From the NCBI GenBank assembly GCA_903837525.1, contig CAILUU010000020.1, positions 37,061-101,060 of the forward strand: 64,000 bases of DNA, in the 5' to 3' direction. Below are positions 1 through 64,000 of the stretch, piece by piece. The notes below the pieces were generated by a model. That model made no database searches. It was not told where the DNA came from and worked only from the letters and a program-made list of their open reading frames with translations. Made by a program: the position numbers and the translations under genes. Numbering within the stretch: position 1 is the stretch's first letter; every line of letters begins with the position of its first letter. The stretch is from an uncultured Bacteroidota bacterium (GTDB taxonomy: Bacteria > Bacteroidota > Bacteroidia > Chitinophagales > Chitinophagaceae).

Positions 1-117
1 AAATAGGCGAAAGAAAAAAACCATTAGCTACAGTATAATTTATTAATGAATAATTTAAACAGGGTTAGAAGTTTTTTTCTAAACCTTTAAACCTCTAAAC
101 AACTAAACCAATAACCA

Positions 118-375
118 ATGACAGCGATACAAATTTTAGGCTTAGCCGCAGGTACTATAACCTCTATAACATTTTTACCACAAGTACTTCAAATTTGGAA
201 AACAAAATCGGCAAAAGATTTATCGCTTCAAATGTTGTTGCTGTTAATTTTAGGCGTTACCATGTGGCTTACCTATGGGTTATTAGTTAAGGATACTGCT
301 ATTATTTATACAAATAGTATGGTTCTAGTAATGAGTTTACTTATGCTTTATTTTAAGTATAAATTTAATAAATAG
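118..375 (+). CDS. SemiSWEET (PQ-loop) sugar transporter subunit
   Basis: An 85-residue membrane protein of about the usual SemiSWEET length, with three hydrophobic segments (roughly residues 5-22, 36-56 and 62-80). The first carries the FLPQV form of the PQ-loop motif near residue 20. Family knowledge: SemiSWEETs are half-size SWEETs that dimerise in the inner membrane and let small sugars pass down their gradient. It lies 21 bp upstream of the DUF983 gene, but that gene has its own -7 box. The substrate cannot be read from the sequence. Confidence 0.85.
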   Translation: MTAIQILGLAAGTITSITFLPQVLQIWKTKSAKDLSLQMLLLLILGVTMWLTYGLLVKDTAIIYTNSMVLVMSLLMLYFKYKFNK

Positions 376-384
376 CTAAAGTAG

Positions 385-392
385 TACCTTTG
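385..392 (+). promoter_or_regulatory. Bacteroidota -7 box for the DUF983 gene
   Basis: TACCTTTG fits TAnnTTTG and ends four bases before the ATG at 397. I saw no clear -33 TTTG. If it is used, transcription would begin at or just inside the annotated start codon. Confidence 0.45.
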
Positions 393-396
393 TACT

Positions 397-837
397 ATGA
401 GTCGAGAGATTATGCCCAAACCCAATACCCTATGGAGTGTTTTTAGTATGAAATGCCCAAGATGTAGAAGAGGCCCAATGTTTAAAAATAATAATACCTA
501 CAAAAGCTTAAAGCTCAGCCATACATTTGATATGTACGATGAATGCCCCCATTGCTTACAAAAATACGAATTAGAAACTGGCTTTTGGTACGGTACAGGC
601 TATGTTAGTTATGCATTAACGGTTGCCTTATCTGTTGCCACATTTGTTGCTTGGTGGGTATTAATTGGGGTTTCTATTAATGATAATCGAATATTTTATT
701 GGCTTGGCTTTAATATTTTATTGATTGTTTTATTGCAGCCTTGGTTAATGCGTTTAAGCAGGGTAGTGTATTTATATCTTTTTGTTAAGTATGATAAAAA
801 TTATAAAACCAATAGCCCAAGAATATTTGATAATTAA
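397..837 (+). CDS. DUF983 family membrane protein
   Basis: A 146-residue protein. It has a zinc-ribbon-like CPRC motif near residue 20 and a second CPHC motif near residue 51, followed by two long hydrophobic segments (about 68-92 and 99-118). This is the layout of DUF983 proteins, whose function is unknown to me. Met6 at 412 is an alternative start that matches the usual short lead into the first CxxC and would allow a short leader after the -7 box at 385. The gene converges on the decayed DUF2721 gene, whose reconstructed stop lies 3 bp away. Confidence 0.8.
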   Translation: MSREIMPKPNTLWSVFSMKCPRCRRGPMFKNNNTYKSLKLSHTFDMYDECPHCLQKYELETGFWYGTGYVSYALTVALSVATFVAWWVLIGVSINDNRIFYWLGFNILLIVLLQPWLMRLSRVVYLYLFVKYDKNYKTNSPRIFDN

Positions 838-839
838 GT

Positions 840-1279
840 TTATTCATCATCTTTTTTAAAAAATTAAAAATAGTTGCACCGTTTAATTTTTCTATATCGC
901 TAAGTTTTACTTTAATTGCTTTCGTACTTTTATTAATTTCTAAACCCGATAAAATAATTGAGCCTAATAACAAAAGTATACTAGCCGCAAATATCCAATG
1001 CGACAAGATTTGCCATTCCCTAAAAACCGAATAAATGCAAAGTACACAGCATAAAAAACTAAAAATACCTAAGTCTTGCATATAACGTATAAGTTTAAAG
1101 CGGCTAGGAATATTTTATATTTTTAGTAAAATGTTTTTTTCTTTTTGACCAATAATATATTCGGTATGTAATTTTCCAACTAAGGATGCTAACGATAAAA
1201 ACCGATTGGTATAGGCTAACATTAGTAACGTAATTGCAGGAAAGAGTAAAGCGGGGGTATTAATATTTATCTATAACAT
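840..1279 (-). pseudogene. DUF2721 family membrane protein, inactivated
   Basis: Translating the minus strand from ATG 1279 gives a DUF2721-like protein: a TPALLFPAITLLMLAYTNRF-like N-terminus, a middle ending RFKLIRYMQDLGIFSF, then two hydrophobic segments. It is broken by TAG at codon 3 (1271-1273) and an in-frame TAA at 1115-1117. Near the 3' end, a one-base shift in the A-run around 852-862 restores an ending KKDDE and a stop at 840-842, just clear of DUF983. The intact open stretch (785-1081) is only the C-terminal part. Family assignment is from memory of the conserved motifs. The stops are substitutions, so they are unlikely to be homopolymer sequencing errors. Confidence 0.7.
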
Positions 1280-1287
1280 TTTATTAT

Positions 1288-2010
1288 CTAATCATTTTTT
1301 AGCTTATAAATAGAGTTGCAGGTTGTATACTGTTTTTCATTTTTTGTAATAAAAGTTGCTACATGTTTAGTATTTTCAAAACTTTGGGTAACAAAACCTA
1401 CACTATACGGCTTAAGTTCCTTATCACTATAAACTTTACCTGCTAAGGCCTCTTCAGTTAATTCAATTTAAATTGAAAGCTAACAGCTTGATTGTTTATA
1501 AAAACTAAATCTTTATAGCCAAAATATACAGTAGCATCACTACCTAAAGGTGTAAATCTTTCTTCTTCTTTATAAATATCTATACTATGATAATGCCGTT
1601 CAATAATTTCTAAATTGCAATGAAGGGCCAGGTAGTAAATTAACCCACTTAATTGACAAATACCTCCTCCAATCTCTTCTAAAATTTTATTATTTTGTAT
1701 AGCTCTGCTTTTTAAATAACCTCCTTTATAAGTTGGAAAATTTACAAAATGCCAAAAACTAAACACTTGGCCAGGTTTTAATTGTAGATCATTTATCTTT
1801 TGTATTGCTATACGAATGTTGTGTTGTTTTTTTTCACTTTCCTTTGTACCTAGGTTTTGTACAATCCTTTTAACCTCAAATATGTTTTTGTCGCTTTTGG
1901 AAATACTGCCCATTTTAACAAAAACCTTTTTTTAAAAAATTAATTTGTTTAAAAAAATGTTTAATTCTTTGCTTTTTAGTAGTTGATAATAAATGTTTTA
2001 GGAAATGCAT
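1288..2010 (-). pseudogene. VanW-like protein, frameshifted
   Basis: The central open frame (1458-1913, 151 residues) has the VanW core: PGQVFSFWHFV, the glycine-rich GGGICQLSGLIYYLALH block, ERHYHSIDIY and FTPLGSDATV. After 1461 a one-base shift opens a further 58 codons ending at TAG 1288-1290 (ELTEEALAGKVYS at its start), which looks like the lost C-terminus. Upstream, a different frame from ATG 2010 (MHFLKHLL) reads to 1915 and resembles the basic VanW N-terminus, which suggests a second shift near 1915-1935. VanW domains occur widely outside vancomycin-resistance clusters, so no resistance role is implied. It ends 8 bp before the DUF2721 remnant, so the two once formed an operon. The N-terminal shift is the less certain one. 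Confidence 0.7.
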
Positions 2011-2056
2011 TTTTGAAAAAGCTTGGATAAATAACTTGTAAATACTAAATATTAAA

Positions 2057-2088
2057 TTTGATTTGCAACTATGTTTCATTTATTTTTG
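2057..2088 (+). promoter_or_regulatory. Promoter of the TonB receptor operon
   Basis: TTTG (2057-2060), 20 bases, then TATTTTTG (2081-2088) match the Bacteroidota -33/-7 promoter. The box lies downstream of a possible ATG at 2063, so the receptor must start later, at 2129. Confidence 0.65.
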
Positions 2089-2128
2089 CAACTATATGGC
2101 AATATATCTTGCCATTTATAAATATAAG

Positions 2129-4495
2129 ATGCGTCTTTTAATAACACTTTTTATTCTCATATCCATTAGCAAGGTTAACTCGACATTTGCACAATGCAAT
2201 TTGCGGTTTACCGGAAAAATTACTGATGAAGATACTAAAGAATTATTGCAAAAAGCTAACATTTTCATTAAAGGTATTAATGTAACTACAGAAACAAATG
2301 ATAAAGGTGCATTTAAAATTGAAGGCTTGTGCCCAGGCCATTATGATATTGTAATAAGCCATGTAGGGTGTAAAACAATATATACACATATTCATATTAA
2401 GGATGATTTTTTCCAAGAGTACTTATTGCCTCATGCTTCTAATCAACTTATGGAAGTAAAAGTTTCAAGCACTGTTTCAACTATAAAAACTAACGATGAA
2501 ATAAAAGGGAGAAACTTAGAGGCGACAAAAGGTTTATCTCTTGCAGAATCATTAAAAAGAATTGCAGGGGTAAGCGTAATACAAACCGGTACAAATATTT
2601 ATAAGCCTGTTATTCATGGGCTGCACAGCAATAGAGTAATAATTTTAAATAATGGTATTCGTCAAGAAGGACAACAATGGGGTAGTGAGCATGCTCCAGA
2701 AATAGACCCTTTTGTTGCAAATAGAATTGCAGTAGTAAAAGGAGCTGCCACTATGCGTTATGGTGGAGATGCGATAGGAGGAATAGTATTGGTAGAGCCT
2801 AAACTACTTAGAGCTATACCAGGGGTAGGGGGAGAACTTAATTTAGGCTTGTTTAGCAATAACAGAATGGGGGTTATGTCTGGTATTGTTGAGAGCAATA
2901 GCAAAAAAATACCGGCATTAAGTTGGCGAGTACAAGGCACTGTAAAGAAAGGTGGAAATGCTAAAACAACTAATTATTGGTTAGACAATTCCGGGTTAGA
3001 AGAATATAATTTTTCATTAGCAATGGGATATAAAAAGCAAAATTGGGCAACTGATATTTTTTATAGTCAATTTAATACCAAGCTTGCCATTTTTTCTGGC
3101 TCACATATTGGAAATACAACAGATTTGATTCAAGCAATTAATGGTAATGAGCCGCCTGATTACATACGAAATGTAGGATTTACTTATAAAATAGATAGAC
3201 CCTATCAACAAGTACAACATCATTTATTAAAAGCAAAAACTTATTTTAATACAGGCAAAATAGGAAGGTTAAATATCATTAACTCATTTCAATACAACAA
3301 TAGAAAAGAGTATGATAAAAAACGATTTCAATCAAGCGACAACTCTCCTCAGTTAGATTTATCTATTGCAACTGTTGCTACAGACGTTGTTTGGGATCAT
3401 TACACCATAAATAATTTTAGAGGTACAATAGGTGTTAATGGGGCATTTCAAGACAATCAGTATAGCGAAAGATTATTTATTCCTAATTATCAAGCCATCA
3501 ATGCTGGAGTATTTGCTATAGAAAAATGGGAAATGAACAAATGGATAATAGAAGGTGGAATTAGATACGATGTAAGAAAATTCATCAATACCAATACGAA
3601 TGGTGGTGTTAATTACGATGATAGAACTTATAATAGTTTTTCGGGTAATGCAGGTATTGCCTATTTAATAAACGAAAAAACAAAAGTAAACATTAGCACT
3701 TCTACCGCTTGGAGAGCACCCACTATCAATGAGTTGTATAGCAATGGTTTGCATCATGGAGCTGCCCGTATTGAAACGGGTAGTAGTGTTTTGCTACCAG
3801 AAAGGGCCAATAATGTTTTAGCAGGTATCAATTTTGATAGCCATAAATGGGTGATTGACGCAGCTGTGTATATAAAAAGCATACAGGATTTTATTTTTTT
3901 AAAACCAACTTACCCTCCTCAATTAACTATACGTGGAGCATTTCCGGCATTTGAGTTTAGCCAAACAAATGCAAGGTTAAGTGGTACAGATATTTCCATT
4001 GGTTATCAAATCAATCATCATTTTTTAGTAAATACAAAAGCCTCTATTCTAAGAGGATGGAATAAAACCGAAAACGATTGGTTAATACAAATGCCTGCTG
4101 ATAGATTTGATTATGAAATAGAATATAGTTTTAGAAATGGAAAGTTTTTTAACGAAAGCTATATAAAACTAAATCTACAAGATGTTTTGTTTCAAAAAAG
4201 AGTACCAGCAAAAGGTAATATAGAAATTACAGATGCTTCTGGCATCAAGTATTTAGCATCGGATTATGCTCCTCCGCCAGCGGCTTATGGATTGGTTGGG
4301 CTTGAAGCTGGTTCGCAAATTAAAATGGGCAAAAAATACGTTAATGTAACCTTATCGGCTACCAATTTATTAAACAAGTCTTATAGAGATTATTTAAACG
4401 CCTTTAGATATTTTTCTGATGATATGGGAAGGAATATTGCCTTAAGAATAAAAATGCCTTTTGAATTTGGAAGAAAAACAAACAATAATTTATAA
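2129..4495 (+). CDS. TonB-dependent outer-membrane receptor
   Basis: A 788-residue outer-membrane receptor. Residues 1-22 form a signal peptide ending in FAQ. Then comes a carboxypeptidase-like regulatory domain (about 25-105, with GKITDEDT and KGAFKIEGL), a plug domain containing GVSVIQTG, GLHSNRVIILNNG and GAATMRYGGDAIGGIV, and a beta-barrel to the end. I chose the start at 2129 because the signal peptide begins there and the promoter overlaps any earlier start. The plug resembles Bacteroidota receptors distantly related to the zinc receptor ZnuD, but the ligand is not readable. The next gene is its likely co-transcribed lipoprotein partner (19 bp gap). A heme, metal or siderophore substrate are all possible. 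Confidence 0.88.
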   Translation: MRLLITLFILISISKVNSTFAQCNLRFTGKITDEDTKELLQKANIFIKGINVTTETNDKGAFKIEGLCPGHYDIVISHVGCKTIYTHIHIKDDFFQEYLLPHASNQLMEVKVSSTVSTIKTNDEIKGRNLEATKGLSLAESLKRIAGVSVIQTGTNIYKPVIHGLHSNRVIILNNGIRQEGQQWGSEHAPEIDPFVANRIAVVKGAATMRYGGDAIGGIVLVEPKLLRAIPGVGGELNLGLFSNNRMGVMSGIVESNSKKIPALSWRVQGTVKKGGNAKTTNYWLDNSGLEEYNFSLAMGYKKQNWATDIFYSQFNTKLAIFSGSHIGNTTDLIQAINGNEPPDYIRNVGFTYKIDRPYQQVQHHLLKAKTYFNTGKIGRLNIINSFQYNNRKEYDKKRFQSSDNSPQLDLSIATVATDVVWDHYTINNFRGTIGVNGAFQDNQYSERLFIPNYQAINAGVFAIEKWEMNKWIIEGGIRYDVRKFINTNTNGGVNYDDRTYNSFSGNAGIAYLINEKTKVNISTSTAWRAPTINELYSNGLHHGAARIETGSSVLLPERANNVLAGINFDSHKWVIDAAVYIKSIQDFIFLKPTYPPQLTIRGAFPAFEFSQTNARLSGTDISIGYQINHHFLVNTKASILRGWNKTENDWLIQMPADRFDYEIEYSFRNGKFFNESYIKLNLQDVLFQKRVPAKGNIEITDASGIKYLASDYAPPPAAYGLVGLEAGSQIKMGKKYVNVTLSATNLLNKSYRDYLNAFRYFSDDMGRNIALRIKMPFEFGRKTNNNL

Positions 4496-4514
4496 ATTTT
4501 AAAAACCACACACA

Positions 4515-5063
4515 ATGCTAAAAAAAATCACACGCAATTTATTTGCACTACTTACAATTTCAGTTTTATTTACGGCATGTAAAAAAGACAAGGATGAGCC
4601 TAATGAAGAGGAATTAATAACAACAGTTATTTTAACCTTTTCTCCAGTAGGTGGCGGTACACCAGCTACTTTTACATTTAGAGATTTAGATGGCCCTGGA
4701 GGAACAGCACCATCAGTATTTCAAGATATAGTTTTATCTCCTTCAAAAACATATACTGTTTCTTCTACTTTTACAAATGAAAGTGTAAGCCCTGCTGAAG
4801 ATGTTACTGCAGAAATAGTTTCAGAAGGTGTGGATCATCAAATTTATTATACCCCAACTGGAGCAAATGTTACCGTATCAAACCTAAACAATGATACTAG
4901 AGGGTTACCACTAGGTATTAGTTCTACATGGACAACTACAACGGCAAGCAACGGAAGCATGTTAATGACTTTAAAGCATAAACCTGGTATTAAAGCTGCT
5001 GGAGACCTAGTTACAAAGGGAGATACAGATGTTGAGATTAGCTGGGTGGTAAGAATATTATAA
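4515..5063 (+). CDS. Lipoprotein partner of the TonB receptor
   Basis: A 182-residue protein with a lipoprotein signal: a hydrophobic stretch, then FTACKK, so Cys22 would be lipidated. The mature part is beta-rich with conserved-looking blocks (RDLDGPGG, SPAEDVTAEI, EGVDHQIYY). I have seen this family in Bacteroidota beside TonB receptors, sometimes named type 1 periplasmic binding fold protein; its biochemical role is unknown to me. It follows the receptor by 19 bp and is closed by a strong terminator at 5090-5127. The pairing suggests a substrate-binding or surface accessory role, which is inference. Confidence 0.75.
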   Translation: MLKKITRNLFALLTISVLFTACKKDKDEPNEEELITTVILTFSPVGGGTPATFTFRDLDGPGGTAPSVFQDIVLSPSKTYTVSSTFTNESVSPAEDVTAEIVSEGVDHQIYYTPTGANVTVSNLNNDTRGLPLGISSTWTTTTASNGSMLMTLKHKPGIKAAGDLVTKGDTDVEISWVVRIL

Positions 5064-5089
5064 TTTTTGTTTTTTATTTGTGATTAATC

Positions 5090-5127
5090 AGCCAATACCT
5101 TTTGGGTATTGGCTTTTTTATTTTTTG
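5090..5127 (+). terminator. Rho-independent terminator after receptor/lipoprotein operon
   Basis: A perfect 10-bp stem (5090-5099 with 5105-5114, AGCCAATACC/GGTATTGGCT), a 5-base loop and a T-rich tail (5115-5127). It separates the lipoprotein gene from the repeat protein, so the start of the latter must lie beyond it. Confidence 0.9.
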
Positions 5128-5138
5128 TTGTATATTTA
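5108..5138 (+). promoter_or_regulatory. Promoter of the 23-residue-repeat protein
   Basis: ATTG (5108-5111), 19 bases, then TATATTTA (5131-5138), one mismatch from TAnnTTTG. It ends four bases before ATG 5143, so a leaderless mRNA is predicted. The -33 element overlaps the upstream terminator stem. Confidence 0.45.
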
Positions 5139-5142
5139 TTGT

Positions 5143-5826
5143 ATGATAAAGTATGCTATAACAATAATTGCACTTTTATTTTTAATCGAATCTAAAAGCC
5201 AAAAACTTTCTCAGGTAAATATTAAAGGCAATGGTACGTTAGATGTATTTATAATAAGTCTTGATGAAAATGTACAACTTTATTTAACAAAAGATGGTAA
5301 CCTAAGCAAATGGGGTTACGATCGTTTTATGGGTATACAAGAAAACTTTGGAGGCCAGTTAGATCCTTATGTAGGCAGAGTAGAATATTATACTCAAAAC
5401 GATGATGCTGCCTTACAAGGGAAAGTAAAATATATTGGCAGAATTATGCTTACCTACTATACTTCTTTTGAAAACGAAACACTAAAAGGTAAAATAAAAA
5501 CTATTGGCTCAATTAGTTTTGATTATTTTTTAAACTACGAAGACGCTGCTTTTAAAGGAAATATAAAAAAAATTGGACAACAAAACATAGCTTGGTATAG
5601 TAGTTTTGATAACGAAGGGTATAGAGGTAAATTAAAAACACTCGGCTCAACTTTCTTTGCGTATTATAGTTTTTTTGAAGACAAAGCGTTTAGAGGTAAA
5701 ATTAAAAATATTGGAGGAAACAGCTTTGTGTATTTTTCCTCTTTCGAAAATTTTAGTGGTAGCTTAAAAAATGGTAGTATGGTTAATGCCACTAATAGTA
5801 TAAAATATTTTGTTTTAAATTATTAA
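5143..5826 (+). CDS. Secreted protein of five 23-residue tandem repeats
   Basis: A 227-residue protein with a signal peptide (residues 1-20, ending SKSQ). Residues 91-204 are five consecutive units of 23 residues (the last has 22): a basic residue, then GK(I/V)K-x-IG, a variable block, and an aromatic/acidic YYSSFENE-type end. The regular Ile/Gly and Tyr/Phe pattern suggests a stacked beta structure, but no fold is proven. I recognise no named family. The start at 5143 is preferred over 5080 because 5080 lies upstream of the terminator and the signal peptide begins at 5143. It converges with tsaC, overlapping by 4 bp. Confidence 0.75.
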   Translation: MIKYAITIIALLFLIESKSQKLSQVNIKGNGTLDVFIISLDENVQLYLTKDGNLSKWGYDRFMGIQENFGGQLDPYVGRVEYYTQNDDAALQGKVKYIGRIMLTYYTSFENETLKGKIKTIGSISFDYFLNYEDAAFKGNIKKIGQQNIAWYSSFDNEGYRGKLKTLGSTFFAYYSFFEDKAFRGKIKNIGGNSFVYFSSFENFSGSLKNGSMVNATNSIKYFVLNY

Positions 5827-6782
5827 TTCACTGCTTTTCTCAACCTATCATTTATACTTTTCCCAATACCTTCATTGGGTAGTAATGCTATTAAAATAAT
5901 ATCTACTTTACTTTTATCTAATCGGTGTAAGGCAGCGTATAAGTTTTTTGCTGCTTCTTCTAAATTACTAGCTTCCGATAAAATTTCTTGCTCAACAATT
6001 CTTTCATCGTCTATTTTTTTATTAAAAACCAATGCACCAATTTTTTTATTGGCTAAGTTATTTAATTGAATATTAACATCATTCTCCAATAAAACTGTTT
6101 TTGTTTTTGGCGAATAGTGTTTTATTAACATGCCTGGTGCAATAGGTTTATCATCTTGCCCAATATAAATACTTACTTCGCCTACAATTTTTTCTAAATC
6201 GGTTTCAGTAATGGCCCCTAATCTATAAATAATTACATCATCTCCAGTAAAACCAACAATGGTACTTTCAATACCTTTTGTACATTCACCGCCATCTAAA
6301 ATAATATCTAAATCTTTATCAAAATACTCTTTTACGTGCTGGGCAGTAGTGCTGCTAATAGTGGTAAATGGGTTTGCACTTGGTGCCGCCAATGGAAAAT
6401 TTAATTGTTGTAAAAGCGCCAACGCCATTGGATGGCTTGGAATACGAACGGCTACTGTTGGCTTATCTGCAGTAACAATATTGGGAACATCAGCTCTTTT
6501 ATCTAACAAAAGTGTTAAAGGCCCTGGCCAAAAATGTTGGGCTAATAAAAGGGCTTTTGCTGGAATGTTTTGTGCAACTACATCTAAATAATCAATATTT
6601 TTTATATGTACTATAAGTGGATTATAGAAAGGCCTTTTTTTGGTTTCAAATATTTTTTTAATAGCTTTTTCACTATACATGTTTCCTGCTAAACCGTAAA
6701 CCGTTTCGGTAGGTAAGCCAATGATATCATCGTTTTGCAACGCCACAATTGCCAAATTAATATGGGTAGTAAGTAGTGCCAT
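5823..6782 (-). CDS. tsaC: L-threonylcarbamoyladenylate synthase (Sua5/TsaC)
   Basis: A 319-residue protein that makes threonylcarbamoyl-AMP from threonine, bicarbonate and ATP, the first step of the t6A37 tRNA modification in the cytoplasm. The YrdC domain (about 5-205) shows GLPTETVYGLAGN, KKRPFYNPLIVHI and APSANPF. The C-terminal Sua5 domain (about 210-319) makes it the long Sua5 form rather than the short TsaC form. PGMLIKHYSPK marks the inter-domain linker region. It stands alone, with a -7 box at 6791-6798. Confidence 0.93.
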   Translation of the reverse strand: MALLTTHINLAIVALQNDDIIGLPTETVYGLAGNMYSEKAIKKIFETKKRPFYNPLIVHIKNIDYLDVVAQNIPAKALLLAQHFWPGPLTLLLDKRADVPNIVTADKPTVAVRIPSHPMALALLQQLNFPLAAPSANPFTTISSTTAQHVKEYFDKDLDIILDGGECTKGIESTIVGFTGDDVIIYRLGAITETDLEKIVGEVSIYIGQDDKPIAPGMLIKHYSPKTKTVLLENDVNIQLNNLANKKIGALVFNKKIDDERIVEQEILSEASNLEEAAKNLYAALHRLDKSKVDIILIALLPNEGIGKSINDRLRKAVN

Positions 6783-6790
6783 AGTTTAGA

Positions 6791-6798
6791 CAAAAGTA
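6791..6798 (-). promoter_or_regulatory. -7 box upstream of tsaC
   Basis: On the minus strand this reads TACTTTTG, an exact TAnnTTTG, eight bases before the ATG at 6782. No clear -33 element was seen. Confidence 0.45.
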
Positions 6799-6912
6799 AT
6801 TAATTGCATTAATAACATTTAAAAACAGGTGTTGCCCACATTTTTTTCAAAATAAGTGAGCAAAAACCTGCTATTTCCTCATTTTTCATTTTCCTTTTTT
6901 GATTGAATTGCC

Positions 6913-6920
6913 TACCTTTG
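6913..6920 (+). promoter_or_regulatory. -7 box upstream of atpD
   Basis: TACCTTTG fits TAnnTTTG and leaves a leader of about 35 bases before the ATG at 6960. The upstream region is T-rich, without a clear -33 TTTG. Confidence 0.5.
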
Positions 6921-6950
6921 CCGCTCAAAATATATACTACATATAGTTAA

Positions 6951-8465
<1,515 letters not shown>

Positions 8466-8735
8466 AACCCCTGTCTCCTAAAGGGGAACTAGCGTTCAGC
8501 CATCATAATTAAATAAAATTAGTTCTTAAATTGAAGTGTGTACTTTTTTTGTGAGCCAATCTTTTATATTACTATTTAGCTTCATTGGCGTCGCACTCTT
8601 GTACAAAAAGTTCTTTATTCTTCTTTTATTGAAGCGATTGAAATAAGTGGAGTAAAAAAATAATTATAAACTTTAAAATCAGGTTCCCCTTTTGGTACAT
8701 CCCGATTTTTTCGGGAAGGGGAATAAAACAAGGGT
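8466..8735 (+). repeat. Spacer with inverted-repeat ends between atpD and atpC
   Basis: A 270-bp non-coding stretch. Its left end (8468-8490) has CCCCT...AGGGGAAC, and its right end (8691-8723) has GGTTCCCCTTTT followed by a nested hairpin (CCCGA/TCGGG inside TTCCCC/GGGGAA). AAAGGGGAAC at the left is the inverse of GTTCCCCTTT at the right, so the spacer is bounded by inverted repeats of about 10 bp. Such ends suggest a small non-autonomous insertion or a processed RNA structure. No reading frame of note lies inside. Confidence 0.5.
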
Positions 8736-8987
8736 ATGGTTCTAGAAATATTAACACCAGAAAAGAAAATTTTTAGCGGTGATGTTTACGGCGTTATTCT
8801 GCCAGGTATTGGTGGTTCGTTCGAAGTATTAGATAAACATGCCCCAATGGTAAGTGCATTAAAAGCAGGTACTGTAAAAATTTTAACTAATAAAACTACA
8901 TCGCAAACCTATACTATACAAAGTGGCTTTGCCGAAGTTATAAATAATAAAACTACTGTACTTATTGAAGGTGCAGAGGAAAACTAA
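8736..8987 (+). CDS. atpC: F1 ATP synthase subunit epsilon
   Basis: An 83-residue epsilon subunit of the F1 central stalk. The beta-sandwich domain is complete (LEILTPEKKIFSGDV, LPGIGGSFEVLDKHAPMVS, SGFAEVINNKTTVLIEGAE). The C-terminal two-helix domain of longer homologues is absent, which is common in Bacteroidota. In other bacteria that helical part inhibits ATP hydrolysis, so this enzyme would need another brake. The start at 8736 is the only ATG before the conserved fold. Confidence 0.95.
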   Translation: MVLEILTPEKKIFSGDVYGVILPGIGGSFEVLDKHAPMVSALKAGTVKILTNKTTSQTYTIQSGFAEVINNKTTVLIEGAEEN

Positions 8988-9101
8988 GTTTACTTTTTTT
9001 AAAATGATCATGCCGCAACTATTGCTGCATTTTTTATTGTAGCATCTCTATAAAAATTATCTCTATAAAAATTTCTAATCAATCTTTGTGGGAAATAAAA
9101 A

Positions 9102-10058
9102 TCACTCCTTCCACCTAACCCAACACCAAGCTAAAAAAGGCATAACCAAAAAACTACACAAGCCCCACCAACTGCCACTAAAAGCAAAAACTAATAAACT
9201 TATAGCCAACAAATAAAACGGGTAACCTAAAAAATAACTACCCATAATAATACTATCATAATGCCCACTATGCAATGCTTTTTTTTGCACAACGTTTTTT
9301 ATGGGGTAATAAAAAGGCAAGTGAATAATCCAACCAATTATAGCAGGAAAAAAAAGTAAACTCTTTTTTATAGTAGATGATGGTAGTGCAAATATTTCTT
9401 TATGTTTTAAATCATCATCTTTAGGTATTTCGTAAACCAATGTACTTAATTGGCTTTGAATTGAAGAGGTAATATCATTTAATAATTTTCCATCCGTAGT
9501 TAATTGAACGGTAAAATCTTCTTTACAAATTAAATGACCACTATTAATAATAATGTGCTTCCCAAATTTATTAAAACTGCTGTAGTTAATGCCTACGGGC
9601 AATATTTGTAACGGAATATTTTGCTGCCATGCAGTAGCGGCAAGCCTTGCAGTACCTTTTTTTAATGTACGCAAATGCCATTCGTTAATACACAATGCTT
9701 CACTAAAAATTAATACTATTCCATTTTTTTTAAAAAGCTCAATACACTCATTAAATGTATCATAATTTTTGTTGAGGTTTTGGGCACCTTCTCTTTTTCT
9801 AAAAACGGGTAAAATGTGTAAGGCTTTTAAAATTTTAGCAACCCAATTTTTTTTAAATACATCTCCTCTAGCTAACGAATAAATAGGGGCATTAAATAGG
9901 GTACATAAAAGTATGGCATCTAAAAAAGAATTTGGATGATTGCAAGCAATTAATAAAGGCCCTTTAAAGTTGGCAAGTGCTTTATTATTCAATTGTAGTT
10001 TTCTACAATAAAGTTGCAAAGCAAGTTTAGCTGGTATTTTTATTAACGTATATAACAA
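9102..10058 (-). CDS. PlsC-like lysophospholipid acyltransferase
   Basis: A 318-residue membrane-associated acyltransferase. The catalytic HPNSFLD motif (H-x4-D) is near residues 41-46, and an IFSEALCINEWHLR segment near 118-131 stands where PlsC enzymes bind the glycerophosphate (the usual FPEG is FSEA here). The last 90 residues hold hydrophobic segments. It probably acylates a lysolipid or transfers an acyl chain to another membrane lipid. The start is TTG at 10058; no ATG fits before the catalytic block. It lies 9 bp downstream of yqgE and is likely co-transcribed with it. Confidence 0.8.
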   Translation of the reverse strand: MLYTLIKIPAKLALQLYCRKLQLNNKALANFKGPLLIACNHPNSFLDAILLCTLFNAPIYSLARGDVFKKNWVAKILKALHILPVFRKREGAQNLNKNYDTFNECIELFKKNGIVLIFSEALCINEWHLRTLKKGTARLAATAWQQNIPLQILPVGINYSSFNKFGKHIIINSGHLICKEDFTVQLTTDGKLLNDITSSIQSQLSTLVYEIPKDDDLKHKEIFALPSSTIKKSLLFFPAIIGWIIHLPFYYPIKNVVQKKALHSGHYDSIIMGSYFLGYPFYLLAISLLVFAFSGSWWGLCSFLVMPFLAWCWVRWKE

Positions 10059-10067
10059 ATAAAATTT

Positions 10068-10619
10068 TTAATTTAATTGAGGGTCAATAGGGAAGTTTAT
10101 TAGCATCTCGTATTTGCTACCCAATAGTTTTATACTGTTTTGCCAAATTTTATTTTCTGGTGTATTAAAAACAATAACATCGTTTACATTAGCTACAAGC
10201 CAAGTTTTTTCTTCAATTTCTTCATTTAACTGGTTTGCGTCCCAGCCGCTATACCCAATAAAAACTTTTATTTTTTCTATATCAATACTATTTGTTTTTA
10301 TTAATTGCGTAAGGGTTTCAAAATTTCCTCCCCAAAAAATATTGGGGGCAAGCTCTATGCCATCGGGCAGTAAAGCCGGATATTGGTGTATAAAGTGAAT
10401 ATAATTTGGCTCTACTGGGCCACCGTAATACAAAGGAATTTTATAACCTGCAAAATCTGTATTTAATTCATCTAATGTTTGTTCGAATAATCTATTTAAT
10501 ACTAATCCAAAATCGCCGGCCTCATTATGCTCACATAATAATACCACAGTTCGTAAAAAATTGGGGTCTTTTAAAAATGGGTCTGCAATTAATAATTTGC
10601 CTGCATCAAAATTTATCAT
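10068..10619 (-). CDS. YqgE/AlgH family protein
   Basis: A 183-residue protein with the family hallmarks GKLLIADPFL near the N-terminus, FGLVLNR near residue 40, LYYGGPVE and a GYSGWDANQL motif in the middle. The molecular role of YqgE/AlgH is unsettled; AlgH was first linked to alginate regulation in Pseudomonas. I chose ATG 10619 over a TTG five codons upstream because family proteins begin just before GKLL. It is followed at 9 bp by the acyltransferase gene. Confidence 0.85.
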   Translation of the reverse strand: MINFDAGKLLIADPFLKDPNFLRTVVLLCEHNEAGDFGLVLNRLFEQTLDELNTDFAGYKIPLYYGGPVEPNYIHFIHQYPALLPDGIELAPNIFWGGNFETLTQLIKTNSIDIEKIKVFIGYSGWDANQLNEEIEEKTWLVANVNDVIVFNTPENKIWQNSIKLLGSKYEMLINFPIDPQLN

Positions 10620-10785
10620 GTTGTAAAATAACAATTAATTTTAAATTTATTTCAGTAAATTTTTTATCAAACAAAACTCTTAAACCCCTGCTCCCCTATA
10701 CCTCTAAACTCTTCCTCACCTGTAAACCTATGTTAAAATTTTTTACAGTATCTTTCGTACACTATATTATTATAATTTTGAGTTG

Positions 10786-12114
10786 ATGAAGAAAACCTTG
10801 CCACTTATTACTGTACTAATTACGCTTTCTTTATTGGGCATAATATTTTTTCAGATATTATGGTTAGATAGTGCTAGGGATGCTAGAAATAAACAATTAG
10901 ATGAAAATCTATTTCAATCTATGCAGGAGGTGGCGTTAGAATTAACAGAAGATAAACCCTCTATATTAAATTTTAATAAAAAAAGCGATTTGCTTTTCCC
11001 TAGTGATAAAATGCAAATGCAATATTTAAAACCTTCCGTTTTACAACGCTTTAATGAAGAAGAGATTTATATCATAATTAGAAGGACCTTCGATAAATTT
11101 CATTTAAAAAACTACCAATTTGAATTTGCTATAACAAGCAATTCATTAACTGGGCAACAAATGCTTAGTAATAATTATTACGCTTTGTATGCCGATTCGG
11201 CAAGTGGTAAAAACACAAGTTTTGTAATACCGTTAGAGCCTTCAAGCGGTAGTAATTTTGAAAATCTTGTTGGTGAAGAATTGCTTAATGTAATTGTACC
11301 ACATAGAAATTCAATGATTTTAAAAGAAATGTTTTGGTTTATAATAGGAGCAATTTTATTTACCATGATTATTACAACGGCATTTTTTATAACCGTACGG
11401 ACACTCTTACGTCAAAAAAAGGTTAGTGAAATTAAAAACGATTTCATTAATAATATGACGCATGAGTTTAAAACCCCACTAGCCACTATTTCATTAGCGG
11501 TTGATGCATTAAAAAACGAAAAAGTAATAAACGACAAAGAAAAAACAAATTATTTTACGGGTATAATTAAGGAAGAAAATATACGGATGAATAAACAGGT
11601 GGAAACTATACTACAGGCAGCTTTGCTAGATAAACAAGAGGTACAACTTAATTTAAAAAAATTATCGGCACACCAATTAATTGATGCTGCATTAAACAAT
11701 ATTACGCTACAAGTAGAGGAGAGGGGAGGAAAGTTAGCCGTAAATAAAGCAGCACAAAAAGAGATGATAATGGCTGATGAAGTTCATTTTACAAACCTTA
11801 TTAATAATTTATTAGATAATGCTGTTAAGTATTCAAATGAACATCCTATAATAAAATTATCTACCCAAAATATTGGAAAGCAACTTCGTATTAAAATAGA
11901 AGACAATGGCATTGGTATGAACAAAGAAACACTAAGCAGAATTTTTGAAAAATTTTATAGGGCACACACCGGTAATGTACATAATGTAAAAGGTTTTGGC
12001 CTAGGCCTTAGTTATGTAAAAACTATGATTGATGCACATAAAGGAACCATAAAGGCAGAAAGTACACCGGGTAAAGGAAGTAGTTTTATAGTTACTATTC
12101 CAGTTTTAGGATAA
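10786..12114 (+). CDS. Membrane sensor histidine kinase (orphan)
   Basis: A 442-residue two-transmembrane kinase. TM1 spans about residues 7-27, an extracytoplasmic domain about 28-180, and TM2 about 182-206. HisKA follows with the phospho-acceptor His in MTHEFKTPLA, then a HATPase_c domain with NLLDNAVKYS (N box), EDNGIGM (G1), FEKFYRAH (F box) and GFGLGLSY (G2). It autophosphorylates and passes phosphate to a response regulator. No regulator is next to it, so its target is unknown. The next gene on this strand is mraZ, 210 bp downstream. Confidence 0.92.
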   Translation: MKKTLPLITVLITLSLLGIIFFQILWLDSARDARNKQLDENLFQSMQEVALELTEDKPSILNFNKKSDLLFPSDKMQMQYLKPSVLQRFNEEEIYIIIRRTFDKFHLKNYQFEFAITSNSLTGQQMLSNNYYALYADSASGKNTSFVIPLEPSSGSNFENLVGEELLNVIVPHRNSMILKEMFWFIIGAILFTMIITTAFFITVRTLLRQKKVSEIKNDFINNMTHEFKTPLATISLAVDALKNEKVINDKEKTNYFTGIIKEENIRMNKQVETILQAALLDKQEVQLNLKKLSAHQLIDAALNNITLQVEERGGKLAVNKAAQKEMIMADEVHFTNLINNLLDNAVKYSNEHPIIKLSTQNIGKQLRIKIEDNGIGMNKETLSRIFEKFYRAHTGNVHNVKGFGLGLSYVKTMIDAHKGTIKAESTPGKGSSFIVTIPVLG

Positions 12115-12138
12115 ACTTTCACCAACGTATTTTCTTAG

Positions 12139-12238
12139 TAATCCACACTAATCCACACCTCTTCACAACTAATCCACACCCCTTTTCGTCAAAATAAGGT
12201 TATAGTCAATGCCAATAAGCCTTTCAGCTTGTGGATAA
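12139..12238. promoter_or_regulatory. Cluster of DnaA-box-like sites upstream of mraZ
   Basis: Three TAATCCACAC copies (12139-12148, 12149-12158, 12170-12179) each differ by one base from the DnaA box TTATCCACA. A perfect box on the opposite strand lies at 12230-12238 (TGTGGATAA). The first two copies are directly tandem. DnaA control of the dcw promoter, or a further set of MraZ contacts (the reverse strand reads GTGTGGATTA in 10-bp units), are both possible. Confidence 0.5.
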
Positions 12239-12266
12239 AAATGTTATATGTAAAACACTATAAAAA

Positions 12267-12301
12267 GTGGGAAAATGTGTTTATTTGTGTAGATTTATGT
12301 T
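12267..12301 (+). promoter_or_regulatory. Putative MraZ operator
   Basis: Four repeats GTGGG, GTGTT, GTGTA and ATGTT start at 12267, 12277, 12287 and 12297, exactly 10 bp apart, ending 24 bp before mraZ. MraZ is known in E. coli and mollicutes to bind short G/T-rich repeats spaced by one helical turn upstream of its own gene. Autorepression of the dcw operon is therefore likely. Confidence 0.6.
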
Positions 12302-12324
12302 TTAAAATAGCTAATTTATTATAA

Positions 12325-12792
12325 ATGATAGGTTTTTTAGGTGAATATGAAGCAACTATAGACTCAAAAGGTCGCTTTCTACTTCCAGTAGGCTTTAAAA
12401 AGCAACTGCCAGAAGAAGGGGGCAACCAATTTGTGATTAATAGAGGCTTTGAAAAATGTCTAACCTTATACCCGCTACAAAGTTGGGATCCTATTTTTTT
12501 AAAAATTAGCAAACTCAATGATTTTGACCCTAAGGTAAGAGAATTTAGACGACATTTTTTAAATGGTGCTACACAAATTGAATTGGATGGGGCAGGAAGA
12601 TTATTGCTACCTAAAAATTTAATTGAACATGCCGGCTTAGATAAGGATAGTAAGGATATAGTGTTGGTATCGGCCGTAAACAAAATAGAAATCTGGGATA
12701 AAAATAAGTACACACAGTTCTTTGACACTTTTACACCGCAAGGCTTTAGTGATTTGGCTAATGAGGTAATGAATAAGGAAGAGTTGGGTTAA
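12325..12792 (+). CDS. mraZ: Transcriptional regulator MraZ
   Basis: A 155-residue protein with two AbrB-like half-domains: DSKGRFLLPVGFKKQ near residues 13-27 and LDGAGRLLLPKNLIEHA near 89-105. MraZ forms rings and binds repeated sites in its own promoter to control the division/cell-wall cluster. It opens the dcw operon here, as in most bacteria. Phased repeats just upstream fit its operator. rsmH follows at 29 bp. Confidence 0.95.
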   Translation: MIGFLGEYEATIDSKGRFLLPVGFKKQLPEEGGNQFVINRGFEKCLTLYPLQSWDPIFLKISKLNDFDPKVREFRRHFLNGATQIELDGAGRLLLPKNLIEHAGLDKDSKDIVLVSAVNKIEIWDKNKYTQFFDTFTPQGFSDLANEVMNKEELG

Positions 12793-12821
12793 TTGGTTAA
12801 AAAGTTAATTAGTAAAAAAGT

Positions 12822-13769
12822 ATGAATAATAAAACATCAACACTAATTAACCAATCAACAGATGAACCAACTGAATATCACATTCCTGTTTTATTAAATG
12901 AAGTAATTGAAGGATTAGCAATTAAACCAAATGGCATTTATGTTGATTGTACGTTTGGTGGTGGAGGGCATAGTAAAGTCATACTTTCCTTATTAAATAA
13001 AGAGGGAAAACTAATTGTGTTTGATCAGGATGAAGATGCAAAAGCAAATGTACCTAATGATGATCGAGTGCTATTTATACCACAAAATTTTATACACCTA
13101 CAACGTTTTTTACGGTTGCATAAAGTTAGGAGGGTAGATGGAATTTTAGCAGACTTAGGCGTAAGCAGTCACCAGTTTGATGAAGCCGAAAGAGGCTTCT
13201 CTATTCGCTTTGATGCTAATTTAGATATGCGTATGGATAAACGCCAAACCCTTACTGCAGCTAGTGTTTTAAAGAATTTTACAGAGGTACAATTGCATAA
13301 AATGTTTGAAAAATTTGGCGAAGTAACCAATGCAAAAACATTAGCAAAAACAATTATAGAGCAACGAACCATAGTACCTATAAAAACAATTGCCGAATTT
13401 AAAAAAGCTATTCACACTGTGGTTAAAGGTAATCCTCAAAAATATTTAGCCCAGGTTTTTCAAGCGTTGCGTATTCAAGTTAATAGTGAGTTAGAAGTAT
13501 TACAAAATTTACTACAACAAATCCCATCCATTTTAAAACCACAAGGCAGAGCAGCCATAATCACCTTTCACTCCTTAGAAGATAGAATTGTAAAAAATTT
13601 TTTTAAAATAGGAAGCATAACAGAGGGAGAAGAAGATGATGTATATGGTACAAAACCCAATAACCCCCTAACTATTATTACCAAAAAACCAATAACAGCA
13701 TCAACCGAAGAGTTAAAACAAAATGCTAGAAGTAGAAGTGCAAAATTAAGAGTTGCTGAAAAAAAATAG
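12822..13769 (+). CDS. rsmH: 16S rRNA (cytosine1402-N4) methyltransferase
   Basis: A 315-residue AdoMet-dependent enzyme that N4-methylates C1402 in the ribosomal decoding centre. The family motifs are clear: YHIPVLLNEV, DCTFGGGGHS (AdoMet site), GILADLGVSSHQFD, ERGFSIR, and FHSLEDRIVKNFFK near the C-terminus. Its place after mraZ is the canonical one. Confidence 0.97.
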   Translation: MNNKTSTLINQSTDEPTEYHIPVLLNEVIEGLAIKPNGIYVDCTFGGGGHSKVILSLLNKEGKLIVFDQDEDAKANVPNDDRVLFIPQNFIHLQRFLRLHKVRRVDGILADLGVSSHQFDEAERGFSIRFDANLDMRMDKRQTLTAASVLKNFTEVQLHKMFEKFGEVTNAKTLAKTIIEQRTIVPIKTIAEFKKAIHTVVKGNPQKYLAQVFQALRIQVNSELEVLQNLLQQIPSILKPQGRAAIITFHSLEDRIVKNFFKIGSITEGEEDDVYGTKPNNPLTIITKKPITASTEELKQNARSRSAKLRVAEKK

Positions 13770-13808
13770 TAAAAAATAAATTATACCACTTGGCCACTAG
13801 GCAAAATA

Positions 13809-14171
13809 ATGACAGAAATAAAAAATATAGAACAACAGGCATCAACACCAACTAGCCAAAAATTAGATACGAATTGGTTCGGATGGAAAAAAATGTTGAA
13901 TTATAAATGGGTTGAAAAAAATATACCCTTCTTTTTATTTCTGGCTCTATTAGCAGTAATGTATATATATAACGGGCATTACAACGATAAAATTGCTCGA
14001 AAAATAAATGTAACGGAAAAGCATATTAAAGAATTAGAATATCAATATAAAACAATAAAAAGCGAAGTAATATTTAGAAGCAAAGCAAGTGAATTAGTAA
14101 AAGCTGTAGAACCATTGGGTTTAAAAGAATTACTAACACCGCCCGTCTTATTAAATGATTCAGTAAAATAA
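13809..14171 (+). CDS. FtsL-like division protein
   Basis: A 120-residue bitopic protein with a cytoplasmic N-terminus of about 43 residues, one membrane segment (about 44-61) and a periplasmic helical region likely to form a coiled coil (about 65-105). FtsL is poorly conserved, so the call rests on size, topology and position between rsmH and ftsI. Family role: it joins FtsB/FtsQ and activates FtsWI. It matches the FtsL-like proteins annotated at this place in Bacteroidota. Confidence 0.8.
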   Translation: MTEIKNIEQQASTPTSQKLDTNWFGWKKMLNYKWVEKNIPFFLFLALLAVMYIYNGHYNDKIARKINVTEKHIKELEYQYKTIKSEVIFRSKASELVKAVEPLGLKELLTPPVLLNDSVK

Positions 14172-14191
14172 TAATACCCTTTTAGGGTAAA

Positions 14192-16318
14192 ATGATGGAT
14201 GTAAAAAAAGACATATTGTGGAGAGTTTATCTCTGTTTTATTGCAATGGCATTACTAGGTTTTGTAGTACTGGGTCGTACATTTTATATACAACGAGTAG
14301 AAGGAAATTACTGGAAAAAAATGGGGGATAGTTTGCATTTAAAATATATGCCAATAAATGCCGAAAGAGGAACAATTTATAGTGAAGATGGAAATATGTT
14401 GAGTACATCAGTTCCCATATTTGATGTGTTTATAGATTTTGGTGCAGAAGGATTACGACAAAATAATGGAAAACGATTTAGAGAAAATGTAGATTCTTTA
14501 AGTAGTAGTTTAACTAATTTATTTAACGACAAAACGGTTGCCGAGTATAAAAAAATACTACAACTAGCTTATAAAAATGAAGACCGCTATTTTTTACTAA
14601 AAAAGAAAATTTCTTTTTTAGAATATACTGCCCTAAGAAATTTTCCACTGGTACGCCAAGGTAGAAATAAAAGTGGTTTTATTATAGACCTAAGAGATAA
14701 ACGTATAAATCCTTATGTTTTATTAGCGAATAGAACTATAGGTTTATCAAGAGAAGATAGTACTAAAAATGTAGGTTTAGAGAGAAGCTATGATAGTTTA
14801 TTAAAAGGTAGTACCGGACAGCGTTTGATGCGTTATATGTCAGGAGCATATGTACCTGTAGATGGCGCAGAAGTTGATCCGGAAAATGGGAAAGATATTA
14901 TTACAACATTAGATACGTATATGCAAGATGTTGCAGAAAATGCTTTAATGAAAATGTTAGTAAACAATAACTCAATACATGGTACAGCAATTGTAATGGA
15001 AACTGCAACAGGTAAAATTAAAGCAATTGCTAACCTCGGTAAACAACCAGATGGAAGCTATGCCGAAGACTTAAATTATGGAATTGCTAAAGCAACAGAA
15101 CCAGGGTCGGTATTTAAATTAGCAACGTTAATGAGCTTAATAGATGATGGATTTGTTACAAAAAATAGCTTGGTAGATTGCGAAGGTGGTGCAAAATATT
15201 TCTATGGTTTGCGTATAAAAGATTCTCACTTAGGTACAGGAACACTAACAGTAAAAGATGCTTTTTTACGAAGTAGCAATGTTGCTTTTGCAAAATTAGC
15301 CGATCAGTATTACCATAATCAACCTACTAAGTTTATAAACAACTTACATAAATATAGATTAGATGTTTTAACAGGTATAGATATTACAGCATCATCTGCA
15401 AAGCCAACAATAAAAAAACCAACTAATCGTAGTTGGGCAAATACTACCATTCCATATATGGCACATGGCTACGAAGAGTTGGTAACACCATTGCATATGT
15501 TGTGCTTTTATAATGCAGTAGCCAACAAGGGTAAATTTATGAAACCCTATTTAGTAAGCTCTATACAACAATATGGTGTTACGCTTAGAAGTATTGAACC
15601 GCAAGTTTTAGTTGAAAAAATTTGTAGTAACGAAACATTACTTCAATTGCAAGAATGCTTAAGTGCAGTAATAGATAGCGTACATGGTACAGGCCATAAA
15701 ATTTTGTTTGATAGTGCATATAAAATTGCAGGAAAAACAGGCACCGCAGTTACGGCATTAAACAACAAAGGGTATAACAAGGGCAATAAAATTTATCAAG
15801 CATCTTTCATAGGTTATTTTCCTGCTAATAATCCAAAATATACTATGGCTGTAGTTATTCAAAATAGTAATCAGTCAAGATTAACGTATGGTGCAGATGT
15901 ATCTGGTAGGGTGTTTAAAGAAATTAGCGATAGAATTTATGGAAAATATTTAAGTACACAAAAATATAAGTCTGCAACTTTAATCGATACGATACAATAT
16001 AATTATTACGGTGCTGCAAAAGATGTTTCCTCAATTTTTAGTGTGATGAATATTAAATACAACAGTAACCAAAATGCTGCAGGTGCGATTCAATTTGTAC
16101 AGGTTAAAAATAATAATGCAATCATAAATAATAGCACACCAAGTTTAAAAAATACAGTACCAAATATGGTAGGCATGGGTTTAAAAGATGCTTTATATAC
16201 GTTAGAAAATGCAGGACTAAAAACAATAATAACGGGTAAAGGGAAAGTGGCTAGTCAATCATTATCAGCTGGCACTTTATTTAAAAAAGGACAAACAATA
16301 ACCTTATTACTCAATTGA
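14192..16318 (+). CDS. ftsI: Division-specific transpeptidase (PBP3, FtsI)
   Basis: A 708-residue class B penicillin-binding protein that crosslinks septal peptidoglycan in the periplasm. It has an N-terminal anchor (about 10-32), a dimerisation domain with NAERGTIYSEDG, and a transpeptidase domain with the active-site serine in EPGSVFK, SSN, and KTG within AGKTGTAV. A PASTA domain ends the protein (about 655-708, PNMVGMGLKDALYTLENAG). A PASTA tail on FtsI is usual in Bacteroidota and Firmicutes and unlike E. coli. Its stop overlaps the TTG start of murE. Confidence 0.95.
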   Translation: MMDVKKDILWRVYLCFIAMALLGFVVLGRTFYIQRVEGNYWKKMGDSLHLKYMPINAERGTIYSEDGNMLSTSVPIFDVFIDFGAEGLRQNNGKRFRENVDSLSSSLTNLFNDKTVAEYKKILQLAYKNEDRYFLLKKKISFLEYTALRNFPLVRQGRNKSGFIIDLRDKRINPYVLLANRTIGLSREDSTKNVGLERSYDSLLKGSTGQRLMRYMSGAYVPVDGAEVDPENGKDIITTLDTYMQDVAENALMKMLVNNNSIHGTAIVMETATGKIKAIANLGKQPDGSYAEDLNYGIAKATEPGSVFKLATLMSLIDDGFVTKNSLVDCEGGAKYFYGLRIKDSHLGTGTLTVKDAFLRSSNVAFAKLADQYYHNQPTKFINNLHKYRLDVLTGIDITASSAKPTIKKPTNRSWANTTIPYMAHGYEELVTPLHMLCFYNAVANKGKFMKPYLVSSIQQYGVTLRSIEPQVLVEKICSNETLLQLQECLSAVIDSVHGTGHKILFDSAYKIAGKTGTAVTALNNKGYNKGNKIYQASFIGYFPANNPKYTMAVVIQNSNQSRLTYGADVSGRVFKEISDRIYGKYLSTQKYKSATLIDTIQYNYYGAAKDVSSIFSVMNIKYNSNQNAAGAIQFVQVKNNNAIINNSTPSLKNTVPNMVGMGLKDALYTLENAGLKTIITGKGKVASQSLSAGTLFKKGQTITLLLN

Positions 16319-17778
16319 AATTACAGGATATACTATATAAAGTAAACATAAAATCTGTTGTTGGTAATACATCAATAGAGGTAAATGCGTTGCAGATAGA
16401 CTCTCGTAAAGTAGTTGATGGAGATACTTTTATTGCCTTAAAAGGAACATTAAATGATGGGCATAGTTTTATTGATGCCGTAATTGAAAAAGGGGCTAGT
16501 GTAATTGTATGTGAAATTTTGCCAATAACTATTAATCCTAAAATTGTTTATGTTCAAGTTGAAAATACCGAAATAGCTGTTGGGATAATGAGTAGTAATT
16601 TCTTTGAAAACCCATCTTCTAAAATTAACTTAATAGGCATTACAGGCACCAATGGAAAAACAACAGTAGCTACATTACTATTTAATTTATTTACAGCACT
16701 AGAGTATAAGTGTGGGTTAATTAGTACAGTGCAAAATCAAATAGCAAATGAAATAATACTAGCCACCCATACAACTCCAGATGCAATTAGTTTGAATACG
16801 TTGCTACATAAAATGGTTAGCCAAGGTTGTACCTATGTATTTATGGAAGTTAGTAGCCATGCCATCCATCAAAATCGTATTGCAGGTATAGAATTTAAAG
16901 GAGGAATATTTACCAATATTACACATGATCATTTAGATTATCATAAAAGCTTTGATGAATATATAAAAGTAAAAAAATATTGGTTTGATAATTTACCACC
17001 TACAGCATTTGCAATTAGTAATGCGGATGATAAACGTGGAATGGTTATGGTACAAAATACCTCTGCCAAAAAAATATTTTATAGCCTTAAAACAATTGCA
17101 GATTTTAAGGGTAAAATATTAGATAATAGTTTATCAGGCCTACATCTTTCTATAAATGAAATTGATGTTCATTTCAAAATGGTTGGAGAGTTTAATGCCT
17201 ATAATCTTTTAGCAGTATACGCCACAGCAATTAGTTTAGGCCAACAAAAAAATACTGTACTACAAATTTTAAGTAACCTAACTGGTGCCGAAGGGCGATT
17301 TGATTATATCGTTAGCCAACAAGATAAAGTTATGGGTATTGTTGACTATGCTCATACACCAGATGCCTTATTAAATGTATTAGCAACAATAAAAGAATTG
17401 CGACAAGGGCACGAAAAAATAATTTCTGTAATTGGCTGCGGTGGCAATAGAGATAAATCAAAACGCCCCATAATGGCAGAAGTTGCCTGCGAATACAGCG
17501 ATAAAATTATTTTAACATCGGATAACCCTAGAAACGAAAATCCAGAGGATATTTTAGCCGATATGCAAAAGGGTGTTAATGTAGTTACAAAACGAAAAGT
17601 AATAACAATACCGGATAGAATGGAAGCAATCAAAATAGCTGTAAGTCTTGCTGCTTATGAAGATATTATTTTAGTTGCAGGTAAGGGACACGAAAAATAT
17701 CAAGACATAAAAGGGGTGAAGTATGATTTTGATGATAAAAAAGTATTAAAAGAAATGTTTGAGTTACTTGGAAAATAA
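16315..17778 (+). CDS. murE: UDP-MurNAc-tripeptide synthetase (meso-DAP type)
   Basis: A 487-residue Mur ligase that adds meso-diaminopimelate to UDP-MurNAc-Ala-Glu in the cytoplasm. ATP-binding GITGTNGKTT lies near residue 108. The specificity motif DNPRNENP, near 403, points to DAP rather than lysine, in agreement with lysA at 53.6 kb. The start is TTG, and the ftsI stop reads TTGA across it, so the two genes are translationally coupled. The next Met would cut the UDP-binding domain. Confidence 0.95.
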   Translation: MKLQDILYKVNIKSVVGNTSIEVNALQIDSRKVVDGDTFIALKGTLNDGHSFIDAVIEKGASVIVCEILPITINPKIVYVQVENTEIAVGIMSSNFFENPSSKINLIGITGTNGKTTVATLLFNLFTALEYKCGLISTVQNQIANEIILATHTTPDAISLNTLLHKMVSQGCTYVFMEVSSHAIHQNRIAGIEFKGGIFTNITHDHLDYHKSFDEYIKVKKYWFDNLPPTAFAISNADDKRGMVMVQNTSAKKIFYSLKTIADFKGKILDNSLSGLHLSINEIDVHFKMVGEFNAYNLLAVYATAISLGQQKNTVLQILSNLTGAEGRFDYIVSQQDKVMGIVDYAHTPDALLNVLATIKELRQGHEKIISVIGCGGNRDKSKRPIMAEVACEYSDKIILTSDNPRNENPEDILADMQKGVNVVTKRKVITIPDRMEAIKIAVSLAAYEDIILVAGKGHEKYQDIKGVKYDFDDKKVLKEMFELLGK

Positions 17779-17846
17779 AAAATGTTTATGATTAATAAGA
17801 TGCTACAAATTAGCAAATTATCTAATTATTAAATTATCAAATTAAC

Positions 17847-19169
17847 ATGCTATATCACTTATTTGATTGGTTAACAAAAGAAGGGTTTTCATTCCCAGGT
17901 AGCGGTTTGTTTAAGTTTCAAACCTTTAGAGTATTAATGGCTGTTATACTTAGTTTATTAATAACAACGGTATATGGAAAAAAATTAATTGCTTTTTTAC
18001 AAAAAAAGCAATTAGGCGAAAGTGTTAGGGATCTTGGTTTAGCAGGCGAACAACAAAAAAAAGGGACACCCACAATGGGAGGTATAATAATTTTATTGGG
18101 TATACTTATTCCTACATTACTATTAGCCAATTTAGATAAAGTATACATACGCTTAATGATACTTTGTACCGTTTGGTTGGGTGCCATTGGATTTATAGAT
18201 GATTATTTAAAAATAAGAGCAAAACGAATTGCACAATCAAAAGGCTTAGTGTATAAAAAAAGTGACAGCGATGGTTTGGCTGGCCGCTTTAAAATATTTG
18301 GCCAAGTAATACTAGGAATTATTGTAGGTACTACCCTTTATTTTACCCAAAGCGTAACAGTGCAAAGAGAAGTATATGGTGCTAATAAAGAGGAAATAAG
18401 AAATGAAATTGCTGAAATGAAAGGCGGAAATAAATGGATAGGGGATAGTGTAATATTACGAACGGTTAATGGAGTGCCACACAAATTTGTAAATGTAAAA
18501 TCTGTAATTACAACCATTCCGTTTGTAAAAAATCATGAATTTGATTACTCTAAAATATTACCGAAAAGTTGGAGAGACTATACCTACATACTGTATATAT
18601 TAATTGTAATATTTATTGTTACCGCTGTAAGTAATGGAGCAAATATTACAGATGGGTTAGATGGTTTGGCTACAGGTGTAAGTGCAATTATAGGTATTTG
18701 TTTAGGAATATTTGCTTACGTAAGTGGCAATATAAATTTTGCCGAGTATTTAAATATAATGTACATACCTAACCTTGGTGAGTTATCTATTTTTATTGCA
18801 GCATTTGTTGGTTCTTGTATAGGGTTTTTGTGGTACAATAGTTACCCAGCACAAGTTTTTATGGGTGATACGGGTAGCCTTGCACTAGGTGGAATTATTG
18901 CTGCATTAGCCATTATTGTTCGTAAAGAATTATTAATACCTATTTTTTGTTTTGTGTTTTTAGTAGAAAATTTAAGTGTAATGATTCAGGTAGCTTATTT
19001 TAAATACACAAAGAAAAAATATGGAGAAGGAAAAAGAATTTTCTTAATGAGTCCATTACATCATCATTACCAAAAACTAGGTTATCACGAAAGTAAAATT
19101 GCAGTACGCTTTTGGATTGTAACCATTTTAAGTGTGGTTTTAGCAATGGTAACATTAAAATTACGCTAA
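17847..19169 (+). CDS. mraY: Phospho-MurNAc-pentapeptide transferase
   Basis: A 440-residue polytopic inner-membrane enzyme that moves phospho-MurNAc-pentapeptide to undecaprenyl phosphate, forming lipid I. Motifs: [46 protein letters not shown] and the cytosolic [14 protein letters not shown] loop. A periplasmic or loop insertion of about 80 residues (about 175-245), longer than in E. coli, explains the length and is normal for Bacteroidota. A 134-bp spacer without a recognisable gene follows. Confidence 0.96.
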
Positions 19170-19303
19170 TAAAAGAAGTAATGGAAAGCCAAGCAATAAA
19201 ACTTTCTATGTTTTTTGAAGTATCCAATATCTATGAGAAAATTATTCGATGAAAAACTGACTTATTAAATTCTATGTTGTTGAAGAGCCATTTTTAAAAA
19301 ATT

Positions 19304-20644
19304 ATGAATCAGAGAATCGTCATTTTAGGCGCAGGCGAAAGCGGAGTAGGAGCTGCAATTTTAGCAAAATTGCAAGGGTACGATGTTTTTGTTAGCGACA
19401 GTGGAAAAATTAAAGACGAATTCAAAAAAGAGTTAACTCAATATAAAATTGAGTTTGAAGAAGCAGAACATTCTGAAGAAAAAATTTTTAGTGCCAAGGA
19501 AATAATGAAAAGCCCTGGCATCCCTGAAAAAAACGAATTGATAAAAAAAATAAGAGCAAAAGGAATAGAAATAATTAGCGAAATAGAATTAGCATATAGG
19601 CATAAAGGAGATAGTAAAGTAATAGCAATAACAGGCAGTAACGGAAAAACAACAACTACTTCACTTATTTATCATATATGCAAAACTGCCAATTTAGATT
19701 GTGCTCTTGTAGGAAATATCGGGTTTTCATTTGCAAAGCAAGTAGCTGTTGAGCCAAAGCCATTGTATGTTGTAGAGATTAGTTCTTTTCAATTAGATGA
19801 TATAAAAACATTTAAACCAGATGTAGCTGTGCTAACAAATATTACCGAAGATCATTTAGATAGATACGAGTACAATATTAAAAATTATATAAATAGCAAA
19901 TTTAAAATTATACAAAATCAAACTCAGGAGGATGTATTTATATATTCTTTAGATGATGAAACAACAAACCAAAACATTACTAACTATTCCATTCAATCAA
20001 CATTAGCCCCATTCACCATGAGTAAACAACTGCCACAAGGAGCCTATTTGCTTAACGCAAAAATGCACTTAAAATGGAAAAACGAAGAGATGCAAATGAA
20101 CATATCTGACTTTGCAATTAAAGGAAAACATAATCAATATAATAGTATGGCAGCAAGCTTAGCCGCAACAGCGGTGGACATTAGAAAAGAAAAAATTAGA
20201 GAAGCACTACAAACATTTGAAAGCTTAGAGCATAGAATGGAACCCGTAGTAACCATAAAAGGAGTAGAGTTTATTAATGATAGTAAAGCTACAAACATAA
20301 ATAGTACTTGGTTTGCTTTGGAAAGTATGGAAAAGCCTACTATACTTATTTTAGGTGGTGTAGATAAAGGAAATGATTACTCTTTAATTAAAGATTTAGT
20401 AAAAGAAAAAGTTAAAGCAATTGTGTGTATGGGTACCAATAACTTAAAAATCCATCAAGCATTTGGAGAGGTTATGCCGCTCATTGTAAATACATCAAGT
20501 ACATCAGAGGCAGTACAGGCAGCTTTTCACTTTGCCGAAAAAGGCGACTGTGTATTATTAAGTCCTGCATGTGCAAGTTTTGATTTATTTAAAAATTATG
20601 AGGATAGAGGAAATCAATTTAAACAAGCAGTAAAAGAATTATAA
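19304..20644 (+). CDS. murD: UDP-MurNAc-alanine--D-glutamate ligase
   Basis: A 446-residue Mur ligase that adds D-Glu to UDP-MurNAc-L-Ala. The N-terminal UDP-binding fold begins VILGAGESGVGAAILA; the ATP site is AITGSNGKTTTT near residue 106; the third domain has SLEHRMEPV and INDSKATN. It is followed without spacing by ftsW. Confidence 0.95.
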   Translation: MNQRIVILGAGESGVGAAILAKLQGYDVFVSDSGKIKDEFKKELTQYKIEFEEAEHSEEKIFSAKEIMKSPGIPEKNELIKKIRAKGIEIISEIELAYRHKGDSKVIAITGSNGKTTTTSLIYHICKTANLDCALVGNIGFSFAKQVAVEPKPLYVVEISSFQLDDIKTFKPDVAVLTNITEDHLDRYEYNIKNYINSKFKIIQNQTQEDVFIYSLDDETTNQNITNYSIQSTLAPFTMSKQLPQGAYLLNAKMHLKWKNEEMQMNISDFAIKGKHNQYNSMAASLAATAVDIRKEKIREALQTFESLEHRMEPVVTIKGVEFINDSKATNINSTWFALESMEKPTILILGGVDKGNDYSLIKDLVKEKVKAIVCMGTNNLKIHQAFGEVMPLIVNTSSTSEAVQAAFHFAEKGDCVLLSPACASFDLFKNYEDRGNQFKQAVKEL

Positions 20645-21907
20645 TTGGCCCAAAACATAAATATAAAACAATTGTTCACCCCTTCATTTACAAATGTTGG
20701 TAGCAATCTTGCATCTAAAACCAAAGGCGATAAAGTTATTTGGGCAATTGTTGTAATCCTTACATTGGCAAGTTTGTTAGTTGTATATAGCAGTACAGGG
20801 TCCTTAGCATATAAATATAGTAAGAGTACTGAAAGCTATTTATTTAAACAATTTGCATTTATTGTGCTAGGCGTAATGCTTATTTATTTTGCACATAGAG
20901 TTAACTATACCATTTATGCAAGAGTAGCCAAAATTCTTTTTTTAATTTCTATTCCATTAATGATTTATACGTTGCTTTTTGGCTCAAGGTTAAATAGCGC
21001 AAACCGTTGGATAACATTGCCGGTCATAAATATGACTATGCAAACTTCTGACTTAGCAAAACTTGCCTTATTTATGTATTTAAGTTTACAACTAAGCCGT
21101 AAACAAGACGTAATAAAAGATTTCAAGAAAGGATTTTTACCCATCATTATTCCAGTTGGTATTATTTGTTTACTTATAGCACCAGCAAATTTATCTACTG
21201 CATTATTAGTGGGTGCAACAAGTTTGCTTTTAATGTTTATCGGAAGAATAAATACTAAACATATTTTAGCAACTATAGGCATAGGATTAGTGCCTATAAT
21301 ACTCTTAGTTTCTGTAGCAGTAAAATATTACGATAAAGTAGAGCAAAAACAAAAAGAGTTACCTGCAATTTTTTCTGGAGGAAGAATTCCAACCTGGATA
21401 AGCCGGATTCAAACATTTATATACACCGATAAAAATACCGACAGCGAAAAATTATATCAAACCAATCAAGCAAAAATTGCAGTAGCTAATGGCGGTTGGA
21501 TAGGTAAAGGGCCAGGCAATAGTACACAAAGAAATTTTTTGCCCCATAGTTACAGCGATTTTATTTATGCCATTATAATAGAAGAGTATGGTTTTTTAGG
21601 TGCATCATTTATGATGTTTATTTATTTATTGTTTTTGTATAGATGTATTCGACTGTACAGAAAATGCCCTTTTGCATTTGGAGCATTTTTGGCATTGGCA
21701 TTAAGTTTTACACTAGTAATACAAGCTATTGCCAATATGGGTGTAGCTGTAAATGCATTTCCTAATACTGGAGTTACATTACCCCTTGTAAGTATGGGAG
21801 GTAGTAGTTTTTTATTCACATGTTTATCTATTGGCATTGTATTAAGTGTTGCAAGAAATGTAGAACAGTTAGAAGGAAAAAATCAGGAGGTTGTTGTAAA
21901 TGAGTAA
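20645..21907 (+). CDS. ftsW: Septal peptidoglycan polymerase FtsW
   Basis: A 420-residue SEDS-family glycosyltransferase with about ten membrane segments. It polymerises lipid II with FtsI at the septum. Typical stretches are VYSSTGSLAY near TM1, ANRWITLP, GPGNSTQRNFLPHSYSDFIYA and the NTGVTLPLVSMGGSS motif near the end. The start is TTG directly after the murD stop; an ATG start would lose TM1. Its end overlaps the start of murG by 8 bp. Confidence 0.95.
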   Translation: MAQNINIKQLFTPSFTNVGSNLASKTKGDKVIWAIVVILTLASLLVVYSSTGSLAYKYSKSTESYLFKQFAFIVLGVMLIYFAHRVNYTIYARVAKILFLISIPLMIYTLLFGSRLNSANRWITLPVINMTMQTSDLAKLALFMYLSLQLSRKQDVIKDFKKGFLPIIIPVGIICLLIAPANLSTALLVGATSLLLMFIGRINTKHILATIGIGLVPIILLVSVAVKYYDKVEQKQKELPAIFSGGRIPTWISRIQTFIYTDKNTDSEKLYQTNQAKIAVANGGWIGKGPGNSTQRNFLPHSYSDFIYAIIIEEYGFLGASFMMFIYLLFLYRCIRLYRKCPFAFGAFLALALSFTLVIQAIANMGVAVNAFPNTGVTLPLVSMGGSSFLFTCLSIGIVLSVARNVEQLEGKNQEVVVNE

Positions 21908-22988
21908 AAAAATAATTATAGCAGGTGGCGGAACTGGTGGGCATATTTTTCCTGCTATTGCAATTGCGAATGCGTTGAAAAAAATTGACGATAAAATAGA
22001 AATATTATTTGTAGGAGCAAAAGGAAAAATGGAAATGGAAAAAGTACCGCAAGCTGGATATAAGATTGAAGGGTTAGCTATTGCAGGCTTTAATAGAAGT
22101 TCTTTGATAAAAAATATTGGTTTACCCTTTAAGTTGATAAAAAGTTTTTTTCAGGTAAGACGAATTTTTAATACGTTCAAACCAATCGCTGTAGTTGGCG
22201 TTGGGGGTTATTCAAGTTTCCCTGTATTAAAGTATGCACAAACAAGAGGTATAAAAACATTTATACATGAAAGTAACTCGTTTGCCGGAAAAAGTAATAT
22301 TCTTTTAGGGAAAAATGCTACAAAAATATTTGTTGCTACCGATGGTATGGAAAAATTCTTTAAAGCAAATAAATTAAAAATAACAGGAAATCCTGTCAGA
22401 AAATTAATTGTAGAAAATAATATAAGTCGTACAGAAGCAATTGAATTTTTTAAATTAAGCCCAAATAAAAAAACAATTTTATCAATTGGAGGAAGCCTTG
22501 GTGCAAAAAGTATAAATGAAGCTATTAATAAGTATATTAATGAATTTGAAAAAAATGAGTTACAATTAATTTGGCAAACGGGTAAACCTTGTGCAACTAC
22601 AGCACAACAAACAGCAAAAGGTAGCGCCAATATTTATACAAGTGATTTTATAACCAACATGGAATATGCTTATGCCGCAGCCGATTTAATAATTAGCCGA
22701 AGTGGCGCAATGGCAATTGCTGAAATATGCGTAGCTAAAAAACCTACCATTTTTGTGCCTTATCCATTTGCAGCAGAAGACCATCAAACGGTAAATGCAC
22801 AGAATTTAGTTAATAAATCTGCTGCACTTACCATAAATGATAATGAGGCGTTAGATAAATTAGTAAGTAGCATTATAGCATTATCAAATAACCTTGAAAA
22901 ACAACATACATTAAAACAAAACATTGCAAAACTTGCCATAATCAATGCCGATGAGGTTATTGCAAACGAAATATTAAGTGTAGTATAA
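21900..22988 (+). CDS. murG: UDP-GlcNAc: lipid I transferase MurG
   Basis: A 362-residue GT28 enzyme that makes lipid II at the cytoplasmic membrane face. The N-terminal GGGTGGHIFPAIAIA loop, the HESNSFAGKSN region, GGSLGAKSINEA, and the C-terminal ISRSGAMAIAEIC with FVPYPFAAEDHQ are all present. It overlaps ftsW by 8 bp and precedes murC by 2 bp, so the three are tightly coupled. Confidence 0.97.
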   Translation: MSKKIIIAGGGTGGHIFPAIAIANALKKIDDKIEILFVGAKGKMEMEKVPQAGYKIEGLAIAGFNRSSLIKNIGLPFKLIKSFFQVRRIFNTFKPIAVVGVGGYSSFPVLKYAQTRGIKTFIHESNSFAGKSNILLGKNATKIFVATDGMEKFFKANKLKITGNPVRKLIVENNISRTEAIEFFKLSPNKKTILSIGGSLGAKSINEAINKYINEFEKNELQLIWQTGKPCATTAQQTAKGSANIYTSDFITNMEYAYAAADLIISRSGAMAIAEICVAKKPTIFVPYPFAAEDHQTVNAQNLVNKSAALTINDNEALDKLVSSIIALSNNLEKQHTLKQNIAKLAIINADEVIANEILSVV

Positions 22989-22990
22989 AA

Positions 22991-24427
22991 ATGAAAAAAG
23001 AACTTAACGAAATATTCACGACGTTGCTCCAGTTAACCTTTCAGGGGGTGGATGGGGTAAAGGGTTCTGTCTTTTTTATTGGAATTGGGGGAATAGGGAT
23101 GAGTGCACTTGCTCGTTATTTTAATGCAAAGGGTATAAATGTTTCTGGTTACGATAAAACAGAAACGTTACTTACTAAACAATTACAAGCAGAGGGCATT
23201 GGGGTACATTACGAAGATAATATTGACTTAGCAGATAAAAATGCATCCTTTATTGTATACACACCTGCTGTTCCTAAAAACCAATCGCAGTTAAATTATT
23301 TTATTAATAATAACTATACGGTTGTAAAACGAAGTGATGTTTTAGGTGCTATTACAAGTAGCTCGTTTAATATCTGCGTAGCAGGCACTCACGGCAAAAC
23401 AACGACTAGTAGTATGGTTGCACATTTATTGCAACATAGTGGTTATGGGTGTAATGCATTTTTAGGAGGTATTGCAGTTAACTACAATAGTAACTTTTGG
23501 TCGTCGTCAAATAATGTTTGTGTGGTAGAGGCAGATGAATATGATCGAAGTTTTTTAAAACTTAATCCTGATGTAGCAATAATTACAGCAATAGATGCCG
23601 ATCATTTAGACATTTATGGTACTGCCGAAAATGTAGAAAATGCATTTATAGAATTTTCTACAAAAATAAAAAAAGGCGGTTGTTTATTGCTAAAATATGG
23701 TTTAAAAAGAAGTAATGATTTTAATGTAAAAGATACATGTACATATAATGCAACTGATACTAATGCAAATATTTATGCGCAAAATTTAACTATACATAAT
23801 GGCAGTTACACATTTGATGTTGTAAATAAGTATTGGACAATTAACGATGTTACGTTAAATATGGGAGGCTTACACAATGTCGAAAACATAATAGCAGCCA
23901 TAGGCGTAGCTAAATATTTAAAAATAAGTGATAATAAAATTAAAGAAGCAGTGAGCGAATATAAAGGCGTTAAACGCAGATTTGAATATATTATTAAAAA
24001 CGATGAGCTTGTTTTTATTGATGATTATGCACATCATCCAGATGAGTTAAACGCTTTATTAAATGGAGCTAAAAACTTATTTCCAACAAAAAAATGTACC
24101 ATTATTTTTCAACCTCATTTATATAGCCGTACCAATGATTTTGCAGATGGGTTTGCTTCAGCTTTAGATGAAGCGGATGAAATTATTCTTTTACCCATTT
24201 ATCCGGCAAGAGAATTACCTATGGTTGGAGTGAGTAGCGATATGATAATGCAACGAATGAAAAATAAAAATGTAAAAGTGATAGCCAAAGAAAATATTGC
24301 TCATTATTTAATGTCGTTAAAACAAATAAATGCAAAGGAAAATGTTGATGGTGTCTTTATTACTGCAGGCGCAGGCGATATTGATACATTAGTAAACCCA
24401 ATAAAAGAAATATTGAATAAAAAATAA
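22991..24427 (+). CDS. murC: UDP-MurNAc--L-alanine ligase
   Basis: A 478-residue Mur ligase that adds the first L-Ala to UDP-MurNAc. FIGIGGIGMSALAR marks the UDP-binding domain, CVAGTHGKTTTSSM the ATP site, EADEYDRSF the metal-binding region, and DDYAHHPDE with IFQPHLYSRT the C-terminal domain. The first 25 residues before the Rossmann start are extra and may not all be native. The TAA stop shares its last base with the ATG of ftsQ. Confidence 0.95.
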   Translation: MKKELNEIFTTLLQLTFQGVDGVKGSVFFIGIGGIGMSALARYFNAKGINVSGYDKTETLLTKQLQAEGIGVHYEDNIDLADKNASFIVYTPAVPKNQSQLNYFINNNYTVVKRSDVLGAITSSSFNICVAGTHGKTTTSSMVAHLLQHSGYGCNAFLGGIAVNYNSNFWSSSNNVCVVEADEYDRSFLKLNPDVAIITAIDADHLDIYGTAENVENAFIEFSTKIKKGGCLLLKYGLKRSNDFNVKDTCTYNATDTNANIYAQNLTIHNGSYTFDVVNKYWTINDVTLNMGGLHNVENIIAAIGVAKYLKISDNKIKEAVSEYKGVKRRFEYIIKNDELVFIDDYAHHPDELNALLNGAKNLFPTKKCTIIFQPHLYSRTNDFADGFASALDEADEIILLPIYPARELPMVGVSSDMIMQRMKNKNVKVIAKENIAHYLMSLKQINAKENVDGVFITAGAGDIDTLVNPIKEILNKK

Positions 24428-25551
24428 TGCAGCATTTAAAAACATATAAACTAAAACAAATTTTATTTGGCATACTGTGGCTTTTACTAGCTATAGCTGC
24501 AATTGTGTTGTTAGTTGCTGCCATTAATAAAAAAGAAGAAAAAAAATGTAAATCGATTGAAATAGAACTTAAAGGTAAGGGTAATAATTTCTTTGTTGAA
24601 GAGGCAGATGTATTAGCAATGATGACAAAACTACAAACAAATGAAATTATAGGGAGTCCAATAAATACAATCAATATTAGGTTATTAGAAACCGAGTTAG
24701 AAAAATCAATTTGGATAAAAAAAGCAGAATTATTTTTTAATAATAACGAAGTGCTAAAAGTAAGCATTGAAGAAAGAGAACCTATTGCAAGATTATTTTC
24801 CACTAGCGGCACATCGTTTTATATTGATAGCATGCTTTTTAAATTACCCTTAAGTGATACGTATAGTGCTAAAGTACCTGTTTTTACTGGCTTTCCTTCA
24901 GATAAAACAATATTGAGCGAATTGGATAGCATTATTTTAAAGCAAGTCAAACGCTTAAGTATGGCAATTCAAAAAGATTCTTTTCATACTGCAATGATTG
25001 AACAAATTGATATTACCCCACAACTTACGTTTGAATTTATACCCAAAATTGGTAACCAACTAATACAATTTGGTACAGCTACTGATATTGATGCTAAACT
25101 ATATAAGTTAAAATTATTTTATAAAAAAGTAATAGCAGTTGAAAGTTGGAATAAATATAGTACAATCAATTTGCAATATGCTAATCAAATTATTGCAAAG
25201 CGAAGAGGAGTCGAAGATGTAACTGCAGATTCGTTAAAAGCCATACAGCTAATGCAACAAATTGCAACCATTGCAGAAAAACAAGCAAGCGATAGTTTAC
25301 AAACCATACTAATAGATAATAGTAATAATACAACCGATAGTACAATTATTCAACAAAGTATAGAAAGAGATGAAGAAGCTGTTGTGCCTGGTTTCAATAC
25401 CATTGAAGAGCCTATTTTAGCAAAACCCTTAAATCCAAAACCGCAAGCTGTTGTTGCAAAACCACCAACCCCTAAACCAATGCCAAAAGTTGTAAAACCA
25501 AATCCAGCAAAACCAATTGTAAAACCAAAACAACCCGTTACAAAAAATTAA
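24427..25551 (+). CDS. ftsQ: FtsQ-like division protein with Lys/Pro tail
   Basis: A 374-residue bitopic protein: a short cytoplasmic part, one membrane helix (about 11-31), a POTRA-like domain (about 38-110, with SIWIKKAELFFNNNEVLKVSIEEREPIAR split around residue 85-115) and a beta domain to about 265. The last 40 or so residues are almost only Pro, Lys, Ala and Val. FtsQ links FtsL/FtsB to the divisome in the periplasm. The call rests on topology, POTRA-like motifs and position. The tail is longer than in E. coli FtsQ. Confidence 0.88.
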   Translation: MQHLKTYKLKQILFGILWLLLAIAAIVLLVAAINKKEEKKCKSIEIELKGKGNNFFVEEADVLAMMTKLQTNEIIGSPINTINIRLLETELEKSIWIKKAELFFNNNEVLKVSIEEREPIARLFSTSGTSFYIDSMLFKLPLSDTYSAKVPVFTGFPSDKTILSELDSIILKQVKRLSMAIQKDSFHTAMIEQIDITPQLTFEFIPKIGNQLIQFGTATDIDAKLYKLKLFYKKVIAVESWNKYSTINLQYANQIIAKRRGVEDVTADSLKAIQLMQQIATIAEKQASDSLQTILIDNSNNTTDSTIIQQSIERDEEAVVPGFNTIEEPILAKPLNPKPQAVVAKPPTPKPMPKVVKPNPAKPIVKPKQPVTKN

Positions 25552-25623
25552 TAAAATCGATGGTACTAAAACTACCAAAAGAATAAATAACTCAACTAAC
25601 ACAAACACAAAACAAACACAATT

Positions 25624-26991
25624 ATGAATCAAGAACAACCCATTATTGTAGGCTTAGACATAGGCACTACAAAAATTGCAGCCATAGCTGGCCGCAAAAA
25701 TGAATACGGCAAGTTAGAAATTTTGGGATTTGGTCGAGCCAATAGTAATGGCGTACAACATGGTATGGTACTAAATATTGACCAAACTATTAAGGCTATT
25801 GAATTAGCTTTAAAAAACTGTTACGACAGTAATCCTAATTTAGAAATTGGCGAAGTATATGTTGGTATAGCTGGCCATCATATTAAAAGCTTACAAACCC
25901 GTGGGGATATTGTACGCCAAGCCGTTGACGATGAAATTAGTCAGCAAGAAATTGATAGGCTAGTAGCCGATCAATATAGAACCTATATACCAGCTGGCGA
26001 TCAAATTATTGATGTAATTCCTCAAGAGTTTACAGTTGATAATTTTCAAAACATTCCAAATCCAATAGGATATAGTGGTGTAAAAGTTGGTGCAAATTTT
26101 CATATTATAACTGGCGATAAAAATGCCATTCGAAATATCAATAGAAGTGTAGAAAAATCTGGATTAAAAACAAAAGACTTAGTCCTACAACCATTAGCAT
26201 CTGCCGCAGCAGTAATGTGTGATCAAGATTTAGAAGCAGGTGTAGCCATTGTGGACATTGGTGGTGGTACAACAGACTTAGCAGTATTTTATGAGGGAAT
26301 ATTAAAACATACAGCAGTAATTCCGTTTGGTGGCGAAAATATTACTAACGATATTAAAACAGGTTTAGGGGTTTTAAAAACGCAAGCCGAACAAATGAAA
26401 GTACAGTTTGGAAGTGCATTAAGCGACGAAGCAAAATCAAATGCATTTATTACCATACCAGGTTTACGTGGTATGGCACCAAAAGAAATATCGGTTAAAA
26501 ATTTAGCATCAATTATACAAGCTCGTATGAGTGAAATTATGGATTTTGTAACCTATCACTTAAAGCAAGTAGGATTAGATACTCGTATGTTAAATGGCGG
26601 CATAATCCTTACTGGTGGAGGCTCTCAATTAAAGCACTTAATTCAATTAACAGAGTACATTACCGGGTTAAATGCACGAATTGGGTATCCTAATGAGCAC
26701 TTAGCTGGTGGTCATATTGATGAATTAGCAAAGCCAATGTATAGTACTTGTATAGGATTAATTTTAAAAGGCTACAACGATTACGAAAATAAAAATAAAC
26801 AGTTTGAGCAAACCTTTAAACAAGTTGCTATTCCTAATGGACTACAACAACAACCAATAGACGAAACCTTAGATGTTGTAGAAAACGAAACAGTAAAAAG
26901 CAAAGAACGTAAAACATTAAAAGGTTTTATGGATGGTTTTAAAAATGGCTTAATTGATTTGTTTAAGGAAGAAGAAGACGCTAAGTTGTAA
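25624..26991 (+). CDS. ftsA: Divisome actin FtsA
   Basis: A 455-residue actin-fold ATPase that tethers FtsZ to the membrane. VGLDIGTTKIAAIAGR (phosphate 1), the SHS2 1C domain around residues 85-165, VAIVDIGGGTTDLAVF (phosphate 2) and the GIILTGGGSQLKHL adenosine motif are all clear. The C-terminal end (LKGFMDGFKNGLIDLFKEE) looks like the amphipathic membrane-targeting helix. ftsZ follows after 137 bp that contain a small hairpin. Confidence 0.96.
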   Translation: MNQEQPIIVGLDIGTTKIAAIAGRKNEYGKLEILGFGRANSNGVQHGMVLNIDQTIKAIELALKNCYDSNPNLEIGEVYVGIAGHHIKSLQTRGDIVRQAVDDEISQQEIDRLVADQYRTYIPAGDQIIDVIPQEFTVDNFQNIPNPIGYSGVKVGANFHIITGDKNAIRNINRSVEKSGLKTKDLVLQPLASAAAVMCDQDLEAGVAIVDIGGGTTDLAVFYEGILKHTAVIPFGGENITNDIKTGLGVLKTQAEQMKVQFGSALSDEAKSNAFITIPGLRGMAPKEISVKNLASIIQARMSEIMDFVTYHLKQVGLDTRMLNGGIILTGGGSQLKHLIQLTEYITGLNARIGYPNEHLAGGHIDELAKPMYSTCIGLILKGYNDYENKNKQFEQTFKQVAIPNGLQQQPIDETLDVVENETVKSKERKTLKGFMDGFKNGLIDLFKEEEDAKL

Positions 26992-27082
26992 AATTGAATA
27001 AAAAAACTAACCCAAAATGCAGCAATATTTTTCTTTCTTACTAATTGAAAAATTTACGTTGTATAAATTCTAACAACTTTCC

Positions 27083-27103
27083 ATATTTCTATAAAAGAAA
27101 TAT
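27083..27103 (+). promoter_or_regulatory. Small hairpin in the ftsA-ftsZ spacer
   Basis: An 8-bp perfect stem, ATATTTCT with AGAAATAT, and a 5-base loop, ending 25 bases before the ftsZ ATG. There is no T-tract, so it is not a terminator. It could shape the ftsZ leader. Confidence 0.3.
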
Positions 27104-27128
27104 AGAGTGAGTTTAAAACAAACAAATT

Positions 27129-29042
27129 ATGATACATTTTGATTTACCAAAAGATCAATCGTCCATCATCAAAGTAATTGGTGTAGGAGGTGGCGGCAGC
27201 AATGCAGTAAACCACATGTTTTCGCAAAATATTGAAGGTGTAAACTTTATTATTTGTAATACTGATGCACAAGCTATTGCACAAAGTAAAGTACCTAACA
27301 AAATTCAATTAGGGCCACATTTAACCCAGGGGCTTGGTGCAGGTGCCAATCCAAAAATTGGTAAAGAGGCTACTGAAGAAAGTTTAGAAGAAATAAAACG
27401 CATATTAGAAGTAAATACCAAAATGGCATTTATTACTGCAGGTATGGGTGGCGGTACAGGTACAGGGGGAGCACCAATCTTAGCAAAAATTTGTAAAGAT
27501 TTAGGTATATTAACTGTGGGTATTGTAACTACTCCATTTGCTTATGAGGGCAAAAAAAGAATAGCACAAGCAGAGGAAGGAATTATGTTATTGAAAAATC
27601 ATGTAGATACTTTATTGGTAATAAGCAATGATAAATTGCGTCATCAATTTGGTAATTTAAAAATGAAGGAAGCATTTGCAAAAGCTGATAATGTATTAGC
27701 AACGGCTGCAAAATGTATTACCGATGTTATAAATAGTACGGGTCAAATTAATGTGGATTTTGCCGATGTATGTACCGTAATGAGTAATGGCGGAGTTGCT
27801 ATTTTAGGAAGTGCAAGTGCAGAAGGGGAAAACAGAGCACAAACTGCCATTGAGAATGCTTTAAATTCCCCATTATTGAATGATAATGATATACGTGGAG
27901 CTAGATGGATTTTAATAAATATAAATTCTGCCGAAGGCGAACATGAGTTTACCATGGATGAAGTTGAAGTTATTCAAAATCATTTAATAGGGCAAGCTGG
28001 TGAAGATACCGATGTAATATTAGGCCTTGGGTATGATAATACATTAGGCAGCGAATTAAGTATAACACTTATTGCTACAGGTTTTGAGCATAAAGACCCT
28101 TTTGCTAAAACTGCACTTCTAAAAAATGAGGTAACCGAAAAAAAGGATGAAAAAATTGTAATGACCTTGCAAATGCCGTCAAAAGACGAAAAGAAAGTTG
28201 CCTCAAAACCAGTGTTATTATTTGATGAACTAGATGAAGAAAAAGCCATAGCAGAAATTACAGAGTTACCTGTTGAAGTTAAAGAAGATGTGATGATGCC
28301 AACATTGGTAGAAATAATCAAGGAAGAAATAGAAGTAAAATTACCAAGTAAAATTACTGTAGATAAATTAGACGAAACTCCAATATTCTTTGAAATATCT
28401 TCGGCATCAGATCAGGTTCCAGTAATAGAATTTGATATTCCACAAAATCCCATCCCTTCCGAAAAATTAATCGTAGCAAATGCTACATCCAATCCAACTA
28501 ATTTAGTCGAAAAAGAAATTTTTGATAATAAAGATGCTAGCAAGCCCTTTTCGTCGGGGGTGCAATTGGCCAAACCAGCACAAATATATGTGGAGGAAAA
28601 GCCTAAATCAGAATCCAATACGAACGATGAGCAGCTTCCGTTGCATTCAACTGTAAAGGAAGACGAAACTGAGCAAGAAGAAATGAAATTGGTGGTAAAG
28701 ACCCATCAAGTGGCGGAGGAAGAGCAGCCTGTTCAACTTACTCAGCCCATTTTAATGTCTACTGTTGAGGAACTTGCACCGCAGGACGAAGCAGAAGAAC
28801 TTAGGCGCCGTAATATAGCTCGAATTGCAAAACTGCGTAATTTGTCATTCAATATTAACGCAGTCGATCCAAACAACGAGTTTGAAACGGTACCTGCATA
28901 CCTTCGCCGCAATATGGAATTGCATAATTCCATTGCCGATGTTGAAAGTTTTTATAGCAACTATACTGTAAAAACCGACGAAAATAATCAGGCCGAAATA
29001 AGTACTATTAATACATTTTTAGATGGTAAAAAGCCAGACTAA
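27129..29042 (+). CDS. ftsZ: Tubulin-like division GTPase FtsZ
   Basis: A 637-residue FtsZ. The GTPase and T7 domains fill about residues 1-320 (IKVIGVGGGGSNAVNHM, ITAGMGGGTGTGGAP signature, DFADVCTVM). Then comes an acidic, Glu/Lys/Pro-rich linker of about 240 residues, and a VPAYLRRN segment near 592, the Bacteroidota form of the C-terminal interaction peptide, with about 38 further residues. E. coli FtsZ is 383 residues, so most of the extra length is linker. It closes the dcw cluster. Confidence 0.97.
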   Translation: MIHFDLPKDQSSIIKVIGVGGGGSNAVNHMFSQNIEGVNFIICNTDAQAIAQSKVPNKIQLGPHLTQGLGAGANPKIGKEATEESLEEIKRILEVNTKMAFITAGMGGGTGTGGAPILAKICKDLGILTVGIVTTPFAYEGKKRIAQAEEGIMLLKNHVDTLLVISNDKLRHQFGNLKMKEAFAKADNVLATAAKCITDVINSTGQINVDFADVCTVMSNGGVAILGSASAEGENRAQTAIENALNSPLLNDNDIRGARWILININSAEGEHEFTMDEVEVIQNHLIGQAGEDTDVILGLGYDNTLGSELSITLIATGFEHKDPFAKTALLKNEVTEKKDEKIVMTLQMPSKDEKKVASKPVLLFDELDEEKAIAEITELPVEVKEDVMMPTLVEIIKEEIEVKLPSKITVDKLDETPIFFEISSASDQVPVIEFDIPQNPIPSEKLIVANATSNPTNLVEKEIFDNKDASKPFSSGVQLAKPAQIYVEEKPKSESNTNDEQLPLHSTVKEDETEQEEMKLVVKTHQVAEEEQPVQLTQPILMSTVEELAPQDEAEELRRRNIARIAKLRNLSFNINAVDPNNEFETVPAYLRRNMELHNSIADVESFYSNYTVKTDENNQAEISTINTFLDGKKPD

Positions 29043-29112
29043 ATTATTGCCGTTTGCTGTTGTGTAGCATGCGGCATTATCTTTTTGTTTGTGTTTGGTT
29101 ATTTATATTGTG

Positions 29113-29142
29113 AAACCCCATTCGCCCCGGCGGATGGGGTTT
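29113..29142 (+). terminator. Hairpin after ftsZ
   Basis: A stem of AAACCCCAT with ATGGGGTTT around an inner CGCC/GGCG stem, 71 bases after the ftsZ stop. The stem is strong but the T-run after it is poor (TTGTGTT), so termination is likely but not certain. Confidence 0.5.
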
Positions 29143-29221
29143 GTGTTATGTATTTGGCAGACTGAAGCCAATAAATACATAAACATAGGTTATGTAGAAA
29201 GAAAAAATTGATATGGGATAA

Positions 29222-29263
29222 GAAAAAAAAATGCACAAACATATTTACCAGCATGTTTGTGCA
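29222..29263 (-). terminator. Terminator of the 132-residue secreted protein gene
   Basis: Read on the minus strand: a perfect 11-bp stem (29253-29263 with 29232-29242, TGCACAAACAT type), a 10-base loop and a run of Ts (29222-29231). It begins 17 bp after the minus-strand stop. Confidence 0.85.
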
Positions 29264-29279
29264 AATAAATAATACGGGG

Positions 29280-29678
29280 TTAACGAAATTTTTTGTTTGT
29301 AACGTTTATAACTATTACATCATTTACCACTCTTGTTGTGTTTTTTACTTCAAATAGAGTGTTAATATTGTTGCTATTATTTCTTACATCAAAAATTAAC
29401 GTAGAAGCATTGCTAAACGCATCGCTGTCTAAAGCAAAATTCCGTACCGCTTTTGCATCGGTAATTTTTTCTTCGTGTAATACAACTCCCGATAAATCTT
29501 TTACTACTAGGGTATAACTATCCTTTTGATTGTTATTTAGCTTTAATTGAAATACGGGCTGATTGTTTAAATCGCTAACTTTTGTTAATTGCGGAGCGGT
29601 GTTTTGTGCATTTACAGAAATTACTAATGCAAATAAGGCTACAAATACGGCTGAAAATTTTTGTGTTGTTTTTTTCAT
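29280..29678 (-). CDS. Small secreted protein, unknown function
   Basis: A 132-residue protein with a Lys-rich signal peptide ending VNAQ (about residues 1-25). The mature part of about 107 residues has beta-type patterns (FQLKLNNNQKDSYTLVVKDL) recalling the extended strands of C-terminal or Ig-like domains, and lacks Cys. I recognise no named family. It is monocistronic with a strong terminator. Confidence 0.7.
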   Translation of the reverse strand: MKKTTQKFSAVFVALFALVISVNAQNTAPQLTKVSDLNNQPVFQLKLNNNQKDSYTLVVKDLSGVVLHEEKITDAKAVRNFALDSDAFSNASTLIFDVRNNSNNINTLFEVKNTTRVVNDVIVINVTNKKFR

Positions 29679-30028
29679 GATTATACTGGTTTAAAAATTA
29701 AAAAATTAATTATTTCACACAGCAGGTACAATTGAGGTAAATCAATTAATAAATATTTAATTGATAATGTAAAAGTAAGATGGTTTGGTTGTGAATTAAA
29801 ACCAATATTGAGTTACTTTTATTACGGGTAACAAAGTAATAATGCATGTAATATAATCCAGTAAAGGGTTTTGTAAAATTTAAATGATGATGTCCAACAA
29901 GAAAAAGTTAGCCGTTTGTTACAATATAGCGGAGTACAAATAAAATTTATTGCCTCCTTTCCTAAGCAATAAATTGAAGCTAAATGCCAAATAAAATCTA
30001 CCCATTTTTTTAAAACTATCTTTATCCA
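29679..30028. other. Intergenic region between divergent genes
   Basis: About 350 bp between two divergent starts. It should hold the promoter of the 132-residue secreted protein. I found no clear -33/-7 pair for it, only an inverted repeat TTTATTGC/GCAATAAA near 29948-29972. No coding remnant was seen. Confidence 0.4.
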
Positions 30029-30036
30029 TATTTTAG
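30029..30036 (+). promoter_or_regulatory. -7 box of the DEAD-box helicase gene
   Basis: TATTTTAG, one mismatch from TAnnTTTG, ends four bases before ATG 30041. The same CAATATG context follows the lysA box. A leaderless mRNA is predicted. Confidence 0.4.
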
Positions 30037-30040
30037 CAAT

Positions 30041-31381
30041 ATGACATTTGAAGATTTAAACCTATGCAACGCATTACTATCTGCATTAAATGATGCAGGG
30101 TATACAAACCCCACTACAATACAACATAGAGTATTTGCTGTTGTAATGAGTGGTAGAGATGTATGTGGCATTGCACAAACCGGAACGGGTAAAACCTTTG
30201 CCTACCTTTTACCCTGCTTAAACCAATGGAAATTTAACAAAGAAAAAAAAGCTCAAATAGTAATAATAGTACCCACCAGAGAGTTGGTAGCACAAGTTGT
30301 AAATGCCGCAAAAGAATTAACTACCTATATGAGTGTAACTGTTGTTGGGGTATATGGCGGTGCTAATATAAATACACAAGCGGCAGAGGTTATTAAAGGA
30401 GTAGATGTTTTGGTAGCCACACCAGGCAGACTATTTGACCTATTAATGAACGGAGCTGTAAAAACAAAGAGCATAAAAAAAGTAGTAATAGATGAAATGG
30501 ACGAAATGCTAAATCTTGGCTTTCGTACTCAAATAAAAAATATACTTGACTTGTTACCTACAAAAAGGCAAAATTTATTATTTTCTGCAACCATAACCGA
30601 GGATGTAGAACTATTGATGGATACCTTTTTTAATGAACCAACTAGAGTAGAAGCTGCACCAACAGGTACACCGTTAGAAAACATTGAACAAATTGGTTAT
30701 GCCATACCAAACTTTTATACTAAAGTAAATTTGCTAAAATTAATGTTAGCGCAAGATCAAACCATGACCAAGCTTTTGGTGTTTGTAGCTACAAAAAAAT
30801 TAGCAGATGAATTGTATACACAACTAGAAACCATTTATCTAGAAACTTGTGGTGTTATACATTCTAACAAAGAGCAAAATCATCGTTTTAATACCGTAAA
30901 GCAATTTCATGAAGGAACGTATAGATTTATAATTGCTACAGATATTGTTGCAAGAGGTATAGATATTTCTGAAGTAACACATGTTATAAATTTTGATGTA
31001 CCCGAAGTACCCGAAAACTATATACATAGAATTGGTAGAACAGGTAGAGCCGATAAAAAAGGAATTGCCATAACTTTTTTTACAGCCAAAGAAAAGCCAT
31101 TAATGGATACTATACAAGCATTAATGAAATACGAAGTACCCTTATTACCCTTACCCGAAAATCTAGAAATATCTGAAGTTTTAACCGAAGATGAAATACC
31201 AAAAGTGTTTATGAAAACCTATCTCGTAAAGTTGCCAAAAAAGGAAGAGGTAGGTCCAGCGTTTCATCAAAAATCTGCAAAAAATAGCAAGGTAAATGTT
31301 ATTGTACGTAAAAAAGATAGGATGATGAAAAAATATGGTAAGCCAAAAACCAGGGGGCAAAAACCAACTAGAAAAAAATAG
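30041..31381 (+). CDS. DEAD-box RNA helicase (DEMD variant)
   Basis: A 446-residue ATP-dependent RNA helicase. Q motif NPTTIQHRVF, motif I AQTGTGKT, Ia PTRELVAQV, Ib ATPGRL, motif II DEMD instead of DEAD (about residue 150), motif III SAT, IV-VI ending HRIGRTGR. The last 70 residues are basic and likely bind RNA. Expected roles are ribosome assembly or RNA turnover. The DEMD form keeps the two catalytic acids plus the last Asp, so activity is expected. Confidence 0.93.
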   Translation: MTFEDLNLCNALLSALNDAGYTNPTTIQHRVFAVVMSGRDVCGIAQTGTGKTFAYLLPCLNQWKFNKEKKAQIVIIVPTRELVAQVVNAAKELTTYMSVTVVGVYGGANINTQAAEVIKGVDVLVATPGRLFDLLMNGAVKTKSIKKVVIDEMDEMLNLGFRTQIKNILDLLPTKRQNLLFSATITEDVELLMDTFFNEPTRVEAAPTGTPLENIEQIGYAIPNFYTKVNLLKLMLAQDQTMTKLLVFVATKKLADELYTQLETIYLETCGVIHSNKEQNHRFNTVKQFHEGTYRFIIATDIVARGIDISEVTHVINFDVPEVPENYIHRIGRTGRADKKGIAITFFTAKEKPLMDTIQALMKYEVPLLPLPENLEISEVLTEDEIPKVFMKTYLVKLPKKEEVGPAFHQKSAKNSKVNVIVRKKDRMMKKYGKPKTRGQKPTRKK

Positions 31382-31450
31382 GGAATTATTAAATTAGTAA
31401 CACTTAAAAAAGATTAAAAAATTAGCTAATAACATTGAATAGATTTATAA

Positions 31451-31486
31451 AAAAATGCCTCAACAACAATGAGGCATTTTTTTATT
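31451..31486. terminator. Bidirectional terminator
   Basis: A stem of 11 bp, AAAATGCCTCA (31452-31462) with TGAGGCATTTT (31470-31480), T-run to the right and A-run to the left. It serves the helicase gene (+) and the T9SS cargo gene (-), whose stop lies at 31498. Confidence 0.88.
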
Positions 31487-31497
31487 TCAACCATTTT

Positions 31498-34400
31498 TTA
31501 TTTTATTAATACTTTTCCTTCAATTATTTTTTTGCCAGCTGTATCACCCACTACTACAAAATATATACCGCCTTGTGTAGATTTAATATTAATATCAAGC
31601 AAGGTATAAGCGCCAGATATTTCCAATTTTTCACTATATACTCTACTTCCCTTAGCATCGTAAACCGTTATTATTCTGGATGTATTGCCCGAAGCATTGT
31701 AATACGAAACGGTAAACTTACCATCGTTAGGGTTAGGGAAAATAAATAACTGATCGCTACGTGGCGCAATAATTTTTACGACCGGCGATTGATTTACACA
31801 AGTAAGCCCACTTGCAAATACTTCTTGTATGCTTAACTGGTAGCTACCAACTTTTTCCACATTAAGTGCAATTAAATTTCCGTTGTAATTAAATGGCGTA
31901 CCATCTTTAATCCATTGTTTGCTAACTATACCCCCAACCGATTGGCTAGGCGTTGCTGCTAAAACAGTGGTTTGCCCGGGCAATAAACTAGTTAATGGAG
32001 TTGCACTTAAACCAATAGTAGGTAAGGAACGTACTACAAGTAGTGCAGCATCTGAATTAGCTGGCGTAGGGCAAGCAGGGGTAAATAACTGACAACGATA
32101 GCGATTATTATTATCGGCAATCGTTGTTGTTAATAAGGTTAATATTTTACTAGTGGCATTACTAATGTTTGTGTAACTAATACCACCATCTCTACTTACT
32201 TGCCATTGATACGAAATAGCAAAAGCACTTACACCATCTACATTAAAACTTGTAGTACTTCCGGTACATATTTCTTTATTGCTTGGTTGTGTTGTTACTG
32301 TAGCAAGACTACCAACCGTAAGTTGTGCACATGTTGATGTAATTGCACTACCGCAAGTACCTATTACTTTACAACGATATACTGCAGAAGTTAATGCGTT
32401 TGTAATAAATAAGCAAGCATTGGTAGCTCCTGCAACATCTGTAAATGGTCCGTTACAGCTAGAGGCAACCTCCCACTGGTAACTTAAATTTGTACTAACT
32501 GCTGTTACACAAAATGAAGCATTATTACCAGAGCAAATGGTAACATCTGTAGGGTTGGAATTAATAAGTGTAGCTGGTGTAACAACTAATATACCAGCAT
32601 TAGAAGTTGTATTACCACAAACATTTGTTGCAATGCAACGATATTGATAGTTGTTAAAACTTACTGTTATATTACCAGCTAAAATAGTTAAAGTAGCAGT
32701 AGTTACTCCTCCGTAAACACCACCATTAGTGACATTATTAAAGGTAACACCACCATCTATACTTACTTGCCACTGAAAAGATGTAGCACTAGAGTTTACT
32801 GAAAAAGAAGTTGATGTTGCTGAACAAACAGTTTGATTTGTAGGTTGTGCTGAAATAGTTGGTCCAGTACCTGCGTTTATGGTATACGTAATATTTCTTG
32901 TTTGTGCAGATGCGCCACTAGCCGTACCCGTTATGGTTATGATATACGAACCTGCTGCTAATGAATTAGCATTATTTAAATTTATAACACTGCTATTGCC
33001 TGGTGTTACAGGGTTAGTGCCAAATGTAATGGTTGTACCAACAGGCACCCCTGCTGTTGCCGATAAAGTAATTGGGTTAGTAAATGTGCCAACTACGTTT
33101 GTACTTAATGTTAAACTCATAGTACTAGGTGTAGGGCAACTAGAAACAGCTGGGGCTGGGGAGTTAAATGTAAAACCAGATGGCGGTGGAATATTAGCTA
33201 CTGGGCTTTCCCAAACACCTCTACCGTAGGTGGCTACACGTAATTTACCAGCAGCTTTTTGTATTTCTAATTCGTTAATAGCTACAACAGGCAAGTTATC
33301 CGAAAAGTTGGTCCAGTTAACATCTGGTTCTGTTTTATAATAAACACCAATATTCATACCTACATACATACCTCTTGGGGTATTATCATCTACAACAATT
33401 GTTCTTGCAGAAAAAGTAGGAAGACCAGCTGAAACATTTGTAAACGTAGCTCCAGCATCGGTACTTACCATCACTCTGTTGGTAGTACTATTTAGTGCTA
33501 CCCAAATTTTAGTTGGGTCTGTGGGGTCTATACAAATATCGTTAATAGTTGCTGGAGCACTTCGGGTAGCCCATGTAGCTCCATCATCTGTAGTTACATA
33601 TAATGTGCTACCATTACTTGCATAAATATAATTTGGGTTAGAGGTTGATACGGCTAAATCTGTTAATGTAGTGGTAATGGTTGCACCACTAATATTTGTC
33701 CAACTTGTGCCACTTGTTGTTGATTTATAAACACCTGTCCATCCGCCATATAAAATGGTTTCGTTTGTTGGGTGTATCCAAAGTGGTGTAACCCATTGCC
33801 CATTGGATGGCTTTGGTAAACCGTTATAACTATTGCCCCCATTTATTGAACGATAAATTGAACCGTTTTGACTGGTACCCCATAGGTTTAAATGATTAGT
33901 AGGGCTTACTAAACCTTCCATACCATCTGCACCTAACCAATCTACCCAATTGCCGGTAGCTTGCCTAGTAGCACTACCATTATCTTGTGCACCGCCAGTA
34001 ATTACATTGGCGTTTGTTTGTGAATTTGCTATTCTATAAAATTGCCTAATACCTAATCCTGCAGAAATATCTGTCCAATCATCTCCAGCATTAACACTCT
34101 TAAAAATACCTCCATCGCTATTGGAATAAAGGGTGCTATTAACCCACATCAACCCATGTACATCTGCATGATTATAACCTAGTCCATTTGGTAAACTCCA
34201 TGCTGTTTGTGGAAAAAATGAAACGGCTTCATTAATAGATTTCCAACAAATAATACCAGCAATATATACTTCACTTGCATTTGAAGGCGATACACCTAAA
34301 GCCATATCATACGTGGCTTGTCCGCCTGTACCAGCACCTGTAGTTTCGTAACCAAAATAATTTGTGCCACTTGCAGGGTCGCCAACAACTGTAGTGGTAA

Positions 34401-35388
34401 AAGTTAAACCAGCATCGGTACTTTTATACATTCTACCAAAACTACTTCCACTTGCTTGACATACATATACATAGTTTGGGTTAGCGGCAGTTACGCCTAC
34501 TAAAGTTCTACCTGTATTTGTAATACCTTGTGCTGCACCTACATTTGTCCATGTAATACCATTATTAGTACTACGCCACACATCGTTACCTGTAGCAAAC
34601 ATTACATTTACATCATCAGCCTTAAATTCAATATCTTCTTTACCTATGGTATGTACTTGCGTAAAACTTGTACCAGCATTAGTACTTCGCCAAATTCCAT
34701 TTGATGAGGCTACAAAAATAATATTAGAGTTGGAAGGATGAATAACTATTTTACGTACAGTAACACCAAACATCGTTCCTATCGATGTCCAAGTTACTCC
34801 ACCATTAGTAGATTTTATTATACCCGCACTACTACTCATACCTGCATACACAATATCTTGATTATTGGGGTCGATTGTAATGGCAAAATAACTCATCCAA
34901 TTACTGTTTACATAATCTTGTAAAGGAGCCCAAGTGCCACCACCATTAGTCGTTTTCCATATACCACCGCCAGGGGAGCCAACATAAATAGTATTTTCGT
35001 TGCTAGGGTGTATAGCTACTGCCGAAATACGTCCTGTGCCCGGGTTCCAGCTGCTTGTTCTGTTCCATGTAAGTGGGCCAAGCTCCGTCCAATTACCAGC
35101 TGTTACAAAATTATTTTGTTTAGTTGCTTCATATCTATTCCACTCTTCCTTTGGAGCTAAGTAAGTACCGTTTTCATCAATATGAAATTTACGTTCGTAC
35201 AACCAACGTTGAAACTGTTTGTAGCCACTACCACGTTCTTTGCCCACTCTATCAAAAATGGCATTAGCTTTTTGCTCAGCCTGTTTTAAGGAGAGGTCTG
35301 TTCTTTCCATTATTTCGTAAACAGACTCTTGAGCTGTTGCCGAAAAACTTAGTAAAAAAAAGGATAAAAGTAAAAATGCGTATTTCAT
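31498..35388 (-). CDS. Large T9SS-secreted protein with sialidase/VPS10-like repeats and Ig-like domains
   Basis: A 1296-residue exported protein. Residues 1-19 are a signal peptide. Residues about 90-745 form a beta-propeller region with many repeats of the type ST-G-TW and IYVG(S/A)-GGGIWKT, as in VPS10/sortilin or BNR/sialidase-like folds. Then comes a beta domain (about 755-860), three Ig-like domains each with a QWQVS-type core and YRC cysteine motif (about 865-1130), and a type A T9SS sorting domain (about 1215-1296, beginning IFPNPNDGKFTVSYYN). It should cross the outer membrane by T9SS. The substrate is unknown; binding or glycan hydrolysis are guesses. Confidence 0.85.
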   Translation of the reverse strand: MKYAFLLLSFFLLSFSATAQESVYEIMERTDLSLKQAEQKANAIFDRVGKERGSGYKQFQRWLYERKFHIDENGTYLAPKEEWNRYEATKQNNFVTAGNWTELGPLTWNRTSSWNPGTGRISAVAIHPSNENTIYVGSPGGGIWKTTNGGGTWAPLQDYVNSNWMSYFAITIDPNNQDIVYAGMSSSAGIIKSTNGGVTWTSIGTMFGVTVRKIVIHPSNSNIIFVASSNGIWRSTNAGTSFTQVHTIGKEDIEFKADDVNVMFATGNDVWRSTNNGITWTNVGAAQGITNTGRTLVGVTAANPNYVYVCQASGSSFGRMYKSTDAGLTFTTTVVGDPASGTNYFGYETTGAGTGGQATYDMALGVSPSNASEVYIAGIICWKSINEAVSFFPQTAWSLPNGLGYNHADVHGLMWVNSTLYSNSDGGIFKSVNAGDDWTDISAGLGIRQFYRIANSQTNANVITGGAQDNGSATRQATGNWVDWLGADGMEGLVSPTNHLNLWGTSQNGSIYRSINGGNSYNGLPKPSNGQWVTPLWIHPTNETILYGGWTGVYKSTTSGTSWTNISGATITTTLTDLAVSTSNPNYIYASNGSTLYVTTDDGATWATRSAPATINDICIDPTDPTKIWVALNSTTNRVMVSTDAGATFTNVSAGLPTFSARTIVVDDNTPRGMYVGMNIGVYYKTEPDVNWTNFSDNLPVVAINELEIQKAAGKLRVATYGRGVWESPVANIPPPSGFTFNSPAPAVSSCPTPSTMSLTLSTNVVGTFTNPITLSATAGVPVGTTITFGTNPVTPGNSSVINLNNANSLAAGSYIITITGTASGASAQTRNITYTINAGTGPTISAQPTNQTVCSATSTSFSVNSSATSFQWQVSIDGGVTFNNVTNGGVYGGVTTATLTILAGNITVSFNNYQYRCIATNVCGNTTSNAGILVVTPATLINSNPTDVTICSGNNASFCVTAVSTNLSYQWEVASSCNGPFTDVAGATNACLFITNALTSAVYRCKVIGTCGSAITSTCAQLTVGSLATVTTQPSNKEICTGSTTSFNVDGVSAFAISYQWQVSRDGGISYTNISNATSKILTLLTTTIADNNNRYRCQLFTPACPTPANSDAALLVVRSLPTIGLSATPLTSLLPGQTTVLAATPSQSVGGIVSKQWIKDGTPFNYNGNLIALNVEKVGSYQLSIQEVFASGLTCVNQSPVVKIIAPRSDQLFIFPNPNDGKFTVSYYNASGNTSRIITVYDAKGSRVYSEKLEISGAYTLLDINIKSTQGGIYFVVVGDTAGKKIIEGKVLIK

Positions 35389-35618
35389 AAAATAGTTAAT
35401 TGAAAAAAGTGTTGAGTGTAATAGCTATCGTAAGTTTTTATTTTTATCTCTACGCAAGATAATTAATAAACAGTATAAAATAAACAAAGGGGCAAGGTAA
35501 AAACAAGAGTGAAGTACCTAAAAATTAGATAATTATATAAAAGTATACAAATAGAGGACAAAATAGGATACCAAAAGTAAAGTGGTAATAATTTTAAGAC
35601 TAAATTTTATAAAATAAC

Positions 35619-35942
35619 TTATACTTTTTTTCCATCACCATATAGGCTTATTAATTCTTCGATACTATCTTTTAATGTGCATGCGGCAATATCAAAATAT
35701 TCGTCTTTACTTTTTTTAGAAATCTTTTTATCATTCGATTTTTTAATGGTCAGTTTTACCTCTTCAACCACATCAAAAAAAGCAGGTAGTTGTTTTTCGT
35801 AATAGCCGTTTATGGCTTCTATACTCATCAAAATATCTTCGTATTCAGTAACTATGTTATTAATTTCTTTTATGTTTTCATCATTATGTCGCCGAGGTGT
35901 TCGGTTGTATAAATCTTGTAATGTACTTGTAGTATTATCCAT
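35619..35942 (-). CDS. Hypothetical protein
   Basis: A 107-residue soluble, mostly helical protein with no signal peptide and no membrane segment, rich in Glu, Lys and Asp. I recognise no family. It starts MDNTTSTLQDLYNRTPRRH and has a helical pattern from residue 22 on. It stands alone, divergent from the 2OG oxygenase gene (97 bp apart), and converges on nothing. The good coding pattern and the lack of a competing frame support it as real. Confidence 0.55.
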   Translation of the reverse strand: MDNTTSTLQDLYNRTPRRHNDENIKEINNIVTEYEDILMSIEAINGYYEKQLPAFFDVVEEVKLTIKKSNDKKISKKSKDEYFDIAACTLKDSIEELISLYGDGKKV

Positions 35943-36039
35943 TTTATTAGTTAAGGTTTAAAGATAAATAAATCTTCCTCAATAAAAGCTATTGTTGTAG
36001 CGGATTTTAAAAGGCTAACTTACGCCAATAAACTAACGT

Positions 36040-36633
36040 ATGCCTCAACAATTCGATTTACTTATTAATACTTATTTGGATAGTAAAGTAGGCGTTGCTC
36101 CTCGGTTTTTAACAAAGGCTCTATCACAGGGTTTGCAACAAAATATTCATCAATTACAGAAAGATAATTTAATGGCCAATGCCAGCATTGGCAATGATGA
36201 TATAAAAGACCCTAATCAAAAAATGCGTAGCGATAAAATTTATTGGTTAGATAAAAAGCATAACAACCTTTTTGAAAATGAGTTTTTACAACGAGTAGAA
36301 GATTTTATTGCTTACTTAAATGAAACTTGTTATGCTGGTATTAACGCTTGCGAATTTCATTATGCAGTTTATGAAAAAGGAAGTTTTTATAAACGCCATA
36401 AAGATCAATTTAAAAGTAACAATAACCGTAAATATTCATTAATTACTTATTTAAATGATAACTGGGCTGAAGCAGATGGCGGGCAATTACAAGTGTATGG
36501 AAATAGGAATATACAACAAATACAACCCCATGCTCAAACTGCCGTTTTATTTAAAAGCGATGAAACTGAGCATGAAGTACTTATAGCTAACCAAAGCAGA
36601 ATGAGTATTACAGGTTGGCTAAAGCAGGTGTAA
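36040..36633 (+). CDS. 2OG-Fe(II) oxygenase (PKHD/prolyl-hydroxylase type)
   Basis: A 197-residue dioxygenase of the SM-20/PHD-like group. Iron ligands: His and Asp of YKRHKDQF (about residues 125-130) and the distal His of ETEHEVL (about 178); MSITGW follows with the 2-oxoglutarate region just before it. NDNWAEADGGQL is the family's typical core strand. Proteins of this group hydroxylate proline or other residues in proteins; the target here is unknown. Its stop codon lies inside a 39-bp palindrome. Confidence 0.85.
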   Translation: MPQQFDLLINTYLDSKVGVAPRFLTKALSQGLQQNIHQLQKDNLMANASIGNDDIKDPNQKMRSDKIYWLDKKHNNLFENEFLQRVEDFIAYLNETCYAGINACEFHYAVYEKGSFYKRHKDQFKSNNNRKYSLITYLNDNWAEADGGQLQVYGNRNIQQIQPHAQTAVLFKSDETEHEVLIANQSRMSITGWLKQV

Positions 36634-36665
36634 ACTAGTTGTTTTTAAAACAACTAGTTTACACC
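36627..36665. terminator. 39-bp palindrome over the oxygenase stop codon
   Basis: A perfect 19-bp inverted repeat (36627-36645 with 36647-36665, GGTGTAAACTAGTTGTTTT type) with one central base. It starts two codons before the stop. It is followed by an A-run rather than a T-run, so ordinary intrinsic termination on + is doubtful. It may act in mRNA 3' protection or as a protein-binding site. Confidence 0.5.
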
Positions 36666-36698
36666 AAAAAAAAGCTACCTTCAATAAAAATTACAACT

Positions 36699-37625
36699 AT
36701 GGAATTATTAAAAGAATATTGGTGGGCAATTCCCATTTTAGCCATTCTATCCAGTGGCTTGTTTACCATTAACCAAGGTACCATTGGGGTTATTACAAGG
36801 CTAGGTAAATATGCAGGCATAAAACGAGCCGGTTTAAATTGGAAAATACCTTTTATAGATCAAATTTTTAAAAGAGTAAGTGTTCAAAACCGTTCGGTAG
36901 AATTAGAGTTTCAAGCCGTAACAGTAGATCAGGCAAATGTTTATTTTAAATCGATGTTATTATACTCTGTTCAAAATGAGCAGGAGGAAACGATACAAAA
37001 AGTTGCCTTTAAATTTATTAGCGATAAAGATTTAATGCAAGCGCTAATACGCACTGTAGAAGGAAGTATACGGGCCTTTGTATCTACCAAAAAGCAAGCA
37101 GAGGTCTTAAATGTGCGTAGAGATATTGTTGAAAATGTAAAAGAACAAGTAGATGTTGCTTTAGAAAGTTGGGGATATCATTTACAAGATTTGCAAATTA
37201 ACGATATTACTTTTGATGAGGCTATTATAGCTAGTATGAGTAAAGTAGTAGCAAGTAATAACTTAAAAGCCGCTGCCGAAAACGAAGGACAAGCTTTGTT
37301 AATTACAAAAACAAAAGCTGCCGAAGCAGAGGGTAATGCTATAAAAATTGCTGCAGAGGCCGAGAGAATGGCTGCTCAATTAAGAGGGCAAGGTGTTGCC
37401 TTATTTAGAGAAGAAGTGGCTAAGGGTATGAGCCAAGCTGCATCGGAAATGAAACAAGCTAATTTAGATACTAATGTAATTTTATTTAGTATGTGGGTAG
37501 AGGCTATTAAAAACTTTGCGGAGTACGGAAAAGGAAATGTAATATTTTTAGATGGCGGTAGTGATGGTATGGAAAAAACAATGAAACAAATAATGGCTAT
37601 GCAGCAATTGGAAAGTAAAAAGTAA
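36699..37625 (+). CDS. SPFH/band-7 (stomatin-like) membrane protein
   Basis: A 308-residue protein with an N-terminal membrane segment (about residues 7-25), an SPFH domain (GVITRLGKYAGIKRAGLNWKIP as the opening strand region) and a long Ala/Glu-rich helix (about 185-255, with repeated AEAEG/AEAER) that would oligomerise. Such proteins form membrane scaffolds that regulate proteases or channels. I chose ATG 36699, since the 20 preceding codons overlap the palindrome and lack family similarity. A terminator follows at 37652. Confidence 0.87.
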   Translation: MELLKEYWWAIPILAILSSGLFTINQGTIGVITRLGKYAGIKRAGLNWKIPFIDQIFKRVSVQNRSVELEFQAVTVDQANVYFKSMLLYSVQNEQEETIQKVAFKFISDKDLMQALIRTVEGSIRAFVSTKKQAEVLNVRRDIVENVKEQVDVALESWGYHLQDLQINDITFDEAIIASMSKVVASNNLKAAAENEGQALLITKTKAAEAEGNAIKIAAEAERMAAQLRGQGVALFREEVAKGMSQAASEMKQANLDTNVILFSMWVEAIKNFAEYGKGNVIFLDGGSDGMEKTMKQIMAMQQLESKK

Positions 37626-37651
37626 AATAAAAAACTATTACCATAAAAATA

Positions 37652-37684
37652 AAAAAGGCTTCAATTATTGAGGTCTTTTTATTT
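37652..37684 (+). terminator. Terminator after the SPFH gene
   Basis: Stem AAAAAGGCTTCAA with TTGAGGTCTTTTT (two G-T pairs) and a T-rich end, 27 bases after the stop. Confidence 0.75.
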
Positions 37685-37722
37685 GCAAAAGAAAACATTA
37701 ACATTTTTTTGTAACGCTTAGG

Positions 37723-37730
37723 TATATTTG
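37723..37730 (+). promoter_or_regulatory. -7 box upstream of exbB
   Basis: TATATTTG, an exact TAnnTTTG. A TTG lies 11 bases upstream, too close for a standard -33. The long leader that follows would place the start at 37806 or 37830. Confidence 0.4.
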
Positions 37731-37805
37731 TTTCGTTTGAAAGCAAAATACTTTTATTTTTGGCCTAATTATCGTTTATACAACTAAAACCTAAATCAGT
37801 TATAC

Positions 37806-38486
37806 ATGTTTCACCTATTTTTTTTACAAATGGATACTACAAAAGTGGTACAAAAAGTTGAAGGCTTTAAATCAATTGGTAACACTATTATGCAGGGCGG
37901 GTGGCTAATGTTACCCTTAGCCTTACTTTTTGTGGTAGCACTTTTCTTCTTTTTTGAACGTTTTATTTTGCTTCAAAAATTTGGAAAAATTGAAGAAAAT
38001 TTTATGAATATTATTAGAGATAATGTAGTTAGCGGTAATATAACAGCTGCCCGAAGTTTGGCAAAAAATACGCCTAACCCTGTTGCAAGAATGATTGATA
38101 AAGGACTACAGCGTATTGGTAAACCTATAGAAGCTATTGAAAAAAGTATGGAAAATGTGGGTGTTTTAGAAATGTATAAAATGGAAAAAAACTTAAACAT
38201 TTTAAATATCATCGTACGTATTGCCCCACTATTTGGGTTTTTAGGTACCATAATAGGTATGCTTAGTTTGTTTAATGGTATTAGCCAAAGTCCAGAAGGT
38301 TTTGGTATTAATGCAATGGCAAGCGGTATTTATGTAAAAATGATAACATCGGCAGCAGGTTTAATTATTGGTATTGTAACCTACTTAGGGTATAGTATTT
38401 TACAAACAAAAATTAAAAAAATAGAAAATAAAATGGAGGCTGCTAGTGCTGAATTTATTGACATTTTACAAGAACCAACTCGTTAA
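37806..38486 (+). CDS. exbB: MotA/TolQ/ExbB proton channel family protein
   Basis: A 226-residue inner-membrane protein with three membrane segments (about 35-58, 135-160 and 175-200). The family core is present: APLFGFLGTIIGMLSLFNGIS and MITSAAGLIIGIVTYLGYS. With ExbD it forms the proton-driven motor for TonB- or Tol-type work. Met9 at 37830 (MDTTKVVQ) is an alternative start and perhaps the better one, since the first eight residues are hydrophobic and atypical. ExbD follows at 9 bp. No tonB gene is near, so the partner could be TonB or a Tol-like protein. Confidence 0.9.
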   Translation: MFHLFFLQMDTTKVVQKVEGFKSIGNTIMQGGWLMLPLALLFVVALFFFFERFILLQKFGKIEENFMNIIRDNVVSGNITAARSLAKNTPNPVARMIDKGLQRIGKPIEAIEKSMENVGVLEMYKMEKNLNILNIIVRIAPLFGFLGTIIGMLSLFNGISQSPEGFGINAMASGIYVKMITSAAGLIIGIVTYLGYSILQTKIKKIENKMEAASAEFIDILQEPTR

Positions 38487-38495
38487 TTATATACC

Positions 38496-38903
38496 ATGAG
38501 TTTACGCAAAAAATTTAATGAAGAGCATAGCGAAGTAGATACTGGCCCACTAAATGATATTCTATTTATATTAATGTTTTTCTTTTTAATTATATCTACA
38601 TTAGCTAATCCTAATGTAATAAAATTGACGAATCCAAAATCTAAAAGTGATACAAAATCTAAACAAAGTATTGTAGTAAGTATTCGTAAAGATGGACGAA
38701 CGTATATTGGGCAGCAACAAATAAACTTTGATTCTCTTTCATCGGAACTTAGTAAAATGATTGATAAATCGGATAGTAGCAACAAACAAGCTGTTGTAAT
38801 AAATGCCGATAGTTCTGTATCTATTAATAAATTGGTTATAATAATGAGAGATGCAAAAAAAGCGGGTGCATCATCAGCATCGCTTAGTGTAGATGGGCGT
38901 TAA
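38496..38903 (+). CDS. exbD: ExbD/TolR biopolymer transport protein
   Basis: A 135-residue bitopic protein. The single membrane helix (about 21-40) follows TGPLNDILFIL, whose Asp is the proton-path residue of the family. The periplasmic domain ends with a beta pattern (VVINADSSVSINKLVIIM). The gene is paired with exbB and ends overlapping the minus-strand prmC stop by 4 bp. Confidence 0.92.
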   Translation: MSLRKKFNEEHSEVDTGPLNDILFILMFFFLIISTLANPNVIKLTNPKSKSDTKSKQSIVVSIRKDGRTYIGQQQINFDSLSSELSKMIDKSDSSNKQAVVINADSSVSINKLVIIMRDAKKAGASSASLSVDGR

Positions 38904-39793
38904 TAAAACGCAATCACCATTCTTTCGTTTCCACTAATATCTTTTACAATATGTGTGTGGCTGCAATGTTGTTGAAATACAGCAGCTACTTGGGTTGTAT
39001 AGTCTTTATGTGTTTCTACATAAACCTTTCCATGATAGTTTAAATGTTTTTTTGCAAAGGCAGCAATTTTTTCGTAAAAGAGTAAAGGTTGTTTGCTGGG
39101 TACAAATAAAGCTGTGTGTGGTTCAAATTGGTTTACAGTTGCATCTAATTTTTCTTTTTCGTTTATAGGTATGTAAGGTGGGTTACTTACAATAATATCA
39201 ACTTGCGGTAATGTACCCCAGGTAGTTTCATCTAAAAAATCATTTTGTATAAACGAAATAGGGGTGTTATGTTTTTGTGCATTTAGTTGAGCTATTTTTA
39301 AAGCTTCATTACTTATATCAATTGCAGTAATACTACTTAAAGGCAAGTTTTTTTTTAATACAATGGGTATACAACCACTACCTGTGCCAATATCTAAAAT
39401 GGTTAGATTAGCTTTTGTATTTTGGTTGAAACTAATTTTATTATTGCTATCAAATTTTGTTGTTTTCAATTCGTTTAAAATTAGTTCTACTAATTCTTCC
39501 GTTTCGGGCCTAGGTATTAACGTATATTCATTTACTGTAAAAAGTAAATTATAAAACCAAGCTTGCCCAAGCACATATTGTATAGGCTCATGGTTTATTA
39601 ATTGGGTAAGTTGGTTTGTTAGTTTTTGTTCTAAATCGCCTTCAACTTTTTGAGTTGGGTTTTTTAAAATATCTATTTTTTTTATGTGTGCGGTTTGTTC
39701 AAAAGCCCAATTAGCAATAACTGTAGCTTCACTTAATGAGTAAATGTCTTGTAGCTCCACTAAAAAATTTCTATACATTTCTTTTATCAACAT
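38900..39793 (-). CDS. prmC: Peptide chain release factor N5-glutamine methyltransferase
   Basis: A 297-residue AdoMet enzyme that methylates the Gln of the GGQ motif in release factors RF1/RF2. AdoMet motif DIGTGSGCIPI is near residue 130, and the catalytic NPPY is in VSNPPYIPINE near 198. PRPETEELV precedes the AdoMet site as in the family. Met6 at 39778 is an alternative start; it would leave a short leader after the -7 box at 39799-39806. Confidence 0.95.
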   Translation of the reverse strand: MLIKEMYRNFLVELQDIYSLSEATVIANWAFEQTAHIKKIDILKNPTQKVEGDLEQKLTNQLTQLINHEPIQYVLGQAWFYNLLFTVNEYTLIPRPETEELVELILNELKTTKFDSNNKISFNQNTKANLTILDIGTGSGCIPIVLKKNLPLSSITAIDISNEALKIAQLNAQKHNTPISFIQNDFLDETTWGTLPQVDIIVSNPPYIPINEKEKLDATVNQFEPHTALFVPSKQPLLFYEKIAAFAKKHLNYHGKVYVETHKDYTTQVAAVFQQHCSHTHIVKDISGNERMVIAFY

Positions 39794-39798
39794 TACAA

Positions 39799-39806
39799 CA
39801 AACTTA
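39799..39806 (-). promoter_or_regulatory. -7 box upstream of prmC
   Basis: On the minus strand TAAGTTTG, an exact TAnnTTTG, five bases before the ATG at 39793. Confidence 0.4.
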
Positions 39807-40108
39807 GGTTAATTTTTTTGATGCTAGCTTTGAGTGTTCATTTAAAATTGTGTATCTATTTGGCCTCATTCCTAAGAGGCTGGCTCTTAAGATATTTTTA
39901 TATTTCCCACAAAGTCAAGAAGGTCACAATGCAGTAATTACCAATGTAGAAAAATTCTTTCTGTTTTTAGTGACTTTGCACGCTTCTCCTTTTGAGGAAG
40001 CCTCCTTTAAGGCCTATTATTTTCCATGTTTTTTATTAAAAAGAACAAGCTTATTTTAGGGTAGTAAATTTTTTAAACACACGTTAAACAGGTTAAATTT
40101 ATGATGCG
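39807..40108. other. Intergenic region with A/T-rich repeats
   Basis: About 300 bp between prmC and ribD. A short open frame (39850-40059) has no recognisable protein pattern. CACAAAGTCA near 39910 and TGACTTTGC near 39970 form an inverted pair about 55 bp apart. CTTTGTGGGAAATA (reverse strand, near 39897-39912) also occurs near 9084-9098. No gene is called. Confidence 0.4.
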
Positions 40109-40116
40109 TATTTTTG
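40109..40116 (+). promoter_or_regulatory. -7 box of ribD
   Basis: TATTTTTG, an exact TAnnTTTG, ends four bases before the TTG start at 40121. The next in-frame ATG is 40142. A leaderless TTG start or a 40142 start are the alternatives. Confidence 0.5.
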
Positions 40117-40120
40117 CAAC

Positions 40121-41155
40121 TTGATTAAGGATGAAAAATATATGTACCGCTGTTTGCAATTGGCACAATTAGGTTGTGGCCATGTGGCGCCTAATCCAAT
40201 GGTTGGTGCAGTATTGGTGTTTGACAATAGAATAATTGGAGAAGGTTACCATGCACAATGTGGTAAAGCCCACGCCGAAGTAAATTGCATAAATAGTGTT
40301 GCAGAAATTGATAAAATACTAATTGAAAAAAGCACACTCTATGTTTCGTTGGAGCCTTGTGTACATTTTGGTAAAACACCACCTTGTACAAATCTAATTT
40401 TGCAACATAAAATACCAAAAGTAGTTATTGGTTGTGCCGACAGTTTTGCAAAAGTAAATGGCAGAGGTATTCAGCAATTAAAAGATAATGGGGTACAAGT
40501 AGTTTATGGAGTGTTAGAAAATGATTGTAAAGCGTTGAACAAACAATTTTTTACATTTAACAACAAAAAAAGGCCATACATAACCTTAAAATGGGCACAA
40601 AGTAAAAATGGCAAAATAGCTGGTAAAAGTAATGAACGAATTTTTATTAGCAACGATATAACAAATAGGCTTATACATAAATGGCGTACACAGGATGCTG
40701 CTATAATGGTTGGTACTAACACAGCTTTAAACGATAATCCATTACTAACAGCTAGATTGTGGCAGGGTAAAAATCCAATACGAATTTTGTTAGATAAAGA
40801 GCTGAACGTTCCTTTAAAGCATCATTTATTTAATACTGATGCTATAACTATTGTATTCAATACCAAAAAAAACGGAGAAGAAAATAATATCAAATATTAT
40901 CGATTAACCGATTTTAATTTAAGGACTGCTCTAAATGCTTTGCATATCTTGCAAGTGCAAAGTATATTGGTAGAGGGTGGATCAAAGCTTTTGCAATCTT
41001 TTATTGATGATAATTTGTGGGATGAAATACGTATTATTGAAAACAAAGAGCTAATTATGGATGATGGATTACAAGCCCCGATTTTAAAAAACGCCCATCT
41101 TGCAAAAAAAGAAAATTATTTAACTGATAGCATTTATTATTACCACCCAGTTTAA
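40121..41155 (+). CDS. ribD: Bifunctional riboflavin deaminase/reductase
   Basis: A 344-residue cytoplasmic enzyme for the second and third steps of riboflavin synthesis. The deaminase domain (1-145) has the zinc motif HAEVN (about 50-54) and PCVHFGKTPPC; the reductase domain (about 148-344) starts RPYITLKWAQSKNGK and has ILVEGGSKLLQSF. The proposed start is TTG (DEKYMYRCLQLAQLG is the family's opening). The other rib genes are not here. It heads a four-gene run with the transporter, yigZ and yjbR genes. Confidence 0.95.
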   Translation: MIKDEKYMYRCLQLAQLGCGHVAPNPMVGAVLVFDNRIIGEGYHAQCGKAHAEVNCINSVAEIDKILIEKSTLYVSLEPCVHFGKTPPCTNLILQHKIPKVVIGCADSFAKVNGRGIQQLKDNGVQVVYGVLENDCKALNKQFFTFNNKKRPYITLKWAQSKNGKIAGKSNERIFISNDITNRLIHKWRTQDAAIMVGTNTALNDNPLLTARLWQGKNPIRILLDKELNVPLKHHLFNTDAITIVFNTKKNGEENNIKYYRLTDFNLRTALNALHILQVQSILVEGGSKLLQSFIDDNLWDEIRIIENKELIMDDGLQAPILKNAHLAKKENYLTDSIYYYHPV

Positions 41156-41163
41156 TTTTAAAG

Positions 41164-42042
41164 ATGATTTATTTACTAGGCAGTATCTTATTTAGTAGTT
41201 ATTTAACCCTTGCTTTTAAAGCATGTAAGCGTTATGGTATTAATGTTTTTCAGACAATTGTATTTAATTATATTACCTGTGTAGTTACAGGTTCTTTTGT
41301 AAACGGATCTTTTCCTATTTCGGCAGCATCGGTAAATAATATTTGGTTTTATTGGGCTTGCGGTATGGGTGTGTTGTTTATTTGTTTGTTTAATATTATT
41401 GGTATTACCGCACAAAAAAATGGAGTAGCTGTAGCATCAGTTGCTAATAAACTATCCTTAATAATTCCAGTTGTACTTAGTGTGTATTTATATAACGAGC
41501 AATTGAGTATATTAAAAATAATTGCTGTAGGTATTGCTTTAGTTGCTGTTTTTTTTACGTGTTACCAACCCGTAAAATCTTCGGTAACTACTCCAACAAA
41601 TAAATGGTCTATTTATTTATTGCCTTTTATTTTATTTATTGGCAGTGGTTTGTTAGATGCTATAATAAACCATGTTCAAAAAAATTATGTGACAACCGAA
41701 AACAGTAATGCGTATTTAATTACAGGTTTTTTATCGGCTGCAACAATTGGCTTAGTGCTTTTGGGCATTCAATTTATTAGGGGCAAACAAACCTTTGCAC
41801 TTAAAAATTTAGTCGCTGGTATTTTAGTTGGTATTCCTAATTATTTTTCTATTTGGTGCTTAGTAAAATTTTTAAAACAAAGTCCATGGCAAAGTAATCA
41901 AAGCATCCCAGTAAATAATATGGGTATTGTATTGTTTAGTGCAGTTGCAGCTTGGCTGTTATTTAAAGAAAAATTATCGCTAATAAACTGGGTAGGCATA
42001 GTTTTATCACTTGTAGCTATTGCATTAATTGCTTTTGGATAA
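41164..42042 (+). CDS. DMT/EamA-type transporter
   Basis: A 292-residue inner-membrane protein with about ten hydrophobic segments in two halves, as in the drug/metabolite transporter superfamily. NGVAVASVANKLSLIIPVV and the closing WLLFKEKLSLINWVGIVLSL segments fit the EamA repeat ends. The substrate is unknown; metabolite export is the usual role. It sits 8 bp after ribD, but a flavin role is not shown by this alone. Confidence 0.85.
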   Translation: MIYLLGSILFSSYLTLAFKACKRYGINVFQTIVFNYITCVVTGSFVNGSFPISAASVNNIWFYWACGMGVLFICLFNIIGITAQKNGVAVASVANKLSLIIPVVLSVYLYNEQLSILKIIAVGIALVAVFFTCYQPVKSSVTTPTNKWSIYLLPFILFIGSGLLDAIINHVQKNYVTTENSNAYLITGFLSAATIGLVLLGIQFIRGKQTFALKNLVAGILVGIPNYFSIWCLVKFLKQSPWQSNQSIPVNNMGIVLFSAVAAWLLFKEKLSLINWVGIVLSLVAIALIAFG

Positions 42043-42048
42043 ATAAAT

Positions 42049-42654
42049 ATGAACGAACAAGAATATTACAATACAATTATCCAACCCTCTACAGCCGAAT
42101 TTAAAGACAGAGGTAGTAAATTTATTGGCTACGCTTTTCCAATTGAAACGATAGAGGAGTTTAAAAAGCAATTGCAAATTTTAAAAAAAGAACATCCAAA
42201 AGCGGTGCATCATTGCTTTGCATACAGATTAGGTACCGATGGAAATGTATTTAGAAGTAGCGATGATGGTGAGCCAAGCGGCACCGCAGCCAAACCAATT
42301 TTAGGGCAAATTGATAGCAAAGAAATTACCAACACGCTAATTGTAGTAGTACGTTATTGGGGAGGTACTTTATTAGGTGCGCCAGGTTTAATAAATGCCT
42401 ACAAAACTACAGCATCCTTAGCTTTGCAAGTAACACCTATTGTACAAAAGCAAATAGAAATTAAGTATACCATACAGTTTGATTACACACAACTAAATGA
42501 AATTATGCAAGTGTTAAAACAGTATAATTGTACTATTATTAAGCAAGAGTTACAACTATTTTGTAGCATAAAATTTGGCTTGCCCAAAAACAGATTGCAA
42601 GAGGTATTATATAAGTTAAATGGTATACACAATATTGAGTTAGTAAAAAACTAA
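42049..42654 (+). CDS. YigZ/IMPACT family protein
   Basis: A 201-residue protein with the UPF0029 core: FKDRGSKFIGYAFP, HHCFAYRLG, DDGEPSGTAAKPIL and VVVRYWGGTLLGAPGL. The C-terminal domain (about 135-201) is the ferredoxin-like DUF1949 part. Family members are linked to translation control (IMPACT in eukaryotes), but the bacterial role is unsettled. It is in the ribD operon. Confidence 0.92.
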   Translation: MNEQEYYNTIIQPSTAEFKDRGSKFIGYAFPIETIEEFKKQLQILKKEHPKAVHHCFAYRLGTDGNVFRSSDDGEPSGTAAKPILGQIDSKEITNTLIVVVRYWGGTLLGAPGLINAYKTTASLALQVTPIVQKQIEIKYTIQFDYTQLNEIMQVLKQYNCTIIKQELQLFCSIKFGLPKNRLQEVLYKLNGIHNIELVKN

Positions 42655-42658
42655 AACA

Positions 42659-42979
42659 ATGAATGTAGAAACAATACGAGAATATGTATTGCAAAAAGAA
42701 AATGTAACCGAAGGGTTTCCCTTTGATGAAGAAACCTTAGTGATAAAAGTAAAAAATAAAATGTTTTTACTTTTATCGTTAGATGAAACTCCATTACGCT
42801 TTAATGTAAAATGTCAACCAGATAAGGCTATTGAGTTACGAGAACAGTATCCTCAGACTGTTTTGCCTGGCTACCATATGAGTAAAAAACATTGGAATAC
42901 TATTGTACTAAATGGGCAATTATCAAGTAAAATAATTTTGCAAATGATAGATGATTCCTATACTCTTGTGGCTAAATAA
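42659..42979 (+). CDS. YjbR/MmcQ family protein
   Basis: A 106-residue protein of the YjbR/CyaY-like DNA-binding fold. It has VTEGFPFDEETLVIKVKNKMF near the N-terminus, FNVKCQPDKAIELREQYP in the middle, and GYHMSKKHWNTIVL. Family members are small and widespread, with no firm function. It overlaps nothing and follows yigZ by 4 bp. Confidence 0.88.
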   Translation: MNVETIREYVLQKENVTEGFPFDEETLVIKVKNKMFLLLSLDETPLRFNVKCQPDKAIELREQYPQTVLPGYHMSKKHWNTIVLNGQLSSKIILQMIDDSYTLVAK

Positions 42980-43068
42980 AAACTATTGAGTTTGGAATGC
43001 ATAATTTGCACGGTTTTTACCAAGATATAGCAAATATTTTAGTAACCCCTAAAACAAGTAACGAAAAA

Positions 43069-43302
43069 ATGAAAAAAGTAATCGTATTAATTGCAATTTT
43101 GTTTATAGTAAAAGTAAATTTTGCATAAACCAAAACAGCCGAAAGTTTAACCTATAAAATAGCCGCTGGTGTTAAAGTGTGCGATGGTGCTGGTTTAACC
43201 TTAAAAATATTTATTGCGGATAAAGCCGCACTAGAGTTTATTGGTTTTTCTAATAATGATGGGGTGGTTTTGGTGTACGTTATACGTTCTAAAAGTATTT
43301 AA
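43069..43302 (+). pseudogene. Remnant of a small secreted protein (nonsense in signal peptide)
   Basis: ATG 43069 opens a good signal peptide (MKKVIVLIAILFIVKVNFA) and then meets TAA at 43126-43128, just where Bacteroidota signal peptides usually have Gln (CAA). Reading on in frame gives 57 codons (TKTAESLTYKIAAGVKVCDG and onward) to TAA 43300. A CAA to TAA change is the simplest explanation. The rest is shorter than a usual outer-membrane-type protein, so the 3' part may also be truncated. The family is not identified. Confidence 0.6.
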
Positions 43303-43316
43303 AATATAAGTCTAAA

Positions 43317-43356
43317 TAAGAAAGGTGTTACAATAATTATTGTAACACCTTTCTTA
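43317..43356. terminator. 40-bp perfect palindrome over the ABC exporter stop codon
   Basis: A perfect palindrome with 20-base arms (TAAGAAAGGTGTTACAATAA and its complement) centred between 43336 and 43337. Its right edge is the stop codon of the minus-strand exporter. It probably ends transcription from both sides as a hairpin, though the T-runs are short. Confidence 0.55.
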
Positions 43357-45180
43357 CCTCACCTCCTGCATCTCTACCAATTTTTTATAATACCCTTCTT
43401 CTGCAATTAAGCCGTCATGTGTGCCACGTTCTACAATAGTGCCTTGGTGTAGTACAATAATTTCGTTGGCATGGCGTACCGTACTAAGGCGGTGTGCAAT
43501 TACAATACTGGTGCGGTTATTCATTAAATTATTAATAGCATCTTGTACTAATCGTTCACTTTCGGTATCTAAAGCACTAGTAGCTTCATCTAAAATTATT
43601 ATTGGACTGTTTTTTAAAACAGCTCTTGCAATAGTTATGCGTTGGCGTTGACCACCACTTAATTTTACACCCCTTTCGCCGGTGTTTGTTAAATAACCAT
43701 CGGGCATGGCTGTAATAAAATCATGTGCATTGGCAATTTTTGCAGCAGCTATAATATCATTCATGGTGGCTGTTGGGTTGCCTAAACTAATATTGGTTGC
43801 TATGGTATCGTTAAACAAAAAATTATCTTGAGATACTACACTTATTAAACTACGTAAATTGCTTATTTTAATGTTTTTAATAGGTACATCATCAATATTA
43901 ATTTCGCCATTTTGTACATCATAAAATCTACAAATTAAATCTATCAACGTACTTTTTCCACTACCGCTTTGTCCAACTAATGCAATCGTTTTTCCTTTTG
44001 CTATGGTTAAGTTTATGTTGTTTAACACACTTTTTTCTCCATAAGCAAAATTAATAGCTTTAATATCTATTTTATGTTCAAAACTAGTTTTTTCAGTAGT
44101 ATTTGGTAAATCTTTTATGACCACTTCGCTGTCTAGCACATCAAATATTTTTTCGCTGGCTACAATGCCTCTTTGCAAATTGCTAGATGTACTTGATATA
44201 TTTTTTAGTGGTTGAATGAGCTGGGTGTATAAGGCTAAATAACCAATAAACGCCTCACCACTTAGGCTTGTAGTGCCATCAATTAAAATTAAATAGCCAC
44301 CAAACAATACTAAACACAATGCCGCAAGCACACCAATGGTTTCAGATATTGGGCTTGCTAATTCTTTACGGCCAAAAAGGCGTTTGCTATGTTTTGTAAA
44401 ATCGTTATTAATTTGATTGAATTTTTCGCCCATATCATTTTCGGCAGTAAAGCTTTGTATGGGTTTTATTCCACTAATACTTTCTTCACTAATGCCTAAT
44501 AGTTTGTTCATCATTTCGCTACTAAAATAACTTAGCTTCTTTAATTTTTTTGTTAGTATCGAAATGGCAAAACCTGTTATGGGCAAAAATAATAAGGTAA
44601 ATAATGTTAGCTTAGGGCTCCAATAAAAAAGGACAGCAAAGTACGATAGTACAATAAAAGGATCTCTTAAAATTACTTGTAAGGAGTTTAAAACAGAGCT
44701 TTCAATTTCTTGCACTTCATTTATCATGACCACCAATAAATCCGATTTTTTTTTGTTATGATGATAAGGTAAAGATTGGTGTATATATTTTTTGTACAGC
44801 GCACTTCTTAAATTGCCTAAAATTTTTAAACGTAAGCGTAGCATTACCCGTACACTCATATATCTAAAAAAATTTGTGAGTAGTATACTTACCCCAATTA
44901 TTGCACAAACAAAAGCTAAAGCCCAAAATTTTCCATGCTCGTTGGCAATGCTTGTAAAATGATAATTAAAAAAATCTTTTGCAAAATTCAATGTAAAACT
45001 AAAGGTGGGTTTTGTTATAACGGCTACCGCATCTTTATTAAATAGCAAACCTAATACAGGTATAAGCAAGGCAAAATTTACTAATCCAAAAAGTATGGAA
45101 AAAAAGGTATAAATAGTATATTCAGGAAAAAAATGCTTTAGTGGTCTAGCAAAAGGTATTAAGCGTTTAAGTATTTTCAT
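43354..45180 (-). CDS. MsbA-type ABC exporter (fused TMD-NBD)
   Basis: A 608-residue half-transporter that works as a homodimer in the inner membrane. Six membrane helices fill residues 1-330, and the nucleotide-binding domain is about 365-608: Walker A GQSGSGKST, Q-loop SVVSQDNFLFND, signature LSGGQRQR, Walker B IIILDEATSALD and the H-loop IAHRLSTV. It is similar to MsbA/lipid A or multidrug exporters, so a lipid is a likely substrate. It stands alone, with a 40-bp palindrome at its stop. Confidence 0.9.
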   Translation of the reverse strand: MKILKRLIPFARPLKHFFPEYTIYTFFSILFGLVNFALLIPVLGLLFNKDAVAVITKPTFSFTLNFAKDFFNYHFTSIANEHGKFWALAFVCAIIGVSILLTNFFRYMSVRVMLRLRLKILGNLRSALYKKYIHQSLPYHHNKKKSDLLVVMINEVQEIESSVLNSLQVILRDPFIVLSYFAVLFYWSPKLTLFTLLFLPITGFAISILTKKLKKLSYFSSEMMNKLLGISEESISGIKPIQSFTAENDMGEKFNQINNDFTKHSKRLFGRKELASPISETIGVLAALCLVLFGGYLILIDGTTSLSGEAFIGYLALYTQLIQPLKNISSTSSNLQRGIVASEKIFDVLDSEVVIKDLPNTTEKTSFEHKIDIKAINFAYGEKSVLNNINLTIAKGKTIALVGQSGSGKSTLIDLICRFYDVQNGEINIDDVPIKNIKISNLRSLISVVSQDNFLFNDTIATNISLGNPTATMNDIIAAAKIANAHDFITAMPDGYLTNTGERGVKLSGGQRQRITIARAVLKNSPIIILDEATSALDTESERLVQDAINNLMNNRTSIVIAHRLSTVRHANEIIVLHQGTIVERGTHDGLIAEEGYYKKLVEMQEVR

Positions 45181-45261
45181 TTGTTATGTATTGCCTAAAA
45201 ATAGTTGTAGTAGCTAAATTAATTGGTTACTTTGTTTAATTAAAAACAGTGTAAAATTACA

Positions 45262-46074
45262 ATGAAGCAACTTAATAGCAAATGTAGTCTTTGTATTTCA
45301 ACTTATAATTGGCCTGCGGCATTATATCATTGTTTATTGAGTGTTAAAAATCAAACACTTTTGCCCAAGGAAGTAATTATTGCAGATGATGGCTCAACCA
45401 ATGAAACAGCTTTGCTAATTGACGAAATACGTAAAACTTTTCCAATACCTATTATTCATGTGTGGCAAAAAGATGAGGGGTTTAAATTGGCGGCAATTCG
45501 CAATAAAAGTTTTGCTAAAGCCACTGGCGAATATATTATTCAATCGGATGCGGATGTTATTTTGCATCCTAATTTTATACAAGACCATTTACGTTTTGCT
45601 AAAAAAAATACGTTTGTTTCTGGGGCAAGATGTATGTTGAATAAAGAGTTTTCAGAAAATATTTTAACCCAACATACCAACCCCACAGTACAACAAATGC
45701 TAGAAAATTGTACTAAAAAGTATAATGGCTTACGCATACCAATTTTATCTTACGCTAATTATTATTTGCAACAAGGTATAGCACAAACAAAATATGTGTT
45801 GGGCGTAAATATGGCTTTTTATAAAGAAGATTTATTGGCTGTAAATGGTTATAACGAAGAGTTTACAGGCTGGGGCAAAGAGGATAATGACATTGCTGTA
45901 CGGCTTTTTATGCATGGGATAAAAATTAGAGTAATAAAATTTGGGGTAAATTTGTATCATATACACCACAAAGGGGCTGATGGTAAGCAACTTGAAGTAA
46001 ATGATTTATTATATAAACAAACATTAGCTAATAAAATTACCTTTGCACATAAAGGTATTAATCAATACATATAA
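45262..46074 (+). CDS. Family 2 glycosyltransferase
   Basis: A 270-residue GT-A enzyme. Nucleotide-sugar binding IIADDGSTNETALLI (about 38-52), the DxD-type motif SDADVILHPNFI (about 94-105), and a C-terminal domain with GWGKEDNDIAVRLF (about 206-220), as in galactosyltransferase-type GT2 proteins. The acceptor is unknown; cell-surface glycan is likely. rbfA starts 3 bp after its stop, so they share an mRNA. Confidence 0.87.
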   Translation: MKQLNSKCSLCISTYNWPAALYHCLLSVKNQTLLPKEVIIADDGSTNETALLIDEIRKTFPIPIIHVWQKDEGFKLAAIRNKSFAKATGEYIIQSDADVILHPNFIQDHLRFAKKNTFVSGARCMLNKEFSENILTQHTNPTVQQMLENCTKKYNGLRIPILSYANYYLQQGIAQTKYVLGVNMAFYKEDLLAVNGYNEEFTGWGKEDNDIAVRLFMHGIKIRVIKFGVNLYHIHHKGADGKQLEVNDLLYKQTLANKITFAHKGINQYI

Positions 46075-46077
46075 TTT

Positions 46078-46440
46078 ATGTTAGAAGGAAAACGACAAAA
46101 ACAAGTAGCAGGGTTGCTAAATAAAGAGTTAAGCGATATTTTTCAACGAATGGGCTTAAGTATGCTAGATGGGGGCATGGTATCTATATCGGGTGTAAAA
46201 ATTACACCCGATTTATTTGATGCTAGAGTTTATTTAAGTTTATTTAAGGTAAAAGATGCTGCCGAAACACTAAAAAAAATTACCGACTTAAGTCACGAAA
46301 TAAAACGAGAATTAACTACAAGGGTGCGGCATCAATTGCGTAGTATGCCTAAACTTACTTTTTATATTGATGATACGTTGGATTATGTAGATAAAATTGA
46401 AGAGTTGTTTAAGGAAATAAAAAAAGACAAAAGTTCATAA
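46078..46440 (+). CDS. rbfA: Ribosome-binding factor A
   Basis: A 120-residue KH-like protein that binds the 30S subunit during late assembly. It begins EGKRQKQVAGLLNKELSDIF, has ITPDLFDARVYLSLF in the middle, and RHQLRSMPKLTFYIDDTLDYV near the end, all typical of the family. It follows the GT2 gene directly. A 64-bp spacer separates it from the LolE-like gene. Confidence 0.93.
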   Translation: MLEGKRQKQVAGLLNKELSDIFQRMGLSMLDGGMVSISGVKITPDLFDARVYLSLFKVKDAAETLKKITDLSHEIKRELTTRVRHQLRSMPKLTFYIDDTLDYVDKIEELFKEIKKDKSS

Positions 46441-46504
46441 CATATAGTTCATTGTTCATAGTTATTTCTCCTTACTATCAACTATCAACTATTAACCATT
46501 AACA

Positions 46505-47725
46505 ATGTATCTAACCTTTGCCTGGCGGTATTTTAAAGCAAAAAAAAGTGCTAATGCAATAAATATAATTGCATGGGTTACTGTTGGCGTAATTGCTTTT
46601 GCTACCTGCTGTCAGTTATTGGTGTTAAGTGTATTTAATGGATTTGAAGCATTGGTAAAAGATAGTTACTCCACTTTTTACAGCGATATAAAAATTATAC
46701 CAACCAAAGGAAAAACATTTTTACTGTCGGCAGATAAATTATCTATCCTAAGCAAACAAACTTTTGTACAAAATATAAGTACTATTGCCGAAGAAAAAGC
46801 ATTACTACAAAATGGTGATGCACAAACCGTAGTCTATTTAAAAGGAGTAGATGAACAGTATATTAATGTAAGCGGCGTAGCACAAAAAACTAAAAAAGGA
46901 AAATACGAAATAGGCACAGCCGAATACCCTACACTTATTGTGGGTAGTGGTATTGAAGATGCTGCTGGTATTAATTTAGATGGTGCATTTACTAGTAATG
47001 AGTTGACTATTATTTTGCCCAAAAAAAATAGCGAAAGCAACGATCCCTTACAATCTCTTAGCGAAGGTAATGCTAAAGCCACCGGGGTATTTACTATACA
47101 ACAAGAGTTTGATAATAAGTATGCCATTACTAATATTGATTTTGTAAAACGACAAATGAATTTACAAAGCGATGAGTTTAGTGCAGTAGAAATTAAGTTA
47201 AAACCAGCTGAAAATCCTAAAAAAATAAAAGAACAACTAGCCACTTTGGTAGGCACTAATTACAAAGTACAAACGAAGTACGAGCAAAATACCAGCCTAT
47301 ACAATACCATGCAGTTAGAAAAATGGGCCATTTATGCAGTGCTTACGTTAATATTAATTATTGCAGCTTTTAATATGATTAGTGCCTTAACTATGTTGGT
47401 CTTAGAAAAGAAAAAAGATATTAGCATTTTAAAAAGCATTGGTGCTACAAAAGCATCTATCTTAAAAATATTTTTAGCAGAGGGTTTGTTGCTTGGTGTA
47501 ATTGGCTGCAGTATAGGTATTGTCTTGGCAATGTTGATTTGTTTTATACAAGTCAAATGGCATATTATTTCATTAAAAGGCGGCACATTTTTAGTAAATT
47601 ATTTTCCTGTAAAAATAGTGGCTACCGATATTTTGCTAGTTGCTGTTACCACATTAATTATTGCTTTTGTTGCAGCCTGGTTTCCGGCGTATAAAGCAAG
47701 TGGGCAAGGGATTGAGTTGAAGTAG
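46505..47725 (+). CDS. FtsX-like ABC permease (LolC/LolE-type)
   Basis: A 406-residue inner-membrane permease with four segments (about 18-45, 275-298, 325-348 and 372-395) and a large periplasmic domain between the first two. The opening YLTFAWRYFKAKKSANAINIIAW and the late KDISILKSIGATKASILKIFL block are those of Bacteroidota lipoprotein-release (Lol) permeases. Its ATPase is not nearby. A role in outer-membrane lipoprotein sorting is likely but not proven. Confidence 0.87.
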   Translation: MYLTFAWRYFKAKKSANAINIIAWVTVGVIAFATCCQLLVLSVFNGFEALVKDSYSTFYSDIKIIPTKGKTFLLSADKLSILSKQTFVQNISTIAEEKALLQNGDAQTVVYLKGVDEQYINVSGVAQKTKKGKYEIGTAEYPTLIVGSGIEDAAGINLDGAFTSNELTIILPKKNSESNDPLQSLSEGNAKATGVFTIQQEFDNKYAITNIDFVKRQMNLQSDEFSAVEIKLKPAENPKKIKEQLATLVGTNYKVQTKYEQNTSLYNTMQLEKWAIYAVLTLILIIAAFNMISALTMLVLEKKKDISILKSIGATKASILKIFLAEGLLLGVIGCSIGIVLAMLICFIQVKWHIISLKGGTFLVNYFPVKIVATDILLVAVTTLIIAFVAAWFPAYKASGQGIELK

Positions 47726-47811
47726 GTTTAAAAAACTTTTTTAAATTAATATATCTATTTAGTAATATTAAATAAAAATATCTTCTTCTAACTCATTACC
47801 CTTTCGTCACC

Positions 47812-48648
47812 TTAATAATCCCCCAACGTCTCTTCCAACTGCCCCAACGCTTTAGCTAGTTGCTCATCGTTTGGTGCAATGCCGTGCCATTCATGGCTGC
47901 CTTCCATAAAATCTACTCCTTTACCCATTTCGGTCTTCATTAAAATAACAATAGGTTTTCCTTTGCCTAAAAATGTTTTGGCATTATTTAAACCAGCAAC
48001 TACAGCATCCATATCATTTCCATCCATTTCTAGTACTAGCCAGTCAAAAGCTTCAAACTTTGCTTTTAAGTTTCCTAAACTTAATACGTTATCTGTACTA
48101 CCATCAATTTGTTGTCCGTTCCAATCAATGGTGGCTATTAGATTATCTACTTTATTATGTGCTGCAAATAATATGGCTTCCCAGTTTTGCCCCTCATTTA
48201 ACTCACCATCGCCATGTAAACAGTAAACAATATTAGTATCGTTGTTTTGTTTTTTTGCCAATGCGGCACCAATTGCCACACTCATACCTTGCCCAAGGCT
48301 ACCGCTTGCAATACGTACACCCGGCAAATGCTCATGTGTTGTTGGGTGGCCTTGCAACCTAGTATTAAGCCTACGAAAAGTGCTTAACTCCGTTACAGGA
48401 AAATACCCACTTCTTGCCAAAGCACTATAATATACAGGCGAAATATGTCCATTGCTTAAAAAGAACAAGTCTTGCCCAACACCATCCATACTAAACGGAA
48501 CAGCGGTGTGTTTCATAACATCAAAAAATAAAGCTGTAAAATAATCTGCACAGCCTAGGCTGCCTCCTGGATGTCCGCTCTGTACGGCATGTACCATTCT
48601 TACAATATCTCTACGTAGTTGGCTAGCTGTTTCGGTTAATTTGCTCAT
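47812..48648 (-). CDS. Transketolase, N-terminal subunit
   Basis: A 278-residue protein matching only the thiamine-diphosphate domain of transketolase: GHPGGSLGCADYF, SGSLGQGMSVAIGAALA, and CLHGDGELNEGQNWEA, with GDGx(n)N for the Mg/ThDP site. Split transketolases have a separate C-terminal subunit, normally adjacent. Here the downstream neighbour is the convergent LolE-like gene, so the partner must be elsewhere. It takes part in the pentose phosphate pathway. It has an exemplary promoter upstream. Confidence 0.92.
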   Translation of the reverse strand: MSKLTETASQLRRDIVRMVHAVQSGHPGGSLGCADYFTALFFDVMKHTAVPFSMDGVGQDLFFLSNGHISPVYYSALARSGYFPVTELSTFRRLNTRLQGHPTTHEHLPGVRIASGSLGQGMSVAIGAALAKKQNNDTNIVYCLHGDGELNEGQNWEAILFAAHNKVDNLIATIDWNGQQIDGSTDNVLSLGNLKAKFEAFDWLVLEMDGNDMDAVVAGLNNAKTFLGKGKPIVILMKTEMGKGVDFMEGSHEWHGIAPNDEQLAKALGQLEETLGDY

Positions 48649-48668
48649 GTAGTAATAGTTATTTTGTG

Positions 48669-48699
48669 CAAACCTAAAATAAATACCCCTTTATGCAAA
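48669..48699 (-). promoter_or_regulatory. Promoter of the transketolase gene
   Basis: On the minus strand TTTG (48696-48699), 19 bases, then TAGGTTTG (48669-48676). This is a full match to the Bacteroidota consensus TTTG-N19-TAnnTTTG, leaving a 20-base leader. Confidence 0.8.
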
Positions 48700-48882
48700 A
48701 CAAAATAAAGGTTGGTACAATAATTGTTAATAATAAGTTTACAATTAAATCGTCATACTAATCATAATTTTCATTCTTTTAGTAGTAGGGTATAGTCATA
48801 TAATTATTAATAAAGAGCTACAATTATATTTTTATACTTTTTTATTAGCTTTAATTCCAGCTTAGAGCATAAATCAAGGTGT

Positions 48883-49680
48883 ATGGATAATGTTTTCTTG
48901 AGTGCGGCACTAGCTTTTTTAATTACCTTTTTTCAATACCTGTAATAATACAACTTGCTAAAGATAAAAAGCTGTTTGATGAACCTAACGAACGTAAGGT
49001 GCACAAAACTACTATACCTACGCTTGGTGGGTTAGGTATTTTTGCTGGTTTTATTGTTGCTATTTTAATGGGTCTTCCATCGGGGATAGCCTCGGAGCTT
49101 CAATATTTTGCTGCTGCAGCTACTTTAATATTTTTCTTAGGCATCAAAGATGATATTTTAGTGTTATCCGTTACAAAAAAATTCATTGGTCAATTAATAG
49201 CTGCAGGTATTATTATAAAATTTGGCGGGGTGCGGATTACCGATATGTATGGTTTTTTAGGTATGAACGAAATACCTCCAGTGGCTAGTATTGTCCTCTC
49301 TTTATTAACCATTATTCTAATTACCAATTCGTTTAATTTAATTAATGGGGAAGATGGGTTTGTAAGCTCCCCCACAAATAGTACGTTTTACAAGTAGACA
49401 TTTTTTGTTGGACTTAGGTTTAAATCATAAAATGGTAACCCTTACTTTTGTGGGAGCAAATATTGTATTCATAGGGTTAGCTTTTGCAATGCGTAATATG
49501 GGCACTACCACCACAATTGCTAGTTTGCTTGTTTTGGCCTTTTTGTTTATGGGAATTATTTATTACTGTAGCCGTTTAAAAACTAGGCAAATGCAACAAC
49601 TAGGTGGTGCAACAAAAACTAAAATAGTATCCACTCATAAAGTACTTTCTTTAGCAATCGATGGTGTTGAAGTAGAATAA
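48883..49680 (+). pseudogene. WecA/TagO-type glycosyl-phosphate transferase, decayed
   Basis: The locus encodes pieces of an undecaprenyl-phosphate sugar-1-phosphate transferase. ATG 48883 gives MDNVFLSAALAFLITFF. A one-base shift in the T-run near 48922-48930 leads into IPVIIQLAKDKKLFDEPNE and on through KTTIPTLGGLGIF, FFLGIKDDIL and NSFNLINGEDG (family NGxDG), then stops at 49395. About 150 residues of the core, including the family's FMGDTG and HHxH blocks, are missing. From about 49405 the C-terminus resumes with LDLGLNHKMVT. The frameshift plus the internal deletion mean it cannot be active. Confidence 0.85.
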
Positions 49681-49750
49681 ACCATCGTCTTATTATCATT
49701 CTTTTATAATATCTTTTAGCCTTTTAATACGGCTATCACATTTTTTTTTA

Positions 49751-49758
49751 TAGCTTTG
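49751..49758 (+). promoter_or_regulatory. -7 box upstream of frr
   Basis: TAGCTTTG, an exact TAnnTTTG, 22 bases before the ATG at 49781; no clear -33. Confidence 0.5.
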
Positions 49759-49780
49759 TAACCATTTAAAAACTGTTTTT

Positions 49781-50344
49781 ATGAGCGAAGAGTTAAGTAT
49801 AATACAATCAGAAGCATCAACTTCAATGCAAAAAGCCATTAATCACTTAGAGTTGGAGTTAATGAAGATTAGAGCTGGAAAAGCCACACCAAATATGATT
49901 GATGGTATACTGGCAGATTATTATGGTAGCCCAACGCCTATTAATCAAATTGCCAATGTATCTACGTTAGATGCTAGAACTATAAGTATTCAGCCTTGGG
50001 AAAAAAATATGTTACAAGCTATTGAAAGAGCAATTATGATGGCCAATATTGGTATTACCCCACAAAATGATGGGGTAAATATTCGATTATTTTTACCCCC
50101 ACTAACCGAAGAACGTAGAAAAGAAATGGTAAAAAAATGTAATGGAGAAGGTGAACATGCAAAAATTGCAGTACGTAATATTCGTAGAGATGCCATTGAA
50201 GATATTAAAAAACTACAAAAAGATGGGTTGAGTGAGGATGCAGCAAAAGATGCTGAAGCCGAGGTACAACAAACTACAGATAAATTTGTAGCGCTAATTG
50301 AAAAGCATTTAGATGCCAAAGAAAAAGAAATAATGGCCGTATAA
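49781..50344 (+). CDS. frr: Ribosome recycling factor
   Basis: A 187-residue factor that, with EF-G, splits the post-termination ribosome. Key blocks are present: LELMKIRAGKATPNMIDGI, YYGSPTPINQIANVS, ARTISIQPWEKNML, PPLTEERRKEMVK and RNIRRDAIEDIKKLQKDG. The length is normal. pyrH, its frequent neighbour, is not here. Confidence 0.97.
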   Translation: MSEELSIIQSEASTSMQKAINHLELELMKIRAGKATPNMIDGILADYYGSPTPINQIANVSTLDARTISIQPWEKNMLQAIERAIMMANIGITPQNDGVNIRLFLPPLTEERRKEMVKKCNGEGEHAKIAVRNIRRDAIEDIKKLQKDGLSEDAAKDAEAEVQQTTDKFVALIEKHLDAKEKEIMAV

Positions 50345-50378
50345 TTTTTCAATAAATTGCCCAATACGCATATGAATT

Positions 50379-50555
50379 ATGCTAGAGAATATTGGTTTTT
50401 ATTATTATCATTTTTTTAAAATTGAACATACTTTTTTGTACTGGTTTCTGCTGTTTTTATTGGAAGATTTTGCTTTTTATATAGAGCATAGAGTAGATCA
50501 TTATTGTAGAATATTTTGGGCCGTACACGTAACACATCACTCTTCCGAACAATAA
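50379..50555 (+). pseudogene. Fragment of a sterol desaturase/fatty-acid hydroxylase
   Basis: A 58-codon open frame reads MLENIGFYYYHFFKIEHTF, then LEDFAFYIEHRVDHYCRIFW and VHVTHHSSEQ before TAA. HRVDH and HVTHH are the first two histidine boxes of the di-iron hydroxylase family. The N-terminal membrane part and all of the protein after the second box are missing, so only a quarter remains. It lies just after frr. Confidence 0.7.
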
Positions 50556-50656
50556 GCCCCATTTGTTGTTTCATACAAATACCCAACTAAATAAAGTTAT
50601 AAATTAACATTTCTAGGTGTACTTTGTTACCTTAGTCTCTTTGTGATAAATTAATC

Positions 50657-53515
50657 ATGGCAAAAACAACTATTCAACAAACTACAGAAGATACTATTGA
50701 AGTATTTGGTGCAAGAGAGCATAATCTTAAAAACATCAACATATCTATACCCAAAAATAAATTGGTGGTGTTTACAGGAGTAAGTGGTAGTGGAAAATCG
50801 TCCTTGGCTTTTGATACCATTTATAATGAAGGGCAACGCCGCTATATGGAAAGCTTTGGGGCTTATGCAAGGCAATTTGTAGGCGATATGGAACGGCCAG
50901 ATGTTGATAAAATAACTGGACTATCTCCAGTAATTTCTATTGAACAAAAAACAACAAATAAAAATCCAAGAAGTACAGTGGGTACCGTTACAGAGGTGTA
51001 CGATTTTATGCGGTTACTTTTTGCAAGAATTGGGGAGGCGTATAGCTACAACACTGGAAAGCGAATGGTAAAGTTTAGTGAAGAAGAAATTACACAAAAT
51101 ATTTTTGAAAATTTTGAAGATCAAAAAATAAATATTTTAGCTCCGTTAGTACGAGGACGAAAAGGCCATTACAGAGAATTGTTTGAAGAGGTTCGTAAAA
51201 AAGGTTTTTTAAAAGTAAGAATAGATGGAGAAGTAAAAGACTTAGTCCCAAAAATGCAGCTTGATCGCTATAAAATTCATGATATAGAGTTGGTGGTAGA
51301 TAGATTACCCGTAAATGATGATATGCGTTTACGCCTCAGCCAAAGTGTACAAAAAACATTGCAATTAGGTAAAGATTTAATGTTTGTATTAACCGAACAA
51401 ACCAATAGGTTAAAGCAATACAGTAAGTTATTAATGTGTGAAGATACCAGCATAAGTTACGAGGAGCCTTCACCAAATGCATTTTCTTTTAACTCACCCT
51501 ATGGGGCTTGTCCAACTTGCAAAGGCCTGGGAAATGTATATACCATTGACATGGATGAAGTGCTACCCGATAAAACTAAATCGGTAAAGGAAGGTGGTAT
51601 TGTGCCACTAGGTGAAGAAAGAAGTGCTAGTGTTTTTATGCAAGTACAAGCTTTTGCAAAGCAGTATAAAATAAATTTAGATAAACCAATTAGTACGTTA
51701 TCAGAACCCCAACTAGCCTTATTGTTGCATGGCGATAAAGGGATTAGTGCAGATTTAGAAATGGATTTAAGCGACGATACCATTCCGCAAACGTATACAG
51801 GCAGCTACGAGGGTATTATTCCTATGTTAAAGCGTTGGTTTTCCTCTCCACAAAGCACACAAACATTAATTGAGTGGGTAGAAAAATTTATGACCTTAAA
51901 AGATTGCACCAGTTGTAATGGTAGCCGTTTGCGTAAAGAAAGTTTGTGGTTTAAAATAGATGATCGAAATATTGCAGAGCTATCTAACCTAAATTTAGAT
52001 AATTTGGCAGCATGGTTTGATGGCTTAGAATTACGATTAGATAAAAAACAAAATGCCATTGCAAAAGATGTGTTGAAGGAAATAAGAGAACGCTTACAAT
52101 TTTTATTAAATGTTGGCTTAACCTATTTAAGCATTAACCGCCCAACTAAAACCCTTAGTGGTGGAGAGTCTCAACGAATAAGGCTAGCAACACAAATTGG
52201 TAGCCAGCTACAAGGTATTACCTATATTTTAGATGAGCCAAGCATAGGATTACACCAACGAGATAACCAACGATTGATAGATGCGTTGAAACATTTAAGA
52301 GATATTGGTAATAATGTATTGGTTGTAGAGCATGATAAAGATATTATGTTAGCAAGTGATTATTTAATTGATATTGGCCCAAAAGCAGGGCGGTTTGGTG
52401 GAAATATTGTTATGCAAGGCACACCAAAAGAAGTGTTAGAGAGTAATAGCGAAACAGCCCTATATTTAAGTGGAGTAAAAAAAATTGAAATACCTAAGGA
52501 ACGAAGAAAAGGAAATGGGCAACATATTGAGCTAAAAGAAGTAACAGGTAATAATTTAAAAAAAGTTTCTGTACAATTTCCACTAGGTAAATTAATAGTG
52601 GTAACAGGGGTAAGTGGAAGCGGAAAAAGCACCTTAATAAATGAAACACTATACCCCATAATTGCAAAGCATTGCTACAAAAGTAAAGCTATGCCAATGC
52701 CGCATAAATCAATAAAAGGGTTAGAGCATATTGATAAAGTAATTGAAATAGACCAAAGCCCAATTGGGCGTACACCACGTAGCAACTCTGCAACCTATTG
52801 TGGGTTTTTTACCGATGTACGTACCCTGTTTGCAAGTGTACCCGAGGCAAAAATTAGAGGGTATACCGCAGGGCGTTTTTCGTTTAATGTAAAAAGTGGA
52901 AGATGCGAAGTGTGCGAAGGTGGCGGTATGAGAGTAATTGAAATGAATTTTTTACCAGATGTTTATGTGCATTGTGAAAAATGTAATGGAAAAAGATATA
53001 ATAAGGAAACCTTAGAAATTCGTTATAAAGGAAAAAGTATAAGCGATGTGTTAAATATGAGTGTTGATGAAGCCGTAGAGTTTTTTCAACCAGTACCTTT
53101 TATTTATAGAAAAATAAAAGTGTTGCAAGAGGTTGGTTTGGGCTACATTACATTAGGTCAAAGTGCTGTAACCCTAAGTGGAGGCGAAGCACAACGAGTA
53201 AAACTAAGTACTGAGCTTGGAAAAAAAGATACAGGTAAAACATTTTATATTTTAGATGAACCTACAACTGGTTTGCATTTTCAAGATATTAAGTTGTTGC
53301 TAGATGTTGTAAATAAATTAGTAGATAGAGGGAATACGGTATTAGTAATTGAACATAATATGGATGTTATAAAAGTAGCCGATCATATTATAGATATCGG
53401 TCCAGAGGGTGGCGATGGAGGAGGAAAAATCTTGTTTGAAGGGTTACCTGAAGATTTAATAAAAGTTAAGGAAAGTTTTACGGGAAAGTTTTTACAAAAA
53501 GAAATGAATGCATAA
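50657..53515 (+). CDS. uvrA: Excinuclease ABC subunit A
   Basis: A 952-residue nucleotide-excision-repair ATPase that finds DNA damage with UvrB. Two ABC ATPase modules: the first with GVSGSGKSSLAFDT (about 37-50) and LSGGESQRIRLATQ, the second with TGVSGSGKSTLINET (about 650-663) and LSGGEAQRVKLSTELG. The second zinc module is complete (CEVCEGGG ... CEKCNGKR). In the first, the outer CxxC is replaced (LMCEDTS), so only CPTC is retained. The start and the full-length match are clear. Confidence 0.98.
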   Translation: MAKTTIQQTTEDTIEVFGAREHNLKNINISIPKNKLVVFTGVSGSGKSSLAFDTIYNEGQRRYMESFGAYARQFVGDMERPDVDKITGLSPVISIEQKTTNKNPRSTVGTVTEVYDFMRLLFARIGEAYSYNTGKRMVKFSEEEITQNIFENFEDQKINILAPLVRGRKGHYRELFEEVRKKGFLKVRIDGEVKDLVPKMQLDRYKIHDIELVVDRLPVNDDMRLRLSQSVQKTLQLGKDLMFVLTEQTNRLKQYSKLLMCEDTSISYEEPSPNAFSFNSPYGACPTCKGLGNVYTIDMDEVLPDKTKSVKEGGIVPLGEERSASVFMQVQAFAKQYKINLDKPISTLSEPQLALLLHGDKGISADLEMDLSDDTIPQTYTGSYEGIIPMLKRWFSSPQSTQTLIEWVEKFMTLKDCTSCNGSRLRKESLWFKIDDRNIAELSNLNLDNLAAWFDGLELRLDKKQNAIAKDVLKEIRERLQFLLNVGLTYLSINRPTKTLSGGESQRIRLATQIGSQLQGITYILDEPSIGLHQRDNQRLIDALKHLRDIGNNVLVVEHDKDIMLASDYLIDIGPKAGRFGGNIVMQGTPKEVLESNSETALYLSGVKKIEIPKERRKGNGQHIELKEVTGNNLKKVSVQFPLGKLIVVTGVSGSGKSTLINETLYPIIAKHCYKSKAMPMPHKSIKGLEHIDKVIEIDQSPIGRTPRSNSATYCGFFTDVRTLFASVPEAKIRGYTAGRFSFNVKSGRCEVCEGGGMRVIEMNFLPDVYVHCEKCNGKRYNKETLEIRYKGKSISDVLNMSVDEAVEFFQPVPFIYRKIKVLQEVGLGYITLGQSAVTLSGGEAQRVKLSTELGKKDTGKTFYILDEPTTGLHFQDIKLLLDVVNKLVDRGNTVLVIEHNMDVIKVADHIIDIGPEGGDGGGKILFEGLPEDLIKVKESFTGKFLQKEMNA

Positions 53516-53584
53516 AAACACATCCTCTTTACTAAGCATAGCTTGCATTTATAAAAACCAGTTGAATAAAACATTTCTTCATAA

Positions 53585-53616
53585 TTTGAATTAAAAAAAC
53601 TTCCTTCGTATTTTCG
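53585..53616 (+). promoter_or_regulatory. Promoter of lysA
   Basis: TTTG (53585-53588), 20 bases, then TATTTTCG (53609-53616, one mismatch from TAnnTTTG). The box ends four bases before the ATG at 53621, so the mRNA is predicted to be leaderless. Confidence 0.6.
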
Positions 53617-53620
53617 CAAT

Positions 53621-54829
53621 ATGTCACAAATAGTATCAAACCAACAACTCGTACAAATAGCCAACAAATTTGGCACACCTGTTTATGTTTATCATGCAGA
53701 GCGTATTACAGAGCAGTATCAAAAACTACAAACAGCATTTAGTAAATGTAATGCTCAGTTTTTTTATGCTTGTAAATCGCTTACCAATATTAATATCTTA
53801 AAACATATTAATAACCTAGGCGCTTCCTTAGATTGTGTAAGCATAAACGAAGTAAAGTTGGGCTTAATGGCTGGATTTGAAGCAGATAATATTTTATTTA
53901 CACCCAATTGTGTAGATTTTGAAGAAATTTTACAAGCAAAAGATTTAGGAGTAAAAATTAATATTGATAACATTTCTATTTTAGAACAATTTGGTAATAC
54001 GTTTGGCAACAATTATCCTGTTTGTATACGAGTTAATCCTCACATTATGGCAGGTGGAAATTTTAAAATTAGCACAGGCCATGTAGATAGTAAATTCGGT
54101 ATTTCCATTCATCAAATGAGGCATATAGAACGTGTGGTAAAAACCACCAATTTAAATGTGGAAGGCATACACATGCATACAGGTAGCGAAATAAAAGATG
54201 TAAACGTTTTTTTAGAAGGGCTAGAAGTAATGTTTACTATTGCTTCACATTTTCCTAACTTAAAATATATTGATTTGGGCAGTGGTTTTAAAGTGCCTTA
54301 TCAACCAACTGATAGCGAAACTGATTTAACATCTCTTGGCGAAAAAGTTGCAGAAGCATTTAGTGCTTTCGAAAACGAAACAGGCAAAAAAATACAAGTT
54401 TGGTTTGAGCCTGGTAAATATTTAGTAAGCCAGGCCGGATACTTTGTAGTAAAAGCAAATGTTATAAAACAAACACCAGCTACAGTGTTTGCAGGAGTTA
54501 ATAGCGGCTTTAACCATTTAATTAGGCCAATGATGTATGAAGCCTATCATCACATACAAAATATTAGTAACGAAAATGCAACAGAGCGTATATATACGGT
54601 GGTAGGTAATATTTGCGAAACAGATACTTTTGCATGGGATAGAAAAATCACTGAAGTAAGAGAAGGCGATTATTTGGTTTTTTACAATGCCGGTGCGTAT
54701 GGCTTCGAAATGAGTAGCAACTTTAACAGTCGCTTAAAACCTGCCGAGGTAATGGTTGAAAATGGCGAAGCAAAATTAATACGGCAACGAGATGTTTTTG
54801 AAGATTTGTTAAGAAACCAAGTTTTGTAG
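53621..54829 (+). CDS. lysA: Diaminopimelate decarboxylase
   Basis: A 402-residue PLP enzyme that makes L-lysine from meso-DAP, the last step of the pathway. FFYACKSLTN holds the PLP lysine (about residue 51), HMHTGSE and YIDLGSGFKVPY are the family's barrel motifs, EPGKYLV lies in the beta domain, and CETDTF carries the active-site Cys from the second subunit. The DAP-type MurE above fits a DAP wall. The gene is alone, with a decayed higB behind it. Confidence 0.95.
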   Translation: MSQIVSNQQLVQIANKFGTPVYVYHAERITEQYQKLQTAFSKCNAQFFYACKSLTNINILKHINNLGASLDCVSINEVKLGLMAGFEADNILFTPNCVDFEEILQAKDLGVKINIDNISILEQFGNTFGNNYPVCIRVNPHIMAGGNFKISTGHVDSKFGISIHQMRHIERVVKTTNLNVEGIHMHTGSEIKDVNVFLEGLEVMFTIASHFPNLKYIDLGSGFKVPYQPTDSETDLTSLGEKVAEAFSAFENETGKKIQVWFEPGKYLVSQAGYFVVKANVIKQTPATVFAGVNSGFNHLIRPMMYEAYHHIQNISNENATERIYTVVGNICETDTFAWDRKITEVREGDYLVFYNAGAYGFEMSSNFNSRLKPAEVMVENGEAKLIRQRDVFEDLLRNQVL

Positions 54830-54888
54830 CAAAATACTATTTTTAGCGTTAATTGAGTTAAGGGTAGTTCAAAAAACGTATAACTTAG

Positions 54889-55163
54889 GTAATCAATAAT
54901 TGACACTTATGTAGTATTACATTTATTCCATTTAAAAATAACTCTCCATTGATTATTAATTCTGATAGAGTAATAATTTTTGAGATTGCCTTTCAACTTC
55001 TCCAAACGATTGGATGGTGGAATCATTAAATCATTAACATCAACAGAATTATTTAACATTCTCAACTTCCTTCTTCCTATTTCTTAAATTTCTGTTGGCA
55101 GTTTTACGCCTGAATACCTTCCCAAATTTTTTGTGTATCCTTATCTCTAAATGAAACAATCAT
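54889..55163 (-). pseudogene. HigB toxin (RelE superfamily), decayed
   Basis: From ATG 55163 on the minus strand: MIVSFRDKDTQKIWEGIQ, then after a frameshift near 55107 KLPTEI, an in-frame TAA (55084-55086), EIGRRKLRMLNN, PPSNRLEKLKG, YYSIRINNQWRVIFKW, a TAA at 54907-54909, and SIIDY. This follows the whole 90-residue HigB mRNA-interferase pattern (PP-NRLE-L-G, YSIRIN-QWR). No HigA antitoxin remains downstream, where lysA ends. It is an old toxin-antitoxin remnant. Confidence 0.7.
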
Positions 55164-55212
55164 ACTAACTAATTAGGTTACTAACGCTAAAGATAAGTAT
55201 TTTTCAAGAAAT

Positions 55213-55244
55213 AAAAAATGCCTCAGAATTCCCTCTGAGGCATT
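55213..55244 (-). terminator. Terminator of the C14/CHASE2 operon
   Basis: Read on the minus strand: a 10-bp stem (AATGCCTCAG with CTGAGGCATT), an 8-base loop and a T-run (55213-55218). It shares the ATGCCTCA stem with the terminator at 31451. It lies about 200 bp beyond the stop of the caspase gene. Confidence 0.75.
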
Positions 55245-55442
55245 AAATCATGTGTTATTTTACAAAACAATTATTGTTTTATAAAACAACATGCGTACTC
55301 TTAGTAGGGGAATTATTTAACCAAATATTGAATGATCTCAATCGATTTAGTAAAACAAAAATCAATTAAAAGGACTTTTAAATTATATCATTATAGTGGA
55401 ACTACAGAGTAGCTAATAGGTAAAATGTAAACAATTTTGGAA
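55245..55442. other. A/T-rich 3' region of the caspase gene
   Basis: No gene is seen. An AAAACAAT/ATTGTTTT hairpin (55264-55280) precedes the terminator in transcription order and may assist it. Confidence 0.35.
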
Positions 55443-58400
55443 TTAAAATCCCCAATCCACCTCCATGGTTTCCTGGCGTGATGTTGGTTTTTGTTTGCCA
55501 TTAGTGATTTCTGTTACGCGCTGTTCGGCGTATTGTTTGAGTTGATTAACCGTTAGTTTATTTTTATCATTTTGATGTTGCGTTAAATATTCCAAGATGC
55601 TGTATGTGAAAGCGCCGTTGCTAATGGGTTTGCCGTTTATATAAACCGCACCACCTTCTAATGCACTTTGTTTTCCTCCTGCTGCAGAAACAACTGTTGC
55701 GCCTGTTTGATTGTTTACATTCACAAAAAGCTCCATCATGGTTTCAAAACTATTTTTTTTATTTTGCGATGAATCTGAAACCGATTCAATTTCAACTCCT
55801 TTGGCACCTTGTTTAATGGCAAGATCTTTTGAATTGGCCAATCCGTTGTTATCAGATTTTTCATTTTCACCGCTATTGCAAGCATCCAGCAACAATAGTT
55901 TTTTTCGAGCGGGAATGCCATCCAACAAACCTTGTAAATCTTCGTAAGCCAGGCCGTTTAGTTCTGGATGATTAAAATCCACATTGTTCATAGCGAGATA
56001 AAAATTATTGTTCTTATCCAGCAAACCATGAGAGCTGCAAGAAATGATCACTTTATCTTGTTCGGTGGTTTGTTGTAAAAAAGATTTCAATTTGAGTACA
56101 TTTTCTTTGGTAACGTCCTTGTTTTTTAAAATAATTGTTTTGGTATTTTTATCATTCGCCAACAGATTTCCCAAATCATTTACATCCTTTACACAATATT
56201 GCAAATTGAATTTCGAGGTTGCAAAACTATCCACCCCAATTCCAATGTAAAATGTTTTTGATACAATAGGTTTTGCAGGTTGATATTGAACATACACTGG
56301 ATATCTAAAATTTTCCAACCCCAAATCATTCATCACCGAAACCTGAATCTTATTGTTTCCTTCGGTTAAATTTAATGAGATGTCTTTTTCAAATTGATTT
56401 ACTTTTTCCGAAATAGAAATGCCATTAGATCCGTAAACAGGCACTTCATTTACATATACATTGTAGCGACGTAAGTCGTGTTTGGCATCTGAAGCTTTAA
56501 AATGGAAGTTGATTTTACCTGAAGTATTGTTATAGACTATATCATCCGCATTTACAATTTCAGCATCGGGAACTTCGATTGCATTGCTGGATGTTGTAGT
56601 ATCCAAACCTAAACGAACCATCCTTTTTACCCAAGCCTCTTTATATTGTTGGATTAATTTTAAATCGGGACCGCCTGCAAAATATTTACCGATGCTGTCG
56701 AGCACAATATCAGGCCTGTTGTAAATTGGATCGAGCTGATCAAAACCGATGACTTTTAAACTGGGGGTTACATAATGCAACAATTTGCTTGCATCTTTGG
56801 AGCACATGTAGTAAGGAGAGTTGGGGAGTTTGATGAGCCAGTTGTTGTTTTCTAGTATGAATCTCTCATAAACCGGCTTCCCCGATTCGCTATCCCAGAT
56901 TACTGTTTTATAATTATCATCAATTGTCAATATGGTATTGGTCTTTGGCAATAAATAAAAAAACAAAATTGTCCCATTATTCGAAATTCTTGATTTTTCA
57001 GTGTCTTTTTTGGTATCCCAATTCACAATTGTACTATCATTTATTTTATTGAATAAAAAACCCCCATCATCACTGTAAATTTGACCCATTTGATATTCTA
57101 AATTATTCAATGCTGGTAATATTTCTTTTCCTGTTTCTACATCGAATTGTCGAACACCTTTATGATTGTATTTGCATGCATACCATTTTTTGTTATCAGA
57201 GGAAAAATAAATTGGACCACAATTATCCATTGGAATACTGTATTTTATTTTATAGTTACTTGATTCTAAAACATCAATTTCGGAATCTGTAATGATAAAA
57301 ACATTTTGGTCATCCGGTGAAGTAATTACTGTACGAATATTTTCTTTTTTATACTCAAATTCTTTGTAAAATTCTCCTTTTAAGAGTGATCCAAATTCTA
57401 CATGATCTATAACTTCTCCAACAACTATTTCTTCCATTTTAATAGTGTCATAAATAGTCAAAACAACCTTATCACCTTTTTTATTAATTAAAATTGATTC
57501 GCAATTTCTTTCATATTTTTTTGTAAAAGAAGGCTCCGTCAAGTCGTTTAAATAATATATTGAGGGTCTTGAAATACAACCAGTATGATTTTTTTCTTGT
57601 GTTAATAAGACGTACTTATTGTTTTTACTGAATTCAGCTTTAACAATAACATCATGCTTTCCTATTATGCTTTTTATTTGTTTACCAGAAACTACATCCC
57701 ATATAATAGCAGTATTATCGTAAGAGCCATTTATTAAATAATGGTCATCAGAGCTAAATTCGGCAGGTGTGCTCATCATACGATTTCCTTGAAAGAACTG
57801 TTTTATTTTACCGGTAGTTAATTCCCATAATTGGATAATATTATCACCTTTAATTTCAGTGCTATTAGTTCTATTTGGGACACTTACCACATATTTTTTA
57901 TCGTTGCTAATAGTCGAAAATTCAACCCAAATTGCTTTCTTTTTACAAGTCCTTAATAACCCGTTTTGTAAATCAAGTTCATTTATAACTGTTCTGTCTG
58001 ACACCCAAGATAAATATTTACCATCTTTACTATAAGTTGGCGTATTATCAAATTCAATTGCGAAACAACCTATTTTCTTTTTATTAATTATATCCCAGAC
58101 ATTTAATGAGTCATGGGTATTGCTTAAACTGGAATAGGACGAAATTGTATAAACAAATTTAGAATTGGAGCCAAAGTGACCTTCATTGCCTTTTAATATC
58201 ATGTACAAATAGCCAGTTTTAAAGTCATACAAATTTGAAGTATCAAAGGAAGTACTTATTAATAATAAATCGCTATTTACATTGAACGATGTAGGGCTTT
58301 TAAAACCTTCATCTATTGAATAACTTTTTTGAAATGTACCTTTTTTAGCCAAATTCCAAAGTCTCGCAGTATTGTCGAATGATGAGCTAAGAAGATAGGT

Positions 58401-59084
58401 ATCATCCGAATTAATTTCAAGATTAAATACTCTATCCAAGTGTCCCTTTAATTCTTGTAAAACAACACCTTTAAAAACATCCCATACAATTATACTCTTG
58501 TCTTCTGTTATGCTTATCACTTTTTTACCACCATGATCAAAAATAGCTTTATTAAATAATTTTGAATCTAATTTTAATACATTAAGTAACTTTCTATCTC
58601 TTATATCAAAAAGCTTTATTTCCTTTTTTTTATTTGAAATAATAAGAAATTGATTTCTATTTGAGTTTATACTAATTTGTTCTATTTCTTCATTAATTTC
58701 AAAATATTTTTTTCTCCCAGAAATGATATTTAATAAAAAGACAGGATTTTTATTAACATTTTCAAAAACTATGATAACCGATAAATCATTTATATTTTTT
58801 TTAAATTTATTTGGCAGGAAATACACACTTTGTAAATTATGTTCAAAGCTTAAAGACTTAATTTCTTTGAGTGATTTCCTATCCCATATCTTCAGTGTAT
58901 GATCACTTATCGATGCAATAAAAAGCCCATCGTAGCTATAGTCTATTGAACGGATTCCATAAGAGTGCCCCAACGGCAACACTAACTTCAAACTATCCTG
59001 CGCTTTGCAAATTTGAAATAGCGCAATTGAAATAATAAAGAATAGAACACCTTTCATTTTCCTGATTTTTGTTTTTTTCTTCAT
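55443..59084 (-). CDS. Exported WD40-type propeller fused to a caspase-family (C14) protease
   Basis: A 1213-residue protein. A hydrophobic signal peptide (about residues 11-28, ending CKAQ) would export it. Residues about 35-800 are WD40-like repeats, with clear LKIWDRK, IIVWDVF, ARLWNLA, IIQLWELT and AIIWDVV repeat ends. A beta linker follows (about 850-930). The last 272 residues (from about 942) are a C14 caspase-like domain: catalytic His in SSHG (about 1019) and Cys in LLLDACNSGE (about 1069). The AAGGKQSALEG segment probably lines the S1 pocket. The dyad is intact. It starts inside the stop of the 142-residue gene (4-bp overlap). The substrate is unknown. Confidence 0.88.
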   Translation of the reverse strand: MKKKTKIRKMKGVLFFIISIALFQICKAQDSLKLVLPLGHSYGIRSIDYSYDGLFIASISDHTLKIWDRKSLKEIKSLSFEHNLQSVYFLPNKFKKNINDLSVIIVFENVNKNPVFLLNIISGRKKYFEINEEIEQISINSNRNQFLIISNKKKEIKLFDIRDRKLLNVLKLDSKLFNKAIFDHGGKKVISITEDKSIIVWDVFKGVVLQELKGHLDRVFNLEINSDDTYLLSSSFDNTARLWNLAKKGTFQKSYSIDEGFKSPTSFNVNSDLLLISTSFDTSNLYDFKTGYLYMILKGNEGHFGSNSKFVYTISSYSSLSNTHDSLNVWDIINKKKIGCFAIEFDNTPTYSKDGKYLSWVSDRTVINELDLQNGLLRTCKKKAIWVEFSTISNDKKYVVSVPNRTNSTEIKGDNIIQLWELTTGKIKQFFQGNRMMSTPAEFSSDDHYLINGSYDNTAIIWDVVSGKQIKSIIGKHDVIVKAEFSKNNKYVLLTQEKNHTGCISRPSIYYLNDLTEPSFTKKYERNCESILINKKGDKVVLTIYDTIKMEEIVVGEVIDHVEFGSLLKGEFYKEFEYKKENIRTVITSPDDQNVFIITDSEIDVLESSNYKIKYSIPMDNCGPIYFSSDNKKWYACKYNHKGVRQFDVETGKEILPALNNLEYQMGQIYSDDGGFLFNKINDSTIVNWDTKKDTEKSRISNNGTILFFYLLPKTNTILTIDDNYKTVIWDSESGKPVYERFILENNNWLIKLPNSPYYMCSKDASKLLHYVTPSLKVIGFDQLDPIYNRPDIVLDSIGKYFAGGPDLKLIQQYKEAWVKRMVRLGLDTTTSSNAIEVPDAEIVNADDIVYNNTSGKINFHFKASDAKHDLRRYNVYVNEVPVYGSNGISISEKVNQFEKDISLNLTEGNNKIQVSVMNDLGLENFRYPVYVQYQPAKPIVSKTFYIGIGVDSFATSKFNLQYCVKDVNDLGNLLANDKNTKTIILKNKDVTKENVLKLKSFLQQTTEQDKVIISCSSHGLLDKNNNFYLAMNNVDFNHPELNGLAYEDLQGLLDGIPARKKLLLLDACNSGENEKSDNNGLANSKDLAIKQGAKGVEIESVSDSSQNKKNSFETMMELFVNVNNQTGATVVSAAGGKQSALEGGAVYINGKPISNGAFTYSILEYLTQHQNDKNKLTVNQLKQYAEQRVTEITNGKQKPTSRQETMEVDWGF

Positions 59085-59509
59085 TTAATATTTTTCTCCA
59101 CCACCCCAATAATTAAATCAATCATCCCATCCAAATCAACTTCTTTTCCTTCAACACTTGACTGATTGTATTTCTTTTGATTTTTTAGAAAGATGATGTC
59201 GCATTTAATTTTGCTTGAGTTTACCTCATATTTTAATTTAATGGCATTGGCACTGCTGGTTTCTTTTTCTATATAAATGATTGGAGCATCAATCCCTCTT
59301 GATGTAATTTTCATCAACTTCGTATTTAATTTATCTTTTAGTCGCAAGCCACCTTCATCTGTAGATTTATCTTCTGCACTAATGCACAAAACAACTGGTT
59401 TTTCTTTAGCCAACTGAATACTATTTTTTACAACATCATCAACCATTCCTATTTTAATATTGGCAGTTCCGAAAGGTTGAGCATTTTGTTTTAACCCTAA
59501 ATTTTCCAT
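59081..59509 (-). CDS. Hypothetical protein coupled to the caspase gene
   Basis: A 142-residue soluble protein with no signal peptide, built of alternating beta and alpha patterns (PVVLCISAEDKS, GIDAPIIYIEKE, IKCDIIFLKN). I recognise no family; it could be a Rossmann-like or adaptor fold. Its stop overlaps the caspase gene start (ATGA type), so the two are translationally coupled and probably made in proportion. Its cytoplasmic look contrasts with the exported neighbours. Confidence 0.65.
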   Translation of the reverse strand: MENLGLKQNAQPFGTANIKIGMVDDVVKNSIQLAKEKPVVLCISAEDKSTDEGGLRLKDKLNTKLMKITSRGIDAPIIYIEKETSSANAIKLKYEVNSSKIKCDIIFLKNQKKYNQSSVEGKEVDLDGMIDLIIGVVEKNIK

Positions 59510-59642
59510 GGTGTTTTTTAATAACGCTTATGTTAAGGTAGTGTTTATTGGCTCACCCCCTCGGGGATCCGTTTCGCTATACTACTCCACGAAGGGGTAT
59601 ATTACCAGTGTTGCATTTATTACTTGAACTTACAAACGTTTA

Positions 59643-60785
59643 TTATTTGTTGAATGGCAATTTCTTCCACCCTTTTTTTAAAAGATGCGTCACCGGTTTA
59701 TACAACTCTAAAATCCCACTAATAAATATGATCATAGTCACCCAATAACCCAAATCTATTTCAATACCTTTTTTCATCAATAATACATAAAAGAATAACA
59801 TCAAAATACCAGATATTAGTATTACCAATCTGAAGGTTAGTTCATAATAAAATTCGTGATACTCAATCAAATAAAAGAAAATGTAGAAAAATAAAAGGAA
59901 AACAAACAACGTAAAAAAATGATTCCAAAAAGCAGATGGTTCTGATATTAAGTTGTCATTTAGCAACATCGCAATGGCTATAGCATGAATTCTCAATCCG
60001 CTAATAATGGTATAAAGTCCATCATTTTCTGCATATCCAGCATTGGTTATTTTATGCTTATCCTCAGCACTATCTAATGCGCCTATTAATACAATTTTGT
60101 TTTTTAATTCTTGGGCAAATGCATTTGTAGAATCATTCACAATATCCACTGCTTTTATTTCTATAGGAAAATCTACCGGTATGTACGTGATATTGAAGGA
60201 GGTATCCTCTTTTATTTTTTTTAGCGCAGACAATGACGGATTGTAAATGCTTGCCACCTTTGCTGAAAAAGACATCAAATTGCCATTGGATTTACTTTTG
60301 TTCAAGATTGATCTTATCGGATGGCCTTCTCCTGTGTTGCCAAAATTCACCAACCCTTCTACAGCCTTAGATCCATCTTTAGCAAAAAATGAATGGGCTA
60401 TATTTTTTCCAGAATCAACACAAGCAAATACCGTTGAAGCTGATGATTCAGCATAGTTTAAATAATCAAGTTGTAAAGGACTTGGTGGTTCCTCTTCTTT
60501 AAACAATACATCTACTCCTACAACTTTTGGTTGGTATTGTTGTACTTTTTTAAACAAATCCATCAACTGTGCTCTTTTGCAAGTATCAATGTCTATCAAT
60601 ACAATGTTGGCTATCGGTTTTATTTCATTACGCTGGATGCTGGAAAAATAAATATCTTTCATTTCCACTTCTTCACTTACCGATTTTAATGAACTTATGA
60701 AACTAAAATCCACTTGAAAAATGAATTGAATAAACAACAATGACAAAAAGGTGAAACATAAAGGCCCCAGAGATTTCCTAATCAT
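59643..60785 (-). CDS. CHASE2-domain membrane sensor without output domain
   Basis: A 380-residue protein with an N-terminal membrane anchor (about 8-24), an extracytoplasmic CHASE2 domain (about 45-275, with IVLIDIDTCKRAQL, VVGVDVLFKE, KIVLIGALDSAEDKH and SGLRIHAIAIAMLL) and three C-terminal membrane segments (about 282-306, 314-337 and 345-362). CHASE2 usually senses envelope signals for cyclases, kinases or phosphatases; here nothing follows the last helix. It would need to signal through a partner. It starts 3 bp from the FecR-like gene. Confidence 0.85.
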   Translation of the reverse strand: MIRKSLGPLCFTFLSLLFIQFIFQVDFSFISSLKSVSEEVEMKDIYFSSIQRNEIKPIANIVLIDIDTCKRAQLMDLFKKVQQYQPKVVGVDVLFKEEEPPSPLQLDYLNYAESSASTVFACVDSGKNIAHSFFAKDGSKAVEGLVNFGNTGEGHPIRSILNKSKSNGNLMSFSAKVASIYNPSLSALKKIKEDTSFNITYIPVDFPIEIKAVDIVNDSTNAFAQELKNKIVLIGALDSAEDKHKITNAGYAENDGLYTIISGLRIHAIAIAMLLNDNLISEPSAFWNHFFTLFVFLLFFYIFFYLIEYHEFYYELTFRLVILISGILMLFFYVLLMKKGIEIDLGYWVTMIIFISGILELYKPVTHLLKKGWKKLPFNK

Positions 60786-60788
60786 ATT

Positions 60789-61673
60789 TTATTGCGTTAC
60801 TTCGTTTAAAAAAGCATTTTTTTGTTCTATAAAATCCATGTCATTATCGGATTGCTGAATCAACTGATTGTAGCAATCCAACGCATCCACATTAAATCCT
60901 TTTGATTCAAAAAATAACGCCTTTGCTAATAATAGATTCCTATTGTCATCATTTTTAAAATCCGCTTCTATTTGTTGAATTTCTTTTGCAATGATTCTCT
61001 TTTGTTGTTCGGTTGCAATTGTCAATTTCACTCGTTCTGGTTTAGTGCCCTTATTGATTTTTAAATACACTTCATCGCTGCTTTTTAGATCGCTTGGCAA
61101 CTCAATCGTTTCTCCATTCTTTATTTGAAAATTCGCGTTGACATTTTCATTTATAATCAATGCAATATCTACAACCGCATTAGAATCAATAATGCTAGAA
61201 TTAAAAACTAGTGTAATTTTTTTCTGAAAAAGAATGGTTGTATTGTAATTCGGGAACATTAGTATTTTTGGTGCACCTCCCCTCGTTACCACTCCTGCTG
61301 TTTTAAAATTAATGTTGTCGTGGTAGGATTTTCCTTTTTCAATAAAGCGGCGAATGATCAATGACATCACATTACTCATTTCACCAGGCGTTTTGTTAAA
61401 AGAAGCGATGATTTTAGCTACATCATATTTACCTGCTTTTGTAAACTCACGCATTTTTTTATCAGCAGTGATAAAAAATAATTTTGAATTTGGCGATAAA
61501 ACTACAATCGTTTTTGGAGTAAGCACATCGTAAGACTTAAGTTGACGGCTAACTTTCCCAGATTTCAATTCCACTTTACCCGAAGTGCAATAAACGGTGA
61601 TATTTTCGCTTGCTTGAGCGAATAGGTTAAAGGAACCCAATAAGAAAATAATGGATAAAAAAAATTTCAACAT
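60789..61673 (-). CDS. Exported FecR-like protein with C-terminal TPR-like helices
   Basis: A 294-residue protein with a signal peptide (about 1-19, ending LFAQ). A FecR-like beta domain follows (about 25-75: SGKVELKSGKVSRQLKSYDV then SPNSKLFFIT). The middle is beta-rich. The last 65 residues (AKALFFESKGFNVDALDCYNQ) look like one TPR pair. The start at 61673 is supported by the signal peptide and a -7 box at 61695-61702; a longer frame to 61769 overlaps the protease gene. FecR-like proteins often read an envelope cue. The CHASE2 gene is next. Confidence 0.7.
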   Translation of the reverse strand: MLKFFLSIIFLLGSFNLFAQASENITVYCTSGKVELKSGKVSRQLKSYDVLTPKTIVVLSPNSKLFFITADKKMREFTKAGKYDVAKIIASFNKTPGEMSNVMSLIIRRFIEKGKSYHDNINFKTAGVVTRGGAPKILMFPNYNTTILFQKKITLVFNSSIIDSNAVVDIALIINENVNANFQIKNGETIELPSDLKSSDEVYLKINKGTKPERVKLTIATEQQKRIIAKEIQQIEADFKNDDNRNLLLAKALFFESKGFNVDALDCYNQLIQQSDNDMDFIEQKNAFLNEVTQ

Positions 61674-61694
61674 TAAAGTAGGTTTTTGCTTTTT

Positions 61695-61702
61695 CAAATA
61701 TA
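61695..61702 (-). promoter_or_regulatory. -7 box before the FecR-like gene
   Basis: On the minus strand TATATTTG, an exact TAnnTTTG, 21 bases before the ATG at 61673. It may be an internal promoter of the cluster. Confidence 0.4.
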
Positions 61703-61743
61703 GGCAATAATCATACTTTAATATTATACTAATAATAATTATT

Positions 61744-63270
61744 TTATAAAGCAGTATTCTCGTATTCAAACCAATGATCTAAATTGGCTTCAGAAGCAAA
61801 TTTGTATTCTTTCAAACTTTCTAATTCAACTTCTGTAAATGTCTTATTGATATTTTTTTTTGTTGAGGTTTCTTTATACCAAATATTGAAAGATTGCAAA
61901 CCATTTCCATTCGTTTTAGGACTAATAATGTCATTAGAATAAAGATCAAACAATACAAATTTTCGATTCCAATTTTTGTTAGCGGCCTTTGCATCTTTAG
62001 TATCAATTTTTAACTCTGTATTTTCAGTTAAAATAATAGTTTCATTACCTCTCGTGGTCAATTCTTTAGTTGTTAATTTAGTTGATACAAACTCATCATT
62101 TTTCCCTGGTGTTATTTTGAAATATTTGATTTTGTTTTGAGCATAACTATAATCTAAAAGTTCAAATTTCTTTTGTGGTTCATAACCAAAAGATTTTCCG
62201 TCTTTACTTTCATCACTCCAAATTATTTTATTTTTTTCTGCAGAAGCAATCCAATAAATGTCGTTTTCTTCTCTAGCGCTAATATTGAAATCATAAAAGC
62301 CTCCTTTAGGAACACAAAACCAACCTTTTGATAACCACTTCCCTGTTATTTTCATTGTTACGGCTAAGTAACAGTTATATGGTGTTTTGTTGTATACCCT
62401 AAAATATTTTGCCTGACTTAATATTTCTTTATTTTCATTAATTGCTTTTTCTTTTGGACGTAAACAATATCCATTTTTAATAATGTCTATGTTTTCATAT
62501 TTAAGCCAGAATTCTCCATTTTTACCCCATTTGTCACCCCAACTATTTTTAACCAAAAAAGCACCATTTGCTATACTGTCATTAAACCCTATAATACACA
62601 TAGCATGGCCATTAGAAGAATTCATACTTCCCCGCTTACCATTCCAAACACCGTTATCAAAATTAGAAGCATTATCCCAACCGTTCTTAAAAGTATTCAC
62701 ACCAATTACAATTGGATAATTTTCCTTCAAAGCATACTTCAATTGATTTACACTAATATCAAGTGGATCAAATGCATATAATTTCCCGGATTCGTGTTTA
62801 TTAGAAGCGGGCTCAAAACTGCATTTGTTTTTACTAGAATCAAATTTTTCACAGCCACTTTCCTTAAGTAAATTTAATGCAGAAAATATATGATTACCTC
62901 CAACACAAGGACTTTCATTTTCGGAGGCTTTTAATCTGTTATGCAAACATAAAGGAGAAAACGTTTCAGTAGAACCGATTTCGCCTTCTGCTCTTTTTAC
63001 AATGGTAAGCGCGTAGTATGCAGCAGCCCAAGACACACAAGATCCAACATTTTCTTGATCACCTGTTCTGGGAACCAATTTTAATAAATCATAATTAACT
63101 GGTAGTTGATTGCCGATACTTGAAAATATTTTTTTTTGGATAAGGGAAGTATCAATGTTTTCAATTATATACCCTTCAGCGTTTTGAGAAAAAGAAAATA
63201 AAGGAAATGACATAAAAATCAATAAGCCTAAAAGTTCCTTTTTCTTGAAAAGACATTTAATAAATAACAT
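61744..63270 (-). CDS. Exported papain-family (C1) cysteine protease
   Basis: A 508-residue protein with an N-terminal hydrophobic signal (about 12-29, ending SFSQ). The C1 domain spans about 55-265: oxyanion Gln in GDQENVGSC (about 72), nucleophile Cys78, His in NGHAMCIIGF (about 222) and Asn in VKNSWGDKWGK (about 242), with GCEKFDSSKNKC supplying disulfide cysteines. There is no long propeptide before the domain. The C-terminal 240 residues are of unknown fold, rich in Lys and Asn. It probably acts in the periplasm or at the surface. It precedes the FecR-like gene. Confidence 0.87.
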   Translation of the reverse strand: MLFIKCLFKKKELLGLLIFMSFPLFSFSQNAEGYIIENIDTSLIQKKIFSSIGNQLPVNYDLLKLVPRTGDQENVGSCVSWAAAYYALTIVKRAEGEIGSTETFSPLCLHNRLKASENESPCVGGNHIFSALNLLKESGCEKFDSSKNKCSFEPASNKHESGKLYAFDPLDISVNQLKYALKENYPIVIGVNTFKNGWDNASNFDNGVWNGKRGSMNSSNGHAMCIIGFNDSIANGAFLVKNSWGDKWGKNGEFWLKYENIDIIKNGYCLRPKEKAINENKEILSQAKYFRVYNKTPYNCYLAVTMKITGKWLSKGWFCVPKGGFYDFNISAREENDIYWIASAEKNKIIWSDESKDGKSFGYEPQKKFELLDYSYAQNKIKYFKITPGKNDEFVSTKLTTKELTTRGNETIILTENTELKIDTKDAKAANKNWNRKFVLFDLYSNDIISPKTNGNGLQSFNIWYKETSTKKNINKTFTEVELESLKEYKFASEANLDHWFEYENTAL

Positions 63271-63319
63271 ACTACTTTTTTTGATTATTATCCTTTTTGA
63301 TTACAAAAATCGCTTTATT

Positions 63320-63910
63320 TTACAATTGCTTGTACATTATTTTATTTGCAAAATCTCCGTATGTTCTGTAAAAAAAGCTATTATTTATATTTTTTTTGAA
63401 GAAGCTTTCCAATTCTTTTGATGTAGAAATTTCTTTATTATAATTTATAACATCTTTAATAATAAAATTATCTTCTTTTAAATCTAATCGTTGAATGGTA
63501 TATTCACCATCTTCTGAACTGTCATCAATTTCTTCTTCTTCAGATTCGCTTTCCATAAGTTTTTTACATTGTAAAAAATAAGTGTCATTTATTTTAATAA
63601 TGAAGCCTTGATAAACATTTGAATAATAATTGCGATATTCTGAAGAAGATTTACTATAATCAAAAACTTGCATGGTAAATCCCCTTTCTCCATTTTTTCT
63701 TATAATGACATAATCATTAAAAGTTTTCTTTTCTTCATTACTTTTGCTTTCTTCCATAATCCAGGTACCAAATAAATTAGATGGACAGTTTACCCTGTAT
63801 TCAGATAAAGATAATTTAGTGGTGAATTGAGCGCTAACGCTAAAACAAATAAAAAAGCAAAATAAAAATGTTGCAATTAGATTTTTAATGTTTGTATTTA
63901 GAGTGTACAT
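63320..63910 (-). CDS. Secreted hypothetical protein
   Basis: A 196-residue protein with a signal peptide (about 1-27, ending VSAQ). The mature part has a FGTWIMEES segment typical of lipocalin-like secreted proteins, Ser/Glu-rich stretches (SEEEEIDDSSEDG) and no Cys except two. No named family is recognised. It is the first gene of the run leading to the C1 protease, 49 bp away. The window ends 90 bp upstream, where no gene is seen. Confidence 0.6.
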   Translation of the reverse strand: MYTLNTNIKNLIATFLFCFFICFSVSAQFTTKLSLSEYRVNCPSNLFGTWIMEESKSNEEKKTFNDYVIIRKNGERGFTMQVFDYSKSSSEYRNYYSNVYQGFIIKINDTYFLQCKKLMESESEEEEIDDSSEDGEYTIQRLDLKEDNFIIKDVINYNKEISTSKELESFFKKNINNSFFYRTYGDFANKIMYKQL

Positions 63911-64000
63911 GTTATATTTTTTTTCTTTTTAAAAGTGTTATTTATTTAATTTAACTAATGTGAATGATGATTTATTATAATTATAAAAATTATAAGAATA

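What the first reader, a model, noticed from the sequence alone, without database searches (positions are those of the whole stretch)
55443..63910. Candidate envelope system: C1 protease, FecR-like, CHASE2, unknown and WD40-caspase in one operon
Six same-strand genes with tight spacing (3 bp, 4-bp overlap) bring together two cysteine proteases of unrelated clans, a CHASE2 sensor and a FecR-like protein, almost all with signal peptides. FecR-like and CHASE2 proteins do meet in other bacteria, usually with a cyclase or kinase as output. Here the output slot seems to be a caspase-family protease. I know of no described system with this set. A signal-to-proteolysis circuit at the cell envelope is inference.
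Basis: partly seen in the sequence, partly recalled or inferred. Interest (0 to 1): 0.8.

Follow-up and report, generated by a model that had tools for sequence, protein, structure and literature searches.

The report
Caspase wired to a membrane sensor
One run of six genes in this bacterium encodes a membrane protein with a CHASE2 (sensor-type) domain, a partner protein, two unrelated cysteine proteases and a loose piece that matches the tail of other caspases; the set is predicted to work outside the cytoplasm as a sense-and-cut system, and parts of it sit side by side again in related bacteria.

Summary
The six genes are there; C1, CHASE2 and WD40-caspase hold. 'FecR-like' fails: Pfam FecR matches none of these genes in 25 genomes; the gene encodes an Ig+TPR protein whose best solved match is the MtxA C-terminal domain. 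The 'unknown' 142-residue gene (B) is collinear with the C-terminal end of WD40-caspases in two other genomes, and a caspase with a similar tail lies directly before CHASE2 in a third. The full set was not seen at any other CHASE2 locus read, but two sub-sets recur: CHASE2 plus partner with a caspase within 6 kb (13 of 14 family loci, expected 0.2; caspase or CHAT at 9 of 44 rows in the class, expected 1.1), and C1 protease within 10 kb of a caspase (10 of 141 rows, expected 1.3). Shared descent inflates these figures. Relatives of the window's caspase also occur in genomes without CHASE2, so the caspase is not tied to it; 33 of 42 class loci have no such protease. All 78 caspase domains aligned keep His and Cys. 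A signal-to-proteolysis circuit at the envelope is my preferred reading; activation, substrate and ligand are untested, and B's lack of an export signal is unexplained.

The parts
63320..63910 (-). F: 196-aa protein of unknown family with a signal-like start, first gene seen; contig ends 90 bases upstream
   Evidence: its profile hits only itself in the 102 loci read; no database search was made with it
61744..63270 (-). E: papain-type C1 cysteine peptidase (residues 66-259) with a signal-like start and a C-terminal part of about 240 aa of no clear family
   Evidence: Pfam PF00112 55.8 bits; catalytic Gln, Cys, His and Asn present; C-terminal profile hits only itself in 102 loci, but a 68-residue match to residues 428-495 lies in G155 (E 3.7e-6)
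60789..61673 (-). D: partner protein, small N-terminal beta domain + Ig-like domain + TPR-like helices (MtxA C-terminal-like); the ORF opens at 61769 but the signal peptide seems to start at M33
59643..60785 (-). C: CHASE2 membrane protein with a short C-terminal tail (about 19 residues after the last predicted helix) and no cytoplasmic output domain
   Evidence: Pfam PF05226 65 bits; hydropathy
59510..59642 (-). 133-nt gap between C and B with a GC-rich hairpin; the 89-nt stretch around it is single copy in the genome
   Evidence: fold z -1.95; no Rfam match
59081..59509 (-). B: 142 aa, stand-alone homologue of the C-terminal end of WD40-caspases; no signal peptide
55443..59084 (-). A: WD40-repeat protein with a signal-like start and a C-terminal caspase (C14) domain, 949-1207; His and Cys present; no tail of its own
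55217..55244 (-). terminator-like hairpin (12 pairs) followed by a T run, after A

Best explanation
The locus encodes a CHASE2 membrane protein, an Ig/TPR partner, a WD40-caspase, a papain-like protease and a detached caspase-tail protein, and it is likely a sense-and-cut system predicted to act outside the cytoplasm. Shown: the domains, catalytic residues in place, signal-like starts, and the repeated placement of CHASE2 + partner beside caspase or CHAT proteases, and of C1 beside caspases. Inferred: the CHASE2 protein (N-terminal helix, large outer domain, C-terminal helices, no cytoplasmic output domain) detects a condition in the envelope; the partner, built of two kinds of protein-binding domain, docks on it and on the protease; the WD40 propellers hold the caspase until assembly or cleavage switches it on; C1 and caspase act in one cascade, one activating the other or both cutting the same envelope targets. 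B would supply in trans the tail that A lacks and that some other WD40-caspases carry in cis; this last step is the weakest, since B has no export signal.
For: D next to CHASE2: 12 of 14 family loci, 34 of 42 class loci (profile iterated on these same loci, and in L051, L057 and L071 the gene is short, 146-237 aa). Caspase within 6 kb: 13 of 14 family loci (expected 0.21 for about 8 kb each side). Class, 44 CHASE2 rows in 41 genomes: caspase at 5 (expected 0.34), CHAT at 4 (expected 0.73), 9 against 1.07, Poisson 2e-6, uniform placement assumed and shared descent not corrected. A tenth, L074, was not counted: caspase, a weak CHASE2 hit under Pfam's cut-off (23.8 bits) and a weak D hit in one overlapping same-strand run. 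On the CHASE2 tree (52 rows) the label 'caspase or CHAT within 6 kb' needs at least 10 changes, gains or losses, and the neighbouring caspases fall in several clades: WD40 with C-terminal caspase, N-terminal caspase of about 1100 aa (TPR seen in L020), and two groups of 667-759 aa. Family co-occurrence: caspase in 14 of 15 CHASE2 genomes against 69 of 180 others, Fisher 3e-5. C1 near caspase: 10 of 141 C1 rows within 10 kb, expected 1.3. Dyad: His and Cys in 78 of 78 caspase domains; C1 Cys 20 of 20, His 19 of 19 and Asn 18 of 19 aligned. Signal-like start: 46 of 46 caspases of CHASE2, C1 and own-genome loci whose 5' end is present (4 more are cut), against 19 of 29 in the other caspase loci and 550 of 1251 other ORFs, so the test is crude but the contrast is clear. 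B is collinear with three WD40-caspase ends (E 3e-12, 2.6e-7, 3e-6), and a caspase directly before CHASE2-D in L072 has a similar tail (hhalign probability 83 against at most 2.1 for 59 other ORFs and 1.8 for 20 shuffles).
Against: 33 of 42 class CHASE2 loci have no caspase or CHAT within 6 kb, so proteolysis is not the only use of the pair. 10 of 17 members of A's own caspase clade come from loci without CHASE2. Eight of the 13 family hits (L019, L020, L022-L025, L027, L028; L029, cut, is likely a ninth) share one divergent arrangement, so 13 is not 13 events. The full gene set was seen in the window only. Gene order D then CHASE2 is the reverse of every other same-strand pair. B has no export signal while A does. 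The window's CHASE2 is on a long branch, at most 23% identical to any other row. No expression, binding or activity data; topology rests on hydropathy.
Confidence: 0.5

Rival explanations
1. Proteases that merely share a transcript: A and E would be nutrient-scavenging or surface-processing enzymes, and CHASE2 + partner an unrelated envelope pair in the same operon.
For: Caspases of A's clade occur in genomes without CHASE2; most CHASE2 + partner pairs in the class have other neighbours, several of them housekeeping by eye.
Against: Neighbourhood counts above expectation in two draws, with different caspase architectures and with CHAT, another clan CD protease.
Confidence: 0.25
2. Host defence or programmed cell death device, like the caspase-bearing conflict systems of multicellular bacteria, using CHASE2 as trigger.
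For: EACC2-caspase proteins with C-terminal CHASE2 are described in a paper on conflict systems (PMC8195603, passages); metacaspase-CHASE2 fusion in Trichodesmium (PMC3501461, passages); NCBIfam's EACC1-type caspase is the nearest named model.
Against: No NTPase, TIR or nuclease among the six by Pfam (effector-associated domains were not tested apart); no PADLOC match; EACC1-type model 65 bits against a cut-off of 140; proteases predicted to be exported.
Confidence: 0.12
3. CHASE2 + partner is an envelope scaffold or assembly factor, not a sensor; the proteases process the proteins that it assembles.
For: No cytoplasmic output domain; partner has Ig and TPR-like domains, often binding domains.
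Against: In other phyla CHASE2 sits on cyclases and kinases, next to MtxA or FecR-domain proteins (PMC4439547 and PMC5192318, passages).
Confidence: 0.13
4. For B alone: it is not a working subunit but the 3' remnant of a second WD40-caspase lost from the operon.
For: B ends where those caspases end and begins just before the last strand of the caspase domain; tandem WD40-caspases with such tails exist in L119; no signal peptide.
Against: Same 142-aa length and 91-94% identity in three variants (a fourth, 118 aa, differs at its end), near the 94-95% of one partner-protein variant, though another is 99%, and it is not known which come from one strain; codon-position GC like the neighbours. No DNA of the variants was available, so dN/dS was not measured.
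Confidence: 0.4

Closest known systems
MtxA + CHASE2-adenylate cyclase gene pair of magnetotactic bacteria (PMC4439547, passages read)
   Same: Ig + TPR partner protein encoded next to a CHASE2 protein; D's best solved structure is the MtxA C-terminal domain
   Different: Output there is a cyclase on the CHASE2 gene; here CHASE2 has no cytoplasmic output and the neighbours are proteases with signal-like starts
LysM-FecR + CHASE2-histidine kinase operon (BiofilmReg, PMC5192318, passages read)
   Same: Exported partner next to a CHASE2 sensor
   Different: Output is a two-component system; partner there has a FecR domain, which D lacks by Pfam
Metacaspase-CHASE2 fusion in Trichodesmium (PMC3501461, PMC2853523, passages read) and EACC2-caspase-CHASE2 proteins (PMC8195603, passages read)
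   Same: Caspase and CHASE2 coupled
   Different: One polypeptide, with the caspase predicted in the cytoplasm (stated so for Trichodesmium); here separate genes, a caspase with a signal-like start, and a third partner
Nostoc cluster of two WD40 genes + CHASE2 + DUF928 (PMC5587647, passages read)
   Same: WD40 and CHASE2 genes side by side
   Different: No caspase or papain-like protease named in that passage; DUF928 relation to D not tested

Membership tests
Peptidase C14 (caspase/orthocaspase) | Pfam PF00656 above cut-off and His-Cys dyad | tested here: met
   50.8 bits against 21.4; His and Cys columns present
Peptidase C1 (papain) | Pfam PF00112 above cut-off; Gln, Cys, His, Asn | tested here: met
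   55.8 bits against 20.7; all four residues in E
CHASE2 | Pfam PF05226 above cut-off, between N- and C-terminal membrane helices | tested here: met
   65 bits against 26.3; helices by hydropathy
CHASE2 sensor enzymes | cytoplasmic output domain (cyclase, kinase) | tested here: not met
   380 aa, about 19 residues after the last helix, only CHASE2 in Pfam
FecR | Pfam PF04773 match | tested here: not met
   52 FecR rows in 16 of 25 genomes, none at a D gene; none in the window's genome
MtxA | Ig + TPR fold of 4z29 and Pfam MtxA_C | tested here: inconclusive
EACC1-associated caspase | NCBIfam NF047832 above cut-off | tested here: not met
   65 bits against 140
Known anti-phage systems (PADLOC-DB 2.0.0) | any model match among the six genes | tested here: not met
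   0 matches at E up to 1
EACC2-caspase-CHASE2 | EACC2 domain fused to caspase | not tested
   no EACC2 model was looked for

The most novel reading that the evidence does not exclude
These bacteria have a caspase signalling apparatus that lies wholly outside the cytoplasm: a CHASE2 + MtxA-like receptor pair that repeatedly takes on exported clan CD proteases (caspase or CHAT) as output, joined here to a papain-like protease in a two-protease cascade, with a caspase tail split off as a separate subunit.
Probability: 0.35. Interest if true: 0.82.

Novelty: new variant of a known kind. Interest (0 to 1): 0.62.

Why it matters
In the papers I saw, the CHASE2-caspase protein whose topology is given (Trichodesmium) has its caspase in the cytoplasm. 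A version with exported proteases would be signalling across the envelope by cutting, with no kinase or cyclase, and would give a testable case for what CHASE2 proteins without an output domain do. It also gives a lead on a caspase tail domain that is found both fused and free.

Tried and rejected
FecR for D: rejected. DUF928 for D: thought of from memory and a passage in PMC5587647, not tested. E's C-terminal part as kin of the small secreted 'NYTGYYVDVYVDG' proteins near some caspase loci: hhalign probability 1.2, dropped; its DUF1036 match is E 0.03, under cut-off. My first view that A's caspase clade is CHASE2-specific came from fetching by CHASE2; one search corrected it. The 20 loci are no neutral control for neighbourhood: I chose caspase genes of 1098-1403 aa, 17 of the 20 in genomes without a CHASE2 hit, and left out loci already fetched for C1, so 0 of 20 with CHASE2, D or C1 is mostly by choice; they show only that A's clade exists without CHASE2. 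L079 and L080 looked like the same trio, but their middle genes match the D profile poorly (probability 4 and 61, the latter over 66 columns) and their CHASE2 genes do not match the A1 profile (probability 0.4 and 1.3); they are in no count except the trees, and their label was set by hand. Structure of B: pLDDT 47.7, not used. A FlgO/TolB-like guess for the tail: Pfam gave nothing above cut-off. PDB sequence search with A's last 285 residues: no match. No FecR-like structure was listed for D; not used as evidence. Rows dropped before the tree: L076, L077, L078, L073, L066, L067, L068 (other type or poor match), L027, L029 (contig ends). L074 and L075 had no CHASE2 hit by my profile. The caspase list was cut at 150 of 218 matches, so the C1-caspase count is a lower bound. 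My 'signal-like start' is a hydropathy threshold that 550 of 1251 other ORFs also pass.
Full report
What is there. Six ORFs run on the minus strand from 63910 down to 55443. In transcription order: F (196 aa), E (508 aa, Peptidase_C1), D (326 aa as opened, 294 aa from the methionine that seems to start the signal peptide), C (380 aa, CHASE2), B (142 aa), A (1213 aa, WD40 repeats and a C-terminal Peptidase_C14 domain). Two junctions are tight (3 bp; 4-bp overlap), the others are 49, about 70 and 133 bp. The only terminator-like hairpin on this strand lies after A (4 such sites on both strands against 3.1 expected, so weak evidence). The contig ends 90 bases before F. The genome is 2.17 Mb in 55 contigs. 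Genomes bear codes, not names: 'the family' below is code f1, 'the class' the window's class. That these are Bacteroidota is my recognition; the one named relative, Solitalea longa, is Bacteroidota, Sphingobacteriaceae.

The 142-residue gene. A search of 5.8 billion proteins gave, besides itself, only four, at 91-96% identity. But a profile of B, run over loci fetched for their caspases, hit the C-terminal ends of three WD40-caspases in two genomes: L114_5 (E 3e-12), L119_3 (2.6e-7), L119_2 (3e-6). The match is collinear over nearly all of B: its first 25 or so residues match the last strand of the caspase domain, the rest a tail of 128-130 residues. A fourth caspase, L072_10, has a tail of 129 residues, groups with those three on the caspase tree (SH-aLRT 99), matches the B profile at probability 83 (59 other ORFs at most 2.1, 20 shuffles at most 1.8; the plain profile search at E 10 did not list it), and lies directly upstream of CHASE2 and D on the same strand. 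So tail, caspase and CHASE2-D meet in a second, distant genome. A and the 16 others of its clade lack the tail (3-6 residues after the caspase domain). Whether B works as a subunit or is the remnant of a lost caspase is open; its lack of an export signal speaks for the remnant, its conservation for function.

Do the genes go together elsewhere? In 195 genomes of the family, 13, the window's included, hold a relative of C, at 14 places. D lies next to it in 12; of the two misses L027 is cut by the contig end, L018 has another gene downstream. A caspase lies within 6 kb in 13 (expected 0.21); the miss, L018, begins 0.3 kb from a contig end. Eight (or nine) of these share one arrangement, a divergent caspase of about 1100 aa, so they are not independent. 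In 395 genomes of the class, Pfam CHASE2 gives 44 rows in 41 genomes. I fetched all of them: 42 have a CHASE2 by my profile, 34 of these have D next to it, 5 a caspase and 4 a CHAT protease within 6 kb, against 0.34 and 0.73 expected from the caspase and CHAT density of these genomes for the 44 rows. The other 33 have neither. One of the two rows my profile missed, L074, has caspase, weak CHASE2 and weak D genes in an overlapping same-strand run; it is not counted. Solitalea longa (L032) has three caspases before CHASE2 and D. Across a wider draw of the phylum CHASE2 is in 137 of 395 genomes, and most listed proteins are 700-900 aa, another type that I did not study. On the CHASE2 tree the protease label changes at least 10 times (many weak branches; the window's row is on a long branch). 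Caspases at CHASE2 loci fall into several clades. CHASE2 and caspase also co-occur by genome in the family (14 of 15 against 69 of 180).

C1 and caspase. 141 C1 rows were found in 96 of 195 family genomes; 10, the window included, lie within 10 kb of a listed caspase, against 1.3 expected. I fetched 18 stretches, 9 of these and 9 others. In L083, L084, L086, L087 and L090 C1 is directly followed on the same strand by a WD40-caspase; L087, L089 and L090 have two or more; L083 continues with another caspase and a CHAT protease. Those WD40-caspases form a clade of their own, apart from A. The window thus joins two themes: its caspase is of the other WD40 clade, yet it has a C1 gene.

Further caspase loci. 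Twenty more stretches had no CHASE2, D or C1 hit, but this is mostly by choice: 17 lie in genomes without CHASE2 and loci near C1 were left out. What they show is that A's clade is not CHASE2-bound: 10 of its 17 members come from these. They also differ in export: 19 of 29 caspases there with a 5' end pass my crude signal test, against 46 of 46 at the CHASE2, C1 and own-genome loci (other ORFs 550 of 1251).

Mechanism. Shown: His and Cys in 78 of 78 caspase domains, C1 Cys in 20 of 20; signal-like starts as above; CHASE2 proteins with D beside them end within 63 residues of the last predicted helix. Inferred: sensing by CHASE2, docking through the Ig/TPR partner, activation of the caspase, a cascade with C1, envelope substrates. 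Nothing here measures activity, contact or transcription.

Against print. Full-text searches of the held library: CHASE2 + caspase + FecR (0 papers), CHASE2 + caspase + bacteria (7), CHASE2 + CHAT domain (0), metacaspase + periplasm + Bacteroidetes + signal peptide (4), MtxA + magnetotaxis (4), CHASE2 + FecR (3), EACC1 + caspase + STAND (2), caspase-like + papain-like + secreted + operon + Bacteroidota (0), peptidase C14 + CHASE2 (4), and four of five terms on secreted orthocaspases (0). In the listings, abstracts' beginnings and passages that I saw there was no description of this set. Passages were read in PMC3501461 (its operon section in full), PMC8195603, PMC5587647, PMC2853523, PMC6426788, PMC4439547 and PMC5192318; the others I saw in listings only. 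Known: a metacaspase-CHASE2 fusion in Trichodesmium with the caspase predicted inside; EACC2-caspase proteins with CHASE2; and the remark in PMC3501461 that many metacaspase-associated domains seem extracellular. Most subscription papers are not in the library, so absence is not proof.

Verdict. A recurring gene partnership with a plausible but untested envelope proteolysis role; one label corrected, one unknown identified, the full set seen in this genome only among the loci that could be read.

Noticed in passing
window 54830-55445 (-): Downstream of the caspase gene, two reading frames together look by eye like pieces of a HigB-type toxin-antitoxin gene with a frame break (family recalled, no family search run).
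   Followed up: no
window 59510-59642 (-): Gap between CHASE2 and B holds a GC-rich hairpin, single copy in the genome, no Rfam match; possible attenuator or deletion scar.
   Followed up: partly
L083 3585-15453 (+): C1 peptidase, WD40-caspase, second caspase and CHAT protease in one tight same-strand run: four cysteine proteases of two clans in a row.
   Followed up: partly
L074 8441-17985 (-): Weak D hit, weak CHASE2 hit and several caspases (three of 700-1018 aa, one more cut by the stretch end) in one same-strand run; the caspases inside the stretch were found by my profile, not listed by Pfam C14.
   Followed up: partly
L026, L030, L032, L036 (12238-12642, 10056-10460, 6805-7254, 7440-7847): Small proteins of 134-149 aa with signal-like starts and a shared 'NYTxxxVDVYVDGxYxG'-like motif beside caspase/CHASE2 genes in four genomes.
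   Followed up: partly
L031 8681-10744 (+): The window's genome has a second caspase with a signal-like start (687 aa) on another contig, of a clade that sits near CHASE2 in L026 and L030.
   Followed up: no
L072 7412-7914 and 16062-16421: The L072 CHASE2-caspase locus is flanked by what look by eye like transposase pieces, so such loci may move.
   Followed up: no
L119 1437-10804 (+): Two tandem WD40-caspases with B-like tails followed by a third caspase, in a genome that has CHASE2 on another contig.
   Followed up: partly
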